64,000 nt of DNA from Salipaludibacillus daqingensis. GTDB taxonomy: Bacteria; Bacillota; Bacilli; Bacillales; Salisediminibacteriaceae. The position numbers were made by a program, and so were the translations under genes. The notes beneath the pieces are model-generated. The model worked only from the letters and a program-made list of their open reading frames with translations, was not told where the DNA came from and made no database searches. The stretch is taken from NCBI RefSeq assembly GCF_029891575.1, contig NZ_JARZHF010000009.1:1-64000 (forward strand), written 5' to 3'. Of this stretch, positions 1-64,000 are shown in pieces. Each line of letters opens with the position of its first letter. Position 1 is the first letter of the stretch.

Positions 1-39
1 CAGCGTTCGTCCTGAGCCAGGATCAAACTCTCCGATAAA
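1..39 (-). rRNA. 16S rRNA, 5' end (partial)
   Basis: The reverse complement begins with the TTTATCGGAGAGTTTGATCC type start of Bacillus 16S rRNA and runs into the AGGACGAACGCTG segment at the window edge. Only the first ~39 bases are inside the window; the rest of the rRNA operon lies to the left. The 5' boundary is set by similarity to the B. subtilis mature end. Confidence 0.95.
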
Positions 40-61
40 GTATGATGACTTTTCATCAAGC

Positions 62-80
62 TTGATGTCCATGACATCAA
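62..80 (-). repeat. Inverted repeat in 16S leader
   Basis: TTGATGTC and GACATCAA flank a 3-base loop just upstream of the 16S start. It lies in the transcribed leader, so a role as processing stem or leader structure is possible but is inferred only from position. Confidence 0.4.
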
Positions 81-140
81 AACCAAACTTTCGTCTGGCG
101 TTTGTCGAATGTTTCCATTCAACGATTTGTTTCTATTGAC

Positions 141-160
141 GGGATATTTTAAAATATCCC
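141..160. repeat. 20-bp perfect palindrome in 16S leader
   Basis: GGGATATTTT is followed directly by AAAATATCCC. It lies between tRNA-Ile and 16S in the rRNA leader. With no loop it could form a hairpin only by opening its centre. Function unknown; it may belong to precursor processing. Confidence 0.5.
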
Positions 161-180
161 ACTTCGCTTGGCTTCTTGTT

Positions 181-196
181 TAGTTTTCAAAGGTCA
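181..196 (-). promoter_or_regulatory. boxA-like antitermination element
   Basis: The minus strand reads TGACCTTTGAAAACTA, close to the boxA type element of Bacillus rRNA leaders (CTTTGAAAACTA), placed between the tRNA cluster and 16S. Known role in the family: recruiting Nus factors so that rRNA transcription resists termination. Assigned by similarity and position. Confidence 0.55.
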
Positions 197-212
197 AAAT
201 AAATAATTGTTA

Positions 213-289
<77 letters not shown>

Positions 290-359
290 TCAAGCAACAT
301 TAGTAACTATAACATGAACTTCAACAATGATGCAAGAGTTTTTTAAATATAACTTTTTT

Positions 360-433
360 TGGAGCGGGTGATGGGAATCGAACCCACATCATCAGCTTGG
401 AAGGCTGAGGTTTTACCACTAAACTACACCCGC
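360..433 (-). tRNA. tRNA-Gly (TCC)
   Basis: A 74-base minus-strand cloverleaf starting GCGGGTGTAG, with anticodon TCC, GGTTCGATTCC T-arm and encoded CCA. Confidence 0.97.
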
Positions 434-468
434 ATTAAATTGAAATTACTATTCTAATAAAATAATAA

Positions 469-545
469 TGGTCGGGAAGACAGGATTCGAACCTGCGACC
501 CCTTGGTCCCAAACCAAGTGCTCTACCAAGCTGAGCTACTTCCCG
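469..545 (-). tRNA. tRNA-Pro (TGG)
   Basis: A 77-base minus-strand cloverleaf starting CGGGAAGTAG, with anticodon TGG inside a TTGGTTTGGGACCAA stem-loop and encoded CCA. Confidence 0.97.
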
Positions 546-584
546 ATCGCGTATAAATAATAATATTGTATGTTGAATCTAAAG

Positions 585-661
585 TGGTGCGCCCTGAGAG
601 ATTCGAACTCCCGACCTTTTGATTCGTAGTCAAACACTCTATCCAGCTGAGCTAAGGGCGC
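585..661 (-). tRNA. tRNA-Arg (ACG)
   Basis: A 77-base minus-strand cloverleaf starting GCGCCCTTAG, with anticodon ACG (read ICG after deamination by TadA) and encoded CCA. Confidence 0.97.
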
Positions 662-677
662 AAAGCATGTATTGTAT

Positions 678-763
<86 letters not shown>

Positions 764-791
764 TAAAACACTATACAATTTCAAATGAATA

Positions 792-876
792 TGGTGCGGG
801 TGAAGGGAGTCGAACCCCCACGCCCGAAGGCACTAGATCCTAAGTCTAGCGCGTCTGCCAGTTCCGCCACACCCGC
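792..876 (-). tRNA. tRNA-Leu (TAG)
   Basis: An 85-base class II tRNA with a long variable arm, anticodon TAG and encoded CCA. It is a second, different leucine isoacceptor next to the GAG gene. Confidence 0.96.
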
Positions 877-883
877 ATATTCA

Positions 884-959
884 TGGCGGTCCCGACGGGA
901 ATCGAACCCGCGATCTCCTGCGTGACAGGCAGGCATGTTAACCGCTACACCACGGGACC
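884..959 (-). tRNA. tRNA-Asp (GTC)
   Basis: A 76-base cloverleaf starting GGTCCCGTGG, with anticodon GTC and encoded CCA. Confidence 0.97.
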
Positions 960-971
960 ATAAATATAAAA

Positions 972-1047
972 TGGTGGAGGATGACGGGCTCGAACCGCCG
1001 ACCCCCTGCTTGTAAGGCAGATGCTCTCCCAACTGAGCTAATCCTCC
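972..1047 (-). tRNA. tRNA-Val (TAC)
   Basis: A 76-base cloverleaf starting GGAGGATTAG, with anticodon TAC in the CTGCCTTACAAGCAG stem-loop and encoded CCA. Confidence 0.97.
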
Positions 1048-1112
1048 ACAAATTATCATGTATTCATTTAAATGAACTTTTGAAATATACAACTATCTAG
1101 TAATTTAACAAT

Positions 1113-1187
1113 TGGTGACCCGTACGGGATTCGAACCCGTGTTACCGCCGTGAAAGGGCGGTGTCTTAACCACTTGACCAACGGGCC
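1113..1187 (-). tRNA. tRNA-Glu (TTC)
   Basis: A 75-base cloverleaf starting GGCCCGTTGG, with anticodon TTC in CCGCCCTTTCACGGCGG and encoded CCA. Confidence 0.97.
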
Positions 1188-1200
1188 AATGAAAATTCAC

Positions 1201-1291
1201 TGGCGGAGAAGGAGGGATTTGAACCCTCGCGCCGCTCACGCGACCTACACCCTTAGCAGGGGCGCCCCTTCAGCCACTTGGGTACTTCTCC
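1201..1291 (-). tRNA. tRNA-Ser (GCT)
   Basis: A 91-base class II tRNA with a long variable arm, anticodon GCT and encoded CCA. Confidence 0.96.
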
Positions 1292-1295
1292 TTAA

Positions 1296-1370
1296 TGGCT
1301 CCACAGGTAGGATTCGAACCTACGACCGATCGGTTAACAGCCGATAGCTCTACCACTGAGCTACTGTGGA
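1296..1370 (-). tRNA. tRNA-Asn (GTT)
   Basis: A 75-base cloverleaf starting TCCACAGTAG, with anticodon GTT and encoded CCA. It is the promoter-proximal tRNA of the cluster. Confidence 0.97.
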
Positions 1371-1498
1371 ATAATATTTTAACATTAAACCGTTAATCAT
1401 GTACTCACTTTTACGACGCAGATTCCTAAGCTAATTAACGTAATAAATCCGTGTAAAAAACAAAAAAATATTGTTTTTTCTCTTAAGGGACGAGTTAC

Positions 1499-1527
1499 AT
1501 TGTATCTTGTCTAACTGTTAATGTCAA
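1499..1527 (-). promoter_or_regulatory. Strong sigma-A promoter of tRNA-16S cluster
   Basis: The minus strand has TTGACA at 1522-1527, a 17-base spacer and TACAAT at 1499-1504. This near-perfect sigma-A promoter lies about 125 bases before tRNA-Asn. With all 11 tRNAs and 16S in the same direction and no terminator between them, it probably drives the whole cluster. Confidence 0.8.
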
Positions 1528-1600
1528 TACATTTTTCAAGAAACAGTTTTTGTCAGCGACTTTTATAATGTACCATATAGAGATTCTATCGTCAATGGTT

Positions 1601-2065
1601 TTATAAAGACAAACTTCTAACTTTCTCTATTTGACCTTTACACTTCCCACACACAAATTTTTTCACATTAAACTGACGTCTCCTTTGAAATTCAACACCA
1701 CAAGTTTTACACCGATAAAGATGAAGATACTTTCGTTGGTTACGACTATTAGGTAGCGTTTGACAATGTCTACTACCACCAACTTTTACTAATAAGTTTT
1801 TGAAATCCTTATCTTTGTGCTGATAACCTTTTCCTTCTATATGTAAGTGATAATGACATAGCTCATGCTTAATGATGCTTTCTAATTCTTCATAACCATA
1901 ATACTCTAAATGTTTAGGGTTAATTTCTATATGATGATGGTTTAAAGAATAGCGCCCTCCCGTTGTCCGAAGTCGCTTGTTAAAAAAGGCCGCATGTTTA
2001 AACGGCTTACCGAAGAACTCCATTGATATTTTTTCAGTAAGTAATCGCAGTTGTTCATCATTCAC
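1601..2065 (-). CDS. SprT family zinc protein (YdcK-like)
   Basis: A 154-residue SprT-like protein. The zincin motif HELCHYH (residues 67-73) gives the HExxH metal site with the catalytic Glu at 68. Two Cys pairs, RCKTC (119, 122) and CGKC (139, 142), form a C-terminal zinc ribbon. The family includes Spartan-type proteases that act on DNA-protein crosslinks in other organisms; the role of the bacterial members is not settled. It lies downstream of tex, the same neighbourhood as B. subtilis ydcK beside ydcI, separated here by the divergent cmpA. Family assignment is firm; substrate is unknown. Confidence 0.9.
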   Translation of the reverse strand: MNDEQLRLLTEKISMEFFGKPFKHAAFFNKRLRTTGGRYSLNHHHIEINPKHLEYYGYEELESIIKHELCHYHLHIEGKGYQHKDKDFKNLLVKVGGSRHCQTLPNSRNQRKYLHLYRCKTCGVEFQRRRQFNVKKFVCGKCKGQIEKVRSLSL

Positions 2066-2293
2066 TCTTCAGCACTTCCTTTACACAAAATCAATCCAAA
2101 TCGCTAAACAAACATACCTTTTCCTTTCTCAAATACTTAAACGAACCAACAAATGAGATTCAGTTTAACTAAATTCCAAATCATTGCAATGAAATTCTAA
2201 AAATTTCACTAACTTGGACAACTAGATAAACATACACTATTAATACTACACCTGTTCACACGATATCAGCAATAAAAGAAAGGAGGAAACTTT

Positions 2294-2413
2294 ATGCCTT
2301 CTTGGTTAAAAATGCAACTGCAAAAAGCTTACGATAAAAGAGACTTAAGAAGAATCCTCGTACTAAACCAATGTTGGTTTTATTATAAAAACTCTCACTT
2401 AGATTCCGATTAA
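2294..2413 (+). CDS. cmpA: Cortex morphogenetic protein CmpA
   Basis: A 39-codon gene starting MPSWLKMQLQKAY and containing LNQCWFYYK, matching the pattern of B. subtilis CmpA (MPNWLKKQMQKA...LLNQCWYFY). A strong Shine-Dalgarno AAAGGAGGAAAC stands five bases before the ATG. In B. subtilis CmpA is a spore coat-associated small protein that holds back cortex assembly and takes part in quality control with SpoIVA and ClpXP. It sits between tex and the SprT gene on the opposite strand. Its presence implies that the organism sporulates. Such short genes are easily missed by gene finders. Confidence 0.88.
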   Translation: MPSWLKMQLQKAYDKRDLRRILVLNQCWFYYKNSHLDSD

Positions 2414-2564
2414 ATTATTCCAAACATCATATAGCTGTTACTGCGACATGAGTAAACATTTATACTGCATACATCGTTAACGAAAGAAGAATAATCCCCC
2501 CAAGTCTTTATAAGTTGGCTCACATACTTTCGTTGTCGACCAGACTCTTCCATAATAAATGGAA

Positions 2565-2596
2565 GTCACTTGCTCTAGATTACTAGAGCAAGTGAC
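2565..2596 (-). terminator. Hairpin terminator after tex
   Basis: GTCACTTGCTCTAG and CTAGAGCAAGTGAC form a 14-bp perfect stem with a 4-base loop just past the tex stop codon. The following minus-strand bases are only moderately T-rich. Confidence 0.65.
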
Positions 2597-2605
2597 CTCC
2601 TCGTT

Positions 2606-4783
2606 CTATTGTTGTTTAGGCTGGAGCATCGTTAAAGCTACTCGGCCTTTTTTCATATCAACATCATCAACCCAAACAGTAACGACATCTCCTACAGAAA
2701 CAACTTCCATTGGATGTTTTATAAATCGATTCGCTAATTTAGAAATATGAACCAATCCATCTTGTTTCACACCGATATCAATAAACGCACCAAAATCAAC
2801 TACGTTTCGAACCGTCCCTTCTAACTCTAATCCTTTTGATAAGTCTTCCATTGATAAAACATCTGTTTTCAAAAGTGGCTTTGGCACATCGTCACGAGGA
2901 TCTCGACCTGGTCTTGATAGTGATTCAAATATATCTTTTAATGTAGGAACACCAATCTCAAACTTGGCTGACATTTCTTCTACGTTCACATCCGCCAGTT
3001 TGTTTTTAACGTCTGCCGAACCTATCTGATCCATAGATATGTTTAATTCTTTCATAATCTTTTTCGTAACAGGATAACTTTCCGGGTGAATAGATGTTTC
3101 GTCTAACGGTTGTTTTCCACCTTGAATACGAATGAAACCAATACTTTGTTCATACGTTTTTGCGCCTAACCGAGGAATTTTCTTCAGTTCAGTGCGTGTC
3201 GTGAATTTCCCCTCTTCTTCCCTTCGTTTAATGATGTTATTAGCGACACTCTTCGATAAGCCTGATACGTATTGAAGAAGCGATGAAGAGGCAGTATTTA
3301 CATTCACACCCACTCGGTTTACTACCGTCTCTACAACAAATGTAAGGCTATCATTCAATTTCGCTTGCGGCACATCATGCTGATACTGCCCTACACCTAC
3401 TGACTTAGGATCAATTTTCACTAATTCCGCTAAAGGGTCTTGAATGCGACGGGCAATGGAAACAGCACTTCGTTCTTCTACTTGTAAGTCTGGAAACTCT
3501 TCTTTTGCCAGTTTCGATGCAGAGTAAACGCTAGCTCCCGCTTCATTCACGATTAAATAAAATACTTTTTCCTCTACTTCTTTTAGTAACTCAGCAATAA
3601 ACTGTTCTGTTTCCCTTGAAGCTGTTCCGTTCCCAATAGCTATCATTTCAACATCAAATGTTTTAATTAAGCTTTTCACTTTCTTCTTTGCTTCCTCTAT
3701 CTTGTTCCACGGTTGCGTTGGGTAGATGACGCCTACTTCCAACATTTTTCCTGTATCGTCTACGACAGACAATTTGCATCCTGTTCGAAATGCTGGGTCT
3801 ACCCCTAATACAATACGTCCTTTCAAAGGTGGTTGAAGCAATAAATTTCTTAAGTTTTCGGAAAAAATATGAATTGCCTGCTCTTCAGCTGTTTCACTTA
3901 CTTCTTTGCGAATCTCCCTCTCAATCGAAGGCTGAATCAAACGTTTGTATCCATCTTCTATCGCTTCAAGTAGGACCGCTTTCGCTATCGTTTGTTTTCC
4001 ATTGATTACATGACGGTCAATCCAACTGACCATCCGCTCCATTGGTGCCTCAATAGAAACCTTTAATACGTTTTCTTTCTCTCCTCGGTTCAACGCTAAA
4101 ACTCGGTGTGGAACAATTTTACTTACTTGCTCCGAGTACTCATAATACATTTCAAAGATACTTTTTTCATCTTCCGCCTTTGCTTTCTTTTCTGATACCA
4201 TTTTGCCTTCTTTAAAGGTCATTTGACGGATTTGTTTACGGATGGATGCGTCATCGGAAAGGTATTCACTTATTATTTCTTTCGCCCCTTGCAGTGCATC
4301 TTCACTATTATGTATCTCATTTTCTTCGTTAATATATGTACTCGCTTCTTGGTATATATCTCCTTCTTGCGGGAGTGACATGAGCCACTGCGCTAGCGGT
4401 TCGAGACCTTTCTCTTTGGCCACGGTTGCTTTCGTTCGACGCTTTTGCTTATAAGGTCGATAAAGATCTTCCAACTCTTGAAGCTTTGTTGCTTTAGTAA
4501 GATCTGCCTTTAATTCCGGCGTCATTTTTTCTTGTTCTTCTATAAGACGGATTACTTCTTCTTTCCGCTTCGCTAAATTCGTTCCGTATTCCCAGGTTTC
4601 TAAAATAGAACGAATTTGTTCTTCATCCATTCCACCCGTCATTTCTTTTCGATAACGTGCAATAAAAGGAACCGTATTCCCTTCTTCCGACATTTCAATG
4701 ACACTTTTCACTCTATATTCTTGAAGTTGAATCTTCTTCGTTACAATTGCTAAAATTTCCTTCTGCTGATCATTCCAATCCAT
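2606..4783 (-). CDS. tex: Tex-like RNA-binding transcription accessory protein
   Basis: A 725-residue Tex protein, orthologous by order and length to B. subtilis YdcI. An N-terminal helical Tex domain is followed by a YqgF/RNase H-like domain starting near the GVDPAFRTGC motif (about residue 330), helix-hairpin-helix units around 490-560 (SGLSKSVANNII, IPRLGAKTYEQ) and a C-terminal S1 RNA-binding domain (about 650-715, GLVHISKLANRF). Tex family members bind nucleic acid and associate with transcription; the precise role in bacilli is unclear. The start is supported by GGAGG 7 bases upstream. It stands alone between two hairpins, downstream of the sigB operon. Confidence 0.93.
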   Translation of the reverse strand: MDWNDQQKEILAIVTKKIQLQEYRVKSVIEMSEEGNTVPFIARYRKEMTGGMDEEQIRSILETWEYGTNLAKRKEEVIRLIEEQEKMTPELKADLTKATKLQELEDLYRPYKQKRRTKATVAKEKGLEPLAQWLMSLPQEGDIYQEASTYINEENEIHNSEDALQGAKEIISEYLSDDASIRKQIRQMTFKEGKMVSEKKAKAEDEKSIFEMYYEYSEQVSKIVPHRVLALNRGEKENVLKVSIEAPMERMVSWIDRHVINGKQTIAKAVLLEAIEDGYKRLIQPSIEREIRKEVSETAEEQAIHIFSENLRNLLLQPPLKGRIVLGVDPAFRTGCKLSVVDDTGKMLEVGVIYPTQPWNKIEEAKKKVKSLIKTFDVEMIAIGNGTASRETEQFIAELLKEVEEKVFYLIVNEAGASVYSASKLAKEEFPDLQVEERSAVSIARRIQDPLAELVKIDPKSVGVGQYQHDVPQAKLNDSLTFVVETVVNRVGVNVNTASSSLLQYVSGLSKSVANNIIKRREEEGKFTTRTELKKIPRLGAKTYEQSIGFIRIQGGKQPLDETSIHPESYPVTKKIMKELNISMDQIGSADVKNKLADVNVEEMSAKFEIGVPTLKDIFESLSRPGRDPRDDVPKPLLKTDVLSMEDLSKGLELEGTVRNVVDFGAFIDIGVKQDGLVHISKLANRFIKHPMEVVSVGDVVTVWVDDVDMKKGRVALTMLQPKQQ

Positions 4784-4883
4784 AACATCGCCTCCATTTA
4801 TTCCGATATGATATTACAGTAGCTACTAATAGCATTATACTGAAACTGTTCACGCTTCACTAGTGTTAATGAGAATACTAACA

Positions 4884-4929
4884 AAAAGCCGAGCCATCGA
4901 AAATGAATCACTCGATAGTTCGGCTTTTT
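4884..4929 (-). terminator. Terminator of rsb-sigB operon (bidirectional)
   Basis: AAAAAGCCGA on one side and TCGGCTTTTT on the other, with extra pairing ATCGA/TCGAT, form a strong hairpin just after the rsbX stop. U-runs lie on both sides, so it can work on either strand. Confidence 0.85.
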
Positions 4930-4953
4930 GTAGCAATGTTTAAGTTAATAAAA

Positions 4954-5559
4954 TTAACGATTAACTTTCCCTACTAGAATGGTCGTATCATCATTGGAAT
5001 CTTTCATCAGATCCACAACTTGTCCAATCATTCTTCGCGGCACTTCATTTTTTGAAAAAATCGAGTGATATACAGGGTCAAAAATTAAACCGTCCGAATA
5101 AATAATGAAAATAGTATCTTTTTCATATGGGATTCGCTGTGTTTTAAATTTATTCTTTTTCCCGGATAAGTATCCTCTTGTCGGAACGGGGCGATACATC
5201 TCACCAGACGGCTCATAAAAAGTACATGTAATATTACCGATATTTGTATACTCAATAATTCCAGATTGGAAATCTAACTTGAGGATCGTAATAACAACAC
5301 CACGAGTCCCCCATAAAACTTGATTACACTTTTCCATGAGAGTTTCCGTATCTAGATCATGATCTCTTTTAATAACCGACATAGCTGCCTCAGAGGCATC
5401 CATCGCTTCTTCTCCACTACCTAATCCGTCCGCTACAGCACATAAAACGTAATTGTCTGTCCTTACGGTATAAAAAGCATCACCTGAACACCAATTACCC
5501 TTTTTGGCTATTTGATAGATACTAATATCCACTTCTTTCAAGTCTTGATGTTCTATCAT
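4954..5559 (-). CDS. rsbX: RsbX phosphoserine phosphatase
   Basis: A 201-residue PP2C-type phosphatase with the ADGLGSGEEA metal-binding motif (about residue 40) and IIYSDGL near 155. In the SigB pathway RsbX dephosphorylates RsbS-P and RsbR-P and so resets the stressosome after stress. Its ATG overlaps the sigB stop codon as TAATG, so translation is probably coupled. It is last in the operon, right before a strong terminator, as in B. subtilis. Confidence 0.95.
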   Translation of the reverse strand: MIEHQDLKEVDISIYQIAKKGNWCSGDAFYTVRTDNYVLCAVADGLGSGEEAMDASEAAMSVIKRDHDLDTETLMEKCNQVLWGTRGVVITILKLDFQSGIIEYTNIGNITCTFYEPSGEMYRPVPTRGYLSGKKNKFKTQRIPYEKDTIFIIYSDGLIFDPVYHSIFSKNEVPRRMIGQVVDLMKDSNDDTTILVGKVNR

Positions 5560-6362
5560 TATAAAATCTCCGTTGGTTCTATCCGTATTGATTCACGGAG
5601 TTTCTGTAATGCTCTACGTTGTAATCTCGAAACATGCATTTGCGAAATCCCTAGTTTCTCTCCGGTTTCTTTTTGACTCAAATTCTCAAAATAAGTTAAT
5701 TGTAGAATTTCTTTTTCTCGCTCCGTTAACACAACAAAAGCTTTTTCAAGAAGAAGTTGTTGGTCTGTTTGTTCGTAACCTTCTTCACTAGACCCAACTA
5801 AATCTAGAAGTGTCACTGCACTTCCTTCATCATCTGCTTCAATTGAACGATCGACTGAAAGGGCTTGATAACTTTTCCCCATTTCCATCGTTTCAAGAAT
5901 TTCCTCTTCAGAAACACCGAGGTGTTCAGCGATTTCGTCAACTTTTGGTGAACGCTGTAACTTTGTCGTTAAGTCTTCAACGGCTCCTTTGATTTTAGGG
6001 CCTAATTCTTTAATCCTTCTTGGAACGTGCACACTCCACGTTTTGTCACGAATAAAACGTTTAATTTCACCAACGATAGTCGGTACCGCAAACGACTCAA
6101 AACTTCTTGCATAGGAATGGTCAAATCGTCTCAAAGCTGCTAATAAACCAATCATTCCCACTTGAATAAGATCTTCATCATGACGTTGACCTCTTGAGAA
6201 TTTTCTCGCTAATGCATGGACAAGATTTTGAAATTCCATTACTAACTTCGTTTGAAGTTCATCATCATTTGTTCGTTGAAATTCAGCAATCCATTCTAAA
6301 ACTTCTTCTTTGTGTTTGGCTTTATTGTTGCTTTGGGACTTCTTCTGAGATTCCTGGGGCAT
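5559..6362 (-). CDS. sigB: General stress sigma factor SigB
   Basis: A group 3 sigma factor of 267 residues from this start. Region 2 holds DLIQVGMIGLLAALRRFD and the -10 binding part up to DKTWSVHVPRRIKEL; region 4 has the HTH KETGEKLGISQMHVSRLQRR. It directs RNA polymerase to general stress promoters and is held by RsbW. The in-frame ATG at 6377 is part of its own ribosome-binding stretch; the ATG at 6362 has GAGGTGG seven bases upstream and matches the B. subtilis start. It overlaps the rsbW end by about 41 bases, typical of this operon. Confidence 0.96.
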   Translation of the reverse strand: MPQESQKKSQSNNKAKHKEEVLEWIAEFQRTNDDELQTKLVMEFQNLVHALARKFSRGQRHDEDLIQVGMIGLLAALRRFDHSYARSFESFAVPTIVGEIKRFIRDKTWSVHVPRRIKELGPKIKGAVEDLTTKLQRSPKVDEIAEHLGVSEEEILETMEMGKSYQALSVDRSIEADDEGSAVTLLDLVGSSEEGYEQTDQQLLLEKAFVVLTEREKEILQLTYFENLSQKETGEKLGISQMHVSRLQRRALQKLRESIRIEPTEIL

Positions 6363-6819
6363 GCGGTTCCACCTCATCTCCTTGTAGGAACTTTGTCATG
6401 ATAATCATCACTCCTGATTCTCCACGGATCTCAACTTTATCCATCAACGTCTCAATTAAGAAAAGTCCCAGCCCCCCTTCTTTCAACTCCTGGATAGCTA
6501 GGTCTCGACTAACAGGGCCACGTTCTTTTTTTAATTTATTAATGTCAATAGTGCCACCGTGGTCTGCAACAATCAATTCAAGACGATCTTCAAATACAGA
6601 AAAACTGAGGTGCATATCATCTTGCGTTTGATTTTCTTCATAAGCATGGTTCACGACATTTGTACAAGCCTCAGCTACCGCTATTTTAATATCCTCAATA
6701 TCATCATAAGAATACCCTAAGCGATTCGCTACTCCTGATACTGTCAAACGGACAACTCCAACGTACTCCGGCTTAGCCGGAACTTTCATTTCAATTACAT
6801 CCGAGGTATGGGTCATCAC
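6322..6819 (-). CDS. rsbW: Anti-sigma-B factor / serine kinase RsbW
   Basis: A 165-residue HATPase_c (GHKL) protein: N-box AEACTNVVNHAY (about residue 48) and G-box GGLGLFLIETLMD (about 113). RsbW binds SigB and also phosphorylates RsbV on serine, so it is the switch of the pathway. A GTG directly followed by ATG begins the gene; GTG overlaps the rsbV stop (TAGTG) and GGGAGG lies 7 bases before it. Either start is possible. It sits between rsbV and sigB in the conserved order. Confidence 0.95.
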   Translation of the reverse strand: MMTHTSDVIEMKVPAKPEYVGVVRLTVSGVANRLGYSYDDIEDIKIAVAEACTNVVNHAYEENQTQDDMHLSFSVFEDRLELIVADHGGTIDINKLKKERGPVSRDLAIQELKEGGLGLFLIETLMDKVEIRGESGVMIIMTKFLQGDEVEPHAPGISEEVPKQQ

Positions 6820-7148
6820 TAAGCTTCCTCCCTTTCGTCAACCTCAATATCAATGACTTCGTTTAGACCAGTGATTTCAAAAAGACGTTTCACTCTCTCA
6901 TTTAAACCTTTTAACTTCAATGTACTATTCGTTTTCTCAGTGGACTTTAATACACCAATGAAAATTCCCAACCCTGTGCTATCTATATAATTAACATCAG
7001 ACAAATCCACTACTAAATCTGAATTCGGTTTTTCCGCAAGAGGATTCAACGTTTCTTTTAACTTAGAAGCAGTATACACATCCACTTCCCCCGATATAAA
7101 AGCAACGTGTCCTTTGTCTGTTTCTGTTACATTAATATCTAAATTCAT
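6819..7148 (-). CDS. rsbV: Anti-anti-sigma factor RsbV
   Basis: A 109-residue STAS protein, the same length as B. subtilis RsbV. The phosphorylated serine is in NYIDSTGLGIF (Ser57). Dephosphorylated RsbV traps RsbW and frees SigB. The start at 7148 is chosen because AGGAGGGG precedes it by a few bases; a longer reading frame begins at 7199 without a site. A sigma-B type promoter (7193-7218) lies directly upstream, which allows rsbV-rsbW-sigB-rsbX to be induced by SigB itself. Confidence 0.95.
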   Translation of the reverse strand: MNLDINVTETDKGHVAFISGEVDVYTASKLKETLNPLAEKPNSDLVVDLSDVNYIDSTGLGIFIGVLKSTEKTNSTLKLKGLNERVKRLFEITGLNEVIDIEVDEREEA

Positions 7149-7192
7149 ACTTTCCCCTCCTATTAATACGTTCATCACTACAGTTTTTACAT

Positions 7193-7218
7193 ATACCACT
7201 TAATTCATGCTTCTAAAC
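7193..7218 (-). promoter_or_regulatory. Sigma-B type autoregulatory promoter
   Basis: The minus strand reads GTTTAG, 14 bases, TGGTAT, against the sigma-B consensus GTTTAA-N12-15-GGGTAT. The -35 box includes the rsbU stop codon TAG. The position, just before rsbV, is where B. subtilis has its SigB-dependent internal promoter. Confidence 0.75.
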
Positions 7219-8226
7219 CTTTCGACGTAATATGAGAAGAGTAAAATCATCCCTTAATTGAAATTCTTGAGCCTTTTCTAGTTCTTGAAAAATTTCATCT
7301 ACTATTTCTTGCGCTGTTAAATGCTTGTACTTCCTTATCATATCAACGAGTTGTTCTCGTTCGATAAACTCACCATCAACTCTGCATTCTGTTACGCCAT
7401 CAGACAATAAAACGATAAAGTCACCTGCATCAAGATGAAGTTGATCTGGAAAGTATCTCACTTTTGGCGATACACCTAGAACAAGACCTTTTGCTTCAAG
7501 ATTTCTAAATTCGTCTTTAACAGCATCATAAACAAAGCCAGGCTCGTGACCGGCGCTGGCATAGTGAAAGTAATGATTATTCGGATCATAGAAACCATAC
7601 ATCATCGTTATAAACATATCCGAGTCAATATTTCTTTCCACTACCCTGTTTAAATTTTCTAATAAAGCCCCCGGCTGCGTGCGTTGCTCTGGTAACGTAT
7701 CCATCGCATATTTTATCATCGACATCGACATCGCAGCAGGTACTCCTTTTCCAATGACATCTGCTACCGCAACTCCTATATTTCCGTGTTCATCTAGAGC
7801 ATAATCATAATAGTCCCCACTCATCTTACCGGCAGGGACACTAATGACCCCAAGATCTACAGAATCGAGAGAAATTTCTCCATGAGGTAGCAATGACTTT
7901 TGCATCCTAGCAGCGACAGTGAGTTCAGATTCAAGTTGTTGCTGCCTATCACGTAAACTTTGATGCTCTCGATAAGCTAAACCATATCCAATCATGACTT
8001 CCAAAAGAATATCAAAGGAGTCTACCACTTCTTCCGGGAGATCTTCTGCCAGTTCTTGGAAAACCGACAAATGAAGACTGACCGTTTCTTCTGGCGACAT
8101 GTCTTTCTCCATCATTTCTTTACTAAATTGTTGAGCATGGTATAAAGCATGTTCACTTTTGTTCGCCAAATAACTAGTAAGCATGTCCTTATATAGCTGG
8201 TACATTGATATTTTCGTCTCTTCCAA
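7213..8226 (-). CDS. rsbU: Phosphatase RsbU
   Basis: A 337-residue PP2C-type (SpoIIE/RsbU) serine phosphatase. The first ~85 residues form the helical RsbT-binding domain; the catalytic part has GDYYDY, VADVIGKGVPAAM, SAGHEPGFVY and LLSDGVTE. Once bound by RsbT it dephosphorylates RsbV-P, the step that transmits environmental stress. It starts with TTG, with GGAGG nine bases upstream. Order and spacing match the B. subtilis operon. Confidence 0.95.
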   Translation of the reverse strand: MEETKISMYQLYKDMLTSYLANKSEHALYHAQQFSKEMMEKDMSPEETVSLHLSVFQELAEDLPEEVVDSFDILLEVMIGYGLAYREHQSLRDRQQQLESELTVAARMQKSLLPHGEISLDSVDLGVISVPAGKMSGDYYDYALDEHGNIGVAVADVIGKGVPAAMSMSMIKYAMDTLPEQRTQPGALLENLNRVVERNIDSDMFITMMYGFYDPNNHYFHYASAGHEPGFVYDAVKDEFRNLEAKGLVLGVSPKVRYFPDQLHLDAGDFIVLLSDGVTECRVDGEFIEREQLVDMIRKYKHLTAQEIVDEIFQELEKAQEFQLRDDFTLLILRRKV

Positions 8227-8244
8227 GCAAAAGCACCTCCCTAC

Positions 8245-8646
8245 TTATCGAAGCCACTTTATTGCCGTAATAGATGTTCCGGCATCCAATTCGGAATCAA
8301 TATTAAAATCGTCCATTAAGCGTTTCACTCCAGGAAGTCCGGCACCTAATCCACCGGAAGTTGTAAACCCATCTTCCATGACGCGACGTAAGTCCTTTAT
8401 ACCAGGTCCTTCATCAACTGCTATAATTTTAACCCCGCGCTTTCCTGACGATGTGACTTCTTCTATTTGAATTTGACCTTTATTTGCATATAAATAAATA
8501 TTTCTAGCCAGCTCAGAAATCGCAGTTGTGATTCTCGCCTGATCAACGGAACCAAACCCGATTTCTCGTGCAAGCTTGCGCCCTGCTTGTCTTGCAGCGA
8601 CTATCCCCCACTCACTGTGGATATCTACATGGGTTTGGACTTGCAT
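8245..8646 (-). CDS. rsbT: Switch kinase RsbT
   Basis: A 133-residue GHKL kinase with N-box ISELARNIYLYA (about 43) and nucleotide-binding VDEGPGI and GLGAGLPGVKRLMD. RsbT phosphorylates RsbR and RsbS in the stressosome and, when released, activates RsbU. It follows rsbS after 3 bases. GGAGGGTTGATAT precedes the ATG. Confidence 0.95.
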   Translation of the reverse strand: MQVQTHVDIHSEWGIVAARQAGRKLAREIGFGSVDQARITTAISELARNIYLYANKGQIQIEEVTSSGKRGVKIIAVDEGPGIKDLRRVMEDGFTTSGGLGAGLPGVKRLMDDFNIDSELDAGTSITAIKWLR

Positions 8647-8649
8647 ATA

Positions 8650-9006
8650 TCAACCCTCCAATTCGAGTTGGAGTCTTTCCAACCCTTGCTCAAGGTCCAA
8701 TGCAGTAGGCACTTCATCTAAAACAATGCCCATATCAATTAACGTAATTGCAACGGCCGGTTGTATTCCAGTTAAGACGACTTTTGCCCCCATTAGATTA
8801 GACATGTCGACGACATCACCTAGAACTTTGGCAATGAATGAATCGATCATTTCAACAGAAGTTAGGTCGATAACAACTCCCCTTGATCCTTCTTGATGGA
8901 TTTTTTCCAGAACATCTTCCTGGAACTGGAGTGCTGTTTGGTCATCTAGTTCTACTTGCACAGAAATTAATAAATAATCATGTAATTTCAAAATTGGGAT
9001 ACGCAA
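8650..9006 (-). CDS. rsbS: Stressosome scaffold RsbS
   Basis: A 118-residue single STAS-domain protein with the phosphorylation site [12 protein letters not shown] (Ser56, equivalent to Ser59 of B. subtilis). It forms the core of the stressosome with RsbR and holds RsbT. The TTG at 9006 is preferred: AAGGAGGAACTGGCA precedes it and it gives the family N-terminus [10 protein letters not shown]. An ATG at 9036 overlaps the end of rsbR and adds ten charged residues not typical of the family. Confidence 0.92.
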
Positions 9007-9019
9007 TGCCAGTTCCTCC

Positions 9020-9850
9020 TTATTCCTTGATCTCAATGATTTGTCGTTTAGTCATTTCTAATGCTGATTCTATACCTTTTTTCAATGTGCTTTTTGTCGG
9101 GAATTTACCAAGGTCAATTCCTAAATTTACAATTGTTTGAGCAATTTCTGGTCTAATCCCTACGAGAATACATTTAGCTCCTACTAATCGAACAGCTTCT
9201 GATGCTTGGATAATATGATGAGCTACCATCGTATCTACAACAGGAACCCCTGTTATATCTATTAAAACGACTTGAGAGCGATGTTCAATCACGCCGTCAA
9301 GCAAGTTTTCCATAATTAATCTAGCTCTCTCGGTGTCAATTGTTCCTATTAATGGCATCACACTAATATTTTCAAAAACAGGAATAAGCGGGGCCGAAAG
9401 CTCTTTGAGAGCCATTTTTTGCAAAAATACGGTATTCTCCCAAGATCCTGAATATTGATTTACTAACAAATTGACAATATCGTCTGTCCAGTCTTCAATT
9501 TCCTGAAAAAACTCGATGCTTTTACAGTAATTTTCTCCCTTATCTGATAATGATTCAACAGTAATTTTTCGAAACTCTTGTAATCCTCGAGTGATGTAAT
9601 TTAATGGCCATCCTAACTGAATAAGCCTTTCAGAAAACTGTATTAAGTCATCTTGGAAATCTTCGTCTTCTTTTTCTTTTTGGACCGAGTGAATTAATTT
9701 ATTTACAAATTCTCGGTTAGTATTTTCATACATGGAGTCTGATATGTTTTGTAACAAGTCATCAGATCTAAACTTTTTAATTTCTACAAGCCAGTTTTCC
9801 ATGATTTCTTCTTTATGCTCTAATATAATATCTGAAATAAATGGATTCAT
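9020..9850 (-). CDS. rsbRA: Stressosome sensor RsbR (RsbRA type)
   Basis: A 276-residue protein with an N-terminal non-heme globin-like domain (about 1-150) and a C-terminal STAS domain. The phosphorylated threonines are visible in [10 protein letters not shown] and [10 protein letters not shown], corresponding to Thr171 and Thr205 of B. subtilis. It is the input protein of the stressosome. The start at 9850 (ATG) is preferred over the GTG at 9865, which is itself part of the GTGGGGGAAG ribosome-binding stretch. Confidence 0.94.
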
Positions 9851-9887
9851 CCAGTCTTCCCCCACTTTAATCTATAGTTATGCTTTT

Positions 9888-9916
9888 ATTATTTCACTGT
9901 TTTAAATAGATTGCAA
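9888..9916 (-). promoter_or_regulatory. Candidate sigma-A promoter of rsbR operon
   Basis: TTGCAA, a 17-base spacer and AATAAT on the minus strand, ~38 bases before the rsbR start. Each box differs from consensus by one or two bases, so this is a moderate prediction. Confidence 0.45.
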
Positions 9917-10034
9917 TCAATGATAACCTTTTTAACTCTTTTTATATAATTCTCACACAATTGTATCTCTTGGCCAAAAATTTTTTCTACAGCAGTTAAT
10001 TCTTACTCTAACAACAAGATAGATAGGCTTTAAC

Positions 10035-10073
10035 AAAATAAAATAAAAGCTACTTTAGTTAATAAAGTAGCTT
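10035..10073 (-). terminator. Terminator after ndoA
   Basis: AAGCTACTTTA and TAAAGTAGCTT form an 11-bp stem, followed on the minus strand by TTTTATTTTATTTTG. It separates the toxin-antitoxin pair from the rsb operon. Confidence 0.8.
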
Positions 10074-10087
10074 CGTTCCCATGATGT

Positions 10088-10438
10088 TCAAAAGTCAATC
10101 AAGCCTATACTGATATTTAACGCGTCATTCACTTTTAACATCATATCATCATCTAGATGCGTGATTTTGTCTGTTAAACGCTGCTTATCAATGGTACGAA
10201 CTTGTTCCAGTAAAATGACTGAATCACGATCAAATCCATATCTTTTTGCGTTAATTTCGACATGAGTTGGTAATTTAGCTTTTTGAATTTGAGCAGTTAT
10301 TGCTGCCACAATCACTGTAGGACTGAATCGGTTTCCAATATCATTCTGGATAACCAATACAGGTCTCACCCCGCCTTGTTCTGATCCTACTACGGGTGAA
10401 AGGTCTGCAAAATAAACGTCACCGCGTTTTACTATCAA
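10088..10438 (-). CDS. ndoA: Endoribonuclease toxin NdoA (MazF/PemK family)
   Basis: A 116-residue MazF-type mRNA interferase, starting [33 protein letters not shown], matching the B. subtilis EndoA family nearly throughout its conserved core. B. subtilis EndoA cleaves mRNA at UACAU. The antitoxin gene lies 5 bases upstream in the same transcript. The pair sits between alr and rsbR as in B. subtilis, so it is an old chromosomal resident rather than a mobile module. Confidence 0.95.
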
Positions 10439-10443
10439 ATCCT

Positions 10444-10722
10444 TTACACCCCACTTACTAGGCGATCCACCGTGCTTTCAGCCTCCTCTTCAGCTAAAAA
10501 AGACTCGGTTGCAATATTCAAATTGATTTTCGCCATTTCCATGTACCCTTGTTGCATTGTTTCACGAATCTGTAATTTCTTTTGTTCTTGCAAATAAATC
10601 TTCGTAGCTTTCTGAATGACATCATTACGATTGACGTCTTCCCCGTTAGTTAACGCATCTAGTTCGTTAACTAGATGTTGTGGTAAATTAACCATAATTT
10701 TTTTTGTGTTATCCATAGACAC
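10444..10722 (-). CDS. ndoAI: Antitoxin EndoAI (ribbon-helix-helix)
   Basis: A 92-residue protein with an N-terminal ribbon-helix-helix fold ([18 protein letters not shown], then [14 protein letters not shown]) that serves for DNA binding and dimerisation, and a C-terminal toxin-binding part ([21 protein letters not shown]). It neutralises NdoA. The GTG start is preferred: GGAGG stands seven bases before it; an ATG six bases further in is possible. Confidence 0.93.
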
Positions 10723-10879
10723 AAAAACACCTCCACACAGCTATCGACCGATTTTTAATCCAACATTATCATATCACTTGTAAAGGCGCTTTGCAAAGTG
10801 ACTTTTGCATTCTTTTCTATGTTTTCGACATCATTATTGGTGTAACTTATTAATTAATTAAATTATTTACGTTTATAAG

Positions 10880-10906
10880 TACTTCATCTCTTGGCTCTAT
10901 GAAGTA
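10880..10906 (-). terminator. Weak hairpin after alr
   Basis: TACTTCAT and ATGAAGTA pair around an 11-base loop just past the alr stop. The following minus-strand sequence lacks a real T-run, so readthrough into ndoAI-ndoA is likely. Confidence 0.35.
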
Positions 10907-10915
10907 GCAAACCTC

Positions 10916-12091
10916 TTAAAAAATTTCATTATGAACATGCGAAACCGAGCCATTTTTCATAATTGCTCTCGGAACCCGATAACTAATGATACAAGGGATT
11001 TCATAATTAATCGTTTGAAGCCTCCTTGCTACTTCATCAACTGTAATATGATCGTCTCCATTTTTCCCAATGATTGTTACAATCTCACCTTCTGAAACTT
11101 TCTGATCAAGAAGAATCATCATTTGGTCCATACAAATTCTTCCGACAATTTTCGCCCTCCGACCTTGAACGAGAACGTCTCCTGATTGGTTCGCACGAAT
11201 CCATCCATCAGCATAACCAATTGGAACGGTTGCAATCCATTCTTCCTTCGTTGTTTCATAAGTAACACCATAACTAATTCCTTCTCCTTTTGGGAGCTTC
11301 TTTACATGTGTAATACGACTGTGAAGAGAAAACGCCTCTTTTAAAGGAACATTTATGACACCGTTTATCTCAGGTGATGGGGATAAACCATACATGGAAA
11401 TCCCAACTCTTACTAAGTTGTAACAGCGGTCAGAAAACCTCAATGCCGCAGCACTATTTCCGCAATGCTTGATCGGTATTTCTTCCCCATATTCCCTTTC
11501 AAAATCATTGATCATCTGCGCAAACCGCGTTTGTTGCTTTTCAAAATAAGTCATCTCTAACTCATCAGCGGTGGCCAAATGCGTGTATAGTCCTTCCACT
11601 TCAAACTTATCCGTGTGAGAAAGAGACTCTATAAGAGCTTGTCTTTCTTTATCCGTGCGAATCCCTATTCTCGCCATACCAGAGTCCATTTTAATATGAC
11701 ATTTCACCCGTTTTTCAAGGTTTTCTGGTAAATATTGTTTTGCTTTATCAATCCAACTACTCTGAAACACCGTTAAGGTTAAGTTTAATTCCATGGCAAT
11801 AGCTACGTCTTCAGGTCGGATATAACCTAACACAAGAATCGGAGCTTCAATATCAGCCTTTCTTAAAGCGATTGCTTCATCAAGAATCGCCACACCTAAA
11901 TAAGTCGCTCCTGACTTAAGGGCTTCGGTTGCCACATCAACCGCGCCATGCCCATATGCATTGGCCTTCACGACAGCCATTAACTCTACGCTTTTAGGTA
12001 ACCCATCTTTTATATTTTTAACGTTCTCAGAAATCGCGTTTAGATCGACTTCCGCCCATGTATCTCGATAAAAAGGATGTAATTGTCTCAC
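10916..12091 (-). CDS. alr: Alanine racemase
   Basis: A fold-type III PLP enzyme of 391 residues from this start that makes D-alanine for peptidoglycan. The PLP lysine is in AVVKANAYGHG (about residue 39) and the second catalytic base Tyr in SYGVTYET (about 265). The GTG at 12091 is preferred: GGGGGA lies eight bases upstream, and it gives an N-terminus leading into HPFYRDTWAEVDL as in B. subtilis. The TTG at 12106 overlaps the ribosome-binding stretch. Confidence 0.94.
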   Translation of the reverse strand: MRQLHPFYRDTWAEVDLNAISENVKNIKDGLPKSVELMAVVKANAYGHGAVDVATEALKSGATYLGVAILDEAIALRKADIEAPILVLGYIRPEDVAIAMELNLTLTVFQSSWIDKAKQYLPENLEKRVKCHIKMDSGMARIGIRTDKERQALIESLSHTDKFEVEGLYTHLATADELEMTYFEKQQTRFAQMINDFEREYGEEIPIKHCGNSAAALRFSDRCYNLVRVGISMYGLSPSPEINGVINVPLKEAFSLHSRITHVKKLPKGEGISYGVTYETTKEEWIATVPIGYADGWIRANQSGDVLVQGRRAKIVGRICMDQMMILLDQKVSEGEIVTIIGKNGDDHITVDEVARRLQTINYEIPCIISYRVPRAIMKNGSVSHVHNEIF

Positions 12092-12256
12092 AATACGTTC
12101 CCCCAAATATAATAACTTCTTTCTTCAAGTACTTTTCATTATTAATCTTCTTTCACATTTATGTCAAACTATTTTATGAATACTTTTAAAAAAATTAATG
12201 AATCCTCTTAAAAAATAAAAATAATCGTTTGATAACTTATGTAAATTACCAATAAT

Positions 12257-12293
12257 TAAAAAAAGACATGAGCGTTCAGCTGAACACTCATGT
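12257..12293 (-). terminator. Terminator after YdcC-like lipoprotein gene
   Basis: ACATGAG.GTTCAG and CTGAAC.CTCATGT form a 14-bp stem with one mismatch, followed by seven T on the minus strand. It separates the lipoprotein gene from alr. Confidence 0.85.
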
Positions 12294-12306
12294 TAGATAT
12301 TTCATT

Positions 12307-13374
12307 TTATTTTTCATGTGTACCATATACACTTCTTGCTACGGCTGATAATTCGTCTTTATCTAATGAATTTGAAACGAGGAAGAAGTCTGTCCCTTCA
12401 TAAGTCCAAGAAATCGATTGATTGTCTCCTGCTTCGGAAAACACGCCTACGGAAAATCCAAGATCGACAGGTTCCCCTTCAGATAGTTTAACAGGAGTAG
12501 TTGCTTCTACCACTCTACTTTGTTGCTGAATCAACGTAAATGGCTGTTCCCCTGTGTAATTCAAGATCACCCTTTTTCCCGAATCTGATTCCACATCTTC
12601 AGAATGAGAAAAACTCGTTCCTTGTGGTTCATGCATAGGATAGAAAACTGTAAAGTCTTCTTTTCGCTTCATTTCATCTATCTCATTGGATTCTTCTACT
12701 TCTTCTTCGTCTGACATTGTTGGCACATCCATTTCTAACTGAGCGCCTGTCATGTTTCGATCCATATCGAAGTCATCCTCTGAAAAAGAAGTATTTAATT
12801 CAAAGTCATCAAATTCTACTTCAACTAATACAGATAACTCTGCATCCATAACCTGTACCGATTTTGGTGTTAAGTTCTTCTTTTCTAGAACAACCTCTTG
12901 TTGATTTAAATTCTTATTCGTATAATTTGTCGTCGTTTGAAACTTATAATCATCCTCCGTAGCTGTAAATCCTCTTTCAGGGTCAATTAATATGTCATTA
13001 ATTAAAGACTCATATAAATAGACCTGACTGTTGTTTTCCGGCCAATCACTTTGGAATCTAAAACTCTTATTTAATGCTGGCGTAAGAACAAAAACCCCTT
13101 CTTCATTTCTTAGTATAATTTGACTTTGATCTTTTTCAGAGTGGTTTAGAACCACTCTATATGCTGAAGGGCTCTCATGCCAAATTTCAACATCATACAC
13201 TTGTGGCTCTTCTCCGGTTTGCAATGTCATCTTCGCATTTGTTTTATACCCTGATAACTCGTCTAACCTACTCTCTAAATCCTTTATCACATCTTCTTGG
13301 CTCTTCTCTCCGCAAGCAGTAACTAGAACCGCCAGAGCCACGATTAAGATAAACAAGGACATGATCTTTTTCAT
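12307..13374 (-). CDS. LolA-fold lipoprotein, YdcC-like
   Basis: A 355-residue lipoprotein. The signal peptide ends in the lipobox LVTAC (Cys21). The rest fits the LolA/YdcC type fold: an early helix EDVIKDLESRLDELSGYKTNAKMTL then alternating beta segments, with an acidic insertion near 205-225 (MSDEEEVEESNEIDEMKRK). In B. subtilis ydcC lies between acpS and alr and is under sporulation control; the Clostridioides relative GerS supports spore cortex change. Sporulation role here is inferred from family and gene order. Confidence 0.82.
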   Translation of the reverse strand: MKKIMSLFILIVALAVLVTACGEKSQEDVIKDLESRLDELSGYKTNAKMTLQTGEEPQVYDVEIWHESPSAYRVVLNHSEKDQSQIILRNEEGVFVLTPALNKSFRFQSDWPENNSQVYLYESLINDILIDPERGFTATEDDYKFQTTTNYTNKNLNQQEVVLEKKNLTPKSVQVMDAELSVLVEVEFDDFELNTSFSEDDFDMDRNMTGAQLEMDVPTMSDEEEVEESNEIDEMKRKEDFTVFYPMHEPQGTSFSHSEDVESDSGKRVILNYTGEQPFTLIQQQSRVVEATTPVKLSEGEPVDLGFSVGVFSEAGDNQSISWTYEGTDFFLVSNSLDKDELSAVARSVYGTHEK

Positions 13375-13426
13375 TTGCTCAACCCCTCTGTGTCATTTCG
13401 ACGACAAAGGAGGGGATTATCATGTA

Positions 13427-14959
13427 TTAGTAACGGTAGGATCTTAGCACTCTCGGCAAAGAGTGAATCAAATCAGTTGCATTAACGCTAAATACATCGT
13501 GTGTTTCAAGCATTTCATCCGCCAATTTACCATGTATATGCACAGCATTGCATATCGCTTCTATGAGGGAGTCATGTTGAAGCATAAACGCTAAAAGGAT
13601 CCCTGTCAGAACATCACCAGACCCCCCTTTTGCTAGTGAAGCATTGCCCGTTGTATTCACCCATTGGTTCCCATTCGGTGTCGTCACAATCGTGAAAGGC
13701 CCTTTTAACACCACGTACATTTGATACTTTGTTGCAAAATCCTTTGAGCTCTTAAAACGATTTTGTTCCAGCTCTGAAATAGACAATCCAGTAAGCATTG
13801 CCATTTCCCCCATGTGAGGGGTAATGACTGTTGGCGCTGACCTTGGTTGATTGAACCAATGATGAAGTTCCTTTGACATATGATACAAACCGTCTGCATC
13901 TACGACAACGACACCATCATATGATTGAAGCGTATCAAACATTGTTTTGTCTGTTTTCCTACCTAACCCAGGTCCGATGGCCACACCATCAAACTGACGA
14001 AAAGGAATGTCATTTGTGAGTGCTACTTGACTCACTTCCCCTTGGTCCTCTTCCAACACAATCGAAGTACTTTCCGTAATTCGTTCGGATAGAAGAGGAT
14101 GAATGCTTTTTGGAACGGCCATCGTCACTAATCCAGCACCACTTCTAAGACAAGCTCCTGTGGCTAACACCGGTGCTCCGGTCATCGTTTCACTTCCAGC
14201 AATGATTAATGCTCGGCCTGCTTTTCCTTTATGCATATTAGCAGGTCTAGAAGCCAAAGTTGAACGAACCCTTTCTTCTGTTATTACTCGTCTATTTGGG
14301 GCTATTTCTCGAAAAACTTTTGTAGGAATACCAATATCTAATGTGTGAACAACACCATAATGACTAGCTGCTGGATATAAGAATCTACTAACTTTAGGTG
14401 CTTGAAGGGTGTACGTTTCATCTGCATAAATACCTACAACATCCTCTTCTCCTTCATTAGATGATAGACCACTAGGAATATCTACAGAGACCACCCGCTT
14501 ATCAAACTGATTGATCGTATAAATTACCTCGTCATACGGTTGTCTCACCCGTCCTTTTAAGCCAGTCCCCAACAATGCATCAACAATGATGGTACATTCC
14601 GATAATGAGCGGGTAAATCGTTCTCGATTTTGTTTATAACTATCAAACGTATAGCCGCATCGTTCAAATATTTCCATGTACTTTTTTGCAGTTCCTTTGA
14701 TGCGCTCTTTTGGCGGTACAACCCATGTACTCAATTGGAAACCTTTTTCAGCTAATAGTCTCGCGATTACAAACCCGTCTCCCCCGTTGTTTCCTGATCC
14801 TATTAAAACAATGACACGATCTTTTTTAGAAATAGACGTTAGAAGATGACGGACAAATGCCTGACCTGCACTTTCCATTAATGTTTCTTCACTCAAGCCG
14901 ATTTGATCCATGGTATAGCGATCGATTTGGTGCATTTCTCCACCCGTTACCACGTACAT
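13427..14959 (-). CDS. nnr: Bifunctional NAD(P)H-hydrate epimerase / ADP-dependent dehydratase
   Basis: A 510-residue two-domain repair enzyme. The N-terminal epimerase (1-~215) has GSGNNGGDGFVIARLL and DALLGTGLKGRV; the C-terminal ribokinase-like dehydratase (~225-505) has KGKAGRALIIAGS, GPGLG and the signature GGSGDVLTGI. It converts damaged NADHX/NADPHX back to NAD(P)H using ADP. The start at 14959 is supported by GGGAGGG nine bases upstream; the frame is open ten codons further but without a site. The gene sits between acpS and ydcC. Confidence 0.93.
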   Translation of the reverse strand: MYVVTGGEMHQIDRYTMDQIGLSEETLMESAGQAFVRHLLTSISKKDRVIVLIGSGNNGGDGFVIARLLAEKGFQLSTWVVPPKERIKGTAKKYMEIFERCGYTFDSYKQNRERFTRSLSECTIIVDALLGTGLKGRVRQPYDEVIYTINQFDKRVVSVDIPSGLSSNEGEEDVVGIYADETYTLQAPKVSRFLYPAASHYGVVHTLDIGIPTKVFREIAPNRRVITEERVRSTLASRPANMHKGKAGRALIIAGSETMTGAPVLATGACLRSGAGLVTMAVPKSIHPLLSERITESTSIVLEEDQGEVSQVALTNDIPFRQFDGVAIGPGLGRKTDKTMFDTLQSYDGVVVVDADGLYHMSKELHHWFNQPRSAPTVITPHMGEMAMLTGLSISELEQNRFKSSKDFATKYQMYVVLKGPFTIVTTPNGNQWVNTTGNASLAKGGSGDVLTGILLAFMLQHDSLIEAICNAVHIHGKLADEMLETHDVFSVNATDLIHSLPRVLRSYRY

Positions 14960-15024
14960 GTTATAAGTCCCTCCCATCCGCATTAACACTATATGAGGTC
15001 GTCCACAACAATATGCAAACTTGT

Positions 15025-15393
15025 CTACCCTTCCCCTTCAATGATGACTTGTGCAGCTGCGTATTCCTTCGTATGAGTAATGGAGAGGTGATTGATAGAC
15101 TTACCTTTTCTAACCTTTCGATCCATAATCCAAGGTTGACCAGATGCTGTTTTTTTGACATCAATATCTTGAAAAGAAAGTGCTTTTCCAATTCCACAGC
15201 CTAATGCTTTGGCATAAGCTTCCTTTGCTGCAAATCTTCCTGCTAGAAATTCAATTTTCCTCTTATCTGAAAGAGTTTCAAACGTTTCTCTTTCCTCTTC
15301 CGTTAAAATTCTTTTCGCAAACGATTTTCGCCTCAAATATGCTAATTCTATCCTTTTCAATTGAACAATATCTAATCCAATTCCTTGTATCAT
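15025..15393 (-). CDS. acpS: Holo-[acyl-carrier-protein] synthase
   Basis: A 122-residue AcpS. GIGLDIVQLKRIE carries the metal-binding Asp8 and FAAKEAYAKALG the catalytic Glu. It moves the 4'-phosphopantetheine of CoA to apo-ACP for fatty acid synthesis. First gene of the acpS-nnr-ydcC group read leftward; the divergent rhomboid gene starts about 155 bases away, as with ydcA/ydcB in B. subtilis. Confidence 0.95.
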   Translation of the reverse strand: MIQGIGLDIVQLKRIELAYLRRKSFAKRILTEEERETFETLSDKRKIEFLAGRFAAKEAYAKALGCGIGKALSFQDIDVKKTASGQPWIMDRKVRKGKSINHLSITHTKEYAAAQVIIEGEG

Positions 15394-15547
15394 CGGTTCA
15401 CCCCATTTATATTGATACTATTTTATCATTAATCTCGCTTTTCGAATCCTTCGTTCTATTATTTTTTTAAGATCTTACCATAGTCTAAAAATTAGCTCAT
15501 ATGCTAAAATTAAGTGTGTGTAGTTAAACAGAAGAGGTGTATACGTT

Positions 15548-16303
15548 ATGTTCATTCGAAATGAAAGCTTTGAAAGTTTTATTAAATCGTACAAAGTTGT
15601 CACAACCCTTGTTATTATTCATATTTTCTTCTATATATGGATGGATTGGTTTCCATTTTTAGGAGGAGCAGAAATCAGATACTTGTTCATTGGTAATAAT
15701 ATTTTAATTAGCATGGGAGACTATTGGCGTATTATCACTCCTATATTCATCCACGGTGGTCTCATGCATATGGCTTTCAACTCATTTTCACTCGTTTTAT
15801 TCGGTCCCGCTTTAGAAAATATGTTAGGAAAAACGAAGTTTATCATTGCATATCTAGCTGCTGGTATTTTAGCAAACATTGCTTATTTTTATTTAGGTAA
15901 TGATTTTGTTAGTCACCTCGGTGCTTCTGGAGCGATTTTTGGTCTATTTGGCATTTACCTCTATATGGTGATTAATCGTAAAGATTTAATTGATCAGGCC
16001 AATTCTCAGCTGATTAAGATCATCATTGTACTCGGTGTTGTCATGACGTTCATTAACCCTGGGATAAATGTTCTCGCTCATATTTTTGGGTTAATCTCCG
16101 GGGCTGCTATCGCTCCACTAATCTTAATGAATGTTAAGTATCAGCCGATGTATCAAAACGTTCACGATCCAGATGATATTGGATTTAATCCGAACCGCTG
16201 GGCAAACCGTTCTAAAAGGAAACAACGCATCATCACGTTCAGCATTTTGAGCTTTGCCGGAATGATTTTGTTCTTCTGGTTAGTTTCAACTCTTTTGTTC
16301 TAA
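15548..16303 (+). CDS. Rhomboid family intramembrane serine protease
   Basis: A 251-residue membrane protein with six or seven hydrophobic segments. The catalytic serine is in GASGAIFG (Ser127), the catalytic histidine in VLAHIFGLISG (His178), and the oxyanion-related HGGLMHMAFNSF holds Asn78, so the dyad is complete. Rhomboids cut transmembrane segments of other proteins; the substrate is unknown. It is divergent from acpS and resembles YdcA in position. Confidence 0.92.
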   Translation: MFIRNESFESFIKSYKVVTTLVIIHIFFYIWMDWFPFLGGAEIRYLFIGNNILISMGDYWRIITPIFIHGGLMHMAFNSFSLVLFGPALENMLGKTKFIIAYLAAGILANIAYFYLGNDFVSHLGASGAIFGLFGIYLYMVINRKDLIDQANSQLIKIIIVLGVVMTFINPGINVLAHIFGLISGAAIAPLILMNVKYQPMYQNVHDPDDIGFNPNRWANRSKRKQRIITFSILSFAGMILFFWLVSTLLF

Positions 16304-16448
16304 TGTAGACATAGGAAATGGTCTACATTTCAGTTTTTTCCAGGAAGCTGTATATTTATTACCCATATGGACAGGTGTTTAATAGGCGCTTCGATAGAGA
16401 AGCCATCAATAAATAGATCAACAGTGGACGAAAATAGGCCCAAACGCC

Positions 16449-16486
16449 AAAAGGAGCTTTTGCAAAAATGCAATCGCTCCTTTTTT
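16449..16486. terminator. Bidirectional terminator between rhomboid and iron operon
   Basis: AAAAGGAGC and GCTCCTTTTTT form the base of a hairpin with a further TTGCA/TGCAA stem. U-rich runs follow on both strands, fitting two converging genes. Confidence 0.8.
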
Positions 16487-16496
16487 ATCGTTTTAT

Positions 16497-18182
16497 TTAA
16501 TATTTTCTTAGTAAGTAATGCAATGGAATAATCGAAACAAGAACAATTAGCAATGCTCCTGGTGCCGCTTGATGATAAATAGCTTCAGACGCCTCATAGT
16601 AAACTCTAACTGCTAGTGTATCAAAACCTGGCGGACGAAGCATCAGTGTAGCAGGAAGCTCCTTAATCGAACTCACAAAGACTAGTGCCCCCCCGGCTAA
16701 AATCCCTGGCATAATCGTGGGAATAATAACTTTAATCATCACTTTCCAAGCAGGATAACCTAAACTTCTCGCTGCTTCATCCATCCTTGGTGATACAAGA
16801 CTTAACGAAGCTTCTCCTGCTTGCATCGCTTGAGGTAAAAACCTGACTACAAAAGCGATAGCGATCATATAAAACGTATTATATAGCACAGGAATGTGAT
16901 TATTAAAAATAAATACCATCCCTAATGCAACAATGACTCCTGGCAAAGCGTAACCAGCATAACTTAATTTATCTATCGTTTGCGAGATGATAGATGGGTG
17001 GCGAGACTTCAGATAGATAATCGGCGTAGCAAGTAGCATACAGAAAATCGCCGCAAGAGCAGACACTCTAATGCTGTTCCAGGCAAATCCGAAGAATCGC
17101 GCATCGATAGCACCCGTTCCAGCTCCAATAATTGTCCAATACACTAAAACAGAAATAGGTAAGACGACAGCAACCATAAATACCGAAATAACAAACCCTA
17201 ACGCCCATGGTTTCCATTTTCCTAATGAAAGGGTGTCTGGTTCCTTAAAGGTATTGGATGTTTGATAAAATTTGTTCTTTTTTCTTGTATAAGACTCCAC
17301 CCATAATATTATGATTGTCAATAAAATAAGAACAAGACTTAAAACGGAAGCTGAAGCGATATCAAATCCTGCACGTTGATAATAAATGGCCGCAGTAAAT
17401 GTCACATATCGCAACATTGCTATAGCACCAAAATCAGATAAGACATAAAGAGAAATGAGAATCGCTCCCGCTCCAATGGCTGGTCTTAACAACGGTAAAT
17501 TTACTTTGAAAAAGATTTGAGACGTCGTCATCCCTTGAGATCTGGCCACTTCTTCAAAATTTCTATTCATTTTTTTCAAAGATGCACTAGCAATTAAGAA
17601 TACGTAAGGGTATGTAAACATCGTTAGAACAAAAAACACACCCCAAAAAGAGTAAATATTTAATGGATAATCTCCAAACACTTCTGTTAACCATGCAGAT
17701 TCTCTCCATACTCTTACTACCCACCCACTAGGGCCAAAAACAATAATATATGTAACAGCCCCTACATAAGGTGGGATAACAAGAGGCAAAGCCATAAGCC
17801 ATTGCCAAAGTCTTTTACCAGGTAGATCGGTACGGATAACAATCCAAGCAAGCGTTACCCCAATGACAACTGCGGCAAATGTGACTGCCGCAGTTAAAGA
17901 TAACGTATTCCAAAGGAGTTGAGGAATACGGTCCCCAAGCAAACGTTGCCAACTGTCTGCACCGGCAAAGAGGGACCTCCACACGACATAAACAATTGGA
18001 ACAGACATGATGAAGGCAACAAACACCCCTATAAGAAGTAACACAGGTCCCGGGGGGTTCCCTTTCCAAATATCCATCCATTTACGTTTCATGAAACGGA
18101 GAATGGTCGGGGATTTTTTATCCCCAACCTCGGCATCGTCTAACTTATTTTGTTTCTTCTCTCTCTCGTTGTCGTGTCTCAT
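16497..18182 (-). CDS. Ferric iron ABC transporter permease (FbpB/FutB type)
   Basis: A 561-residue inner-membrane permease made of two fused halves of about six membrane segments each, each half with an EAA-type loop (SQGMTTSQIFFKVNLPLLRP and LGYPAWKVMIKVIIPTIMPG). The family passes Fe3+ delivered by a binding protein. The ATG at 18182 is chosen because GGAGAGGGCAT precedes it; an earlier in-frame start lacks a site. It follows the binding-protein gene in the same direction after 78 bases. Confidence 0.88.
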   Translation of the reverse strand: MRHDNEREKKQNKLDDAEVGDKKSPTILRFMKRKWMDIWKGNPPGPVLLLIGVFVAFIMSVPIVYVVWRSLFAGADSWQRLLGDRIPQLLWNTLSLTAAVTFAAVVIGVTLAWIVIRTDLPGKRLWQWLMALPLVIPPYVGAVTYIIVFGPSGWVVRVWRESAWLTEVFGDYPLNIYSFWGVFFVLTMFTYPYVFLIASASLKKMNRNFEEVARSQGMTTSQIFFKVNLPLLRPAIGAGAILISLYVLSDFGAIAMLRYVTFTAAIYYQRAGFDIASASVLSLVLILLTIIILWVESYTRKKNKFYQTSNTFKEPDTLSLGKWKPWALGFVISVFMVAVVLPISVLVYWTIIGAGTGAIDARFFGFAWNSIRVSALAAIFCMLLATPIIYLKSRHPSIISQTIDKLSYAGYALPGVIVALGMVFIFNNHIPVLYNTFYMIAIAFVVRFLPQAMQAGEASLSLVSPRMDEAARSLGYPAWKVMIKVIIPTIMPGILAGGALVFVSSIKELPATLMLRPPGFDTLAVRVYYEASEAIYHQAAPGALLIVLVSIIPLHYLLRKY

Positions 18183-18260
18183 ATGCCCTCTCCTAAACAT
18201 CACTCAGTTATCTCTTACCGCTGCTGTTAAACAAGCTACCAGCATCGTATTCATTCTGAA

Positions 18261-19358
18261 TTATCTTAATTCTAAGTCTAATCCTGATTCTTCGATTAGT
18301 TGTCGAGTATCTTCAAAATAATTTCCTAATTCTTTAAGTGGCATATCTTGTACTTTCAATTCACTGAATGGAACTGCTTCTTCAAACGGCGGGTCTAACT
18401 CTGGATTAATTGGCACTTCTAACGATTCCCCAACAAAGGCCAATTGATTTTCTTCTTCCAATACCCATTCAATAAACGCTCGCGCATTAGCATCATTTGG
18501 CGCATTTGCTACCAATCCTAATCCAGCTGCATTTGCGATTGCACCCATCTCGTCTTCCCCTTGATCCGCGTATATAAATCCAACATTATTATCCGTTGGT
18601 TCTTCTAGTTGCTGATGGTAGTAATAGTTGTTAACTAGTCCAAAAGCATGCTCGCCTGCACCAACTGCCCTGCGAATATCTCCATGCCCCTCAAAAATTC
18701 CAGCTGCATTGTCTTGAATTGCAGAAATCCAGTCTGCTGTTTTCTCATCGCCCCACTCATAACGAAGTGCTGATATGTTTCCTATCATACCACCATTTCC
18801 ACCACGAGTGATAGCATATCCGTTCTCAACATCTGCCCACTGTGCATCAAAAAGGTCTTCCATGCTTGTTGGCATCTCATCTTCAGATATTAAATCTTTA
18901 TTATATATGAAACCTCTAGCTCTAGCAGATATCGCTATCCACTCATTGTTTTCAGCACGGAATTGTTCATCAATGCTTTCCACATTCGCAGGTTCAAACC
19001 CTTCTAGTAACTCTTGACGATTTAAATATTCTAATGCTCCTAAGTCGTTTGAAATGAACACGTCCGCTTGTACATTACCTGCCTCTTCTTGGACTTGAAG
19101 CGGATCAGCTTCATGAAGCGCTCTTACATCAATACCCGTTTCATCGGAAAACTTATCTAACAGATCTTGCACAAAAGTTTCATTACGTGCTGAGTATACT
19201 ACAAGTTCGCCATCTAATTCCATAGCTTCGTCATTATTTCCTGAAACGTTCTCATTCGAATTATTCTCCGCTTCATTTGTATCATTATCATTGCCACATG
19301 CTGCGAGAACACCTAGTGATAATACCGCTAGCATCAATATCATCCATACCTTTTTCAT
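18261..19358 (-). CDS. Ferric iron ABC transporter substrate-binding lipoprotein
   Basis: A 365-residue lipoprotein with lipobox LGVLAAC (Cys21), an Asn/Glu-rich linker, then a periplasmic-binding fold of the FbpA/FutA class. The VNNYYYHQ stretch supplies the adjacent tyrosines that bind Fe3+ in this family. GGGGG seven bases upstream supports the ATG at 19358. A near-perfect Fur box lies 35 bases before the start, so expression should rise in iron shortage. Confidence 0.9.
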   Translation of the reverse strand: MKKVWMILMLAVLSLGVLAACGNDNDTNEAENNSNENVSGNNDEAMELDGELVVYSARNETFVQDLLDKFSDETGIDVRALHEADPLQVQEEAGNVQADVFISNDLGALEYLNRQELLEGFEPANVESIDEQFRAENNEWIAISARARGFIYNKDLISEDEMPTSMEDLFDAQWADVENGYAITRGGNGGMIGNISALRYEWGDEKTADWISAIQDNAAGIFEGHGDIRRAVGAGEHAFGLVNNYYYHQQLEEPTDNNVGFIYADQGEDEMGAIANAAGLGLVANAPNDANARAFIEWVLEEENQLAFVGESLEVPINPELDPPFEEAVPFSELKVQDMPLKELGNYFEDTRQLIEESGLDLELR

Positions 19359-19392
19359 TTCAAATCCCCCATCAATCATTTTTTGTTTAATT

Positions 19393-19411
19393 GAAAATGA
19401 TTATCATTATC
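19393..19411 (-). promoter_or_regulatory. Fur box upstream of iron-binding lipoprotein
   Basis: GAAAATGATTATCATTATC matches the classical 19-bp Fur box GATAATGATTATCATTATC at 18 of 19 positions. Confidence 0.9.
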
Positions 19412-19540
19412 AATTAACTGTATGATACCTCTACTTGAGAACCATTGTCAATTGGTTTCAAAAAAATATTATTTTTCTTTTGACAATTCTGTGTTTGTTT
19501 GTAATAATTATTAACAAGTACTCGTTATTGTTTAAAGCAA

Positions 19541-19578
19541 AAGAAAAACAACTACCTCGAAAGAATCGAGATAGTTGT
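19541..19578 (-). terminator. Terminator after iron ABC ATPase gene
   Basis: ACAACTA.CTCGA and TCGAG.TAGTTGT form a 13-bp stem with one mismatch; TTTTTCTTTT follows on the minus strand. It separates the ATPase gene from the downstream binding protein-permease unit. Confidence 0.85.
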
Positions 19579-19586
19579 AAAATCAA

Positions 19587-20648
19587 CTATTCTACCAAGG
19601 CGACTAGTTCTGGTTTAATATCAAATGTAACGATGGAACCAATTTCTACGTCACGTTCGACAGGTGCATAGATAAGCATCGGTTCTTGTGATAGCTCAGG
19701 TTCATTATGAAGACGTACATGGAGTTCTTGATACTCGCCTCCATAAGTTACTCGTTCTACTTGCCCGCAGTAAGCTCCCTCATCAGAGAGACGACATCCT
19801 TCGGGACGAATAGAGAGTTTGACAGTATCCAAACGTTCTTGCCATTCTGTCGGCAAAGAAACTTTTCCAATATGGGTATGAATATTTTTTAAATCCGTAT
19901 CCATCGTGCCTGTTAATAAATTCGTTTTACCAACGAATTGAGCGACAAAACAATTTTTTGGACAACGATACATCTCTTTTGGTGCGGCAATTTGTTGAAT
20001 AAGACCGTCATTCATGACAACAACTCTATCTGATACTGCAAATGCATCTTTTTGATCGTGCGTAACCATGATTGCAGTTGTATTCGCTTTTCGCAAAATA
20101 TTCGTCACATCATAGCGCATTTTTTCACGAAGTCCTGCATCTAAGTTACTAAAAGGTTCATCCATTAACACAACATGAGGCTTAGGTGCTAATGCTCTCG
20201 CTAAAGCTACCCGCTGCTGTTGACCACCTGAAAGTTGTGTTGGGTATCGGTTTGCGTAGTCTTCCAGACCAACTAATTCCAAAACTTCTTTTGCTCGCTT
20301 CTTCTTCTCTCGATTTGTCCACTTATTTAACCCAAACATCACATTTTTTAAAATAGACATATGCGGAAATAACGCATAATCCTGAAAGACCATTCCTATC
20401 CCTCTTTTTTCTGGTGGAAGAGAATGACTATCACTAAATACTTCTTTTCCATCAATATGAATACTTCCATTCGATGGATTCTCAAACCCTGCAATCATAC
20501 GCAGTGTTGTTGTTTTCCCACAACCGCTAGGTCCAAGCAACGTAATTATTTCGCCTTTTTCAATATTTAATTGTAACGAGCTAACCGCTGGCTTTTCCCC
20601 ACCTGCAAAAAATTTAGTAATATTCGCTAACTGAATAAAGCTCATCAT
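19587..20648 (-). CDS. Ferric iron ABC transporter ATP-binding protein (FbpC type)
   Basis: A 353-residue ABC ATPase: Walker A GPSGCGKTT (about 39), signature LSGGQQQR (about 138), Walker B VVLMDEP, switch His in VTHDQ, and a C-terminal TOBE/OB regulatory part (about 240-350). It powers the permease 1.4 kb further along. It has its own Fur box and its own terminator, so the importer is made from two transcripts instead of one. GGGAGG precedes ATGATG; either ATG may serve. Confidence 0.9.
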   Translation of the reverse strand: MMSFIQLANITKFFAGGEKPAVSSLQLNIEKGEIITLLGPSGCGKTTTLRMIAGFENPSNGSIHIDGKEVFSDSHSLPPEKRGIGMVFQDYALFPHMSILKNVMFGLNKWTNREKKKRAKEVLELVGLEDYANRYPTQLSGGQQQRVALARALAPKPHVVLMDEPFSNLDAGLREKMRYDVTNILRKANTTAIMVTHDQKDAFAVSDRVVVMNDGLIQQIAAPKEMYRCPKNCFVAQFVGKTNLLTGTMDTDLKNIHTHIGKVSLPTEWQERLDTVKLSIRPEGCRLSDEGAYCGQVERVTYGGEYQELHVRLHNEPELSQEPMLIYAPVERDVEIGSIVTFDIKPELVALVE

Positions 20649-20735
20649 TCCTACCTCCCAGAAGATCTTCGAATGATCCCTTGTTCTTCATTTATTTTCC
20701 CTTACATTCATTAAGTAAATAATCATCCACTTATT

Positions 20736-20754
20736 GAGAATGATTTTCATTATA
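20736..20754 (-). promoter_or_regulatory. Fur box upstream of iron ABC ATPase
   Basis: GAGAATGATTTTCATTATA matches the 19-bp Fur consensus at 16 of 19 positions, about 88 bases before the ATPase start. Confidence 0.75.
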
Positions 20755-21037
20755 AGTGAATTATAGCACACCTGAATTTTTAACGTCAACGGTGTTCAAA
20801 ACACTGTCAAATTTATTTGTAAACCTTTTCACTTATTAAGTTTAATTATTGACTTTCTATCTCACATCGTTTATGAACAAACATCGTTAACACTATTCAA
20901 ATAGTGTTAAATGTAATAAAATGTATATTTTCACTAATTCTTCACAATTTGCGTTTCATCACACCTTATCTATCCTATATTATTAAAAATAGACAGATAT
21001 TCACTTTTAAGAAGATTAATAATTAGGGGGTTGTCAC

Positions 21038-21193
21038 ATGAGTCAAACTGATCTAAACACAGAACAAAACAAGTCACTAAAAAAAGAAGAAGACTCTTCA
21101 TTAAAAGGAACACTCGTATTCGTTATGTTTTTAGGGTCGTTTATTTTAGTTTCATGGTTTGCTATTTTTTATTTATTTTTAGTAAGAATGTAA
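21038..21193 (+). CDS. Cytochrome c oxidase subunit IIa (ba3 type, small)
   Basis: A 51-codon gene, MSQTDLNTEQ... followed by one hydrophobic helix (about residues 24-49). AGGGGG lies nine bases before the ATG. A single-helix subunit IIa encoded directly before subunit II is typical of ba3-type heme-copper oxidases (Thermus CbaD and its Bacillaceae relatives). It is too short for most gene lists. It lies 19 bases before subunit II in the same direction. Confidence 0.8.
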   Translation: MSQTDLNTEQNKSLKKEEDSSLKGTLVFVMFLGSFILVSWFAIFYLFLVRM

Positions 21194-21212
21194 TCGAGGG
21201 GGGACTTATTCC

Positions 21213-21680
21213 ATGCATTTACACAAATACGAAAAAATTTGGCTCATATTCGGTATTGGCTCTTTAATTTTATTTTTAGTTGTATTAGGAGTAGCCGCCT
21301 TTGCCTTTGGTCAACAACCACCAAGTCATATGGCAACTGTCGACTCACAAAACTTAGAGGAATCTGTTTTCTCAGAGCCGGGCTTAGAACAAATTAATGA
21401 AGACACTTATAGAGCAAGAATTGTTGCTATGGCTTTTGGTTACGATCCAGGTACCATTGAAGTTCCTGTTGGCTCTACGGTTATCTTTGAAGTAACTAGT
21501 CAAGATGTGGTTCATAGTTTTACCATTCCTGGGACAAACGTCAATATGATGATTACACCTGGACACGTCAACATGGTAGAACATACATTTAATGAACCAG
21601 GCGAATACTTAGTTATTTGCAACGAATATTGCGGAACTGGGCATCACTTAATGCAAATGACGATTGAGGTGACACCATAA
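21213..21680 (+). CDS. cbaB: ba3-type cytochrome c oxidase subunit II
   Basis: A 155-residue protein with one N-terminal membrane anchor (about 11-33) and a cupredoxin domain. The CuA ligands are all present: His101 (VVHSF), Cys136 and Cys140 (CNEYC), His144 and Met147. It accepts electrons from cytochrome c and passes them to subunit I. Its stop codon overlaps the next start (TAATG), which suggests translational coupling. Confidence 0.93.
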   Translation: MHLHKYEKIWLIFGIGSLILFLVVLGVAAFAFGQQPPSHMATVDSQNLEESVFSEPGLEQINEDTYRARIVAMAFGYDPGTIEVPVGSTVIFEVTSQDVVHSFTIPGTNVNMMITPGHVNMVEHTFNEPGEYLVICNEYCGTGHHLMQMTIEVTP

Positions 21681-23380
21681 TGAGACAATCAAATCTAGCA
21701 TTAAAAGATGAAGCATTATTTACAGACGTCCAAGTGGATCCTAAAGATGGAAAACTTGCTTTTTACCATGTTGTTGTTGCATTTTTTGCATTTTTATTAG
21801 GTATTTTAGGTGGCGTCCTTCAAGCACTTGAAAGAGCTGGAATAATTGGACTCCCTAGCTGGCTTGGATATTATCAAATCTTAACTGCACACGGTGTTTT
21901 ATTAGCTCTCGTTTTCACAACGTTTATTATTTACGGTTTCTTTTTTGCAGGTATGAGTAAAACCCACGGACCTTTCTCAAATGGTCTAAGAAAGCTGGGT
22001 TGGATCGGTTTTATAACAACTCTCATCGGTACAGTTATGGCTGCAACAATGATTCTTACAAATGAAGCATCTGTTTTGTACACTTTTTATGCACCATTAC
22101 AAGCACATTATATTTTCTATATTGGATTAACGTTATTTATCGTTGGAACATGGATAGCTGGTGCAGCACTTCTTGCACACTACTTCAAGTGGAAAAAACA
22201 ACATCCAGGAGAACCAACACCACTATTTGGATTCATGACAACAGCAACATTGATTTTATGGATCGTGGCTGGGTTAGGTGTTGCAGCTACCGTTCTAGGG
22301 CAAATGCTCCCATGGGCACTTGGCATGACGGATGGAATTAATGTTGTATTAAGCAGAACGCTCTTTTGGTATTTTGGACATCCACTCGTCTATTTCTGGA
22401 TTATGCCTGCTTACATGGTATGGTATTTGGTCATTCCAAAAGTCATCGGTGGTCGTTTATTTAGTAGTTCATTAGCAAGACTTGCCTTTGTATTGTTTTT
22501 ATTGTTCTCCATCCCTGTTGGTTTTCACCACCAGTTAATGGAAGCAGGAATAACGGAATTTTGGAAGTACATTCAAACAATATTAACCTTTGTTGTTGTT
22601 GTACCGTCTCTTTTAACGGCTTTCTCCATTTTTGCAACTTTTGAACAAACAGGACGAGAACAAGGTGGAAAAGGATTGTTTGGTTGGTTAAAGAAACTTC
22701 CATGGGGAGACGTCAGGTTCTTCGCTCCATTTATGGGTATGCTTATTTTCATTCCTGCCGGAACGGGCGGGTTAATTAACGCTAGTTTTCAACTAAACGC
22801 GCTCATTCATAATACGATGTGGGTTGTAGGACACTTTCACATTACTGTAGGAACAACGGTCGTATTAACATTCTTTGGTATGGCATTCTGGTTAATCCCA
22901 GTAATTACAGGTAGAAAGTTAACGAAGTCTATGAATCGCTCTGGTATGGTCACCACGTGGTTATGGACAATTGGTATGATGTTCATGTCTGGCGCTATGC
23001 ATATTATGGGGTTATATGGTGCTCCAAGACGAACCGCTTACACTACTTATCAAGACCATCCTCAAGCGATGTCATGGTTCGAAGGTATTTTTGCCAGTCA
23101 CCTTACTGTCGCTATTGGTGGTGTTATCTTAACTATTGCAGGAATTCTTATGTTTTATAACTTTGTTTACTTAGCATGGTTTGCTCCTAAAGGAGAAACA
23201 GAGTTCCCATTAACAGCTGAACCAGATGACTATCGTAGCTCTCCAGCTATTTTAGAAAACTGGAAACTGTGGATTGCTATCGCCATTGTGTTAATTATAT
23301 TTGCTTACACAATTCCGATTTACGACATGATCGTCAATGCACCTCCTGGTTCTCCAACATTCAATAACTTGATCAGGTAA
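21680..23380 (+). CDS. cbaA: ba3-type cytochrome c oxidase subunit I
   Basis: A 566-residue heme-copper oxidase with about 13 membrane segments. TAHGVLLALVF carries a low-spin heme His; FGHPLVYFWIMPAY has the CuB His and nearby Tyr; GFHHQL gives the other two CuB His; VGHFHITVGTT holds both heme His. It reduces O2 to water and pumps protons. Sequence features point to the B-type (ba3) group, which usually has high oxygen affinity. Confidence 0.93.
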   Translation: MRQSNLALKDEALFTDVQVDPKDGKLAFYHVVVAFFAFLLGILGGVLQALERAGIIGLPSWLGYYQILTAHGVLLALVFTTFIIYGFFFAGMSKTHGPFSNGLRKLGWIGFITTLIGTVMAATMILTNEASVLYTFYAPLQAHYIFYIGLTLFIVGTWIAGAALLAHYFKWKKQHPGEPTPLFGFMTTATLILWIVAGLGVAATVLGQMLPWALGMTDGINVVLSRTLFWYFGHPLVYFWIMPAYMVWYLVIPKVIGGRLFSSSLARLAFVLFLLFSIPVGFHHQLMEAGITEFWKYIQTILTFVVVVPSLLTAFSIFATFEQTGREQGGKGLFGWLKKLPWGDVRFFAPFMGMLIFIPAGTGGLINASFQLNALIHNTMWVVGHFHITVGTTVVLTFFGMAFWLIPVITGRKLTKSMNRSGMVTTWLWTIGMMFMSGAMHIMGLYGAPRRTAYTTYQDHPQAMSWFEGIFASHLTVAIGGVILTIAGILMFYNFVYLAWFAPKGETEFPLTAEPDDYRSSPAILENWKLWIAIAIVLIIFAYTIPIYDMIVNAPPGSPTFNNLIR

Positions 23381-23405
23381 TACGCACATAACAGAAGACA
23401 AGAAC

Positions 23406-23444
23406 TTAAAAAGCTGTTTCCCCTTTGGGGGAACAGCTTTTTAA
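23406..23444 (+). terminator. Terminator of ba3 oxidase operon
   Basis: AAAAAGCTGTTTCCCC and GGGGGAACAGCTTTTT form a long stem (with one G-T pair) and a 3-base loop, 25 bases after the subunit I stop. Confidence 0.9.
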
Positions 23445-23627
23445 AATTATCGTTTAGCCAACACTACAATCTATAATAATTAGCTTCTTCTCTTTTATTT
23501 ATTACATGTTCTTATAAAAATAGGGTATACCTTTAAGCAGGAGTCCTAATTGTTCGATCATCTATGCACAAGCGTTCGATCAATGATAAAATATGACAAG
23601 ATAGCATGCAATGAAAGGATGGCCTTT

Positions 23628-24971
23628 ATGGATACAGATAAATTAACAGTCCTTACGATCAAACATTTAAAAGAACAAAAAAAACACCTCCTTCAAGAAA
23701 TGACGGAAGAACTGCATCCATATGATTTGGCTGAACTTTATCGGGCGTTGCCAGAAAAACATCATTATAAATTTCTCACCTACATAACATCGAAAGATAT
23801 TGCTGATTTAATGATGGAACTAGAACCAGATATGCAAAAGGAAGTATTAGAAAAACTGGGTATTGAACGTTCCTCTAAAATCATGGATATTATGGACAAT
23901 GATGACTTAGCTGACTTACTTAGTGAAATATCTGAAGGAAAGTTGGCAGAGTACCTCTCTGCAATGGAAACAGATGAATCGAAAACAGTTCAACAATTAA
24001 TGAGTTATCCTCCTGAAACAGCCGGCGGGATCATGACAAATGAATTTGTTTGGATTCGCGACTACTATACCGTTCGAGATGCAGTAGAGAAATTCAAAAG
24101 TTTTGCGGAATTAACTCGTAATATCTACTACCTGTATGTCATTGATGAGAATAAAAAACTCGTTGGTGTTGTTTCTTATCGTGATTTACTATTAGCTGAT
24201 ATGGATGACAAGATTTTTGACATTATGTTCAATAGAGTTATTTCTGTTCCAACACATATGGACCAAGAAGAAGTAGCACAACTTATCCAACGTTATGATT
24301 TTCTTGCTGCCCCTGTCGTTGATGAACAAAATGTGTTGAAAGGAATTGTAACCGTAGATGACGTTATCGATGTCTTTTTAGACGAAGCTCAAGAGGACAT
24401 CGAAAAACTATCTGCCTCAGGTAAAGACATTGACTTTCAAACAAAAGCAGTCGTTGCTTCTTATCGTCGACTCCCTTGGTTGATTTTGCTTCTATTCATT
24501 GGACTGATTTCAGGAACTATTTTAGACAGCTTTGAAGACACTTTGGAACAAGTTGTGGCTCTCATCTTTTTCATGCCAATGATCGCTGGAATGACGGGTA
24601 ACACTGGTACGCAATCCCTAGCGGTTGTCGTTCGCGGACTAGTTACAAATGAAACAGATCGTGGTACTATTTTAAAATTAGTCTGGCGGGAATTCAAAGT
24701 AGGAATTATCATTGGTATTGTTTGTGGCATACTCGTATTCATCATTGCTATGTTTTGGCAATCCGTTATATTCGGAGTTGTTGTTGGGGTCAGTTTACTA
24801 GCTACTTTAATTATTGGGACGATGGCAGGAACCGTTATCCCTCTTATATTGTATCGCGTTGGATTGGATCCAGCCGTAGCATCTGGTCCATTAATTACAA
24901 CATTAAATGATATATTTTCCCTACTTATTTACTTCGGAATTGCAACAAGTTTGATGCATTATTTAATATAG
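23628..24971 (+). CDS. mgtE: Magnesium transporter MgtE
   Basis: A 447-residue MgtE channel. Order: helical MgtE_N domain (about 5-125), a CBS pair (about 130-255), a connecting helix and five membrane helices (about 283-447) with the pore signature MIAGMTGNTGTQSLAVVVRGL and the conserved Asp in TTLNDIFS. The cytoplasmic domains sense Mg2+ and close the pore. The ATG at 23628 has AAAGGA eight bases upstream; the frame is open further but without a site. In B. subtilis mgtE has a Mg2+ riboswitch; I see none here. Confidence 0.92.
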   Translation: MDTDKLTVLTIKHLKEQKKHLLQEMTEELHPYDLAELYRALPEKHHYKFLTYITSKDIADLMMELEPDMQKEVLEKLGIERSSKIMDIMDNDDLADLLSEISEGKLAEYLSAMETDESKTVQQLMSYPPETAGGIMTNEFVWIRDYYTVRDAVEKFKSFAELTRNIYYLYVIDENKKLVGVVSYRDLLLADMDDKIFDIMFNRVISVPTHMDQEEVAQLIQRYDFLAAPVVDEQNVLKGIVTVDDVIDVFLDEAQEDIEKLSASGKDIDFQTKAVVASYRRLPWLILLLFIGLISGTILDSFEDTLEQVVALIFFMPMIAGMTGNTGTQSLAVVVRGLVTNETDRGTILKLVWREFKVGIIIGIVCGILVFIIAMFWQSVIFGVVVGVSLLATLIIGTMAGTVIPLILYRVGLDPAVASGPLITTLNDIFSLLIYFGIATSLMHYLI

Positions 24972-24991
24972 TAAGTTCTTATCTTGTCACA

Positions 24992-25024
24992 TTAAAACCA
25001 TTCAGGAGTCCTGAATGGTTTTAA
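24992..25024. terminator. Bidirectional terminator after mgtE
   Basis: TTAAAACCATTCAGGA and TCCTGAATGGTTTTAA form a nearly perfect 16-bp hairpin between converging genes. The T-runs at both ends are short. Confidence 0.8.
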
Positions 25025-25048
25025 ATACGTCTACTATTATTATCGTTG

Positions 25049-25288
25049 TTATACCTTCTCTACAACATATGCTTTTTTCTCATGGAAATACTTTTCTCCG
25101 TGATCTGAAGAGTGTTCAAAAAACCCATCAAATTCATGGATAACTTTATATTCTCTGTTAGGGTCAGAGAAAATTTGTGAATCGTTGGAAGATAGTAAGA
25201 CCACATCTGTTGATGATACAAAACTATCTAGATCCTTAGCAAGATAATGCTGACCTTGCTTCAAGTTGTTTAGTCCTGGTTTTGACAT
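25049..25288 (-). CDS. Small protein of unknown function
   Basis: A 79-residue hydrophilic protein that I do not recognise. The gene is credible because GAGGAGGAT lies seven bases before the ATG and it stands alone between two terminators. The sequence is rich in Asp, Ser and Lys and has no signal peptide, membrane segment or Cys. The middle (STDVVLLSSNDSQIFSDPNREYKVIHEFDGFFE) looks like a small alpha/beta fold. No neighbour suggests a role. Confidence 0.65.
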   Translation of the reverse strand: MSKPGLNNLKQGQHYLAKDLDSFVSSTDVVLLSSNDSQIFSDPNREYKVIHEFDGFFEHSSDHGEKYFHEKKAYVVEKV

Positions 25289-25484
25289 GTTATCATCCTC
25301 CTCAGAGCTCGTATTTCCCGATTAGAAGAATCATAAACTTATACTAAGAACGATTTATAATGAATAATGACATTTCAGCCCAACTAATTCAACAGGTTCG
25401 ATGAGATGGACTCCACCCTCTTCTTGCTTCTCAAACTCTCTAATCTGCTAGTTTTCCGCATAACTTCTGCGCAATTAAAATAAA

Positions 25485-25509
25485 CCATTCAAGGAAAATA
25501 CTTGAATGG
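25485..25509 (-). terminator. Terminator after rocF
   Basis: CCATTCAAG and CTTGAATGG form a 9-bp stem with a 7-base loop; TTTATTTTAATT follows on the minus strand. Confidence 0.7.
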
Positions 25510-25566
25510 CTTATTTCTCGCTATTAAGCTATGCGTTTATTATTTCAGCAAGAATCGATCTAAAAT

Positions 25567-26469
25567 TTATAGTAGTTTTTCTCCAAACAACGATCCCACT
25601 AACCCTACAGCTGCTTCTGCTGTTTTGTTTTTTGTATCTAAGATAGGGTTTACTTCTACAAATTCTGCAGAGGTAATGATACCTTTTTCAGCTAACATTT
25701 CCATTGCTAAATGCGTTTCTCGATAGCTCGGTCCACCGATAACCGGTGTTCCTACCCCTGGTGCATCGATTGGGTCTAAAGCATCCAAATCTAAGCTTAA
25801 ATGAACGCCATCTGTGTTTTTCGAGACATATTCAATCGCCTCTTCCATCACTTTACTCATACCCATTCGATCTATTTCATGCATCGTATAGACTTTGATA
25901 CCTTTTTCTTTAATAAGTTTACGCTCGCCTTCATCCAATGAGCGAGCACCGATGATAACAATATTTTCTGGCTTAATTTTCGGGGCGTACCCTCCGATTT
26001 CCGTTAAACTTGGATGTCCTATTCCAAGACTAACCGAAAGGGGCATCCCGTGAATGTTTCCTGATGGTGAAGTGTCACCTGTATTTAAATCCCCGTGGGC
26101 ATCGTACCAAATCACACCAAGGTTATCATTCTTGTCCGCAACCCCTGCTAAGGTTCCGATTGCAATACTGTGATCTCCACCTAAAACTAACGGGAAGCTA
26201 CCTTCGCTTAACACATCTGTTATAGCGCTTGCTAAAATTTGATTTCCTTCAACAACAACTTCTAAATCTTTTAAATTATCTTCATTTTTTACATCGAGCT
26301 CTGACGGTCGTCCGATTTTGATATCTCCACGATCTTCTACATCAAAACCGATATTTTTTAGACGCTCGACTATTCCGGCATAGCGAATCACACTTGGGCC
26401 CATATCAACACCTCGTCTTGTTTGACCAAGGTCCATTGGCACCCCTATTATAGAAATTTTATTATTCAA
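25567..26469 (-). CDS. rocF: Arginase
   Basis: A 300-residue ureohydrolase. The binuclear Mn2+ site is complete: GGDHSIAIGT (about 105), WYDAHGDLNT (about 125, DxHxD), and LSLDLDALDP (about 232, DxDxxD). It splits arginine into ornithine and urea, the first step of the catabolic route encoded here. TTG start with GGGGTGG five bases upstream. It follows putB by ~140 bases with no obvious terminator between, so the two may be cotranscribed. Confidence 0.95.
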   Translation of the reverse strand: MNNKISIIGVPMDLGQTRRGVDMGPSVIRYAGIVERLKNIGFDVEDRGDIKIGRPSELDVKNEDNLKDLEVVVEGNQILASAITDVLSEGSFPLVLGGDHSIAIGTLAGVADKNDNLGVIWYDAHGDLNTGDTSPSGNIHGMPLSVSLGIGHPSLTEIGGYAPKIKPENIVIIGARSLDEGERKLIKEKGIKVYTMHEIDRMGMSKVMEEAIEYVSKNTDGVHLSLDLDALDPIDAPGVGTPVIGGPSYRETHLAMEMLAEKGIITSAEFVEVNPILDTKNKTAEAAVGLVGSLFGEKLL

Positions 26470-26611
26470 TTATTCCACCCCTACTTTTTTCAATCACTAG
26501 TACTATCATTCTATCTATCTCGAATAAACGACGAGCTCATACAATTGTACACTACATTTTTATACTAGAACGGGTTTATAAGGTTTTTAATCCAAAAGCT
26601 GCTATCAATAA

Positions 26612-27523
26612 TTAATTAGATTGTAATCCCCTTAAGGCAAATGCAATATTTTGGGGACGTTCAGCAAGGCGTCTCATATAGAAACCAAACCAGTCATTTC
26701 CAAATGGAATATACACTCTCATTTTATATCCTTCTTTTGCAATTTCTGCTTGGAGTTCATTTCTGAAACCGTATAGCATTTGAAATTCAAACTGAGTTTT
26801 TGGGATATGATGTTCTTTTGCAAACGCCTTCACTTCATCAATGATCTGATGGTCATGAGTTGCAACTGCTGCGTAACTACCATTTAACATGTGTGTTTTT
26901 ATAATATTCAAATAATTACGATCGACTTCTTCTTTCTTTTGATAAGCAACGTCAGGAGATTCCTTGTAAGCACCTTTAATTAATCTTAGATTGACTCCCT
27001 TTAGTTGCCGGGTGTCTTTCTCCGCACGATATAAGTACCCTTGAATTGCCGTACCTACGTTGTCAAAGCGCTGCCTTAACTCATGTAAAAGTTCCAACGT
27101 TGCATCTAGATGAGAGTAGTCTTCCATATCAATTCTCACAAAATTGTTATGTTTTTCTGCCGTTTCTAAAATCCTCATCATATTATCACGACAAAGGTTT
27201 CGATCTACATCTAATCCAAGCTGAGTTAGTTTAAGAGATAAATTACAGTCCACTTCAGCTTCAGCGATGGCTTCCAAGGTTCTAATACAATAATCAGCAG
27301 ATTCAATAGCTTCTTCACGACTATAAACAAACTCTCCTAAATGATCTACCGTTCCACTAAGTCCCTGCTCATTTAACCTTCGAACGGTTTCCATTGCCTC
27401 ATCAATTGTTTCTCCTGCAATCATTGATTTAACACCTAGTTTAGGTCCCCATTTACTTGCTTTAGATTTTACAAATTTATTTTGGGATAAAAACAGGAAG
27501 AAATTTCTTGTAATCATCTCCAC
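26612..27523 (-). CDS. putB: Proline dehydrogenase
   Basis: A 303-residue monofunctional FAD-dependent proline dehydrogenase with a TIM-barrel fold. Family motifs include RLIKGAYKESPDVAYQKK, ATHDHQIIDE, EFQMLYGFRNELQ and the C-terminal YIPFGNDWFGFYMRRLAERP that binds proline. It oxidises proline to pyrroline-5-carboxylate, which RocA then oxidises to glutamate. A terminator separates it from rocA-rocD upstream, so it has its own promoter, which I cannot place with confidence. Confidence 0.94.
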   Translation of the reverse strand: MEMITRNFFLFLSQNKFVKSKASKWGPKLGVKSMIAGETIDEAMETVRRLNEQGLSGTVDHLGEFVYSREEAIESADYCIRTLEAIAEAEVDCNLSLKLTQLGLDVDRNLCRDNMMRILETAEKHNNFVRIDMEDYSHLDATLELLHELRQRFDNVGTAIQGYLYRAEKDTRQLKGVNLRLIKGAYKESPDVAYQKKEEVDRNYLNIIKTHMLNGSYAAVATHDHQIIDEVKAFAKEHHIPKTQFEFQMLYGFRNELQAEIAKEGYKMRVYIPFGNDWFGFYMRRLAERPQNIAFALRGLQSN

Positions 27524-27658
27524 TCAACCCCTTTCTTTTTCATGAAGCAGCTTTCGGACCTGATACGTCCCCCAACGTAGCAACTCGACACCTGTTCATA
27601 CGAGAAGCGAAATGCACGCTTATTTTGAAATCAATTTAAAAGATAGATAGAAAAGGTA

Positions 27659-27699
27659 AAAAAGAGGGAGCCTCTTCGTTAGAAACGAGGCCTCCTCCG
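27659..27699 (-). terminator. Terminator of rocA-rocD operon
   Basis: GAGGAGGCCTCGT and a matching GAAGAGGCTCCCTC arm form a GC-rich hairpin with small bulges; TTTTTT follows on the minus strand. Confidence 0.75.
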
Positions 27700-27761
27700 A
27701 CACCTAAAATTTTTACTCAATATCGCAATCCACTAAATTTCAGTACTAAAGTGTACGGTCT

Positions 27762-28952
27762 TTAAGATAAAACACTTTTAATTTGTTCGATTGCCCAATC
27801 TAAATCTTCTTGAGAAATGACAAGTGGAGGAGCAAAGCGAATCACATTTTGATGAGTCTCCTTGCATAATAAACCTCGCTCCTTTAATCTTTCACAATAA
27901 GGTCTAGCTGCTTCTGTTAGTTCTAGTCCAATGAACAATCCTCTTCCTCTAACTTCTTTGATCTTCGGATTATTAATTGTTTTTAATTCATTTGATAAGT
28001 GTTGACCCATTTTCAACGAACGTTCGACGAGGTTCTCTTCTTCAATGACATTTAATGCTGCAATGGAGACTGCGCAAGCCAAAGGATTTCCGCCAAATGT
28101 AGACCCGTGAGATCCTGGTTCGAACACACCTAAAATATCTTCGTTTGCACAAACAACAGAGATTGGCATCACACCACCACCTAGTGCTTTCCCGAGGATA
28201 TACATATCAGGTTCAACATTTTCCCAATCACAAGCAAACATTCTTCCTGAACGTGCAAGACCACATTGGATTTCATCAGCCACATAGAGGACGTTGTTTT
28301 CTTTACAAACATCATATGCTCCTTTTAAGAAACCTTCAGGTGGCAAGTTAATCCCTGCTTCACCTTGAATAGGTTCAAATAAAAATGCCGCAGTATTAGG
28401 CGTGATTGCTTCCTTTAACGCTTCAATATCTCCATAAGGAATGACTTTAATTCCTGGTAACATTGGTCCAAAATCCTTTTTATATGCTTCGTTAGAAGAT
28501 AAAGAGACGGCTGTCATTGTTCTGCCATGAAAGTTTTCTTCACAAACAATGATCTCCGCTTTATTTTCTTCGACTCCCTTTACACGATACGCCCAGCGAC
28601 GGACAGCTTTTACAGCTGTCTCCACCGCTTCGGCACCCGTATTCATTGGAAGAACCATGTCTTTATTAGTCAACTTTGAAACCTTTTCATAAAATGGACC
28701 TAGTTGGTCATTATGAAAAGCGCGCGACGTTAATGTAATTCTGTCCGCTTGATTTTTCAAAGCTTCAATTATTTTAGGATGACGATGTCCTTGATTCACT
28801 GCTGAATAAGCACTTAGCATATCAATGTACTTATTTCCTTCAGGATCTTCCACCCATGCTCCATCAGCCTTTGCAATGACAATTGGTAATGGATGATAGT
28901 TTCTTGCACCATATTTTTCTGTTACATCAATTATTTCTGCTGTTTTAGTCAT
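27762..28952 (-). CDS. rocD: Ornithine aminotransferase
   Basis: A 396-residue class III PLP aminotransferase. The PLP lysine is in [14 protein letters not shown] (about 256); [32 protein letters not shown] and [13 protein letters not shown] are family hallmarks. It turns ornithine plus 2-oxoglutarate into glutamate and glutamate semialdehyde. It starts 27 bases after rocA and probably shares its sigma-54 promoter. GAAGGGAGAG precedes the ATG. Confidence 0.95.
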
Positions 28953-28979
28953 GCAAACTCTCCCTTCAAATAAAACGAA

Positions 28980-30530
28980 TTAATACATATCTGACGTTGT
29001 TTTTGCTTGGAGGAAATTAAGCAAATAGTCTGGTCCACCAGCTTTAGAATCCGTCCCTGACATGTTGAATCCTCCGAAAGGATGATAACCAACAATTGCT
29101 GCTGTACAACCTCGGTTAAAGTAAAGATTACCCACGTGGAAATCTTGACGAGCTTGTTCGATGTGTTCACGATTGTTAGAAATTACCGCCCCTGTTAAAC
29201 CGTACTCCGTATTGTTTGCAATATCGATCAGTTCATCGAAGTCTTTTGCTTTCGCAAATGCAACAACAGGTCCGAAGATTTCCTCTTGCATGATGCGAGC
29301 TTTTGGATCGACGTCAGCAATAACAGTTGGATGAATAAAGTATCCTTCTGAATCGTCTCCTGTTCCACCAGCCATTAATTTCCCTTCTTTTTTACCAATC
29401 TCAATATAATCTAGTACTTTATCAAAGGCTTCTTGGTCATTTACAGGACCCATGAATTTAGAGTTGTCTTTGTACGTTGGACCAACGGTTAATTCTTTTG
29501 TTTTGGCCACGACATTGGCAAGAACTTCATCGTATACATCTTCATGAATCACCGCACGAGAACATGCAGAACACTTTTGTCCTGAAAAACCGAAAGCGGA
29601 ATAAACGATCGTTTCCGCAGCTAATTCAAGATCCGCATCATTGTCGACGATCATCGTGTCTTTACCACCCATTTCAGCAATCATTCGCTTCATCCAAATC
29701 TGTCCTTCTTGGACTTTGGCTGCTCTCTCTGCGATATGAAGGCCAACTTTCTTTGAACCAGTGAAATTGATAAAACGAGTTCTTGGGTGATCTACTAAAT
29801 AGTCTCCCATATCTGCACTACTTCCAGGAATGTAGTTTACTACCCCTTTTGGTAGACCCGCTTCTAGTAATACTTCCATAAACTTATATGCGACAACCGG
29901 TGTTGTCTTCGCTGGCTTTAAAAGAATTGTATTTCCTGCAACCATCGGTCCAACTGTTGTACCGGCCATGATTGCAAAAGCAAAGTTCCATGGGGAGATT
30001 GTTACACCCACGCCTAAAGGAATATAGTCAAAACGATTATGCTCACCGTCTCTTGAATTAATTTCAACACCATTTTTTAAACGAAGGATTTGTCTTGCAT
30101 AATACTCCAAGAAATCAATCGCTTCTGCTGTATCTGCATCCGCCTCTTTCCAAGGCTTTCCTGCTTCATATGTGAGCCAAGCAGAAAATTCATGTTTTCT
30201 TCGACGAATCATCGCAGATGCACGGAATAAAATATTCGCACGTGCAGCAGGGTCCCACTTTCTCCATGTTTTAAAGGCTTCATCAGCAGCTTGCATTGCT
30301 TGTTCAGCTAACTCCTGACTACACTTGGATACGTACCCGACAATTTCACTTCTGTTACCTGGATTTTCGGATACTGTTTTATCTTCTGTGAAAACTTTTT
30401 CACCATTAATAATGAGAGGGTACTCTTGTCCTAATTGCCCCTTCACATAATCCAATGCATCTTGATACTCTTTACGGTTCTCTTCCACCGTAAAATCAGT
30501 AAACGGTTCATGTCTGTAAGGTACTACCAT
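28980..30530 (-). CDS. rocA: L-glutamate gamma-semialdehyde dehydrogenase
   Basis: A 516-residue aldehyde dehydrogenase of the RocA/PruA type. The catalytic Cys is in [11 protein letters not shown] (about 320), the general base Glu in [10 protein letters not shown] (about 286). It oxidises glutamate semialdehyde (from arginine or proline) to glutamate with NAD+. The ATG at 30530 is preferred: AAAGGAG stands upstream and the N-terminus [12 protein letters not shown] matches B. subtilis RocA; a GTG at 30542 touches that ribosome-binding site. A sigma-54 promoter lies about 65 bases upstream. Confidence 0.94.
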
Positions 30531-30592
30531 GGATTGATCCACTCCTTTAAAATCTTTTGTATTTTTTAAATTTTTCTACATTTAAGTATAGT

Positions 30593-30608
30593 TGCAATTT
30601 TCATGCCA
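30593..30608 (-). promoter_or_regulatory. Sigma-54 promoter of rocA-rocD
   Basis: The minus strand reads TGGCAT, five bases, TTGCA, against the -24/-12 consensus TGGCAC-N5-TTGCW, with exact GG-N10-GC spacing. It fits the divergent RocR-type activator, which has the GAFTGA motif needed to contact sigma-54 (SigL). Confidence 0.88.
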
Positions 30609-30651
30609 AAACAAAACCTCTGCAATGTAAGCCTTTTCACTGATGTAAATA

Positions 30652-30666
30652 GCAAAATAATTTTGC
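30652..30666. promoter_or_regulatory. Candidate RocR upstream site 1
   Basis: GCAAAATAATTTTGC is a perfect 15-bp palindrome 44 bases upstream of the -24 element, where enhancer-type activator sites are expected. The sequence class (TGCAAA...TTTGCA) is like the RocR sites reported for B. subtilis. Confidence 0.65.
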
Positions 30667-30691
30667 ACAGAAAAATATTTTTGCGCTATTA

Positions 30692-30708
30692 TGCAAAAAT
30701 TATTTGCA
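30692..30708. promoter_or_regulatory. Candidate RocR upstream site 2
   Basis: TGCAAAAATTATTTGCA has arms TGCAAA and TTTGCA around five bases. Its centre is about 41 bases from site 1, i.e. four helical turns, suiting two activator dimers on one face. It also lies upstream of rocR itself. Confidence 0.65.
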
Positions 30709-30762
30709 GTGAGATGTTTTTTATTAGTAAACTGTAAGGAGTTAGAGAGGAGTGAAAGAGTT

Positions 30763-32169
30763 TTGACAAATACAGCAAGCATCCCTCATTTACCAATTGT
30801 GTATCGTCAACTTCTTGACGCCATTGATGTTGGTATTCACGTTATCAATGATGAAGGGGAGTCTATTATATATAACCGAAAGATGTCCGAAATTGAAGAC
30901 ATGGATCGAAAAGACGTCCTACATAAAAATATCATGGATATCTTTCTTTTTAACTCAGAAGACGAAAGCCGTCTCCTTCAAGCACTTAGCAAAGGTTACG
31001 CACACCGGCATGCGAAACAAACGTACTTCAATTACAAAGGGCAAGAAATTACAACTGTTAATGATACATTCCCTCTTTCCCATGATGGCAAACGAATCGG
31101 AGCTGTAGAGATTGCAAAAGATATTACAAAACTTGAACGTTTGACGAGAGAAAATGCTTGGGATAAAAAAGATGCCAGGTTCACGTTTGATCAAATTATT
31201 GGTGATACCTTTGCCATTCAAGAGGTCATTGAGAACGCGAAAAGAGCAACTAGAACCTCTTCTTCCGTGCTTATTTATGGTGAAACAGGTACAGGAAAAG
31301 AGCTATTCGCCCAAAGCATTCATAATGGAAGTGAACGAGCATCCAAACCATTTATTAGTCAGAACTGTGCGGCTCTTCCCGATTCTCTTATTGAAGGAAT
31401 CTTATTTGGTTCTGTTAAAGGCGCATTCACTGGAGCAACCGATCATCCCGGTTTATTTGAACAAGCTGATGGTGGAACACTCATGCTAGACGAAATAAAT
31501 TCACTCAGTACATCCCTTCAAGCAAAGTTATTGAGAGCACTTCAAGAGAAGTCGATTCGACGAATAGGAGATATTAAAAATCGGTCTGTCGATGTTCGCA
31601 TTATTGCAACAGTTAATGAAGACCCTATTGTGTCATTACAAAAAAATCATCTAAGAGAAGACTTATACTATAGATTAAGTGTAGTGTCTGTTCTTGTTCC
31701 GCCTCTTCGACAACGAAAAGAAGACATTCCTATTTTAGTTGATCATTTTATCGATAAATACAACCATCGTTTCCAACTAAATGTTCCAGGAATAACTGCA
31801 GAGGTAGAAAAACTTTTTCAGAAATATGAATGGCCAGGAAATGTTCGCGAACTAGAACATATGGTTGAAGGTGCGATGAATTTAATTTATGATGATGAAA
31901 AAATTGATTATAGTCATTTACCTGTCCATGTAAGAACCAAGTTCCACCCTTATGCAGGGCAGACTCATAGCCAAGACGCTACCCCCGACTTAAACCTAAC
32001 GCCAACGAAAGCTCTTCAAGCGCATTTAGACGAAACAGAAAAGCGGTATATTGAACAAATGCTTCAACATGAAAGAGGCAACGTAACGAAAGCAGCCACA
32101 AAACTCGGTCTAAGTAGACAAAGTTTACAATATCGAATGAAAAAACTGAATATCGACAATCGGAAATAG
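30763..32169 (+). CDS. rocR: RocR, sigma-54-dependent activator of arginine catabolism
   Basis: An enhancer-binding protein, 468 residues from the TTG at 30763. Order: PAS sensor domain (about 15-120), AAA+ domain (about 140-385) with Walker A GETGTGKE, the sigma-54 contact loop GAFTGA and Walker B GGTLMLDEIN, then a Fis-type HTH (NVTKAATKLGLSRQSLQYRMKKL). Residues such as EDMDRKDVLHKN and KRATRTSSSVL match B. subtilis RocR, which responds to ornithine or citrulline. The frame is open from an ATG at 30691, but that codon lies inside a candidate RocR site; AGGAG stands ten bases before the TTG. Confidence 0.92.
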   Translation: MTNTASIPHLPIVYRQLLDAIDVGIHVINDEGESIIYNRKMSEIEDMDRKDVLHKNIMDIFLFNSEDESRLLQALSKGYAHRHAKQTYFNYKGQEITTVNDTFPLSHDGKRIGAVEIAKDITKLERLTRENAWDKKDARFTFDQIIGDTFAIQEVIENAKRATRTSSSVLIYGETGTGKELFAQSIHNGSERASKPFISQNCAALPDSLIEGILFGSVKGAFTGATDHPGLFEQADGGTLMLDEINSLSTSLQAKLLRALQEKSIRRIGDIKNRSVDVRIIATVNEDPIVSLQKNHLREDLYYRLSVVSVLVPPLRQRKEDIPILVDHFIDKYNHRFQLNVPGITAEVEKLFQKYEWPGNVRELEHMVEGAMNLIYDDEKIDYSHLPVHVRTKFHPYAGQTHSQDATPDLNLTPTKALQAHLDETEKRYIEQMLQHERGNVTKAATKLGLSRQSLQYRMKKLNIDNRK

Positions 32170-32275
32170 TTTGATACTTGAGTTTTTATCGCTTTTTTCT
32201 ACAATTTTATTTCCAAGGAAATGACACGATTTTTTAGGTAGACCTTCTTGCGAGTATTTTCAGGATAAAACGATG

Positions 32276-32317
32276 AAAAAGGCTGCCCATTCATTTTGAC
32301 GATGAGGAGCAGCCTTT
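32276..32317. terminator. Bidirectional terminator between rocR and rsiX
   Basis: AAAAAGGCTGC and GCAGCCTTTT form the stem, with extra short pairing in the wide loop. It separates converging genes. Confidence 0.7.
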
Positions 32318-32356
32318 TGATTTGATGACTATGGTGTTTCAAAAAAGATTTTCACG

Positions 32357-33586
32357 TCACTCCGCTAAATCCACTTCGACCACTTCACCAGTTTCTTCAT
32401 TAATTATTTGCAAATTATCTAAAGTAAACGGGCTAGCCGTTAACTTCAATGCATGAAAAAATGTTTCCAATTGTTCTTCTTCGTTTTGAATTTCTTCATT
32501 TTCTGATACTGTGTAATAAACCTCAGCAGTTGTCCCAGGTAACCTCACCTCAGAAACATCAACAAAAGATGGGATGGCTGATTCATACCAATCACTTGAT
32601 ACTTCTGTTTCCGCCATTTTTGCTACTGTCTCTGCATAATTAAGCGGATCGCCAGACTCACTAGCCATTTCTTCTTCGGCCATCCGAGCACTAATAAGGT
32701 AAGAGTCTTGTTCGTCAGAAATCACATAATATCCTCTGTTATTCGTGGCAAGAGGAAGAGATGTCACTTCACCTTGTTGACCAAATATAATTCCAGTTTC
32801 TCCACCAGACTCAAATGCTACCTCAGCAAAACCGTATAACGTGAGCACTTCTTGAAAAACTTGGTTCAATTGCTCGTGTTCAGAACTCGTTAAGGACTCC
32901 AAACTACTTGCACTTGAAAAATGAAGTTCAACAAGACTTTCTGCTGTTTTCACACTGTCTAAATCACTCAGGTATTGTCCTGAAGTCGGATCACTTTGTT
33001 GAAGGGATGTCATAAGAATCTCTTCAAGAGACTGTTCATCTTCACTGCTTTGTTTTTCAATGACAATAAAGTTATCACCTGTATTATTACTATCCAATAC
33101 GTAGGAATTTGCTATATAAATGACTTGATTTAACTGACTAGGTTCCGGACTAACTTGTTCCTCGTCGTTTTCATCATTGGCTATTTCCGTGTTTTCATCA
33201 TCTTCACTTCCACCATCATTCATGTCATTATCGCTTCCATCTAGCGATGACTCGGACTCAGGTTCAGCAGATTCATCTGCGGCATTTTCTTCAACATCGG
33301 CAGTATTCATTACACTATTTTGATCTGCATCATTAGTAGAAAACTGTTGGTCTCCATTAAAAAATGGAGGAATGATAAGCACCATCAAAAAGATAGCGGC
33401 TGCCGCAGCCATAGCAGGTAAAATCCACGGACGCTTGGCTTTTGGTGAAAACCTCGATGGAATCTCTTTTTTCGACCTCGACTCAATAGCTTGGAAAAGG
33501 TCATCTTTTGATTGCTTATCTTTCATAGGAGGAAGCTTTGTTAACGTTTCTTCAATCTTAGAATCATTCCATTTTTCATTACTCAT
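32357..33586 (-). CDS. rsiX: RsiX-like anti-sigma factor
   Basis: A 409-residue membrane-anchored protein. A cytoplasmic N-terminus with LPPMKDKQSKDDLFQAI (typical of RsiX-type anti-sigma domains) precedes one membrane helix (about 52-74). Outside lies a long Asp/Glu/Ser-rich linker (about 80-148), then a globular region of GerMN-like character. Its ATG overlaps the sigX stop (ATGA). By context it holds SigX at the membrane. The acid-rich linker is longer than I would expect in B. subtilis and may reflect a salty habitat. Confidence 0.82.
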   Translation of the reverse strand: MSNEKWNDSKIEETLTKLPPMKDKQSKDDLFQAIESRSKKEIPSRFSPKAKRPWILPAMAAAAAIFLMVLIIPPFFNGDQQFSTNDADQNSVMNTADVEENAADESAEPESESSLDGSDNDMNDGGSEDDENTEIANDENDEEQVSPEPSQLNQVIYIANSYVLDSNNTGDNFIVIEKQSSEDEQSLEEILMTSLQQSDPTSGQYLSDLDSVKTAESLVELHFSSASSLESLTSSEHEQLNQVFQEVLTLYGFAEVAFESGGETGIIFGQQGEVTSLPLATNNRGYYVISDEQDSYLISARMAEEEMASESGDPLNYAETVAKMAETEVSSDWYESAIPSFVDVSEVRLPGTTAEVYYTVSENEEIQNEEEQLETFFHALKLTASPFTLDNLQIINEETGEVVEVDLAE

Positions 33587-34131
33587 TTGCTTACCTCCTC
33601 TTGCATAAAGCCTGTTGTTCCTTCTTCTAAATGTTTCTTCAGTGACTTAATTGCTCGATGTTGTGTCGTTTTAACTTTACTTTCTGTCCACCCTAAAACA
33701 TCCGCTGTCTCAGAAATAGAGAGTGACTGTACATACCGAAGAAGAACAACTTGTTGCTGATCTTCACTACATTTTTCGAGCATTTTATACACTTGCTGAA
33801 CTTCTTCCTTTTGAATGACAATTTCCTCCGGTAGAGGATTTTTGTCTTCAACTTGGAATTCTTTTTCGCTCCATTCATACTCTTTTCCTTCTGCTTTTCT
33901 TTTTTTTCGCGTTTGTTTGCGAATCCAATCGATAGCTACATGTTTAGCGACGGAATATAACCACGTTTTTTCACTACTTCTTCCTTCAAACGTATTAAAT
34001 GAATCGAGAACTTTTATATATACTTCCTGAACTAGTTCTTCCGCGACTTCACGGCTTCGAACTAAGTAAAACAAATACTGAAATAATTGATGGTGGTAAG
34101 TGTTATATAATCGTTCAAACTCCTCCCTCAC
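33583..34131 (-). CDS. sigX: ECF sigma factor SigX
   Basis: A 182-residue ECF sigma factor. Region 2 has ELVQEVYIKVLDSFNTFEGRSSEKTWL, nearly the B. subtilis SigX sequence; region 4 has the HTH SISETADVLGWTESKVKTTQHRAIKSL. SigX controls genes that change envelope charge and resistance to cationic peptides. A promoter of ECF type (TGTAAC-N16-CGTC) lies 28 bases upstream, as expected for autoregulation. The anti-sigma gene overlaps its end. Confidence 0.92.
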   Translation of the reverse strand: MREEFERLYNTYHHQLFQYLFYLVRSREVAEELVQEVYIKVLDSFNTFEGRSSEKTWLYSVAKHVAIDWIRKQTRKKRKAEGKEYEWSEKEFQVEDKNPLPEEIVIQKEEVQQVYKMLEKCSEDQQQVVLLRYVQSLSISETADVLGWTESKVKTTQHRAIKSLKKHLEEGTTGFMQEEVSK

Positions 34132-34158
34132 ATTAGTCCCTCCCTAGCTAACTTATTT

Positions 34159-34184
34159 GACGTCGTTTTAGTGAACACGTTACA
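34159..34184 (-). promoter_or_regulatory. ECF (SigX-type) autoregulatory promoter
   Basis: TGTAAC at 34179-34184, a 16-base spacer and CGTC at 34159-34162 on the minus strand. This has the form of B. subtilis SigX/SigW class promoters. Confidence 0.7.
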
Positions 34185-34215
34185 GAAAAAACAATATTTT
34201 CTCGAAAGGCTCCAT

Positions 34216-34308
34216 CTATTGCAGAAACACCCATACCCAATATCCTCCTGCTCCGATAAACCCAATTACAAGTAAAAGTATAGCTAACTGCCAATTTTTT
34301 AATTTCAT
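34216..34308 (-). CDS. 30-residue membrane peptide (unknown)
   Basis: ATG at 34308 opens a 30-codon frame MKLKNWQLAILLLVIGFIGAGGYWVWVFLQ-stop: a short basic start, then one hydrophobic helix. AGAAAGGTG lies seven bases upstream. It lies just before the SigX promoter on the same strand. I do not recognise it; coding status rests on the ribosome-binding site and the clear membrane-helix composition. It may be a small membrane regulator or a chance frame. Confidence 0.45.
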   Translation of the reverse strand: MKLKNWQLAILLLVIGFIGAGGYWVWVFLQ

Positions 34309-34472
34309 GTTAAAACACCTTTCTCGAAACGTTAGTTATCATCTATCGTTTTCTACTTATTTCTATATAAATGGCGTAATCTTTTTTAAGTATACCAAAA
34401 AAGCCATCCATCTGATTATGATGGATGGAAGAATATTATATCTAATTGCTAGTATTTGCTTTGTCGTTTTAT

Positions 34473-35024
34473 TTAATGTTTTTTAGGTACAATATCAAAA
34501 ATTTCGCCCGTATCAAAAAGTGCAACAACTTCATTCAACCATTCGTAATATGCCTCTGCTTTTGTTAATTTTTCCATATCGCGATCAACTTTCTCTTTAA
34601 TGCTCTCATCATTAGACTCATTGTACAACTCTTTCATCATTTTTTTTGAGTCTTTAATGGCGCTCATATTTAGTTCCGTAGCGTTTCGCCATCTTGTAAT
34701 AAATACATTTGAAAATGATTTGTACCAATCATCCTCCGTTTTATATAAGTCTTTTCGAATCCCTTTTTCCCAAACTCGCTCCACCATATTTGCTTCTGAT
34801 AGAGCTCTGATTCCAGTACTCATACTTGTTTTACTCATCCCAAGAGATTGACTCATCTCATCTAATGTCATTGGAGTTTCCGCGAAAAAAACCGTGCCAT
34901 ACAAACGGCCAACAGATGAGGAAATATTATATAAATGAATATTCTTTGCTATTTCACTAATAAATTTATTACGAGCTTCTTCTAACCTCAACAAATCTTC
35001 TTCACTCTCTCTTTGGCTACTCAT
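34473..35024 (-). CDS. GbsR/OpcR-type MarR family repressor
   Basis: A 183-residue GbsR-type winged-helix protein with HTH MTLDEMSQSLGMSKTSMSTGIRAL (about 56-80) and VERVWEKGIRKDLYK wing. In B. subtilis GbsR and OpcR control choline and glycine betaine uptake and synthesis genes. This gene is divergent from opuA, so control of betaine import is likely. AAGGAGGCGACCT precedes the ATG. Which of GbsR or OpcR it is cannot be told from sequence alone. Confidence 0.88.
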   Translation of the reverse strand: MSSQRESEEDLLRLEEARNKFISEIAKNIHLYNISSSVGRLYGTVFFAETPMTLDEMSQSLGMSKTSMSTGIRALSEANMVERVWEKGIRKDLYKTEDDWYKSFSNVFITRWRNATELNMSAIKDSKKMMKELYNESNDESIKEKVDRDMEKLTKAEAYYEWLNEVVALFDTGEIFDIVPKKH

Positions 35025-35152
35025 AGGTCGCCTCCTTCACTTAAAGAAGTACTTAGTAAAATATTAACAGAAGACTATAAATAAAAGAAAGGTACGTGTT
35101 CGATACTATTTAAGAGGAATATGGATTAAATAAACGTTATGCCAATGTAATC

Positions 35153-35176
35153 TTTGTACAGTTTTTCCTGTACAAA
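35153..35176. promoter_or_regulatory. Inverted repeat, candidate GbsR-type operator
   Basis: TTTGTACAG and CTGTACAAA flank six bases. A further half site CGTACAAAA follows at 35182. The right arm covers a possible -35 box TGTACA (35169-35174), which has GATAAT 17 bases on. Repressor binding here would block that promoter. The link to the adjacent repressor is inference. Confidence 0.5.
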
Positions 35177-35207
35177 CTTTTCGTACAAAACGATAATATT
35201 ATCCTGT

Positions 35208-35236
35208 TTGAAAATTAATAGTTAAAGAGTTATAGT
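35208..35236 (+). promoter_or_regulatory. Sigma-A promoter of opuA operon
   Basis: TTGAAA, a 17-base spacer and TATAGT, giving a leader of about 120 bases before opuAA. It lies downstream of the inverted repeat. Confidence 0.55.
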
Positions 35237-35361
35237 TGATAAGGTCGAATAAATGACAAAAAAGTCGCAGACAATAAAAATGTTGTCATACGAATTGTTT
35301 ATTTTTGTTGAAAAAAGGGTATGTAATATACCTACTTAAAAAAAGATCGAGGTGGCTAGAA

Positions 35362-36558
35362 GTGGCTAAAATTAAAGTTGAGGGCCTTACAAAGATTTTC
35401 GGTAAAAAGCCGAGTCAAGGCATGAAGCTCTTGAAGGAAGGTAAGTCGAAAGACGAGATTTTAGCAGAAACTGGTTTGACTGTTGGAGTCAATCAAGCAT
35501 CTTTTGAAGTTGATGATGCTGAAGTTTTTGTTATCATGGGTCTTTCAGGCAGTGGTAAATCGACGCTCGTCCGTTTATTAAATCGGTTGATTGAACCAAC
35601 TGACGGAAAAGTATGGATTGACAACGAAGACCTAGCTCAAATGGACGAAAAACAATTACGGAAAGTTAGAAGAGAAAAAATGAGTATGGTCTTTCAAAAA
35701 TTTGGACTATTCCCGTTTCGAACAATCCTATCTAATGTGGAGTACGGCTTAGAAGTCCAAGGGATCGACGAAAAAAAACGGCACGAAAAGGCTATGGAAT
35801 CACTAGAGCTTGTCGGATTAAAGGGATACGAACACCAATACCCTGATCAACTTTCAGGTGGGATGCAACAACGTGTCGGGTTGGCTCGAGCATTAGCAAA
35901 CGATCCAAGTGTTCTATTAATGGATGAAGCATTCTCCGCACTTGATCCACTAATTAGAAAAGACATGCAAGATGAACTACTTGATCTACAAGAAAAAATG
36001 CAAAAAACGATTATTTTTATTACACATGATTTAGATGAAGCCCTCCGAATTGGAGACCGAATCACGATCATGAAAGACGGAGCTATCGTACAGATTGGAA
36101 CACCAGAAGAAATACTTACAAACCCAGCAGATGATTATGTGGAAAGATTCGTGGAAGACGTAGATCGTTCCAAAGTATTCACTGCTGAAAATATTATGGT
36201 AAGGCCGGCAACTGTAACCTTAGAAAAGGATGGTCCACGTGTGGCTCTCCAACGAATGAAGGACGAAAAAATTTCAAGTGTATTCGTTGTTAAACGAAAT
36301 AAAGAATTAGTTGGAATCGTTCATGCCGATGAGGTTTCTAAAGCGGTAAAAGAAAATGCTAAAGACTTAGGACCACTCGTGCATGCTGATGTACCAACAG
36401 TTGAATTGGAAACTCCAATGCATGATTTATTTCACGCTATTTCAACATCGCCTGTGCCGCTTGCGGTCATTGATAAAGATCGTCGTTTAAAAGGAATTAT
36501 TATTCGTAGTACAGTTCTGTCTGCTTTATCTGGAAACGAGGTGACTGATAATGGCTGA
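35362..36558 (+). CDS. opuAA: Glycine betaine ABC transporter ATPase OpuAA
   Basis: A 398-residue ABC ATPase: Walker A GLSGSGKST (about 47), LSGGMQQR (about 150), Walker B VLLMDEAFSALDP, His switch ITHDLDEA, then a C-terminal CBS pair (about 270-395) that senses ionic strength in OpuA systems. KFFGKK...VGVNQASFEV matches OpuAA. The GTG at 35362 is preferred because GAGGTGG stands before it. The following permease gene overlaps by eight bases. Confidence 0.93.
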   Translation: MAKIKVEGLTKIFGKKPSQGMKLLKEGKSKDEILAETGLTVGVNQASFEVDDAEVFVIMGLSGSGKSTLVRLLNRLIEPTDGKVWIDNEDLAQMDEKQLRKVRREKMSMVFQKFGLFPFRTILSNVEYGLEVQGIDEKKRHEKAMESLELVGLKGYEHQYPDQLSGGMQQRVGLARALANDPSVLLMDEAFSALDPLIRKDMQDELLDLQEKMQKTIIFITHDLDEALRIGDRITIMKDGAIVQIGTPEEILTNPADDYVERFVEDVDRSKVFTAENIMVRPATVTLEKDGPRVALQRMKDEKISSVFVVKRNKELVGIVHADEVSKAVKENAKDLGPLVHADVPTVELETPMHDLFHAISTSPVPLAVIDKDRRLKGIIIRSTVLSALSGNEVTDNG

Positions 36559-37444
36559 ATGGTGGGAATCGATTTATAACTGGTTTGATGGATTATTAAA
36601 TTTTATGCCAAGAATTCCTTTAGGTTCATGGGTTGAAAGTTTTGTTGAATGGCTCAAAAATGCACAATTTGTTTTTGATGGTATTAGATCCGTCATTGCC
36701 TTTATCACAACAGATGTCTTTTTAAGTTTTTTCCAACTTATACCACCCATTATATTTATATTAGCTTTAACAGGAATTGCTTATGCTATTGTTAAAAAAC
36801 AAGGTTCATACGGTTTACCTATTTTGGTATTTTTCGGTTTATTATTAATTGAAAGTGTCGACTATTGGGATGACCTGTTGTTAACCTTGTCACTTGTTCT
36901 TACAGCAACATTAATTTCGATCATTATTGGTGTTCCATTAGGAATATGGATGGCTAGAAACAACACCGTTCAAAGAATTGTTACACCAATTCTCGATTTC
37001 ATGCAGACAATGCCTGCATTCGTATATTTAATACCTGCAGTTGCATTTTTCAGTATCGGTATTGTACCTGGTGTTGTAGCATCCGTTATCTTTGCGATGC
37101 CTCCTACGGTTCGTTTAACAAATCTTGGTATTCGACAAGTACCAACTGAACTCATTGAAGCATCAGAGGCGTTTGGTTCTACAGCAAAACAGAAACTTTA
37201 TAAAGTCCAACTCCCAATGGCTAAAGTAACAATTATGGCGGGGATAAACCAAACGATTATGCTTGCACTATCCATGGTTGTTATTGCTGCAATGATCGGT
37301 ACGGACGGTATTGGTCGCCAAGTTTATTATGCCGTTGGTCGTAATGATATTGCGATGGGATTTGAAGCAGGTATTTGTCTTGTTATATTAGCGATAATTT
37401 TAGATCGACTAACTCAAGCTTTAAACCCTGCAAGTAAACATTAA
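36551..37444 (+). CDS. opuAB: Glycine betaine ABC transporter permease OpuAB
   Basis: A 297-residue permease with about eight hydrophobic segments. The EAA loop EASEAFGSTAKQKLYKVQLPMAK (about 206-228) contacts the ATPase. DFMQTMPAFVYLIPAVAFF is typical of the OpuAB/ProW family. It imports glycine betaine and related compatible solutes under salt stress. ATGGCTGA overlaps the end of opuAA, so translation is coupled. Confidence 0.93.
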   Translation: MAEWWESIYNWFDGLLNFMPRIPLGSWVESFVEWLKNAQFVFDGIRSVIAFITTDVFLSFFQLIPPIIFILALTGIAYAIVKKQGSYGLPILVFFGLLLIESVDYWDDLLLTLSLVLTATLISIIIGVPLGIWMARNNTVQRIVTPILDFMQTMPAFVYLIPAVAFFSIGIVPGVVASVIFAMPPTVRLTNLGIRQVPTELIEASEAFGSTAKQKLYKVQLPMAKVTIMAGINQTIMLALSMVVIAAMIGTDGIGRQVYYAVGRNDIAMGFEAGICLVILAIILDRLTQALNPASKH

Positions 37445-37510
37445 TAACATTCGGTTTTCTCCCTTTTTTCAAAAGGGTAACTATAAAAAAGAAACAAGGA
37501 GAGGGTCAGA

Positions 37511-38464
37511 TTGAAACTTAATAAAGTAGGAATGATCGCCGGTTTATCACTTGGTCTTATTGCTGCTGGTTGTGGTGGAGAAGATAACAATAATGAAGAT
37601 AATACCGCAAACACAGGTAATAACAACAATGGTAATGTAGAGAACAACGAAGGCAATAATGACGCTGCTGGCGCTGATGTTGGCGAAGAACTTGACTATA
37701 CTATCACAGGTATTGATGCAGGTGCTGGAATTATGTCAGCTGCCGAAGAAGCTCTCGAAGTATACGGGCTAGAAGATTGGACTGTTCAAGCAAGTTCTGA
37801 TGCTGCTATGACACAAGCTCTTGGCGACGCATATGGAAATGAAGAGCCAATCATTGTTACAGGTTGGACTCCTCACTGGAAGTTTGCTGCGTATGACCTT
37901 AAATACCTAGAAGATCCAGAAGGTGTTTTTGGTGAATCAGAAGACATTAAAACATTCGCTCGCGAAGGGTTAGAAGAAGATCACCCAGAAGCATACGCTG
38001 TCCTTGAAAACTTCTACTGGGGAGAAGAGGATATGGGTACAATCATGATGGAAGTAAATGAAGGTGCTGACGAAAGAGAAGCAGCACGTGATTGGATCGA
38101 CAACAATGAAGATGTTGTGAGCGAGTGGACAGAAGGCCTTGACGCTGTTGATGGCGAAGAAATTGAATTGGTTTTTGTTGCATGGGATTCTGAAATTGCA
38201 TCAACCAATATGATCGGTCTTGTTCTTGAAGACTTAGGTTATGACGTTACATTAACACCACTTGAAGCAACCTACATGTTCCAAGCTGTTGCTGATGGCG
38301 AAGCTGATGGAATGGTTGCTGCTTGGTTACCATTAACTCATGATCACTTGCTTGAAGACTTTGGTGATTCAATGGTTGACCTTGGTGTAAACCTTGAAGG
38401 CGCTCGTACTGGACTTGTTGTTCCTGAATACATGGACATCGATTCTATCGAAGATCTACAATAG
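37511..38464 (+). CDS. opuAC: Glycine betaine-binding lipoprotein OpuAC
   Basis: A 317-residue lipoprotein with lipobox LIAAGC (Cys21), an Asn/Glu-rich linker (about 24-58) and a type II substrate-binding domain. GWTPHWKFAAYDLKYLEDP and MVAAWLPLTHDH carry the tryptophans that form the aromatic cage for betaine. TTG start with AAGGAGAGGG before it. It is the third gene of the opuA operon and feeds OpuAB. The strongly acidic surface fits a halotolerant cell. Confidence 0.92.
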   Translation: MKLNKVGMIAGLSLGLIAAGCGGEDNNNEDNTANTGNNNNGNVENNEGNNDAAGADVGEELDYTITGIDAGAGIMSAAEEALEVYGLEDWTVQASSDAAMTQALGDAYGNEEPIIVTGWTPHWKFAAYDLKYLEDPEGVFGESEDIKTFAREGLEEDHPEAYAVLENFYWGEEDMGTIMMEVNEGADEREAARDWIDNNEDVVSEWTEGLDAVDGEEIELVFVAWDSEIASTNMIGLVLEDLGYDVTLTPLEATYMFQAVADGEADGMVAAWLPLTHDHLLEDFGDSMVDLGVNLEGARTGLVVPEYMDIDSIEDLQ

Positions 38465-38482
38465 TATTAAAATTGTTAACTT

Positions 38483-38522
38483 AAGCTGTCCAGAAGGTTT
38501 CCGCCTTCTGGACAGCTTTTTT
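38483..38522 (+). terminator. Terminator of opuA operon
   Basis: AGCTGTCCAGAAGG and CCTTCTGGACAGCT form a 14-bp stem, followed by six T. Confidence 0.92.
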
Positions 38523-38655
38523 CGTTAGCAAATCCAGATTCTCAATAATGAGGTTCCATTACTAAACGATAAATATTTCTAACATGTCCTCCCCCTTTCT
38601 ATTTTCTTTTATATCATTTACAATGTGTTTATGATCATAACTTAATAAGATTCAA

Positions 38656-38745
38656 GACTAGGGGTGTTTATGAAGATAAACTGAGAAAAAGGACTTATCC
38701 TTTTACCCTCGAACCTGATCTGGTTTATACCAGCGTAGGGAAGTC
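38656..38745 (+). promoter_or_regulatory. TPP riboswitch (thi box)
   Basis: All hallmarks are present in order: GGGGTG, CTGAGA (38681), ACCCTCGAACCTGATCTGG (38705-) and the closing CAGCGTAGGGAAGTC. The P1 stem pairs GACT with AGTC. It binds thiamine pyrophosphate and turns off the thiazole genes downstream. Confidence 0.96.
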
Positions 38746-38767
38746 GACGCAATAAATAAATTATTGT

Positions 38768-38802
38768 AGCCGTATTCCATTTACTCTGGATACGGCTTTT
38801 GT
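38768..38802 (+). terminator. Riboswitch-controlled terminator
   Basis: AGCCGTAT.CCA and TGG.TACGGCT with TTTT after it, 22 bases past the TPP aptamer. This suggests that the riboswitch works by premature termination. Confidence 0.8.
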
Positions 38803-38867
38803 TGTTGAATAGAAGTCTTTATCAGAAAGGCTTCAATTTGCACCATTAGCAGAGGAGGAATTTAGAA

Positions 38868-39698
38868 ATGAAAGCCTTTTATTTATACGCCATTACAGGA
38901 GAAGAATTTCATCCAGGAAAAGACGTCGTCGAAGTTATGAAACAAGCGATTCTCGGAGGAGCGGACATCATTCAACTCCGAGATAAAACAAGCTCCAAGC
39001 AAGAAGTTTTAAGAAAGGCAATAGCTCTTAGAGAACTTACTCGCAAATATGATGTGCCTTTTATTGTTAATGATCATATCGATATCGCTATGGAAGTAGA
39101 CGCCGATGGAATCCATCTGGGGCAAGATGATCTTTCCTTAGAAGAGGCACGAAAACTAATCGGTCCTAATAAAGTCATTGGGATTTCCACCCATCATATT
39201 TCAGAAGCTCGTGCCGCTGAAAAAGGAGGAGCAGATTATATTGGCATTGGACCAATTTTTCCAACGAAAAGTAAAAAGGATGTCGTCGCGCCAGTCACAA
39301 CCGACTATATCAAACAAGTCGCTGCTGAAATATCGATTCCTTTTGTCGCCATCGGCGGTATCAAAATGCATAATGTTGATGACGTGCTCGACGCTGGTGC
39401 TACAAGTGTTTGTATGATAAGTGAAATTGTCGGTGCAGAAGACATTCAAGACGTTTGTTCTCGTTTTCGTGAAAAGCTTACAACCAAAACCAAAAACACT
39501 ATTGGCTTAATTATTAATGGTCAACAGCATGATATTGATGTACAAAATGTTAATGAAGTAGTATCGCACTTTGGGTTAAAACCAAATTTAATTATTGCTG
39601 AAGTAGACGGTAACATTGTCGATCGCGATAAATGGTCAGAGACCGATTTACAAAATGGATCGAAAATAGAACTTGTTGAATTTATCGCAGGAGGGTGA
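38868..39698 (+). CDS. thiE: ThiE-ThiS fusion: thiamine phosphate synthase plus sulfur carrier
   Basis: A 276-residue fusion. Residues 1-~208 are a thiamine phosphate synthase barrel with [25 protein letters not shown] and [17 protein letters not shown]; these substrate motifs favour ThiE over the related tautomerase TenI. Residues ~213-276 are a complete Thi[12 protein letters not shown] ... [14 protein letters not shown] ... [13 protein letters not shown]. The C-terminal Gly-Gly needed for thiocarboxylate formation is intact and terminal. ThiS is usually a separate 65-residue protein. The codons for the last Ala-Gly-Gly also form the AGGAGGG ribosome-binding site of thiG. Confidence 0.92.
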
Positions 39699-39702
39699 TT
39701 GT

Positions 39703-40485
39703 ATGAACAGAAAGAAATTAGTGATTGGTGGAAAAGAATTATCATCTCGTTTTTTCCTAGGGACGGGACGTTATCCAAATCCATACGTTCAAAACGAAGC
39801 GATACGTGTTTCCGAAACAGACGTATTAACGTTTGCCATAAGGAGAGCAAACCTTGAATCTCCTGGTGAAGACGCTATACTTCAACACTTAGATCCTCAT
39901 TCTTCCTATACGTATTTGCCGAACACATCTGGCGCCAAAACAGCAGAGGAAGCTGTGAGAATTGCAAGGTTAGCACGAGCATCTGGACTGAGTGATTGGG
40001 TTAAAGTAGAGATAAGCGCTAATGAAAAAACTCTTCTTCCCGATCCGATTGAAACACTAAAAGCTACGGAAATTCTTGCGGCAGAAGGTTTTACTGTGCT
40101 CCCTTATACGTCCGATGACCCTATTTTGTGTAAACGACTGGAGCAAGCTGGTGCTGCAGCCGTTATGCCTGGTGGATCTCCAATTGGAACTGGTCTAGGA
40201 ATCTTAAATCCTTACAATTTATCATTGATTATTGAGGAGGCAGAAGTTCCAATAATCGTCGATGCTGGATTAGGTTCAACGATGGATGTCACACAAGCGA
40301 TGGAGCTAGGGGCAGATGGTGTTCTGATGAACACACCTGTAGCAAAAGCAAAAGACCCTGTTAAAATGGCACTTGCCATGAAACTTGCAATTGAAGCGGG
40401 ACGTTTGTCTTATGAAGCAGGAAGAATTCCTAAAAAAAGATATGCGACAGCGTCTAGTGGATTGCCCTCGTCTCTATCTTACTGA
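39703..40485 (+). CDS. thiG: Thiazole synthase ThiG
   Basis: A 260-residue ThiG. The Schiff-base lysine is in [17 protein letters not shown] (about 105), with [12 protein letters not shown] and [26 protein letters not shown] for phosphate binding. It builds the thiazole phosphate from deoxyxylulose phosphate, dehydroglycine and sulfur from ThiS. It starts 4 bases after the ThiE-ThiS stop; the ATG at 39703 is fixed by AGGAGGGTGATTGT. Confidence 0.94.
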
Positions 40486-40522
40486 GACATTTGATCTCCT
40501 TCTCCCACTAGGGGCATTAGTT

Positions 40523-40569
40523 AGTTGGTGAGTGTCCAGTTGCACGGATATTCGGGACACTCCAACTGG
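40523..40569 (+). repeat. Hairpin with alternative pairing between thiG and thiO
   Basis: AGTTGG-GAGTGTCC pairs with GGACACTC-CAACT to give a 13-bp stem with one bulge; CCAGTTG in the loop side can instead pair with CAACTGG (40563-40569). No T-run follows. It sits in a 197-base gap inside the thi group. It could be a processing or regulatory hairpin or a repeat relic. Confidence 0.45.
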
Positions 40570-40682
40570 CGATATTCTTACAGTATCTCGAATCTCCAAG
40601 TTACATAAATCACACGCAAATTTATTCTCGCAGTTTACCAAAAAAGACTATTTGTCGGTTTTAATATGAGGGGGCATATCAA

Positions 40683-41795
40683 ATGAAGGAACATATATTG
40701 ATTCTTGGTGGAGGTGTGATCGGCCTATCTACCGCTTTTTCGTTAAGTCGTCGCGGATATAACGTGACGATTCTCGAAAAAAATTCTTGCGGTGGGCAAG
40801 CATCTGGTGCTGCCGCTGGAATGCTTGCACCATTTTCTGAGATTAGTGAAGATCCTGATCCTTTTTTTAAGTTTTGCTTAGATAGTTTGCGTATGTTTAG
40901 AGAATGGCAAGATGAAATTAAAAAAATATCAAAATCTGACTTTGAATACACGGAAAGTGGAAGTATTCATGCCGTTTATCATGAATCAGACATCCTTTCT
41001 CTTGAATCAAGGATTGCATGGCAAAAAAATTTTGGCTCAGAAGCTGAAATTATCGATGGAGACCGATTAAAAAGTCTTGAACCTAATATATCTGATGAGG
41101 TAGTTGCCGCCATTTATTCAAAAGAAGAAAGCCACGTTTTTGCTCCTGATTATGTCAAAGCATTGAAGGTCGCTTGCGAAAAAAATGGGGTGACTATTTA
41201 TGAGAATTTAGAAGATGTTCATATAAAAAGTTGGCAACAGGAACTTGTTGTTCAAACAACTCATGGCCAATCGTTCACAGCAGATCGACTTGTTATCTGT
41301 TCAGGAGCTTGGACTCAACAATTGGAATCTATTTTTAATATAAAAATTCCCGTTTTTCCGATACGAGGACAGATTTGTGCCTATGAATTAGACAATGAAA
41401 AAGTCAATCATATTGTGACTACTAGCCAGGGATACCTCGTTCCAAAATCAAATGGGACTTTAGTTAACGGAGCATCAGAAGACATTGCTGGTTTTTCTAC
41501 AAATGTTACGGAAAAAGGAATTTCTCGACTCATTCATTGGAATAAACACATCCTTCCTTTTTTGAAAACAAAGCAACCATATCATACATGGGCAGGACTC
41601 CGTCCGGCTACGCAAGATGGTTTTCCCTTACTGGGTTCTCTGGAAGAGTCACCTCACATTATTTTTGCAACAGGACATTACCGAAATGGAATACTACTTA
41701 GTCCTCGAACAGGCGAAGCCGTTGCAGATTTAATCTCTGGAACACCATTAGATCTTTATACAAAAGGTGCCTTTCACCCTGAAAGATTTTCATAA
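40683..41795 (+). CDS. thiO: Glycine oxidase ThiO
   Basis: A 370-residue FAD-dependent amine oxidase of the DAO family. The N-terminal dinucleotide site is ILGGGVIGLSTAFSLSRRGYNVTILEK; the C-terminal part has WAGLRPATQDGFPLLG and ATGHYRNGILLSP, typical of ThiO. It oxidises glycine to the imine used by ThiG. GAGGGGG lies eight bases before the ATG. It follows thiG after 197 bases with a hairpin between, and may still depend on the TPP riboswitch. thiF, thiC, thiD and thiM are not in the window. Confidence 0.93.
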   Translation: MKEHILILGGGVIGLSTAFSLSRRGYNVTILEKNSCGGQASGAAAGMLAPFSEISEDPDPFFKFCLDSLRMFREWQDEIKKISKSDFEYTESGSIHAVYHESDILSLESRIAWQKNFGSEAEIIDGDRLKSLEPNISDEVVAAIYSKEESHVFAPDYVKALKVACEKNGVTIYENLEDVHIKSWQQELVVQTTHGQSFTADRLVICSGAWTQQLESIFNIKIPVFPIRGQICAYELDNEKVNHIVTTSQGYLVPKSNGTLVNGASEDIAGFSTNVTEKGISRLIHWNKHILPFLKTKQPYHTWAGLRPATQDGFPLLGSLEESPHIIFATGHYRNGILLSPRTGEAVADLISGTPLDLYTKGAFHPERFS

Positions 41796-41839
41796 CAAAC
41801 ACTTGTACTATATAAACTTGCGCGAAAGGTTAATAATAA

Positions 41840-41865
41840 GAGAATGGAGAGTATTCTCCATCCTC
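41840..41865. terminator. Hairpin between thiO and LiaF-like gene
   Basis: GAG.ATGGAGA and TCTCCAT.CTC pair around a short loop between converging genes. T-runs are weak on both sides. Confidence 0.5.
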
Positions 41866-41877
41866 TTCCTGTCTTCG

Positions 41878-43011
41878 TTATTGTATAAACGAGACTCGAA
41901 TAGAACCATTGGTTCCTTTTGCTTCCATTTTATATGTTCCTGCATTATGCGTAGCAGAACCTTCGTTGTTCATTTTCAAGAAATTATCCTCATCTTCTCG
42001 GACCCAATCCAAGTCTCCATCTACGCTTCCGTTCGTCGTTTTCCCTTGAAAAAACACGTCACTATCTTGTGGGATTCTAAGTGTTACATTTCCGTTTGTT
42101 GTTTCTAGATCCCAATCACCATTGACTTGGTTACTTTCCACTTCCACTGCTCCATTCGTCGTTTTTAAAGAAACATCACTCGCCAAGTTCGTCGCTGATA
42201 CCCGACCATTTGTTGTTATAGCCTCCACCTCACCAGCGATATCACGAAGAGAAACAATTCCATTCGTATTGCGCACATCCACATTACCTTCAACACTTTC
42301 GATCGTCACTCGACCATTTGTCGTTTTCACATCAACATCTTCATCCACATTTAATACGTCAACAGAGCCATTTGTAATTTTCACGTCTACTAAACGATCC
42401 CTTGGAATCGAAATAACAAACTCAACATTGACATTATTACTCCAAAAAAACCATGACGAGTCCGTTCGTTCCACTATATATTGAAACTCATTTCCTTTCG
42501 TTTCGACTTTTCGAGATTTATTAAACAGTTTTTCTACTTCTGATTCACTGTTTTTATTTGCTTTAACCGTTCCGGATAATGATACTTGTTCTTCATCCGT
42601 TCCTTCAATTCTTAAACGAGCGTTTGGCATATCAAAGTGAATTTCGTCCACTTCATTACTGAGATCATAACTTTCCTCTATTGGAACACTAACTCCGCTA
42701 TCCTCCCAATCCATAAAGGAGAATCCATAAATAATATTCGTTCCACTTTGCTGTAAGTTTTGCATGCTAGCGCTAACAACGATCGTCATAATTAAAATGA
42801 CCATCGCTCCTTTATCAAACTGAAAGGATTCTCCCGGCTCTTTCGAACGATAATAAAAGATCATTTCTATAACAATACCAACAAAGATGATTGGCCATAT
42901 AAATCCAAATATACCTGTAAAACTAAAACTACTCCATTGTTGCACTAAAAAAATGCCTCCGACCAACAGCAGCAATAACCCTAACGTTTTTCGCCCAATC
43001 TTGCTCATCAT
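41878..43011 (-). CDS. Membrane protein with repetitive DUF4097-type beta domain
   Basis: A 377-residue protein. Three or four N-terminal membrane helices (about 8-85) resemble the LiaF/DUF5668 anchor. After a linker (about 100-190) comes a repetitive beta domain with eight TNG motifs (ITNGSV, TTNGRV, NTNGIV, TTNGRV, TTNGAV, TTNGNV, TTNGSV, GTNGSI), the mark of DUF4097 adhesin-like beta-helices. Bacillus LiaF-type proteins act in envelope stress signalling, but no liaRS-like pair is nearby. Function here is unknown. GGAGGAG precedes ATGATG. Confidence 0.8.
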   Translation of the reverse strand: MMSKIGRKTLGLLLLLVGGIFLVQQWSSFSFTGIFGFIWPIIFVGIVIEMIFYYRSKEPGESFQFDKGAMVILIMTIVVSASMQNLQQSGTNIIYGFSFMDWEDSGVSVPIEESYDLSNEVDEIHFDMPNARLRIEGTDEEQVSLSGTVKANKNSESEVEKLFNKSRKVETKGNEFQYIVERTDSSWFFWSNNVNVEFVISIPRDRLVDVKITNGSVDVLNVDEDVDVKTTNGRVTIESVEGNVDVRNTNGIVSLRDIAGEVEAITTNGRVSATNLASDVSLKTTNGAVEVESNQVNGDWDLETTNGNVTLRIPQDSDVFFQGKTTNGSVDGDLDWVREDEDNFLKMNNEGSATHNAGTYKMEAKGTNGSIRVSFIQ

Positions 43012-43116
43012 CTTCTCCTCCTCTTTCTCTTCTCTTTCATTTTAAACTGGACGTGATAAGAATAGAACGACCTACAGTTATATCTTCTGTAAGACTTGAG
43101 GCTTAGGTTGTCTATG

Positions 43117-43779
43117 TTAGTGATGAAAGAAAGTATCTTTCTTCTGCTTAATCTTCTCACTCCAATTTTCAACAAACTTTAACGATCCGATCAGACTAAA
43201 TAAATAACTAAGAACAACCCCATGCATAATAACACCGAAAATGGTTAACAAAGTGATAATAACGGTTCCAGTTGTCGTTTGCGGATCAATCGTTGAATAT
43301 CCAAAAAAGACAAGAGAGGCAAGGCCACCGATAAACGCATCAAAATAACTTTCTAGTCGAGGTTCGAGCACATATAAAGGAATAATACTTATAAACAATA
43401 CGAGAAAAACCCCTGGAATAATATAAGAAAATCTTTGTTGTTGAATTTTTTTTATGACAGGTTTTGTATAGTATTTCGTAATCACTTTTAACCTCATAAA
43501 ATGAAGAATCCTAGCTATTCTAGCCATTTGAAAAATAGCATCTAATGGAATCACTGCAATTACAATAAAAGGATTACTTTTTATAAACTGCCACTTATTA
43601 TTTGCATGATAAATTCTAATGATAAAATCAACAAAAAATATCGACCATGTACCCCAAATAATCACGGAATCATATTGCGTTTGGTACCAAATCGTTGCTA
43701 CAGCAACAAAAGCTAATATGACCATGGCTCCCTCATATATTAGTTCGGCCAAATTTTTGTTCTCCATTTCTTTAGCCAT
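43117..43779 (-). CDS. Voltage-gated ion channel-like protein with unusual pore
   Basis: A 220-residue member of the ion-transport superfamily. Helices near 15-33 and 38-56, an S4-like stretch with spaced Arg (MARIARILHFMRLKV), a helix (YIIPGVFLVLFISIIPLYV), a pore loop and a last helix. The pore reads SLVFFGYSTIDPQTTTG where K+ channels have TxxTVGYGDxxPxTxxG; the filter TVGYGD is thus FFGYST. Ion selectivity cannot be inferred. The ATG at 43779 is chosen since GGAGG is six bases upstream. Confidence 0.75.
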   Translation of the reverse strand: MAKEMENKNLAELIYEGAMVILAFVAVATIWYQTQYDSVIIWGTWSIFFVDFIIRIYHANNKWQFIKSNPFIVIAVIPLDAIFQMARIARILHFMRLKVITKYYTKPVIKKIQQQRFSYIIPGVFLVLFISIIPLYVLEPRLESYFDAFIGGLASLVFFGYSTIDPQTTTGTVIITLLTIFGVIMHGVVLSYLFSLIGSLKFVENWSEKIKQKKDTFFHH

Positions 43780-43785
43780 CTTCAT

Positions 43786-44138
43786 CCTCCAACATCGTAT
43801 CTAACGTAACTTACCTTTATTATACTATGATTCTCACATGTAAATTAAAATTTCGACTAGACTTTTGTCAAATTAATTGGTCCTTTCATACATTTTTTAC
43901 TTCATTGGCTCTAGACAGGTTGTTTTCTCTTCTAAAATAGGTTTATAGTTAAAAAGCACCCGATTTTCAGTAGATGCAAGACATACTTCCATCTACATAC
44001 GAGACATTGAAGCAGGATGCATATCGGTTAACTCCTCTTAGAAAGTATGAAAAATGGGGCCGTTTTTCATATAGGTGAAACCTTTTATTCACTTCAGCGA
44101 CTATATGAGTGAAACTATTAGAGAAGGAAGGGATTTAG
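43786..44138. other. Intergenic region, nothing certain
   Basis: A 353-base AT-rich gap between divergent genes. A 34-codon frame at 43974 lacks a ribosome-binding site and is not supported. A short dyad of TTTCATATAG and CTATATGAGTGAAAC type occurs near 44068-44119. No promoter could be placed with confidence. Confidence 0.4.
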
Positions 44139-44873
44139 ATGAAAAAAACAAAAGGATTGCTACTTAGTTTAGCTACTATCCTCGTTTTATCCGCCTGTGG
44201 GCAATCTAATAACGAAGAACTAGAGAATAATAACGAAGGTGCAGCAAATGCTGAGACAAGTGAAGAAATGAATGAAAATGAGGAAGAAAATAACAGTAAT
44301 GAAAACATTGAGGCAAATGAGAACGAAGACAATGGCAACAACAATGCACTAGAGAACAATAATAACAATAATAATGATGAGGAACAAAATGAAGAAGCGA
44401 ATGAAGAAGTCAATAATGAACAAAACAATGCCAATGAAGAAGAAGTTGCAATGATTGACTCCGTTACTCTTTACTTCTCTGATGACCAATTGCTTCAAAA
44501 TTACCGCGTAAACTCGGAGGTGTCGGTAACTTCTGATGAAGCTGGTGGAATGGAAGCAATGGAACTTTGGGCTGCCGGTCCAACTCAAGACGGGTTGTAT
44601 CCGTTATTACCTGAAGGAGCATCCGTTGATTTTGTTGAATTCCATGATAATATCGCTCATGTTTCTTTCTCATCAGATATTAACGAAGCAAACCTTGGTT
44701 CAAGTGGTGAATTGATGCTTACAGAGCAGATCGCTTTGATGATGGAACAATTCGGCTATAACCAAACACAAATCTTGATTGATGGAGATGAAGTGGACGA
44801 ATTTCTTGGCCATATGGATTTATCTGAACCAATTGAAGCTGGAAACCCAGAAGACTATGAGTGGATGGAGTAG
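44139..44873 (+). CDS. GerMN-domain lipoprotein with Asn/Glu-rich linker
   Basis: A 244-residue lipoprotein: lipobox LVLSAC (Cys20), an almost pure Asn/Glu linker (about 22-105), then a single GerMN domain (about 108-230) with VTLYFSDDQ, MEAMELWAAGPTQDGLYPLLPEG, AHVSFSSDIN and LMLTEQIALMMEQFG. GerMN domains occur in sporulation and germination proteins and in anti-sigma factors. The linker codes are AAT/AAC/GAA runs and may vary in length. GAAGGAAGGGA precedes the ATG. Function unknown. Confidence 0.82.
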   Translation: MKKTKGLLLSLATILVLSACGQSNNEELENNNEGAANAETSEEMNENEEENNSNENIEANENEDNGNNNALENNNNNNNDEEQNEEANEEVNNEQNNANEEEVAMIDSVTLYFSDDQLLQNYRVNSEVSVTSDEAGGMEAMELWAAGPTQDGLYPLLPEGASVDFVEFHDNIAHVSFSSDINEANLGSSGELMLTEQIALMMEQFGYNQTQILIDGDEVDEFLGHMDLSEPIEAGNPEDYEWME

Positions 44874-44899
44874 TTCTCTATCATGAACGAAGATTCATC

Positions 44900-44933
44900 A
44901 GGCTGTTGAGAGAAAGTCTCAACAGCCTTTTTT
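44900..44933 (+). terminator. Terminator after GerMN lipoprotein
   Basis: AGGCTGTTGAGA and TCTCAACAGCCT form a 12-bp stem with a 5-base loop, then six T. Confidence 0.92.
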
Positions 44934-45107
44934 ATATAAATTTTTAAGGCTGTTTAAAAAATATCACTTCTTAAGATAGCTTTATTCTTATGCAAATTAA
45001 TCTCATTAGTCTTAAAAAAGGTCAACGAACTCTGAAAGAAAAGTGCATATTACCAGTTTGTCTATTATAATAATAGGGGATTCACTATTTATAGGAGGAA
45101 TGTATCT

Positions 45108-45668
45108 ATGCTTGAAAGTACATCTAAAACAGTTCTGCATTGTTATCCTGGTTTAGTCGCTCTTATTACTGCCAAAAGTGGTGACAAACAAAATATTATG
45201 GCTGCTGGGTGGCACTCATATATCTCTTATGATCCCCCAATTTATGGCGTTGCTGTAGCTAAAGAACGATTTACTCATCATTTAATTGAAGAAAGTAAAA
45301 AATTTGCAATTAACTTTGTACCGGCTGAATATGCTCATTTCATTGAACTATCAGGGAAAAAAACCGGCGTAGATGGCGATAAATTTGAAAGGATGTTTGC
45401 CAAGTGGAAAGAAGGCGAAGTAACTGGTGCCCCTATCCTTCAAAGCGCTTATGTTGCCTACGAATGTGAAGTTATTGATACGAATACATACGGTGACCAT
45501 GATTGGCTTGTTGGTAAAATAACACGATTCCATCAAGATAAAGAAAAATTTGGTCAAGATGGGTTGCCTGACTTTAACAAACTTCAGTTACCTCTATTCC
45601 TTGGTCAATCTAAATATCTAATTGCTGATAATGCTACGACATTGAAAGAAATTGACTTAGGTAAATAA
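45108..45668 (+). CDS. Flavin reductase family protein
   Basis: A 186-residue FMN-binding split-barrel protein of the flavin reductase-like domain. MAAGWHSYISYDPPIYGVAVAKERFTHHLI and KKFAINFVP are typical for FMN binding; DHDWLVGKITRFHQD completes the barrel. Members reduce flavins or act as FMN-dependent oxidoreductases; the substrate is unknown. AGGAGGAATGTATCT precedes the ATG. It stands alone between two hairpins. Confidence 0.85.
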   Translation: MLESTSKTVLHCYPGLVALITAKSGDKQNIMAAGWHSYISYDPPIYGVAVAKERFTHHLIEESKKFAINFVPAEYAHFIELSGKKTGVDGDKFERMFAKWKEGEVTGAPILQSAYVAYECEVIDTNTYGDHDWLVGKITRFHQDKEKFGQDGLPDFNKLQLPLFLGQSKYLIADNATTLKEIDLGK

Positions 45669-45710
45669 GAGAAAGCCCTCATCCCTTTTTTGAAGAGATG
45701 GGGGCTTTCT
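45669..45710. terminator. Bidirectional terminator between flavin reductase and cadA
   Basis: AGAAAGCCC.CATC and GATG.GGGCTTTCT form a hairpin with a T-rich loop between converging genes. Confidence 0.7.
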
Positions 45711-45765
45711 ATAGGTGAATGACCGATAAATTCTTTTTTGCACATAAAAGTTATTTAAGAATGAT

Positions 45766-47892
45766 CTATTGTTTATTCTTCTTCCCTTTAATTAATCGAA
45801 GGCTGTTAAACGTCACAAGAAGTGTCGCCCCCATATCTGCAATGATTGCAATCCATAACGTCAATAACCCAAAAGGGACAAGAATTAACGCTAGAGCTTT
45901 TAACCCAAGAGCGAAGGCAATATTCTGTTTGATAATCGTTAAAGACTTGCGACTAAGCTCGATTAAGTAAGGCAACTTATGAAGTTCATCTCCCATGAGA
46001 ACAACATCCGCCGTTTCAAGGGCTGTATCTGTACCTGCCCCTCCCATGGCAATCCCTAAATGAGCGCGTGCCAAGGCAGGTGCATCATTCATCCCATCGC
46101 CTACCATAGCTACTCGTTGCCCGCTTTTTTTGAATTGCTCAATTTTTTCGAGCTTTTGTTTCGGAAGAAGTTCTGATTCTACTCTTGTTACACCAGCTTC
46201 ATGACCAATAGCTTCGGCTGTGTAACGTTGGTCCCCTGTTAGCATAACGACCTCATTTATGCCTAAATTCATTAGCTCGCTAATGGCACCTTTCGCTTCC
46301 GGACGAACTTCATCTCTTAAAGCGATCAAACCTAATAATTCCACTTCATTCCCAACAATAACTACGGTCTTCCCTTGCTTCTGTAATTCATTTACATGAC
46401 GTTGATCTGTTTCAGAAAAAATAAATGGAAACTCTTTTCTCACATATGAAGGACTCGCGACAAAAAAACGTTGTTCATGAAATATGCCAGCCATCCCTTT
46501 CCCTGTTAATGACGTCACATCTGTAAATGGGATTTCTTGTTTATCAAATCCATTTGTAACTGCATAGTCTACTAACGTTTTTGCTAAAGGATGTGTCGAG
46601 TATTTTTCTAATCCATATACGAACTGAAACAATACTTCTTCCTCACTATTTGATTTTGTTTTCACATCCGTAACCGTTAAGACACCTCTTGTTAACGTTC
46701 CTGTTTTATCAAAGGCGAGCGTTTTTATACGTCCCGCTTCTTCTAAATGCACACCGCCCTTAATCAAAATCCCGTGTTTCGCACTGTTTCCGATAGCTGT
46801 CACAATCGCAACGGGGGTAGAGATAACTAAGGCACACGGACAACCAACAACAAGCGTTGCTAGACCAAGATAAATCCACTGTTCCCAAGGTGCCCCCATA
46901 AGTAATGGAGGACCGATCATGACAAAGAAAGCTAATAGCATGATAGCAGGTGTATAGTATGCAGCAAAACGATCAATAAACTGCTGAGCTGGTGCCTTCT
47001 CTGCCTGAGCTTCTTCTACAAGATGAATAATTGTAGCAAGTGTTGTATCTTGGACGTGTTTTGTCACTCTTATAGAAAGAAGCCCTTCTTCATTAAGTGT
47101 CCCTGCGAACACATCGTCTGATAAATTTTTAGTAATTGGAACACTTTCTCCTGTAATCGCAGCTTGATTTACAGAAGATGATCCACTAATGACCTCACCG
47201 TCTAATGGTATTTTTTCACCAGGTCGTATAAAGATGGTTTCTCCAATTTCGACTTCTTCCACAGGCACCGTTTTCTCCACTCCATCACGGTAAACAGACG
47301 CCTGTTTCGGACCTGTTTCAACAAGGGAGCGAATGGAGCGACGTGCTCTATCCATCGAAAAAGATTCAAGTGCTTCACTGATAGCAAAGAGAACAACGAC
47401 TAATGCCCCTTCTCCCCATTCCCCAATGATCGCAGCTCCAATGATGGCAATCGTCATTAGTGTTTTCATATCGAATATGAGTTGAGATAAATTCTTTAAC
47501 CCTTGCCAGAACATCGAATATCCGCCGATTAACATAGCTACTAAAAATAAACTAACTGTCAACAGGTGACCATCACCATAAAAAAGGTGACCTAACCAAC
47601 CTGCAGTAACGAATATGAATGAAATAATAACTTGTATCCACTTCCACTGTTTCCAAAAAGGTTGTTTGTCTTCTGATTCTGCATTCTCTGAACGTACTTT
47701 TAAGTTTTCAAAAGAACCAGCTTTTTCAATTTCATCAATGGAGACGTCTCCATCTATCGTTATTTTTTCAGCTGTGAAGTTCACTTTAGCATTCGTTACT
47801 CCTGGTAAATCGTTCACATTCCGCTCGAACCGAGCAGCGCAGTTACTTCAGGTAAACCCCTCAATATGAAAAACCTTTTCCTGATTACTCAT
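45766..47892 (-). CDS. cadA: Cd2+/Zn2+-exporting P1B-type ATPase with in-frame TGA at metal-site Cys
   Basis: The ATG at 47892, with GAGG nine bases upstream and overlapping the cadC end (ATGAGTAA), opens a 708-codon frame interrupted only by TGA at codon 15. The reading is VFHIEGFT-TGA-SNCAARFERNVNDLPGV, so the first Cys of the HMA motif GFTCxNC is TGA. The rest is intact: CPCALVIS channel motif, FDKTGTLT phosphorylation Asp, THPLA and GDGMNDAPAL, and helix-8 Asp in IADMGAT, all typical of CadA. A GTG at 47817 could restart a 683-residue ATPase without the N-terminal metal domain. It may be selenocysteine read, internally started, or a fresh mutation. Confidence 0.85.
47814..47843 (-). promoter_or_regulatory. 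Candidate SECIS-like hairpin after cadA TGA
   Basis: On the minus strand CTGCTCG and CGAGCGG pair (7 bp with one U-G) around loop GTT at 47825-47841. The loop begins 17 bases after the TGA and starts with G, fitting the known bacterial pattern for selenocysteine hairpins. The stem contains two CGG codons, unlike the AT-rich surroundings. It could be chance. Confidence 0.35.
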
Positions 47893-48250
47893 AATCTTTT
47901 TCCTCATACTGATGTTCAAAGGCTATCGTAATTAATTCTTTCACATGATGATCGTCAAGATGATAGAATGCGAGTTTTCCCTCTTTTCTATATTGGGCCA
48001 AGCCTTGTTTTTTAAGTGTTCGTAAATGGTGAGAAGCGGTCGCTGTTGACGATCCAATCACATTGGCAACATCGCACACGCATAATTCCCTTTCTAAAGT
48101 AAGAGCATAAGCTATTTTCAGTCTTGTTGGATCCGCTAAAACTTTGAAAATCATCGTCGTATCTTTTATCATATTATCGTTTATTTGTTCCTTTACCGAT
48201 GTTACTTTCTTCTCGTCGAAACAAAACACATCACACGTATCTTTGCTCAT
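47885..48250 (-). CDS. cadC: CadC, ArsR-family metal-sensing repressor
   Basis: A 121-residue ArsR/SmtB winged-helix protein. Cys6, Cys10 (CDVFC) and Cys57, Cys59 (ELCVCDVA) correspond to the Cd/Pb/Zn-sensing cysteines of Staphylococcus CadC (7, 11, 58, 60); the HTH is GSSTATASHHLRTLKKQG. Metal binding releases it from the cad operator. The ATG at 48250 has GAGGAGGG six bases upstream. Its end overlaps the start of cadA, so the two are coupled. Confidence 0.93.
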   Translation of the reverse strand: MSKDTCDVFCFDEKKVTSVKEQINDNMIKDTTMIFKVLADPTRLKIAYALTLERELCVCDVANVIGSSTATASHHLRTLKKQGLAQYRKEGKLAFYHLDDHHVKELITIAFEHQYEEKDYE

Positions 48251-48278
48251 AACAATCCCTCCTCTACAAATACAAATC

Positions 48279-48298
48279 ATTCAAATGTCTGTTTGAAT
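48279..48298. promoter_or_regulatory. CadC operator, promoter-proximal
   Basis: ATTCAAA and TTTGAAT flank six bases, like the cad operator of Staphylococcus plasmids. It overlaps the expected transcription start. Confidence 0.7.
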
Positions 48299-48300
48299 AA

Positions 48301-48329
48301 AGTATAACTCTTATGCGTAAGATATTCAA
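48301..48329 (-). promoter_or_regulatory. cadCA promoter
   Basis: TTGAAT at 48324-48329, a 17-base spacer and TATACT at 48301-48306 on the minus strand. The -35 box lies within the upstream operator. Confidence 0.75.
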
Positions 48330-48343
48330 ACAATTGTTTGAAT
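48324..48343. promoter_or_regulatory. CadC operator, upstream
   Basis: ATTCAAACAATTGTTTGAAT is a perfect 20-bp palindrome whose left half contains the -35 box. It is 45 bases from the second operator, so the promoter is enclosed by two repressor sites. Confidence 0.75.
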
Positions 48344-48407
48344 GACACTTTATTGAGGTGACTTCTGAAAATATCTAACCTCCCTCTCTCATCTTAAAGC
48401 ACAAAAA

Positions 48408-48433
48408 ACTGAGGTTATTCCACCCCAGTTTAA
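48408..48433 (-). terminator. Terminator after unknown lipoprotein
   Basis: AAACTG.GG and CC.CAGTTT pair around an 8-base loop; TTTTTT follows on the minus strand. Confidence 0.6.
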
Positions 48434-48441
48434 ACGCTTCG

Positions 48442-49062
48442 TTAATGGAAGATCATTAATTCTAATAATTCGACAAACTTGGCCTCACTATCTATTTGAG
48501 CTTCATTTCCTATATATAAATCATAGTAAGCCCCATTTAGTCGCCAATTTGCTCGCCACTCATTTTCTTGTCTCAATATTAAAACTACCTCACCAGAAAC
48601 ATCCCACTGTTCTGTTTCATCGTACTCCGAAATCATATTTAAAAAACCATTGGAACTTATTTTTAAGTCAGCAAAATGATCGTAGTATGAGTGATAGAAA
48701 TGTTGTCGATGTGTGGACTCATTAAATGCTTGTACCTCATTATATTCTTCTAATACATCATCTGGAACTTCGTTAGCGTCGGCTCTGCGACCAAATGTAA
48801 AATGATATCGATATGGGGTTTTCGAGTACTCATGATTTTCAGGGTTCTCTTCGTCTCGATATGCTAGTTGTACATTAGATGAAACCGAAGTCACATCCCA
48901 CTCGTTCGGATAATCAAATCCTCCATGACGAAATTTATCGCTAATAAAATGATAAGGAAATACCTCTTCCTGCCCTTCATCTCCTTGATCATTTGATATA
49001 CAGGCTGGTAGTAGAAGGCCTATCATTACCGTGATCAATAATAACCCTACTCTGTTATTCAT
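48442..49062 (-). CDS. Lipoprotein of unknown function
   Basis: A 206-residue lipoprotein with a clear signal peptide and lipobox LLPAC (Cys21). The mature part is rich in Tyr, His and acidic residues (RQHFYHSYYDHFADLK) and has no motif I recognise. It stands between the cad operon and a divergent DUF2628 gene with its own terminator. I see no evidence for a role. Confidence 0.7.
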   Translation of the reverse strand: MNNRVGLLLITVMIGLLLPACISNDQGDEGQEEVFPYHFISDKFRHGGFDYPNEWDVTSVSSNVQLAYRDEENPENHEYSKTPYRYHFTFGRRADANEVPDDVLEEYNEVQAFNESTHRQHFYHSYYDHFADLKISSNGFLNMISEYDETEQWDVSGEVVLILRQENEWRANWRLNGAYYDLYIGNEAQIDSEAKFVELLELMIFH

Positions 49063-49213
49063 CCACCCACCCCCTTGTCTAGATGGTGCTATTTTATCAA
49101 ATAATTGATGAGACTATTTTATTGATCTTATGATTCACTAACACCCTTCATCGTTTCTCTGTTTCGTTTTTAATGATAAAATACAAGAATGACTAGGTAA
49201 AGGAGCATTAATC

Positions 49214-50116
49214 ATGAGTTCACAAAAAATACATCCATCATCGATTCATTTATCAAGTCAAAACCCTACTGTTCAACTCATCGTCGAAGAAAACCTCAGT
49301 TACTATAGTAATAAATGGGAGAAACATCCGAACCCATCAACCTACAGTGGTTGGAATTGGGCTGCTTTTTTCTTCACGCCAGCATGGCTTGCTTATCGAC
49401 ATATGTATACTTGGACATTTCTATTTTTTCTTCTCTATTTATTAGGTATTATCATTGTGGCCTTTTTGCCTGCGCTCGTTCATTTCACTATTCTACCAGA
49501 GCCAGCGGTAGGGATTTGGAAACTCACTTATCCTTTTCTCATTAATGTTTTTTTTGGACTAAAAGGAAATGCCTTTTATACGAAACGAGTCATCATGATA
49601 GCACAGCAAAAAAAAGGAATCGATACAAGACCAACTGCTCCCTTGTTTAATAAAACTGGTCGATCTTGGATTAGTGCCATCGTTAGTCCAGCAGTGATTT
49701 GGATACTACTTATCTTTCCATACCAGAGTGTAGAAGCATGGACATTCCATCCATCTCTCCCTCCTGGGGTTTATATTTTTTCGGATAGCGAACCGACTCC
49801 TCAGGGCATATTCGATGTAAAACAACCATTTGTTTTTGAAAAATATGATGCTAGAATTAATTTTCTTTACTACGGTGACGAACCTGTAGGTGATCGCTCT
49901 TTCAATGTCAAACTGTATTATAAAGAAGATGAGAATGATGAATGGATGATAGAACGTGAACGATCCTATCGTTTTTTTTCATCCGATCGTGTAGCATTAG
50001 ATTTGATAGACGCAGAAGATCCTGCTGCAAAAGTTGGAGAATATCGACTGGAAATTTATTTAGATGATCAACTGAAGTCCACGGAAGAATTTATTATCGT
50101 TCCTCCGAATATGTAA
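49214..50116 (+). CDS. DUF2628 membrane protein
   Basis: A 300-residue protein. The N-terminal part has the DUF2628 pattern SGWNWAAFFFTPAWLAYRHMY (about 45-65) followed by membrane helices (about 66-90, 96-117, 152-170). The last ~110 residues (about 185-300) form a soluble beta-rich domain beginning HPSLPPGVYIFSDSEPTP, probably outside the cell. Function of the family is unknown. AAAGGAG lies eight bases before the ATG. Confidence 0.75.
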   Translation: MSSQKIHPSSIHLSSQNPTVQLIVEENLSYYSNKWEKHPNPSTYSGWNWAAFFFTPAWLAYRHMYTWTFLFFLLYLLGIIIVAFLPALVHFTILPEPAVGIWKLTYPFLINVFFGLKGNAFYTKRVIMIAQQKKGIDTRPTAPLFNKTGRSWISAIVSPAVIWILLIFPYQSVEAWTFHPSLPPGVYIFSDSEPTPQGIFDVKQPFVFEKYDARINFLYYGDEPVGDRSFNVKLYYKEDENDEWMIERERSYRFFSSDRVALDLIDAEDPAAKVGEYRLEIYLDDQLKSTEEFIIVPPNM

Positions 50117-50151
50117 AAGGCAGGGGGATGTTAAACAAACCCCTGTCTTTT
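50117..50151. terminator. Terminator between DUF2628 gene and csaA
   Basis: GGCAGGGG and CCCCTGTC pair around a wide loop; TTTTTATT follows on the plus strand. The genes converge here. Confidence 0.7.
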
Positions 50152-50153
50152 TA

Positions 50154-50486
50154 TTAGCTTATTTTCGTACCATTTGGAACCTGATCATCTACGTTCAGTA
50201 AAACAACATCTCCTTTTTCTGGAACCCCTCCCATAACAAGAACTTCACTAGTATATCCTGCTATTTTCATTGGCGGAAAATTTATTACCGCCGCTACTTG
50301 CCGACCAATAAGGTCTTCGGGTGCATAACGCTTCGTAATTTGAGCGCTTGACTGTTTGACCCCAACTTCTTCCCCAAAGTCGACTTTTAATTTAATCGCT
50401 GGTACTCTTGCTTCCTGAAAAGCCTCTGCCTCTTTTACAGTCCCAATTCTCATATCAATTTGCTGAAAGTCTTCCATTTTCGCCAC
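50154..50486 (-). CDS. csaA: CsaA, tRNA-binding-domain chaperone
   Basis: A 110-residue protein made only of a tRNA-binding OB fold (EMAP/TRBD type): FQQIDMRIGTVKEAEAF, VKQSSAQITKRYAPEDLIGRQVAAVINFPPMKIAGYTSEVLVMG and LLNVDDQVPNGTKI. In B. subtilis CsaA is a dimeric chaperone linked to protein export. GTG start with GGGGTGG upstream. Confidence 0.92.
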   Translation of the reverse strand: MAKMEDFQQIDMRIGTVKEAEAFQEARVPAIKLKVDFGEEVGVKQSSAQITKRYAPEDLIGRQVAAVINFPPMKIAGYTSEVLVMGGVPEKGDVVLLNVDDQVPNGTKIS

Positions 50487-50674
50487 TACGCCACCCCATT
50501 TTTATCATCTATTATCTGTCATTGTACCTATTTTTAGTTTTAATGTACATTACGTACTTTTTCTAATCAGATCTTAGAAGAGGAAGTCACAAAAGAAGTT
50601 TTTTTCGATGAGCATAAATAGATGAGCTAACCATAGAATAATCGTGACGAATTTTCAACATTCTCCATCGATTA

Positions 50675-50700
50675 GTTTCATTCTATAGACAAAAGGGGAA
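50675..50700 (+). promoter_or_regulatory. Possible sigma-B promoter of BCCT gene
   Basis: GTTTCA, 14 bases, GGGGAA, against GTTTAA-N12-15-GGGTAT. The -10 box is weak. B. subtilis opuD, a related transporter, does have a SigB-dependent promoter, which makes this worth noting. Confidence 0.35.
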
Positions 50701-50709
50701 AACATATTT

Positions 50710-50760
50710 ATCATAACAACTAGTCTATTCGTCGGTTATGCAAAGACTAGTTTTGATGAT
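50710..50760 (+). repeat. Large imperfect hairpin in BCCT leader
   Basis: ATCAT...AACTAGTCT and AGACTAGTT...ATGAT pair over 17 positions with a small internal mismatch and a 17-base loop. It would begin the leader if the promoter above is right. Not followed by a T-run. Confidence 0.5.
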
Positions 50761-50861
50761 AAGATGTCATTCTATACAAACGTAGCACTTTAGAGATACA
50801 AATTTGTCTGTGTCCTAAAATTTCGATCTATTCAAAATCGCTTCACCACAGAGAGGGGGAC

Positions 50862-50877
50862 ATCCGGTCCACCGGAT
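50862..50877 (+). promoter_or_regulatory. Hairpin between ribosome-binding site and BCCT start
   Basis: ATCCGG and CCGGAT with a 4-base loop fill the space between GAGAGGGGGA (50851-50860) and ATGATG (50884). Linear spacing is about 23 bases, too long for good initiation; folding would bring the site to about 7 bases from the start. Confidence 0.5.
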
Positions 50878-50883
50878 GAATTT

Positions 50884-52767
50884 ATGATGAAAAAATATGA
50901 ATATGAAACAAAAAAACCAAATATTGTTTTTTATATTTCTGCTCCCTTAGTTGCCATGTTCGTTCTTTGGGGATTTTTTGGCCCTGCTAACTTACAAGCA
51001 GTTTCAGAGTCAGCATTAGGTTTTACTCTTAACACTTTTGGCTGGTTTTACATGCTTTCCACAGCCATTTTTATTGCTTTTGTTCTCTTTTTAGCTATAA
51101 GTCCATTTGGTAAACTAAAACTTGGAAAAGCTGATGAAAAACCAGAATATAAATTTTTCACCTGGTTAGGAATGTTATTTTCTGCCGGAATTGGGGTAGG
51201 TTTTGTGTTCTGGGGTGTTGCAGAACCCGTACTCTATTTCTTTGATCCACATCCAGATTACGTGGGTGCATCAGAAGGTGTTCGAGCCGCTGCCGGGCTT
51301 CGATACGGGGTTTTCCATTGGGCACTTCACCCATGGGCCATCTTCTCGTTAGTCGCTCTTACATTAGCGTACGTTCAATTTCGTAAAGATCAACCAGCAT
51401 TAATTAGCTCGGCTTTCCAACCTATTTTAGGTGACAAAGCCCACGGTCCATTCGGTAAAGGCATTGACACGTTAGCCGTATTAGCTACATCAACAGGGGT
51501 AGCGACAACATTTGGTCTTAGTGCATTGCAGATCAGTGGTGGACTTTCATACTTAATTGATTGGATACCAAACACTCCCACAACACAGTTAACAATTATA
51601 GCGATCGTTACGGTACTCTTTATTTTCTCCGCTGCAACAGGAGTGAATAAGGGAATCAAAATTTTAAGTACGATTAATTTAACGATTGCATCAATACTAT
51701 TGGTTTTTGTTATTATTATGGGTCCAACATTATTTATCGCCCAAAACTTTGTTACGACGATTGGTGGATACATCACCAATGTGACTCAAATGAGTTTAGA
51801 TTTAAATCCATTTGGTGATGGTGAATGGCTAGGTAATAATACAATCTTCTTTTGGGCTTGGCATATATCTTGGGCACCTTTCATGGGTATTTTCATAGCA
51901 AGAATATCGAGAGGAAGAACAATTCGTGAATTTGTTGCTGGTGTTCTAGTTGTACCTTCACTCCTTGCTGCACTTTGGTTCACAGCATTTGGGGGAACTG
52001 CGCTAGATATGATTTTAAGTGGAAATGATGAGATAGGCGATCTCGTCATGAATAATGTCGAAGTTGCTTTATTCGCTACTTTAGGAAATTTACCACTTAG
52101 TTTTATCATGAGTGTTCTTGCCGTCATCTTGATTGTCATTTTCTTTATCACCTCAGCTGACTCCGCCTCCTATGTTTTAGGAGCAATGACTAGTGCTGGT
52201 AGTTTAGCTCCAAAATTATCTATTAAAGTTATTTGGGGATTCCTTATTGCAGGAACAGCAAGTGTTCTACTAGTAAGTGGTGGACTCGAAGGGTTGCAAA
52301 CCGCCTCCATTGTTGCTGCCTTGCCGTTTGCACTGATCATGATTGTGATGCTCTTCTCCTTATTAATAATGATGGGAAAAGATCTAAAGGCAGACCGGTT
52401 AAAGGTTACGAAACGAGAACGTAAACGAGTGAAAGACGAAGTTTACGGCGGAATGAAAGAAAACATTTATGATGACTTCAAAGATGAAGCTTACGATGAA
52501 ATCAAAGATGAAGTGTATGAACAAGTGAAAGACGAAGTTTATGACGACTTTAAAGATGAAGCATACGACGACATTAAAGACAAAGTGTATGAACAAGTCA
52601 AAGATGAAGTGTATGATGACATCAAAAAAGAAGTTTATGAAGAATTCAAAGAGAAAATATACGATGACTTACGTGAGGACATCGGTGATCAATTGAACGG
52701 AGAATTAGAAACACCTAATGAAGACCGTTCCGAAGAAGAACAAAACGACAATGATAAAAAACGATAA
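50884..52767 (+). CDS. BCCT family betaine transporter with octapeptide-repeat tail
   Basis: A 627-residue BCCT transporter with 12 membrane helices. SAGIGVGFVFWGVAEP (helix 3) and FFWAWHISWAPFMGIFIARISRGRTIREF (helix 8 signature) define the family; OpuD of B. subtilis is the nearest type. After the last helix come 11 tandem octapeptides (517-604) of the form K-D/E-x-V/A/I-Y-D/E-x-F/I/V, then a charged end. In BetP the C-terminal tail is the osmosensor, so this tail may tune activity. Start is ATG-ATG after an unusual hairpin. Substrate is probably betaine but not proven. Confidence 0.9.
   Translation: MMKKYEYETKKPNIVFYISAPLVAMFVLWGFFGPANLQAVSESALGFTLNTFGWFYMLSTAIFIAFVLFLAISPFGKLKLGKADEKPEYKFFTWLGMLFSAGIGVGFVFWGVAEPVLYFFDPHPDYVGASEGVRAAAGLRYGVFHWALHPWAIFSLVALTLAYVQFRKDQPALISSAFQPILGDKAHGPFGKGIDTLAVLATSTGVATTFGLSALQISGGLSYLIDWIPNTPTTQLTIIAIVTVLFIFSAATGVNKGIKILSTINLTIASILLVFVIIMGPTLFIAQNFVTTIGGYITNVTQMSLDLNPFGDGEWLGNNTIFFWAWHISWAPFMGIFIARISRGRTIREFVAGVLVVPSLLAALWFTAFGGTALDMILSGNDEIGDLVMNNVEVALFATLGNLPLSFIMSVLAVILIVIFFITSADSASYVLGAMTSAGSLAPKLSIKVIWGFLIAGTASVLLVSGGLEGLQTASIVAALPFALIMIVMLFSLLIMMGKDLKADRLKVTKRERKRVKDEVYGGMKENIYDDFKDEAYDEIKDEVYEQVKDEVYDDFKDEAYDDIKDKVYEQVKDEVYDDIKKEVYEEFKEKIYDDLREDIGDQLNGELETPNEDRSEEEQNDNDKKR
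52432..52695 (+). repeat. Eleven 24-bp repeats coding the BCCT tail
   Basis: Consecutive 24-base units such as AAAGACGAAGTTTACGG and AAAGATGAAGTGTATGA encode KDEVYDDF-like octapeptides. Units alternate between F/I-ending and V-ending forms, so larger duplications of two or three units are likely. Unit number may vary between strains. Confidence 0.9.
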
Positions 52768-52772
52768 TACGT

Positions 52773-52804
52773 AAGCCGCCTATTTGTTGATAGGCGGCTT
52801 TTTT
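52773..52804 (+). terminator. Terminator after BCCT gene
   Basis: AAGCCGCCTAT and ATAGGCGGCTT form an 11-bp stem with six T after it. Confidence 0.93.
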
Positions 52805-52900
52805 AGTTAAAAGGTTATAGTGTAGAGGAAATGTGTGGCTGACTGTTAGCGAAAGGTTTTGTAATATCTACTCTACTATGAATTGATGGGATGGAATTTT

Positions 52901-53172
52901 GCTCAATTCGATGTTTTAGTACCCTTTGTTTGCTCGAATTCCCCATTATTGGGCACTAGTTGGGTCCTCTAGTGACCTTTGTTTGCTCGATTCCCCCATT
53001 ATTGGGCACTAGTCGGGTCCTCTAGTGCCCTTTGTTTACTCGATTCCCCCATTATTGGTCACTAGTTGGGTCCTCTAGTGACCTTTGTTTGCTCGAATTC
53101 CCCATTAATGGGCACTAGTTGGGTCCTCTAATGACCTTTGTTTGCTCAAATTCCCCATTAATGGGCACTAGT
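52901..53172. repeat. 53-bp tandem repeat array (4 full, 2 partial units)
   Basis: Units start at 52932, 52985, 53038 and 53091 (spacing exactly 53); a shortened unit precedes (52901-52931) and a partial one follows (53144-53172). Each unit has a small palindrome (CCCATTATTGGG or CCCATTAATGGG) followed by a 9-bp dyad GGGCACTAG...CTAGTGCCC. No reading frame or promoter is seen in it. It lies between the BCCT terminator and an ECF sigma promoter. Confidence 0.92.
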
Positions 53173-53227
53173 GAAGGAAGCATTCCAGAGTGCAGAAGAA
53201 AATAAATCATTAAAAATAGCTCAATTG

Positions 53228-53254
53228 TGTAATACATCAAGAACACCAATCGTC
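53228..53254 (+). promoter_or_regulatory. ECF-type promoter of second ECF sigma gene
   Basis: TGTAAT, 17 bases, CGTC, close to the element before sigX (TGTAAC-N16-CGTC). It lies 43 bases before the sigma gene, so autoregulation is likely. Confidence 0.6.
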
Positions 53255-53296
53255 TAATCAATAAATCAAATTAAATGACAAAAGGAGGCGGAGAAT

Positions 53297-53806
53297 TTGG
53301 ACGAAATAGAGTCATGGTTTCACAATTACGCAGATGATATATTTAACTACCTTTCCTATTACACTGGAACGAGAGATGTCGATGATTTGGTACAAGATAC
53401 CTTTATAAAAGCTATTCGATTTCAACATCAATTCAAAGGCGAATCCTCTGAAAAAACTTGGCTTATCTCTATTGCAAGAAGGACCGCCTTGGATCATTTT
53501 AAAAAACAAGGAAAATGGCTACCATGGAAAGATTCTTTATCTCAGAAAAATAAATTAACTTCCGTATCGAGTGAAGAGGTCCTTCTTGAAAACGAAGAAA
53601 AAAAAGAGCTGCTAGATCATATTTATCAGCTCCCTTCAAAAAAACAAGATGTTGTCCTCTTAAGAGGGATCATGGAATGTACTTCTCAAGAAACTGCTCA
53701 AATCCTAGGATGGAGAGAAAATAAAGTGAATGTTACTCTCCATCGCGCATTAAAAGATTTAAAAGAAGCCTACTCTATATCAGAAAGGAGTTATTATGAT
53801 GTCTGA
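53297..53806 (+). CDS. SigX-like ECF sigma factor (second copy)
   Basis: A 169-residue ECF sigma factor. Region 2 reads DVDDLVQDTFIKAIRFQHQFKGESSEKTWLISIARRTALDHFKKQ, akin to SigX; region 4 has the HTH TSQETAQILGWRENKVNVTLHRALKDL. Starts with TTG after AAAGGAGGCGG. The gene after it overlaps by 11 bases and encodes a one-helix membrane protein, the usual anti-sigma arrangement. It is a paralogue of, not a duplicate of, sigX at 33.6-34.1 kb; sequence identity looks moderate. Confidence 0.88.
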   Translation: MDEIESWFHNYADDIFNYLSYYTGTRDVDDLVQDTFIKAIRFQHQFKGESSEKTWLISIARRTALDHFKKQGKWLPWKDSLSQKNKLTSVSSEEVLLENEEKKELLDHIYQLPSKKQDVVLLRGIMECTSQETAQILGWRENKVNVTLHRALKDLKEAYSISERSYYDV

Positions 53807-54728
53807 ATATCATAACGATGAGCAAAACATTCTTAACAAACTCCGTGATATGCCGAAAAAAAAGCTATCTGATGAATCAAAGACAAAACTATTAACATCT
53901 ATTAAGAAAGAACCTTCCATTAACAATAAACGACGTTTCTCACACCACTTATCTTTTGTGGCTAGTTTACTATTGTTTCCTGCGGTAATTTTTATTATGT
54001 GGGAATTGCTTTCAGGTACAGACGAACAAATATCTCATCAAGCTCTCGGGATTAATATTGACTTTACACCAGCAGAAGAACATACAGAAACAGTGAGCGG
54101 ATTAAACAATCCCGATCCAATCGACATTGTTCCTCAAGAACAAACCGGTTATTATGCTACGGAAAGTCGTTCCTCTGAAGATGTTGAAAATAAAATCAAA
54201 CAACTTTTGAACGAAAAACATCAGATAAAAGCATACGAGCTAAACGGCATCATTAGGCAAGACGATTTTTCTTTTGCTTCCTTTCATTATGTGGATAATA
54301 ATGATCATTTATTTATTGGCACAGCCGCATTCCATAACCGAGAAGACCGTTTACTCATTGACCAAATTAAATCTAACCAAGTGACAAATAGCGTATTAAG
54401 AGACTTAGAAGATGGACATTCCCCTGCGGCAACTTTATATATTGAAGATATGTACTATTTCCTTGGTATTGCATACAGTTTTGATAATAATATAGACAAG
54501 ATCGTCGTAGAAAACAATGAAAGAACGTTTGACTATGATATTGATGGGCACGTAGTCATGACAGTTATTAGTCAAACAAATCAAGAGTTAGTAGAAGCCA
54601 ATGCCGAAAACTTACCAGGCTACAACCAATTTGATATGGAATATTTGGATACAAATTTCTGTCTTGATGATGGACAATGCTATCAGCGATATTTTATGGA
54701 CTTCGCTTACCGTTCCTTTCCAGATTAG
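53796..54728 (+). CDS. Putative anti-sigma factor, one-helix membrane protein
   Basis: A 310-residue protein: a cytoplasmic N-terminus (LNKLRDMPKKKLSDESKTKLLTSIKKE) like that of RsiX, one membrane helix (about 49-70) and an outer domain of ~235 residues with two Cys near the end (CLDDGQC). The outer domain is not one I recognise. Overlap with the sigma gene (ATGATGTCTGA) argues for a paired function. It lacks the zinc motif (HxxxCxxC), so it would be of the RsiX rather than ZAS type. Confidence 0.75.
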   Translation: MMSEYHNDEQNILNKLRDMPKKKLSDESKTKLLTSIKKEPSINNKRRFSHHLSFVASLLLFPAVIFIMWELLSGTDEQISHQALGINIDFTPAEEHTETVSGLNNPDPIDIVPQEQTGYYATESRSSEDVENKIKQLLNEKHQIKAYELNGIIRQDDFSFASFHYVDNNDHLFIGTAAFHNREDRLLIDQIKSNQVTNSVLRDLEDGHSPAATLYIEDMYYFLGIAYSFDNNIDKIVVENNERTFDYDIDGHVVMTVISQTNQELVEANAENLPGYNQFDMEYLDTNFCLDDGQCYQRYFMDFAYRSFPD

Positions 54729-54735
54729 ATGGACC

Positions 54736-54758
54736 ATCCCCTTCCTAGTGGAGGGGAT
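54736..54758 (+). terminator. Hairpin after anti-sigma gene
   Basis: ATCCCC.TCC and GGA.GGGGAT pair around a 4-base loop, then CTGTTTTA. Converging genes meet here. Confidence 0.6.
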
Positions 54759-54763
54759 CTGTT

Positions 54764-55153
54764 TTACACACCACCTAAAAAAAGACCTGTCAAAAACGCT
54801 AGAATACTTCCTAAGATCGATAACGCCACGTAAATAGATAATCTCTTCCATCGCTTCTTTTGTACTAAGAGTGACGCTTCTACACTGAACGTAGAGAATG
54901 TCGTAAAAGCACCAAAGAAACCTAAACCAAATAGTAAAAACAGAGCCTGCTCGTAGAGATCATCAGCCATATATGGTATTTCCTGATAAATAAACCCAAA
55001 AAAGATTCCTAATCCAAAAGAACCTAAGACATTCACATAAACCATCGCCGTAGGAATAATCCATTGTTTCGTATGGTTTATAAACCATACCCCAAGTAAA
55101 TACCTGCATACGGCTCCAGACCCACCGCCTAAAGCTACGAGTAAAATATTCAA
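54764..55153 (-). CDS. crcB1: Fluoride exporter subunit CrcB (first type)
   Basis: A 129-residue four-helix Fluc channel. VNVLGSFGLGIFFGF and GFFGAFTTFSTFSVEA carry the conserved Asn and the polar/phenylalanine track for fluoride. Fluc works as an antiparallel dimer; here two unlike genes overlap by four bases and probably form a heterodimer. It lets F- leave the cell down its gradient. Confidence 0.93.
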   Translation of the reverse strand: MNILLVALGGGSGAVCRYLLGVWFINHTKQWIIPTAMVYVNVLGSFGLGIFFGFIYQEIPYMADDLYEQALFLLFGLGFFGAFTTFSTFSVEASLLVQKKRWKRLSIYVALSILGSILAFLTGLFLGGV

Positions 55154-55554
55154 GCTCTTTCACCTACTTTCTGCTTCGTTGCTAGACGATGCCCTAGAAG
55201 CATTCCAAGAAGCGCAAACAAAACCCCACCTATTAGAGAAGTAATAAGATACATTCCTGATTGAAAAAGAGAAGCTTGTCCGGCTAAGAAAGCAGAATCA
55301 GCCGCTAACGTCGACATTGTTGTGAATCCGCCACAAAAGCCGACCCCTAACCCTACTTTCAAAAAAGAAGGAATCACTTTTACAGCAACCCAACCTGTTA
55401 AAGTTCCTAACAGTAAACTACCAAGTAAATTTTCGAATAGTGTCCCTATAGGAAATAGAAGGGTCACCGTTTGTAAGTTTATGAAATATCGAAGTAACGT
55501 ACCTATGGCACCTCCAATAAATATCGATATAATCGTCCAGTATTGTTGAGTCAT
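55150..55554 (-). CDS. crcB2: Fluoride exporter subunit CrcB (second type)
   Basis: A 134-residue four-helix Fluc protein with FENLLGSLLLGTLTG and GVGFCGGFTTMSTLAADSA. The phenylalanine track differs from the first copy (TTMSTLAAD against TTFSTFSVE), as usual for the two halves of a heterodimer. ATGA overlap with the next gene. No fluoride riboswitch is seen upstream. Confidence 0.92.
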   Translation of the reverse strand: MTQQYWTIISIFIGGAIGTLLRYFINLQTVTLLFPIGTLFENLLGSLLLGTLTGWVAVKVIPSFLKVGLGVGFCGGFTTMSTLAADSAFLAGQASLFQSGMYLITSLIGGVLFALLGMLLGHRLATKQKVGERA

Positions 55555-55753
55555 ATATTAACCCCCTCACTAATAATAGTACTTTTGTTTCACAAAATTA
55601 TTTTCAAAAACATGTAAAAAACCAAATATGTATAAAAACTTTCTTGCACAACTAGTTTTTAACATTTGTATAGGTAATTATATGTTTCTATTTCGTAACA
55701 TTAGAGTTATGATATAAGTATAAATAACTATTTTTTCAGAAAATAATAAAAAC

Positions 55754-55848
55754 TTTCACTGTCGATAATGGCAAACCTATTGAAAAATAGTGACGCAAAG
55801 CCACGGGTCTAAGGAAGTTCCTCCTTCTATGATCGCCGGGTTACCGAA
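55754..55848 (+). promoter_or_regulatory. Cyclic di-GMP-I riboswitch (GEMM-I)
   Basis: The aptamer core is clear: GATAATGGCAAACC, a GAAA-containing loop (TTGAAAAATA), GTGACGCAAAGCC, then ACGGGTCTAAGG for the loop receptor and CGCCGGGTTACCGAAG. It lies 50 bases before the FapA-type gene. A hairpin GAAGCAG/CTGCTTC (55846-55865) uses the 3' end of the aptamer, so it probably competes with P1. There is no U-run, so control of translation or processing seems more likely than termination. Confidence 0.92.
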
Positions 55849-55865
55849 GCAGATAATACTGCTTC
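55846..55865 (+). promoter_or_regulatory. Expression-platform hairpin of c-di-GMP riboswitch
   Basis: GAAGCAG and CTGCTTC with a 6-base loop overlap the last aptamer bases. The ribosome-binding site AGAGGTGG begins 17 bases later. Confidence 0.6.
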
Positions 55866-55897
55866 TCAGAAATTAAATAGAAGAGGTGGTGTTTTTT

Positions 55898-57952
55898 ATG
55901 AATGAATCATTGATATTTCAAGGGAAAAACGTTGATTTAGCCATTGAAAAAGCTGTTCAACAACTACAACTAGACAAAAAAGACATCCATATCGAAATTA
56001 TAGATCCAGGGTCTGAAAGACTCTTTGGGTTAACAAAAACGAAAGCAAAAATCATTGTCTCTAGGATTGAAAATGATAAATCCAACCAAAGTGAAAAAGA
56101 ACTTGGTTGGGAAGATTGGTTAAAAAAAGAAATTCAAGACCAACCATTAAGCGAACAGAGTGCTTCATCTATAAAGAACCTAAATAAAGAATATTTAAAA
56201 GGGAAAGCATGGGTCAAAAATGGCAGTCTTTATTTCCAAGATACAGAAACGAAAAAACCTCTTCTTGAATCTCCATCTAAAACGATTGTTTTAAAAAACG
56301 GGGTCAAAATCAATGATAAAACGTACTTAACTCAAGGAGATTGCCTATCGTTTGATTTAGAAACGAAAGCAGTTGAAACAAAATGGTCGATCAAAGTGGA
56401 TCAAAAAAACCAAAAAGTGACATTAACTGTTAACCCTGGCTACTATATTGTTCCATTTATTGAAGATCACCCTCCCGCTGAAACAGTTCGTATTCAAGTA
56501 AGCCAGCACGAGCAAACGAACAATCAGCTGACAGAGAAAGATATTTATGACCAATTAGAAAAAATGAAAATTACTGAAGGAATTCAGCATGACAAGATTA
56601 AATCAGCCTGCAGATCCAGTGTTCCCGAATCCTTTGTCATTGCTGAGGGTCTCTTACCAAAAGATGGTGAGAATGGTGTCGTACATTTTTCCATCGATAT
56701 TCATGAGAAAACCACCCCTTTCTCTGAGAAGATCGACGGCCGTATTGATTTCAGAGAATCGATCTATATACCATCTATTAAAGAAGGTGAAGTATTAGGA
56801 AAGATCATTGACCCCACACGTGGTGAAGATGGGATAAGTATCTACGGCGAACTATTAAAAGCAAAATCTGGTCACCCAGTAAAAATAAAAGTCGGTAACG
56901 GTATTGAGTACATGGAAAGCGAAAAACAATTGATTGCAATGGCTAAAGGGCGACCTAAAATAGAACAACTTGGTCAACTTGTGCGCGTATCTATCTTACC
57001 AAAATTGAAACATCATGGCGATCTTCAAATGGATGATGGAAACATTCATTTTATTGGCGATGTGGAAATTACGGGTCATGTTAATGAACATATGACAGTT
57101 GATGCAGATGGATCTGCATGGATTCATAAAAGCGCCTTTCATAGTTCTATACAAACAAGAAACTCGATCACTGTTGGTGGCAATGCAATCAATTGCTCTC
57201 TCATTGCAGGAAAAAACAGTTTGATTTTTGAAGAAATCGCCGGGAAACTTGAACCATTCATTCGACTAGTCGAACCGCTTGTAAAGATCACTAAACAATT
57301 AACAGCTACGGAAAAATTCCAACAATCGTACGAAAGTAAACAAGGTCTTAGCCCTTTAATCAAAGCACTAACCGAAACTAAATTCAAAGAACTGATTCCG
57401 GTTACTAATCAGTTAGTCAGGGCGATAAACCAACGACAAGACTTATTAGAACGAAATTGGCAAACTTTTGCTATTACCCTTTATAAAGGGTTTCTCGTCT
57501 ATCACCATAATGTTTTTCAAACGTATAAAGATTTGGAACGAGTGATGGAGGATGCCCATCATTTGATGAACATATGCCAAAGCCCTTCGGAAAACTACTC
57601 AACCATCTCTTTACAGTATGTCATGAATAGTGATATTCACTGTAACGGGGATGTTCAAATTAAAGGTAAAGGCTGCGTTCATACAAAAATACATTCCGAC
57701 GGGAAAGTAACAATCAAAGGGAAGGCGATTGGCGGTAGAATCCTTGGAAAACAAGGAGTTCAAATAAATGAAGCTGGTACATCATCCGGCGTTAAAACAA
57801 TCATTGAAGTACCCTTCGATCAGAAAATTATTATCAAAGAAGCAATGGCTGATGTTGTAATTAAAGTCGGACATCAACAGTATATTTTCAAACAGGATCA
57901 TACAAATATTTGTGCCCATTTGGACAAAGAAGGCGGGTTGCTCCTATATTAA
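55898..57952 (+). CDS. FapA (DUF342) family protein with N-terminal Jag-N domain
   Basis: A 684-residue protein. Residues 1-~50 (FQGKNVDLAIEKAVQQLQL ... IEIIDPGSERLFGL) form a Jag-N domain, known from the Jag/SpoIIIJ-associated protein. The rest is the FapA fold: PSIKEGEVLGKIIDPTRGEDGISIYGE, then DGNIHFIGDVEITGHVNEHMTVDADGS beta-helix, a helical segment (about 420-560) and a final beta-helix SDIHCNGDVQIKGKGCVHTKI. FapA proteins are linked to flagella or surface functions but poorly understood. The c-di-GMP riboswitch makes a motility or biofilm role likely. ATG at 55898 has AGAGGTGG before it. Confidence 0.9.
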   Translation: MNESLIFQGKNVDLAIEKAVQQLQLDKKDIHIEIIDPGSERLFGLTKTKAKIIVSRIENDKSNQSEKELGWEDWLKKEIQDQPLSEQSASSIKNLNKEYLKGKAWVKNGSLYFQDTETKKPLLESPSKTIVLKNGVKINDKTYLTQGDCLSFDLETKAVETKWSIKVDQKNQKVTLTVNPGYYIVPFIEDHPPAETVRIQVSQHEQTNNQLTEKDIYDQLEKMKITEGIQHDKIKSACRSSVPESFVIAEGLLPKDGENGVVHFSIDIHEKTTPFSEKIDGRIDFRESIYIPSIKEGEVLGKIIDPTRGEDGISIYGELLKAKSGHPVKIKVGNGIEYMESEKQLIAMAKGRPKIEQLGQLVRVSILPKLKHHGDLQMDDGNIHFIGDVEITGHVNEHMTVDADGSAWIHKSAFHSSIQTRNSITVGGNAINCSLIAGKNSLIFEEIAGKLEPFIRLVEPLVKITKQLTATEKFQQSYESKQGLSPLIKALTETKFKELIPVTNQLVRAINQRQDLLERNWQTFAITLYKGFLVYHHNVFQTYKDLERVMEDAHHLMNICQSPSENYSTISLQYVMNSDIHCNGDVQIKGKGCVHTKIHSDGKVTIKGKAIGGRILGKQGVQINEAGTSSGVKTIIEVPFDQKIIIKEAMADVVIKVGHQQYIFKQDHTNICAHLDKEGGLLLY

Positions 57953-57957
57953 ATTAA

Positions 57958-57997
57958 AAAACCTAGTTTGAGAAGGTCACTCAAGCTAGGTTCTTTT
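57958..57997 (+). terminator. Terminator after FapA-type gene
   Basis: AACCTAG.TTGAG and CTCAA.CTAGGTT form a 13-bp stem with one mismatch, then CTTTT. Confidence 0.8.
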
Positions 57998-58149
57998 GGT
58001 TGGTGGGAGACTCGTTTGATTCCTTTCACATCGTCGCACCCATCTCGAATGGAACTATACCACTTACTCTGTCCACTCTCGGGTTACGCACGTTTAAAAA
58101 ATGCCCGAACGACCAAAATTGTCTGACTACCCTAAATACAGCTTCAAAA

Positions 58150-58182
58150 AAAGGTGTAAAACCGCTACGGGTTTCACACCTT
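58150..58182 (-). terminator. Terminator of PTS gene
   Basis: AAGGTGTGAAACC and GGTTTTACACCTT pair around a short loop; TTTTTTT follows on the minus strand. Confidence 0.88.
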
Positions 58183-58210
58183 CCATCTTTTTACTTATAA
58201 ATGCTTTACA

Positions 58211-59623
58211 TTATGCATCCATTTCTTCTTTCATTTTATCAGAGTAACCGAACATCCACGTCAATGTGAATGCAACACCTAGTGCAACAACGTTAACGAT
58301 AATATAAAGGACCAAACTAGGAAGATCATAAATATATAGTAATGACCCTGGGATAACTGTTATTGCCATACCGGAAGCTTGCAAGTTAAATAATGCTGCA
58401 ATGAAACCACCGGCTGCGCCTCCAATAAGACCCATAACAAACGGCTTAATATATCGTAAATTGACACCGAATATAGCCGGTTCTGTAATTCCTAAGAAAG
58501 CAGAAATAGACGACGGTATCGCTAAAGCTTTTAGTTTTTTCGAAGAAGTTTTCAAACCAACCGCTAAAGCTGCTCCACCTTGAGCCGCAATACCTGCAGT
58601 GATTAACGCATTAAATGGGTTTAAGTCATTTTCAGCAAGTAGTTGTATTTCAAATAAGTTAAAGATATGATGGACACCCGTAATAACGATCACTTGGTGA
58701 AGTCCACCGACAATAATACCACTTATACCTAAAGGAAGTTCTAAAACAACACGTGTTCCAGCCATAATCCAAGCTTCTACCAATGAGAATACTGGTCCTA
58801 CGAGGAACAATGCTGCTGTAATCATAATTAACAATGTTAAAAATGGAGTTAATATGAGGTCGAGTGATTCTGGAACTCTTTGGCGTAACCATTTCTCCAA
58901 CTTAGCACCAAGAAAACCTGCAATAAACGCTGGTAAAACAGAACCTTGATACCCAACAACAGGAATGAGTCCAAAGAACATTAGTGGATCAGCAGAACCT
59001 TCACCAACGGCATACGCATTTGGTAACGCTGGATTAACTAACATTAAACCTAGTACAATCCCGATTACTGGACTACCACCAAATACCCTAAATGCGGACC
59101 ATGCGATTAGTGCTGGTAAAAAGGCAAAAGCTGTATCCGTTAATACTTGTGTATAAAGAATGAAATTATCTGGAATTGCTTCAGGCGACGTTCCAAAAAT
59201 ACCTAATATTTGTTCTTGTGTTAGGAGACCACGAAGACCCATAAACAAACCGGTAGCAACCAATACTGGGATAATTGGAACAAAAATGTCACCAAACGTA
59301 CGTAACAGTCGTTGAATAGAGTTCCCTTGTTTTTTAGCTTCTTGTTTCTGCTCAGACTTTGATGATTCTGGCGCCCCTAGAGCAATCACTTGTTCATGAA
59401 TACGGTTAACGGTTCCTGTTCCAAAAATAACTTGGAATTGACCAGCATTATAGAATGCTCCCTTAACCTTGTCTAGATCCTCCACTTTTTTCTGATCAAT
59501 CTTTTCCTTGTCTTTCACCATGACACGTAATCTTGTTGCACAATGAGCTACTGAGTCAATGTTTTCTAGCCCACCAATAGCTTCAATGAGCTCTTCCGCT
59601 ATTTTTCGGTTTTCATCTGACAT
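58211..59623 (-). CDS. PTS sugar transporter EIIBC, sucrose type
   Basis: A 470-residue PTS permease of the glucose-glucoside family. Residues 1-~85 are EIIB with the phosphorylated Cys28 in AHCATRLRVMVKD; residues ~105-460 are EIIC with about ten helices and SAFLGITEPAIFGVNLRY. There is no EIIA domain, as in SacP/ScrA-type sucrose permeases, which borrow the glucose EIIA. Sucrose is the best guess. A LacI-type gene and two operators stand just upstream; no sucrose-6-phosphate hydrolase is in the window. Confidence 0.82.
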   Translation of the reverse strand: MSDENRKIAEELIEAIGGLENIDSVAHCATRLRVMVKDKEKIDQKKVEDLDKVKGAFYNAGQFQVIFGTGTVNRIHEQVIALGAPESSKSEQKQEAKKQGNSIQRLLRTFGDIFVPIIPVLVATGLFMGLRGLLTQEQILGIFGTSPEAIPDNFILYTQVLTDTAFAFLPALIAWSAFRVFGGSPVIGIVLGLMLVNPALPNAYAVGEGSADPLMFFGLIPVVGYQGSVLPAFIAGFLGAKLEKWLRQRVPESLDLILTPFLTLLIMITAALFLVGPVFSLVEAWIMAGTRVVLELPLGISGIIVGGLHQVIVITGVHHIFNLFEIQLLAENDLNPFNALITAGIAAQGGAALAVGLKTSSKKLKALAIPSSISAFLGITEPAIFGVNLRYIKPFVMGLIGGAAGGFIAALFNLQASGMAITVIPGSLLYIYDLPSLVLYIIVNVVALGVAFTLTWMFGYSDKMKEEMDA

Positions 59624-59698
59624 AGTACATTCGCTCCCTTCATTCTTTTAAATTATGTCCAAAGTCTTAAGAAACAATGCAATAAGTTCACCTTTTTG

Positions 59699-59712
59699 TG
59701 GAATCGATTCCA
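59699..59712. promoter_or_regulatory. LacI-type operator 1
   Basis: TGGAATCGATTCCA, a perfect 14-bp palindrome with central CG as usual for LacI-family sites, 76 bases before the PTS start. Confidence 0.78.
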
Positions 59713-59742
59713 TAAAGAGTAAAAATATTAAGAAACGTGCTA

Positions 59743-59756
59743 TGTAATCGATTCCA
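59743..59756. promoter_or_regulatory. LacI-type operator 2
   Basis: TGTAATCGATTCCA matches operator 1 at 13 of 14 positions, 44 bases away. It lies just past the end of the LacI gene. Confidence 0.75.
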
Positions 59757-59759
59757 TAA

Positions 59760-60752
59760 TCATAATATACTATCTCTTTCAATAAGTCCATAGCTCATTA
59801 CTAATTTTTTTAGTTTTTTATCTTTGTTCATTAGTTGTTCAATTATTATGTTTGCTGTTTCTATACCCGCAATTTCATTATAATAATCCACTGTTGCTAA
59901 AGAAGGAGTAACATATTTGGATAAATCGGAAGCACCAATCCCCATTACAGAAATATCTTGTGGAACTCTAAGTCCTTTTTCTTTCAATACTTGCATAGCA
60001 CCAATTGCTAACCTATCTGTCACCGCAAATATCGCTGTTGGCATATTAGACGTTTTATCAAGCATAGCTTTCGCTGCTTCCCCGCCAGAGGCAATATCAA
60101 ATATTCCTTCTTGGACCCAAGCAGACTCTACTTCAAAGCCATGTTTTTTCATCACATCGAAATAAGCTCGTTTTCTCTCGTACCCTACAGCTCGGTCTGT
60201 TTCACTAACACCAATAAACCCAATTTTTTTGTGTCCTTTTTCAATCAACAAAGTCGTCACATCTGATGCAGCATGATAATCATCATATACCACAGAAGAA
60301 ACACCCGGTAATTCTTGGCCTAGTGCCACAACAGGTATGCTAATTTCTTTAATTTCATCTAACAATCGTTGTTCCCTGTTTGTTGCTACTAAAATAATCC
60401 CATCAACTCTTCTACTTTGTAACAATCGCAAATGCTCAATCTCTTGATCCACTTCTAAATTCGCATTTGCCAATAAAATATGATATCCATACTCACTCAA
60501 TTTTTTATCGATACCATCAACAACTCTACTAGCTGTTTCTGTGCTAATTTTAGGCAAAATTACTCCAACCACTTTTGTTTGTTTTGTTCGAAGAGATTTT
60601 GCGTGTTCACTCGGGACATATCCAGTCGTATCTATAACTTTTAACACTTTATTTTTTGCCACTTCACTTACGTAACCCGATTTGTTTAATACTCTAGACA
60701 CGGTTGTTCTTGAAACACCTGATAATTTTGCAATATCATTAATTGTTACCAA
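59760..60752 (-). CDS. LacI family transcriptional regulator
   Basis: A 330-residue LacI/GalR regulator: N-terminal HTH TINDIAKLSGVSRTTVSRVLN with hinge helix HAKSLRTKQTKVVGVILP, then the periplasmic-binding-like sugar domain with DGIILVATN and AIFAVTDRLAIGAMQVL. It probably represses the adjacent PTS gene through the two operators. The TTG at 60752 is preferred: GGAGGTGATC, fully complementary to the 16S tail, ends six bases before it; an ATG at 60767 overlaps that site. Confidence 0.88.
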   Translation of the reverse strand: MVTINDIAKLSGVSRTTVSRVLNKSGYVSEVAKNKVLKVIDTTGYVPSEHAKSLRTKQTKVVGVILPKISTETASRVVDGIDKKLSEYGYHILLANANLEVDQEIEHLRLLQSRRVDGIILVATNREQRLLDEIKEISIPVVALGQELPGVSSVVYDDYHAASDVTTLLIEKGHKKIGFIGVSETDRAVGYERKRAYFDVMKKHGFEVESAWVQEGIFDIASGGEAAKAMLDKTSNMPTAIFAVTDRLAIGAMQVLKEKGLRVPQDISVMGIGASDLSKYVTPSLATVDYYNEIAGIETANIIIEQLMNKDKKLKKLVMSYGLIERDSIL

Positions 60753-60985
60753 TATGATCACCTCCATATGTATAAAATCCGTTAAGATTTGATCTATTTC
60801 TATATTTATTATCAGTAGAGAAACGAAGATTTGTCAATTAGTATTCATTGCGATGACATTCATTTGCTATTATGTAACTGTTTAAACTTCCTTTTTTTCT
60901 TGTAAAACTAATGCTTATTTTTGAGGAACTATGTATAGTTTTTCCATCGAAAAGATAACTAAAACATGAGACCTCCTTTTACAAT

Positions 60986-61015
60986 AAAAAAACCTGTTCC
61001 AAAAAGGAACAGGCT
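60986..61015 (-). terminator. Terminator after cold shock gene
   Basis: GCCTGTTCC and GGAACAGG(T) with a TTTTT loop; TTTTTTT follows on the minus strand. Confidence 0.92.
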
Positions 61016-61035
61016 CATATTAGTATGTCTGTATA

Positions 61036-61233
61036 TTATAGTTTAACTACGTTTGAAGCTTGAGGTCCACGATTACCTTCAACGATTTCAAACTCAACGT
61101 CTTGACCTTCTTCTAAAGTTTTGAACCCTTCACCTTCAATAGCAGAGAAGTGAACGAATACGTCGTCACCATCTTCACGCTCGATGAAACCAAAACCTTT
61201 TTCTGCATTAAACCATTTTACTTTGCCTGTCAT
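61036..61233 (-). CDS. Cold shock protein (Csp family)
   Basis: A 65-residue single cold-shock domain with both RNA-binding motifs, KGFGFIER (RNP1) and DVFVHFSAI (RNP2). It binds single-stranded RNA and acts as an RNA chaperone. AAGGAGGCC precedes the ATG. The leader upstream is long and could carry temperature-responsive structure, as in other csp genes, but I cannot show that. Confidence 0.95.
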
Positions 61234-61454
61234 ATTAACGGCCTCCTTAAATTGAATCTTTGAATAACGTAAAACCTTTCATGCCTTGCAATATTGCTAT
61301 TTCGAGGCCGAAAATTGTTTTGCGAATTCAAATCATGTTTACTATTAAATTTTATCATAGACAACAATGTGAAATCAACCGAATTTGCTAAATCAGCACA
61401 CTTAATTGGAAATTAAAGGGTTTTTCAAATACTTCTATAGTAAATAGAGGCTCA

Positions 61455-61910
61455 TTAAGATTCTGTTTGAATTTCGATTGTTTGAATTTTCTCGTGAAAA
61501 TACTCTTGTAGTTCTTCACCGTTTTCATCATTCAATGGGTCTTGAATAAAATAATTCGCTGACATATGAACTTCATAAGACCCAGGCTCCACTTCTATAT
61601 CAACAGTAAAACCACCTCGTTCATCGTCTGTTTCTAACGTCGTTTGTTGATCAACGTCTACCGACTCTTCTTCATATTCGTATAAGACGTCTTCCCCTTG
61701 TTTAATTTGATCAATCCAAGCAATAGCGCTACCAAATTGAAAAGTAGCATCTTCTTCCCCTTCATAGACGATGTAAGGAGTGAGAGACAATACACCACCT
61801 GAGTAAATAGGATCAACTTGAAGTGTTACGTTCTCATGCCCTTCTAAATCACCGCATGATCGAAAAGTGATCACCGATAAACTTAGGAATAAGATACTCA
61901 TTAATTTCAT
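61455..61910 (-). CDS. Secreted or lipid-anchored protein of unknown function
   Basis: A 151-residue protein with a hydrophobic start and FRSCGD near 17-22. The region before Cys19 is a weak lipobox, so lipid attachment is uncertain. The mature part is acidic with alternating beta pattern (VTLQVDPIYSGGVLSLTPYIVYEG ... GGFTVDIEVEPGSYEVHMSANYF), like a single immunoglobulin-like or BsuPI-like domain. No close family recognised. It stands alone. Confidence 0.6.
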   Translation of the reverse strand: MKLMSILFLSLSVITFRSCGDLEGHENVTLQVDPIYSGGVLSLTPYIVYEGEEDATFQFGSAIAWIDQIKQGEDVLYEYEEESVDVDQQTTLETDDERGGFTVDIEVEPGSYEVHMSANYFIQDPLNDENGEELQEYFHEKIQTIEIQTES

Positions 61911-62041
61911 TTAACCACCTACTATCAACATATTCTGGAAACTCTATGTATATTTTACTACAATATAGGTTTATTTTCTCATCTGTTTTTATATTCACAA
62001 TATTTTTTATTTAAGATTTTGAAATGATTTTAATCATTAAA

Positions 62042-62067
62042 AACGCCCTTCATTAAAGAAGAGCGTT
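62042..62067 (-). terminator. Terminator of nagA-nagB operon
   Basis: AACGC.CTTC and GAAG.GCGTT pair around a 6-base loop; TTTTTAATG follows on the minus strand. Confidence 0.8.
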
Positions 62068-62072
62068 TCCTT

Positions 62073-62813
62073 TTAAACGATCGTTTTATTTACTAATGAT
62101 AATGCTTCTTCATCAGCAATAATTGTTATATTAGGATGTTTTTGTAATACCGTAGCTGGCGTCTTTTCAGATACTTCCCCTTCAATTAATTCTTTTATAG
62201 CTTCTGCTTTTTCAACACCTGATGCCAACAACAAGATGCTTTTACTATCCATGATCGTTTTTATCCCCATCGTAATTGCTTGGCGAGGCACATTGTTTGG
62301 ATCTTTGAAATAACGCCCATTCGCTTCAATGGTTGAAGGTGCCAAATCTACTACCATTGTCCTTCCATCAAAAGGGCTTCCTGGCTCATTAAATCCTATA
62401 TGTCCATTGTTACCAATGCCAAGAAGTTGTAAATCAACACCACCAAGTTGATGAATCAATTGTTCATACCTTTCACATTCATAAGTAACATTTTCCGCAT
62501 CTCCATGAGGTAAATGGGCATTATTTGAAGGGATGTCAATGTGTTTAAATAACACATCTTCCATATATTGATGGTAGCTATTAGGATCATCTGCAGCTAA
62601 TCCAATGTATTCATCTAAATTCACCGTATGAAGGTGACTCAATGACAAACCTTTATTATGAATTTTTTTAATAAGGTGCTCGTATAGCCCTACTGGTGTT
62701 CCACCTGTGGCTAGTCCTAATACGTTCACTTCTCGATTGATTAATTTTTCTAAAATAAACTGAGCACCTTTCTCACTCATGTTTTGATAATTTTCAACCT
62801 TCATTATTTTCAT
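62073..62813 (-). CDS. nagB: Glucosamine-6-phosphate deaminase
   Basis: A 246-residue NagB. LGLATGGTPVGLYEHL binds phosphate, TVNLDEYIGL carries the catalytic Asp, and LLGIGNNGHIGFNEPGSPFDGRT the catalytic His. It turns glucosamine-6-phosphate into fructose-6-phosphate and ammonia. It follows nagA by 15 bases. Residues of the E. coli allosteric site are not discernible, as in the short Bacillus enzymes. Confidence 0.95.
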   Translation of the reverse strand: MKIMKVENYQNMSEKGAQFILEKLINREVNVLGLATGGTPVGLYEHLIKKIHNKGLSLSHLHTVNLDEYIGLAADDPNSYHQYMEDVLFKHIDIPSNNAHLPHGDAENVTYECERYEQLIHQLGGVDLQLLGIGNNGHIGFNEPGSPFDGRTMVVDLAPSTIEANGRYFKDPNNVPRQAITMGIKTIMDSKSILLLASGVEKAEAIKELIEGEVSEKTPATVLQKHPNITIIADEEALSLVNKTIV

Positions 62814-62828
62814 TATGATTCACTCTCC

Positions 62829-63992
62829 TTAACCTACTACCTTTTGTCCCATCACATATGTCTGAACAACACTTAAATCTTCTGATAACACACAGAAATC
62901 CGCATCTTTCCCTTCCATTAAACTACCTTTACGGTCATCAATTCCTAATTGTTTAGCTGGATTGAATGACGCCATTTGAACGGCCTCTCGTAAAGAACAT
63001 CCTGTAAAATCCATCATATTTTTAACTGCTTCATTCATTTTTACGATACTACCAGCTAGCGTTCCATCTGCTAAAACTGCTCGATCTTTACTAACGAAAA
63101 CTTTTTGCCCTGCTAAGGAATACTCTCCTTCTTCTAAACCTTTTGCTCTCATCGAATCCGTAACAATAATCATTCGATCGTTTCCTTTTGTTTTATAAGC
63201 AAGCTTGACCATTGGAGGAGATACGTGGATTCCATCTACAATGATCTCTGTCATTAACTCATCATGTAGCATCGCGCCACCTGCAACACCAATATCCCGG
63301 TGATGGGCGCCTCTCATTCCATTAAACAAATGCGTTACATGATTCATTCCATCATTAATAGCATCAAGTATTTGTTCATACGTTGCATCAGAATGGCCAA
63401 TCGAAGCAATGACGTTTTGCTTCCTAAGTTCTTTAATAAGATCCCCATTTTTATCTTCTTCAGGTGCCATCGTCACAAGTTTGATCAATCCTCCACTTAC
63501 CCTTTGATAGTCATTAAAGGTCGCAACGGATGCCTGTTTGATATATTCCACCGGTTGAGCACCTGCCCGTTTTTTTGAAATGAATGGCCCTTCCAGATGA
63601 ACTCCAACAATCTCAGCACCAGCTGTATTTTTTTCGTTACAAGCTTTTACAGCTTGTAACGCATTTATTTTTTCACTATTTGATTGAGTTATTGTTGTAG
63701 CTAAAAAAGATGTTGTTCCTTCTTTAGGAAGAGATTCTTTCATCGTTTCGATCGCCTCCACAGTTCCATCCATCACATCCGCTCCAGCTACGCCATGAAT
63801 ATGAACATCGATAAAGCCCGGTACGATATGAACAGGTTCTGAAAACACAATTTTTTCATGTATTCTTTGCTGGATTTCTTCATCAAATGGTTGGATCCCG
63901 TAGATTTTTCCAGCATCAACTGAAACAATAGGATTTTTCACTATTCCTTTTTCACTAATCAATGTCGCATTTTCAAATTGGTAAGTATGCAT
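62829..63992 (-). CDS. nagA: N-acetylglucosamine-6-phosphate deacetylase
   Basis: A 387-residue amidohydrolase. Metal and substrate residues are seen in PGFIDVHIHGVAGADVMDG, HLEGPFIS, IGHSDA, HVTHLFNGMRGAHHR and the catalytic Asp in VTDSMRAKG. It removes acetate from GlcNAc-6-phosphate, supplying NagB. GGAAGG stands just before the ATG at the window edge, so the gene is complete. A regulator (nagR) usually follows in bacilli; here nagB is followed by a terminator. Confidence 0.95.
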   Translation of the reverse strand: MHTYQFENATLISEKGIVKNPIVSVDAGKIYGIQPFDEEIQQRIHEKIVFSEPVHIVPGFIDVHIHGVAGADVMDGTVEAIETMKESLPKEGTTSFLATTITQSNSEKINALQAVKACNEKNTAGAEIVGVHLEGPFISKKRAGAQPVEYIKQASVATFNDYQRVSGGLIKLVTMAPEEDKNGDLIKELRKQNVIASIGHSDATYEQILDAINDGMNHVTHLFNGMRGAHHRDIGVAGGAMLHDELMTEIIVDGIHVSPPMVKLAYKTKGNDRMIIVTDSMRAKGLEEGEYSLAGQKVFVSKDRAVLADGTLAGSIVKMNEAVKNMMDFTGCSLREAVQMASFNPAKQLGIDDRKGSLMEGKDADFCVLSEDLSVVQTYVMGQKVVG

Positions 63993-64000
63993 AACCTTCC

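Follow-up and report, generated by a model that had tools for sequence, protein, structure and literature searches.

The cadA gene of Salipaludibacillus daqingensis is interrupted by a TGA codon where members of its family carry a metal-binding cysteine, which raises the question of whether this codon is read as selenocysteine (Sec), serves as a switch or a selenium sensor, or is simple damage. The window analysed was the whole stretch of 64,000 nucleotides at positions 1 to 64,000 of contig NZ_JARZHF010000009.1; its genome is designated G000 and is 99.99% complete by the genome record. The features concerned, all on the minus strand, are as follows.

45766..47892, minus strand: cadA, Cd/Zn/Pb-type P1B ATPase, 708 residues with TGA taken as Sec (residue 15); from translation and TIGR/Pfam profiles
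47725..47874, minus strand: heavy-metal-associated (HMA) domain with UxxC replacing CxxC; Pfam PF00403, residues 7-56, 3e-12
47821..47837, minus strand: predicted SECIS hairpin, 7 bp, loop GUU at 47830-47828; from folding, the bSECIS model, a recoding test and covariation
47848..47850, minus strand: TGA codon, predicted selenocysteine of the UxxC metal-binding motif; from the reading frame and TGA in 30 of 64 homologues
47885..48280, minus strand: cadC-like ArsR/SmtB repressor; NF033788, 1.7e-26

An in-frame TGA at the metal-binding motif of CadA

Read from the ATG at 47892, which is preceded by GAGG, the frame runs MSNQEKVFHIEGFT-TGA-SNCAARFERN... and encodes 708 residues. The TGA at 47850-47848 is the sole internal stop of this frame and stands at the first Cys of the CxxC motif, which then reads GFTUSNC, as the first-pass annotation, made from the letters alone, had recognised. 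That annotation also described an undamaged ATPase of 683 codons; the absence of any other internal stop agrees with the former, whereas 683 is the length counted from GTG 47817, the start picked by a plain ORF finder, by which the metal-binding motif is lost.

CadA matched TIGR01525 (6.2e-186, 619.5 bits, cut-off 346.25) and TIGR01512 (4.3e-161, 537 bits, cut-off 313.5), narrowly exceeded the cut-off of the Cu-type profile TIGR01511 (409.4 versus 397), and scored below the cut-offs of NF008262 and NF033775 in the profile search. Pfam assigned it the domains HMA, E1-E2_ATPase and Hydrolase. The CPC membrane motif, DKTGT, the N-terminal HMA domain and the TIGR01512 match place it among the Cd/Zn/Pb P1B ATPases (CadA/ZntA), and, as a TIGR01525/COG2217-type ATPase with UxxC, it also fits the UxxC selenoprotein family. 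The cadC-like gene overlaps cadA, the last 8 bases of the former covering the start of the latter (ATGAGTAA). Judged from the family and from this neighbouring gene, the substrates of CadA would be of the Cd, Zn and Pb type. Elsewhere in the window, 11 tRNA genes are clustered at 213-1370, and a BCCT-like transporter, recognised by eye at 50884-52767, carries a long charged C-terminal repeat (KDEVYDDFKDEAYDDIKDKVYEQ...).

A hairpin downstream of the TGA codon

According to the available text of PMC13188914 (Fig. 2 legend), the bSECIS model comprises a loop of 3-9 nt with G within its first two positions, a stem of 4-16 bp, a folding energy of -7.5 kcal/mol or lower and a UGA-to-loop distance of 16-37 nt; the same source mentions that some bSECIS elements lie beyond the model. 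These published criteria were implemented in our own script. As far as the model is given in that text, the cadA hairpin is like the elements it describes, which are best characterised in the E. coli formate dehydrogenases: CUGCUCG-GUU-CGAGCGG (47837-47821, -8.4 kcal/mol) has a 7-bp stem and a 3-nt loop with G first, and its loop lies 17 nt from the UGA. The GC-rich stem and the G-initiated loop had been correctly described before; the 17 bases then placed ahead of the hairpin are in fact the distance from UGA to loop, and the spacer between UGA and stem is 10 nt.

The 21 codons following the TGA were then recoded synonymously 4000 times with the protein fixed and with codon draws following the usage of the window's long open frames. 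All seven stem pairs were retained in 3 of the 4000 recodings, and any hairpin within the bSECIS model arose in 14; the cadA hairpin exceeds chance expectation. CGG, the rarest Arg codon in the window's stop-free frames of at least 250 codons (29/578), occurs twice in the stem region, in line with the earlier remark that these codons were out of character. The whole 61-nt stretch after the TGA folded no better than its shuffles (z -0.01), and an Rfam search of the site returned just two matches, with E near 5 and both under the gathering scores.

Selenocysteine machinery in the genome

The search for selA, selB, selC and selD that the first-pass annotation had proposed detected all four genes in G000, grouped within one 19-kb stretch, with selD assigned by eye from its GUGCK motif. 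The tRNA-Sec (selC) has the anticodon TCA, and selB is present as a single copy. Between selD and selB lies a gene for a LysR-type-like regulator, also recognised by eye (L011:9980-10903); a selenium-specific LysR regulator is mentioned in the available part of PMC9312934.

SelD itself contains TGA (AGUGCK), and two of the 18 matches to the formate dehydrogenase model in G000 have an in-frame TGA, read NRT-U-HAPS. After these codons, stems could be drawn of 7 bp with loop GUC and a 12-nt spacer in one fdhA, 7 bp with loop GUU and a 12-nt spacer in the other, and 8 bp with loop GUU and a 25-nt spacer in selD. The best fold included the drawn hairpin or its core for both fdhA genes and for cadA; in selD, a longer stem won in the optimal fold of 57 nt, which lacked the drawn hairpin, and one fdhA offered another 8-bp candidate stem at 4 nt. 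Because selB occurs once and four TGA genes possess such stems, a single SelB would face four similar candidate hairpins.

TGA and Cys codons among CadA homologues

The codon was examined in a sample of 60 genomes, G000 included, each of which has a match to the CadA protein; the 64 best-scoring homologues, chosen by protein similarity alone, were read. TGA occupied the site in 30 of these 64 homologues, reaching down to 46% identity, and TGT or TGC occupied it in the other 34; the hairpin was kept along with the TGA, so that the proposed comparison with relatives favours a selenoprotein. One TGA homologue is a distant ATPase with 46% identity, the motif GLHUAGCAAQ and a hairpin placed as in the window's gene (L185, G032:C23:81200-84500), by which Sec would extend past the close CadA group.

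Counted by genome over the loci read, TGA was found in 28 of the 60, and 27 of these 28 possess selB and tRNA-Sec. Among the 43 genomes in which both were over the cut-off, 27 have TGA, 13 have only Cys forms and 3 had no locus read, while the 17 genomes without machinery over the cut-off comprise 1 with TGA, 15 with only Cys and 1 with no locus read (Fisher p 4.7e-5 for the association of TGA with machinery, kinship being ignored). The exception, G034, in which neither selB nor tRNA-Sec was found, is 76% complete with 6% contamination. Within the genus group of eight genomes, TGA was present in G000, G002, G003 and G007, and only Cys forms in G001, G004, G005 and G006, of which G004 has the machinery and the other three do not. 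Since 13 Sec-positive genomes, G004 among them, show only Cys among the loci read, Sec appears dispensable at this position. A FastTree tree of 153 rows, from a sample enriched for TGA, required no fewer than 13 Sec/Cys changes.

Predicted Sec-CadA genes in public genomes and plasmids

A scan of genome_contigs with the pattern G-x-x-TGA-xx-C-A-xx-F-E-x-N, third codon positions being free within each residue, returned at least 119 matching stretches. Of the 119 matches listed, 99 could be aligned as ATPases that have TGA in this position; another 19 share the same HMA context and mostly end at the stretch edge, and one (L132) is a chance match. Because 99 align and 19 share the context, 118 of the 119 listed matches were taken as cadA. 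Record titles assign 100 of the 119 to Bacillaceae, the others being Paenibacillaceae, Fictibacillaceae, Desulfofundulus, Pelotomaculum and Actinobacteria bins. The scan partly overlaps the 60-genome sample (L078 and G007, for example). Eleven aligned TGA genes have additional stops, every one at the C terminus. One record titled Chryseobacterium (L070) has a cadA that clusters with Mesobacillus in the tree, and is likely a mislabelled assembly.

Among plasmid copies, tblastn gave 329 records, all below 60% identity, with 56% as the highest, and megablast with a gene of the commoner hairpin class (class B, below) gave 6 plasmid records. Two plasmid genes (H31 and H34) were read, and both have TGT at the site; an ArsR/SmtB gene adjoins cadA in both plasmids opened. 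One record whose title names plasmid pBO1 of Cytobacillus oceanisediminis 2691 contains a class-B TGA cadA ending at the stretch edge (L135), which would represent a Sec-dependent resistance gene on a plasmid. Mesobacillus selenatarsenatis SF-1, a strain linked by name to selenate and arsenate, has a class-B TGA cadA as well (L127).

Three hairpin placements after the same UGA

The 129 TGA rows (30 from the 60-genome sample and 99 from the pattern scan) yielded 124 unique 66-nt stretches. These were assigned to classes by the same stems whose pairs were later counted, a procedure that biases the proportion of paired cells upwards, and the shuffle tests of stem pairing ignore kinship. In class A, the window's class (n=17), 118 of 119 stem cells are paired; at the closing position 10 sequences have GC, 6 have AT and 1 has AC, one other pair changes once from GC to TA, and with 7 double changes none of 2000 shuffles was as well paired. 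Two hairpins occur in class B (n=102), one with its loop about 21 nt and one with its loop about 40 nt from the UGA; in these, 553 of 612 and 510 of 510 cells are paired, with 12 and 7 double changes, respectively, and 0 of 2000 shuffles as good for each. In class C, represented by five sequences only, the loop lies at 47-48 nt, and 203 of 2000 shuffles were as good.

Synonymous identity in class A was 0.86 over codons 4-10 versus 0.50 over codons 21-59, and in class B 0.81 over codons 6-17 versus 0.48 further on, whereas 24 Cys homologues gave 0.47 over codons 4-10, 0.41 over codons 6-17 and 0.47 further on. The codons under the hairpin are thus synonymously frozen in TGA genes, but not in Cys homologues. 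A hairpin within the bSECIS model was detected in 16 of 17 class-A, 6 of 102 class-B, 0 of 5 class-C and 0 of 24 Cys sequences; when the distance was allowed up to 55 nt, these counts became 16 of 17, 79 of 102, 4 of 5 and 1 of 24. Measured against the 16-37 nt in the available text of the model, the loops at about 40 nt in class B (102 unique) and at 47-48 nt in class C (5) lie farther out. The role of the hairpin at about 40 nt is suggested by its conservation, and the 21-nt hairpin of class B is an alternative SECIS candidate.

In the lone Cys homologue that passed at up to 55 nt, the loop lies at 40 nt; this sequence is presumably L161 (G010:C1:206900-210100), a TGT cadA in which all six class-B stem pairs are intact and whose genome is Sec-positive. 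Such intact pairs are as expected of a recent Sec/Cys change, and the hairpin of L161 is likely a SECIS fossil or forerunner. Among rows that extended far enough upstream, a strict regular expression recognised a cadC-like gene there in at least 13 of 18 (class A), 27 of 95 (class B) and 10 of 32 (Cys forms), all three counts being lower bounds.

Proposed reading of the UGA and its alternatives

Machinery genes, a conserved codon, a selected and covarying hairpin and an intact ATPase are all present at the level of sequence, and on these grounds the cadA TGA is almost certainly read as selenocysteine by SelB and the hairpin, to give a full-length UxxC P1B ATPase. In the proposed course, cadA would be translated as the second gene of a cadC-cadA pair with overlapping ends; ribosomes would complete 14 residues of CadA and then reach the UGA, where the hairpin 10 nt downstream, bound by SelB, would deliver Sec-tRNA-Sec for insertion. 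Translation would then continue to a 708-residue P1B ATPase, whose N-terminal HMA domain would carry UxxC in place of CxxC. When selenium is lacking, most ribosomes would halt after 14 residues, and the pump would thus depend on selenium. A selenolate is softer and more acidic as a metal ligand than a thiolate, and could act in this way on Cd, Pb, Zn or Hg. The likeliest role of Sec in the pump is therefore such a ligand, with selenium dependence being either a consequence or the purpose.

If the latter were the whole purpose, the UGA would be read mainly as a putative selenium sensor limiting CadA synthesis, and selenium would bring no gain in metal handling. Cys forms in Sec-positive relatives, which imply that both forms are kept, and the repeated Sec/Cys steps on the TGA-enriched tree are consistent with such a sensor, but in the aligned genes Sec takes the place of the motif's first metal ligand, and we regard a pure sensor as unlikely, though worth keeping in mind. 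Far less probable is a switch that yields, as the working protein, a shortened CadA initiated at GTG 47817 and devoid of the metal-binding motif, as the first-pass annotation had also suggested. The frame from this codon is indeed open for 683 codons; however, just 7 of 20 class-A rows have GTG there, the others having GTA, GTT or CTT; the codon lacks an evident ribosome site ahead of it, unlike ATG 47892 with its GAGG, and a short form would have no use for a covarying hairpin upstream. Least credible of all is an ordinary Cys CadA in which a nonsense mutation arose recently or a base was miscalled, formerly taken as the simplest reading: a single base separates TGC or TGT from TGA and half of the genus group has only Cys forms, but this was refuted by TGA at the same codon in similarity-chosen homologues down to 46% identity, nearly all of them in Sec-positive genomes and with a covarying hairpin, with at least 99 further TGA genes coming from a pattern that itself requires TGA.

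Relation to known selenoproteins

A UxxC cation-transporting ATPase has been predicted as a selenoprotein before, according to the available parts of PMC13188914, PMC9312934, PMC2398784 and PMC7435645, and in 25 organisms with 32 genes according to that of PMC5029168; the text at hand of PMC13188914 adds that more work is required on what exactly these proteins do in metal detoxification. CadA resembles the cation-transporting ATPase E1-E2 selenoprotein family (listed example ABB15669.1) at the level of protein family and UxxC. The accessible parts of these accounts name no Bacillaceae member, cadC neighbour or SECIS details, whereas the present set comprises at least 118 genes, with 100 of the 119 listed records from Bacillaceae, in three hairpin placements. 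Cys-form CadA of plasmids and other bacteria belongs to the same ATPase family, with up to 56% identity, and differs in the TGT of the two plasmid copies and in the bSECIS model, which fits none of the 24 genomic Cys homologues.

Our literature search found no account of a Bacillaceae Sec-CadA. As a kind of protein, Sec-CadA had been predicted previously, and many relatives of Bacillus prove to have it; within the reach of that search, the novel points are how far it extends across Bacillaceae and that a loop at about 40 nt from the UGA is present in most of the genes. On balance, we favour the view that Sec-CadA is a selenoprotein of metal resistance found widely in Bacillaceae, in which hairpins at three distances serve one and the same UGA; the commonest placement, at about 40 nt, would then represent a kind of SECIS that the published bacterial model does not cover. 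Any search limited to 37 nt would overlook these hairpins, so that genes of this type may be under-counted in Bacilli. Most selenoproteins of known function are oxidoreductases, as stated in the available part of PMC2398784; here, a metal ligand of a resistance pump would be Sec, and the export of metal would be coupled to the supply of selenium. The reach of SelB could be tested on class-A and class-B genes that occur naturally as a pair, as in G026, a genome with a single selB match that holds Sec-CadA genes of both classes (L020 and L162).
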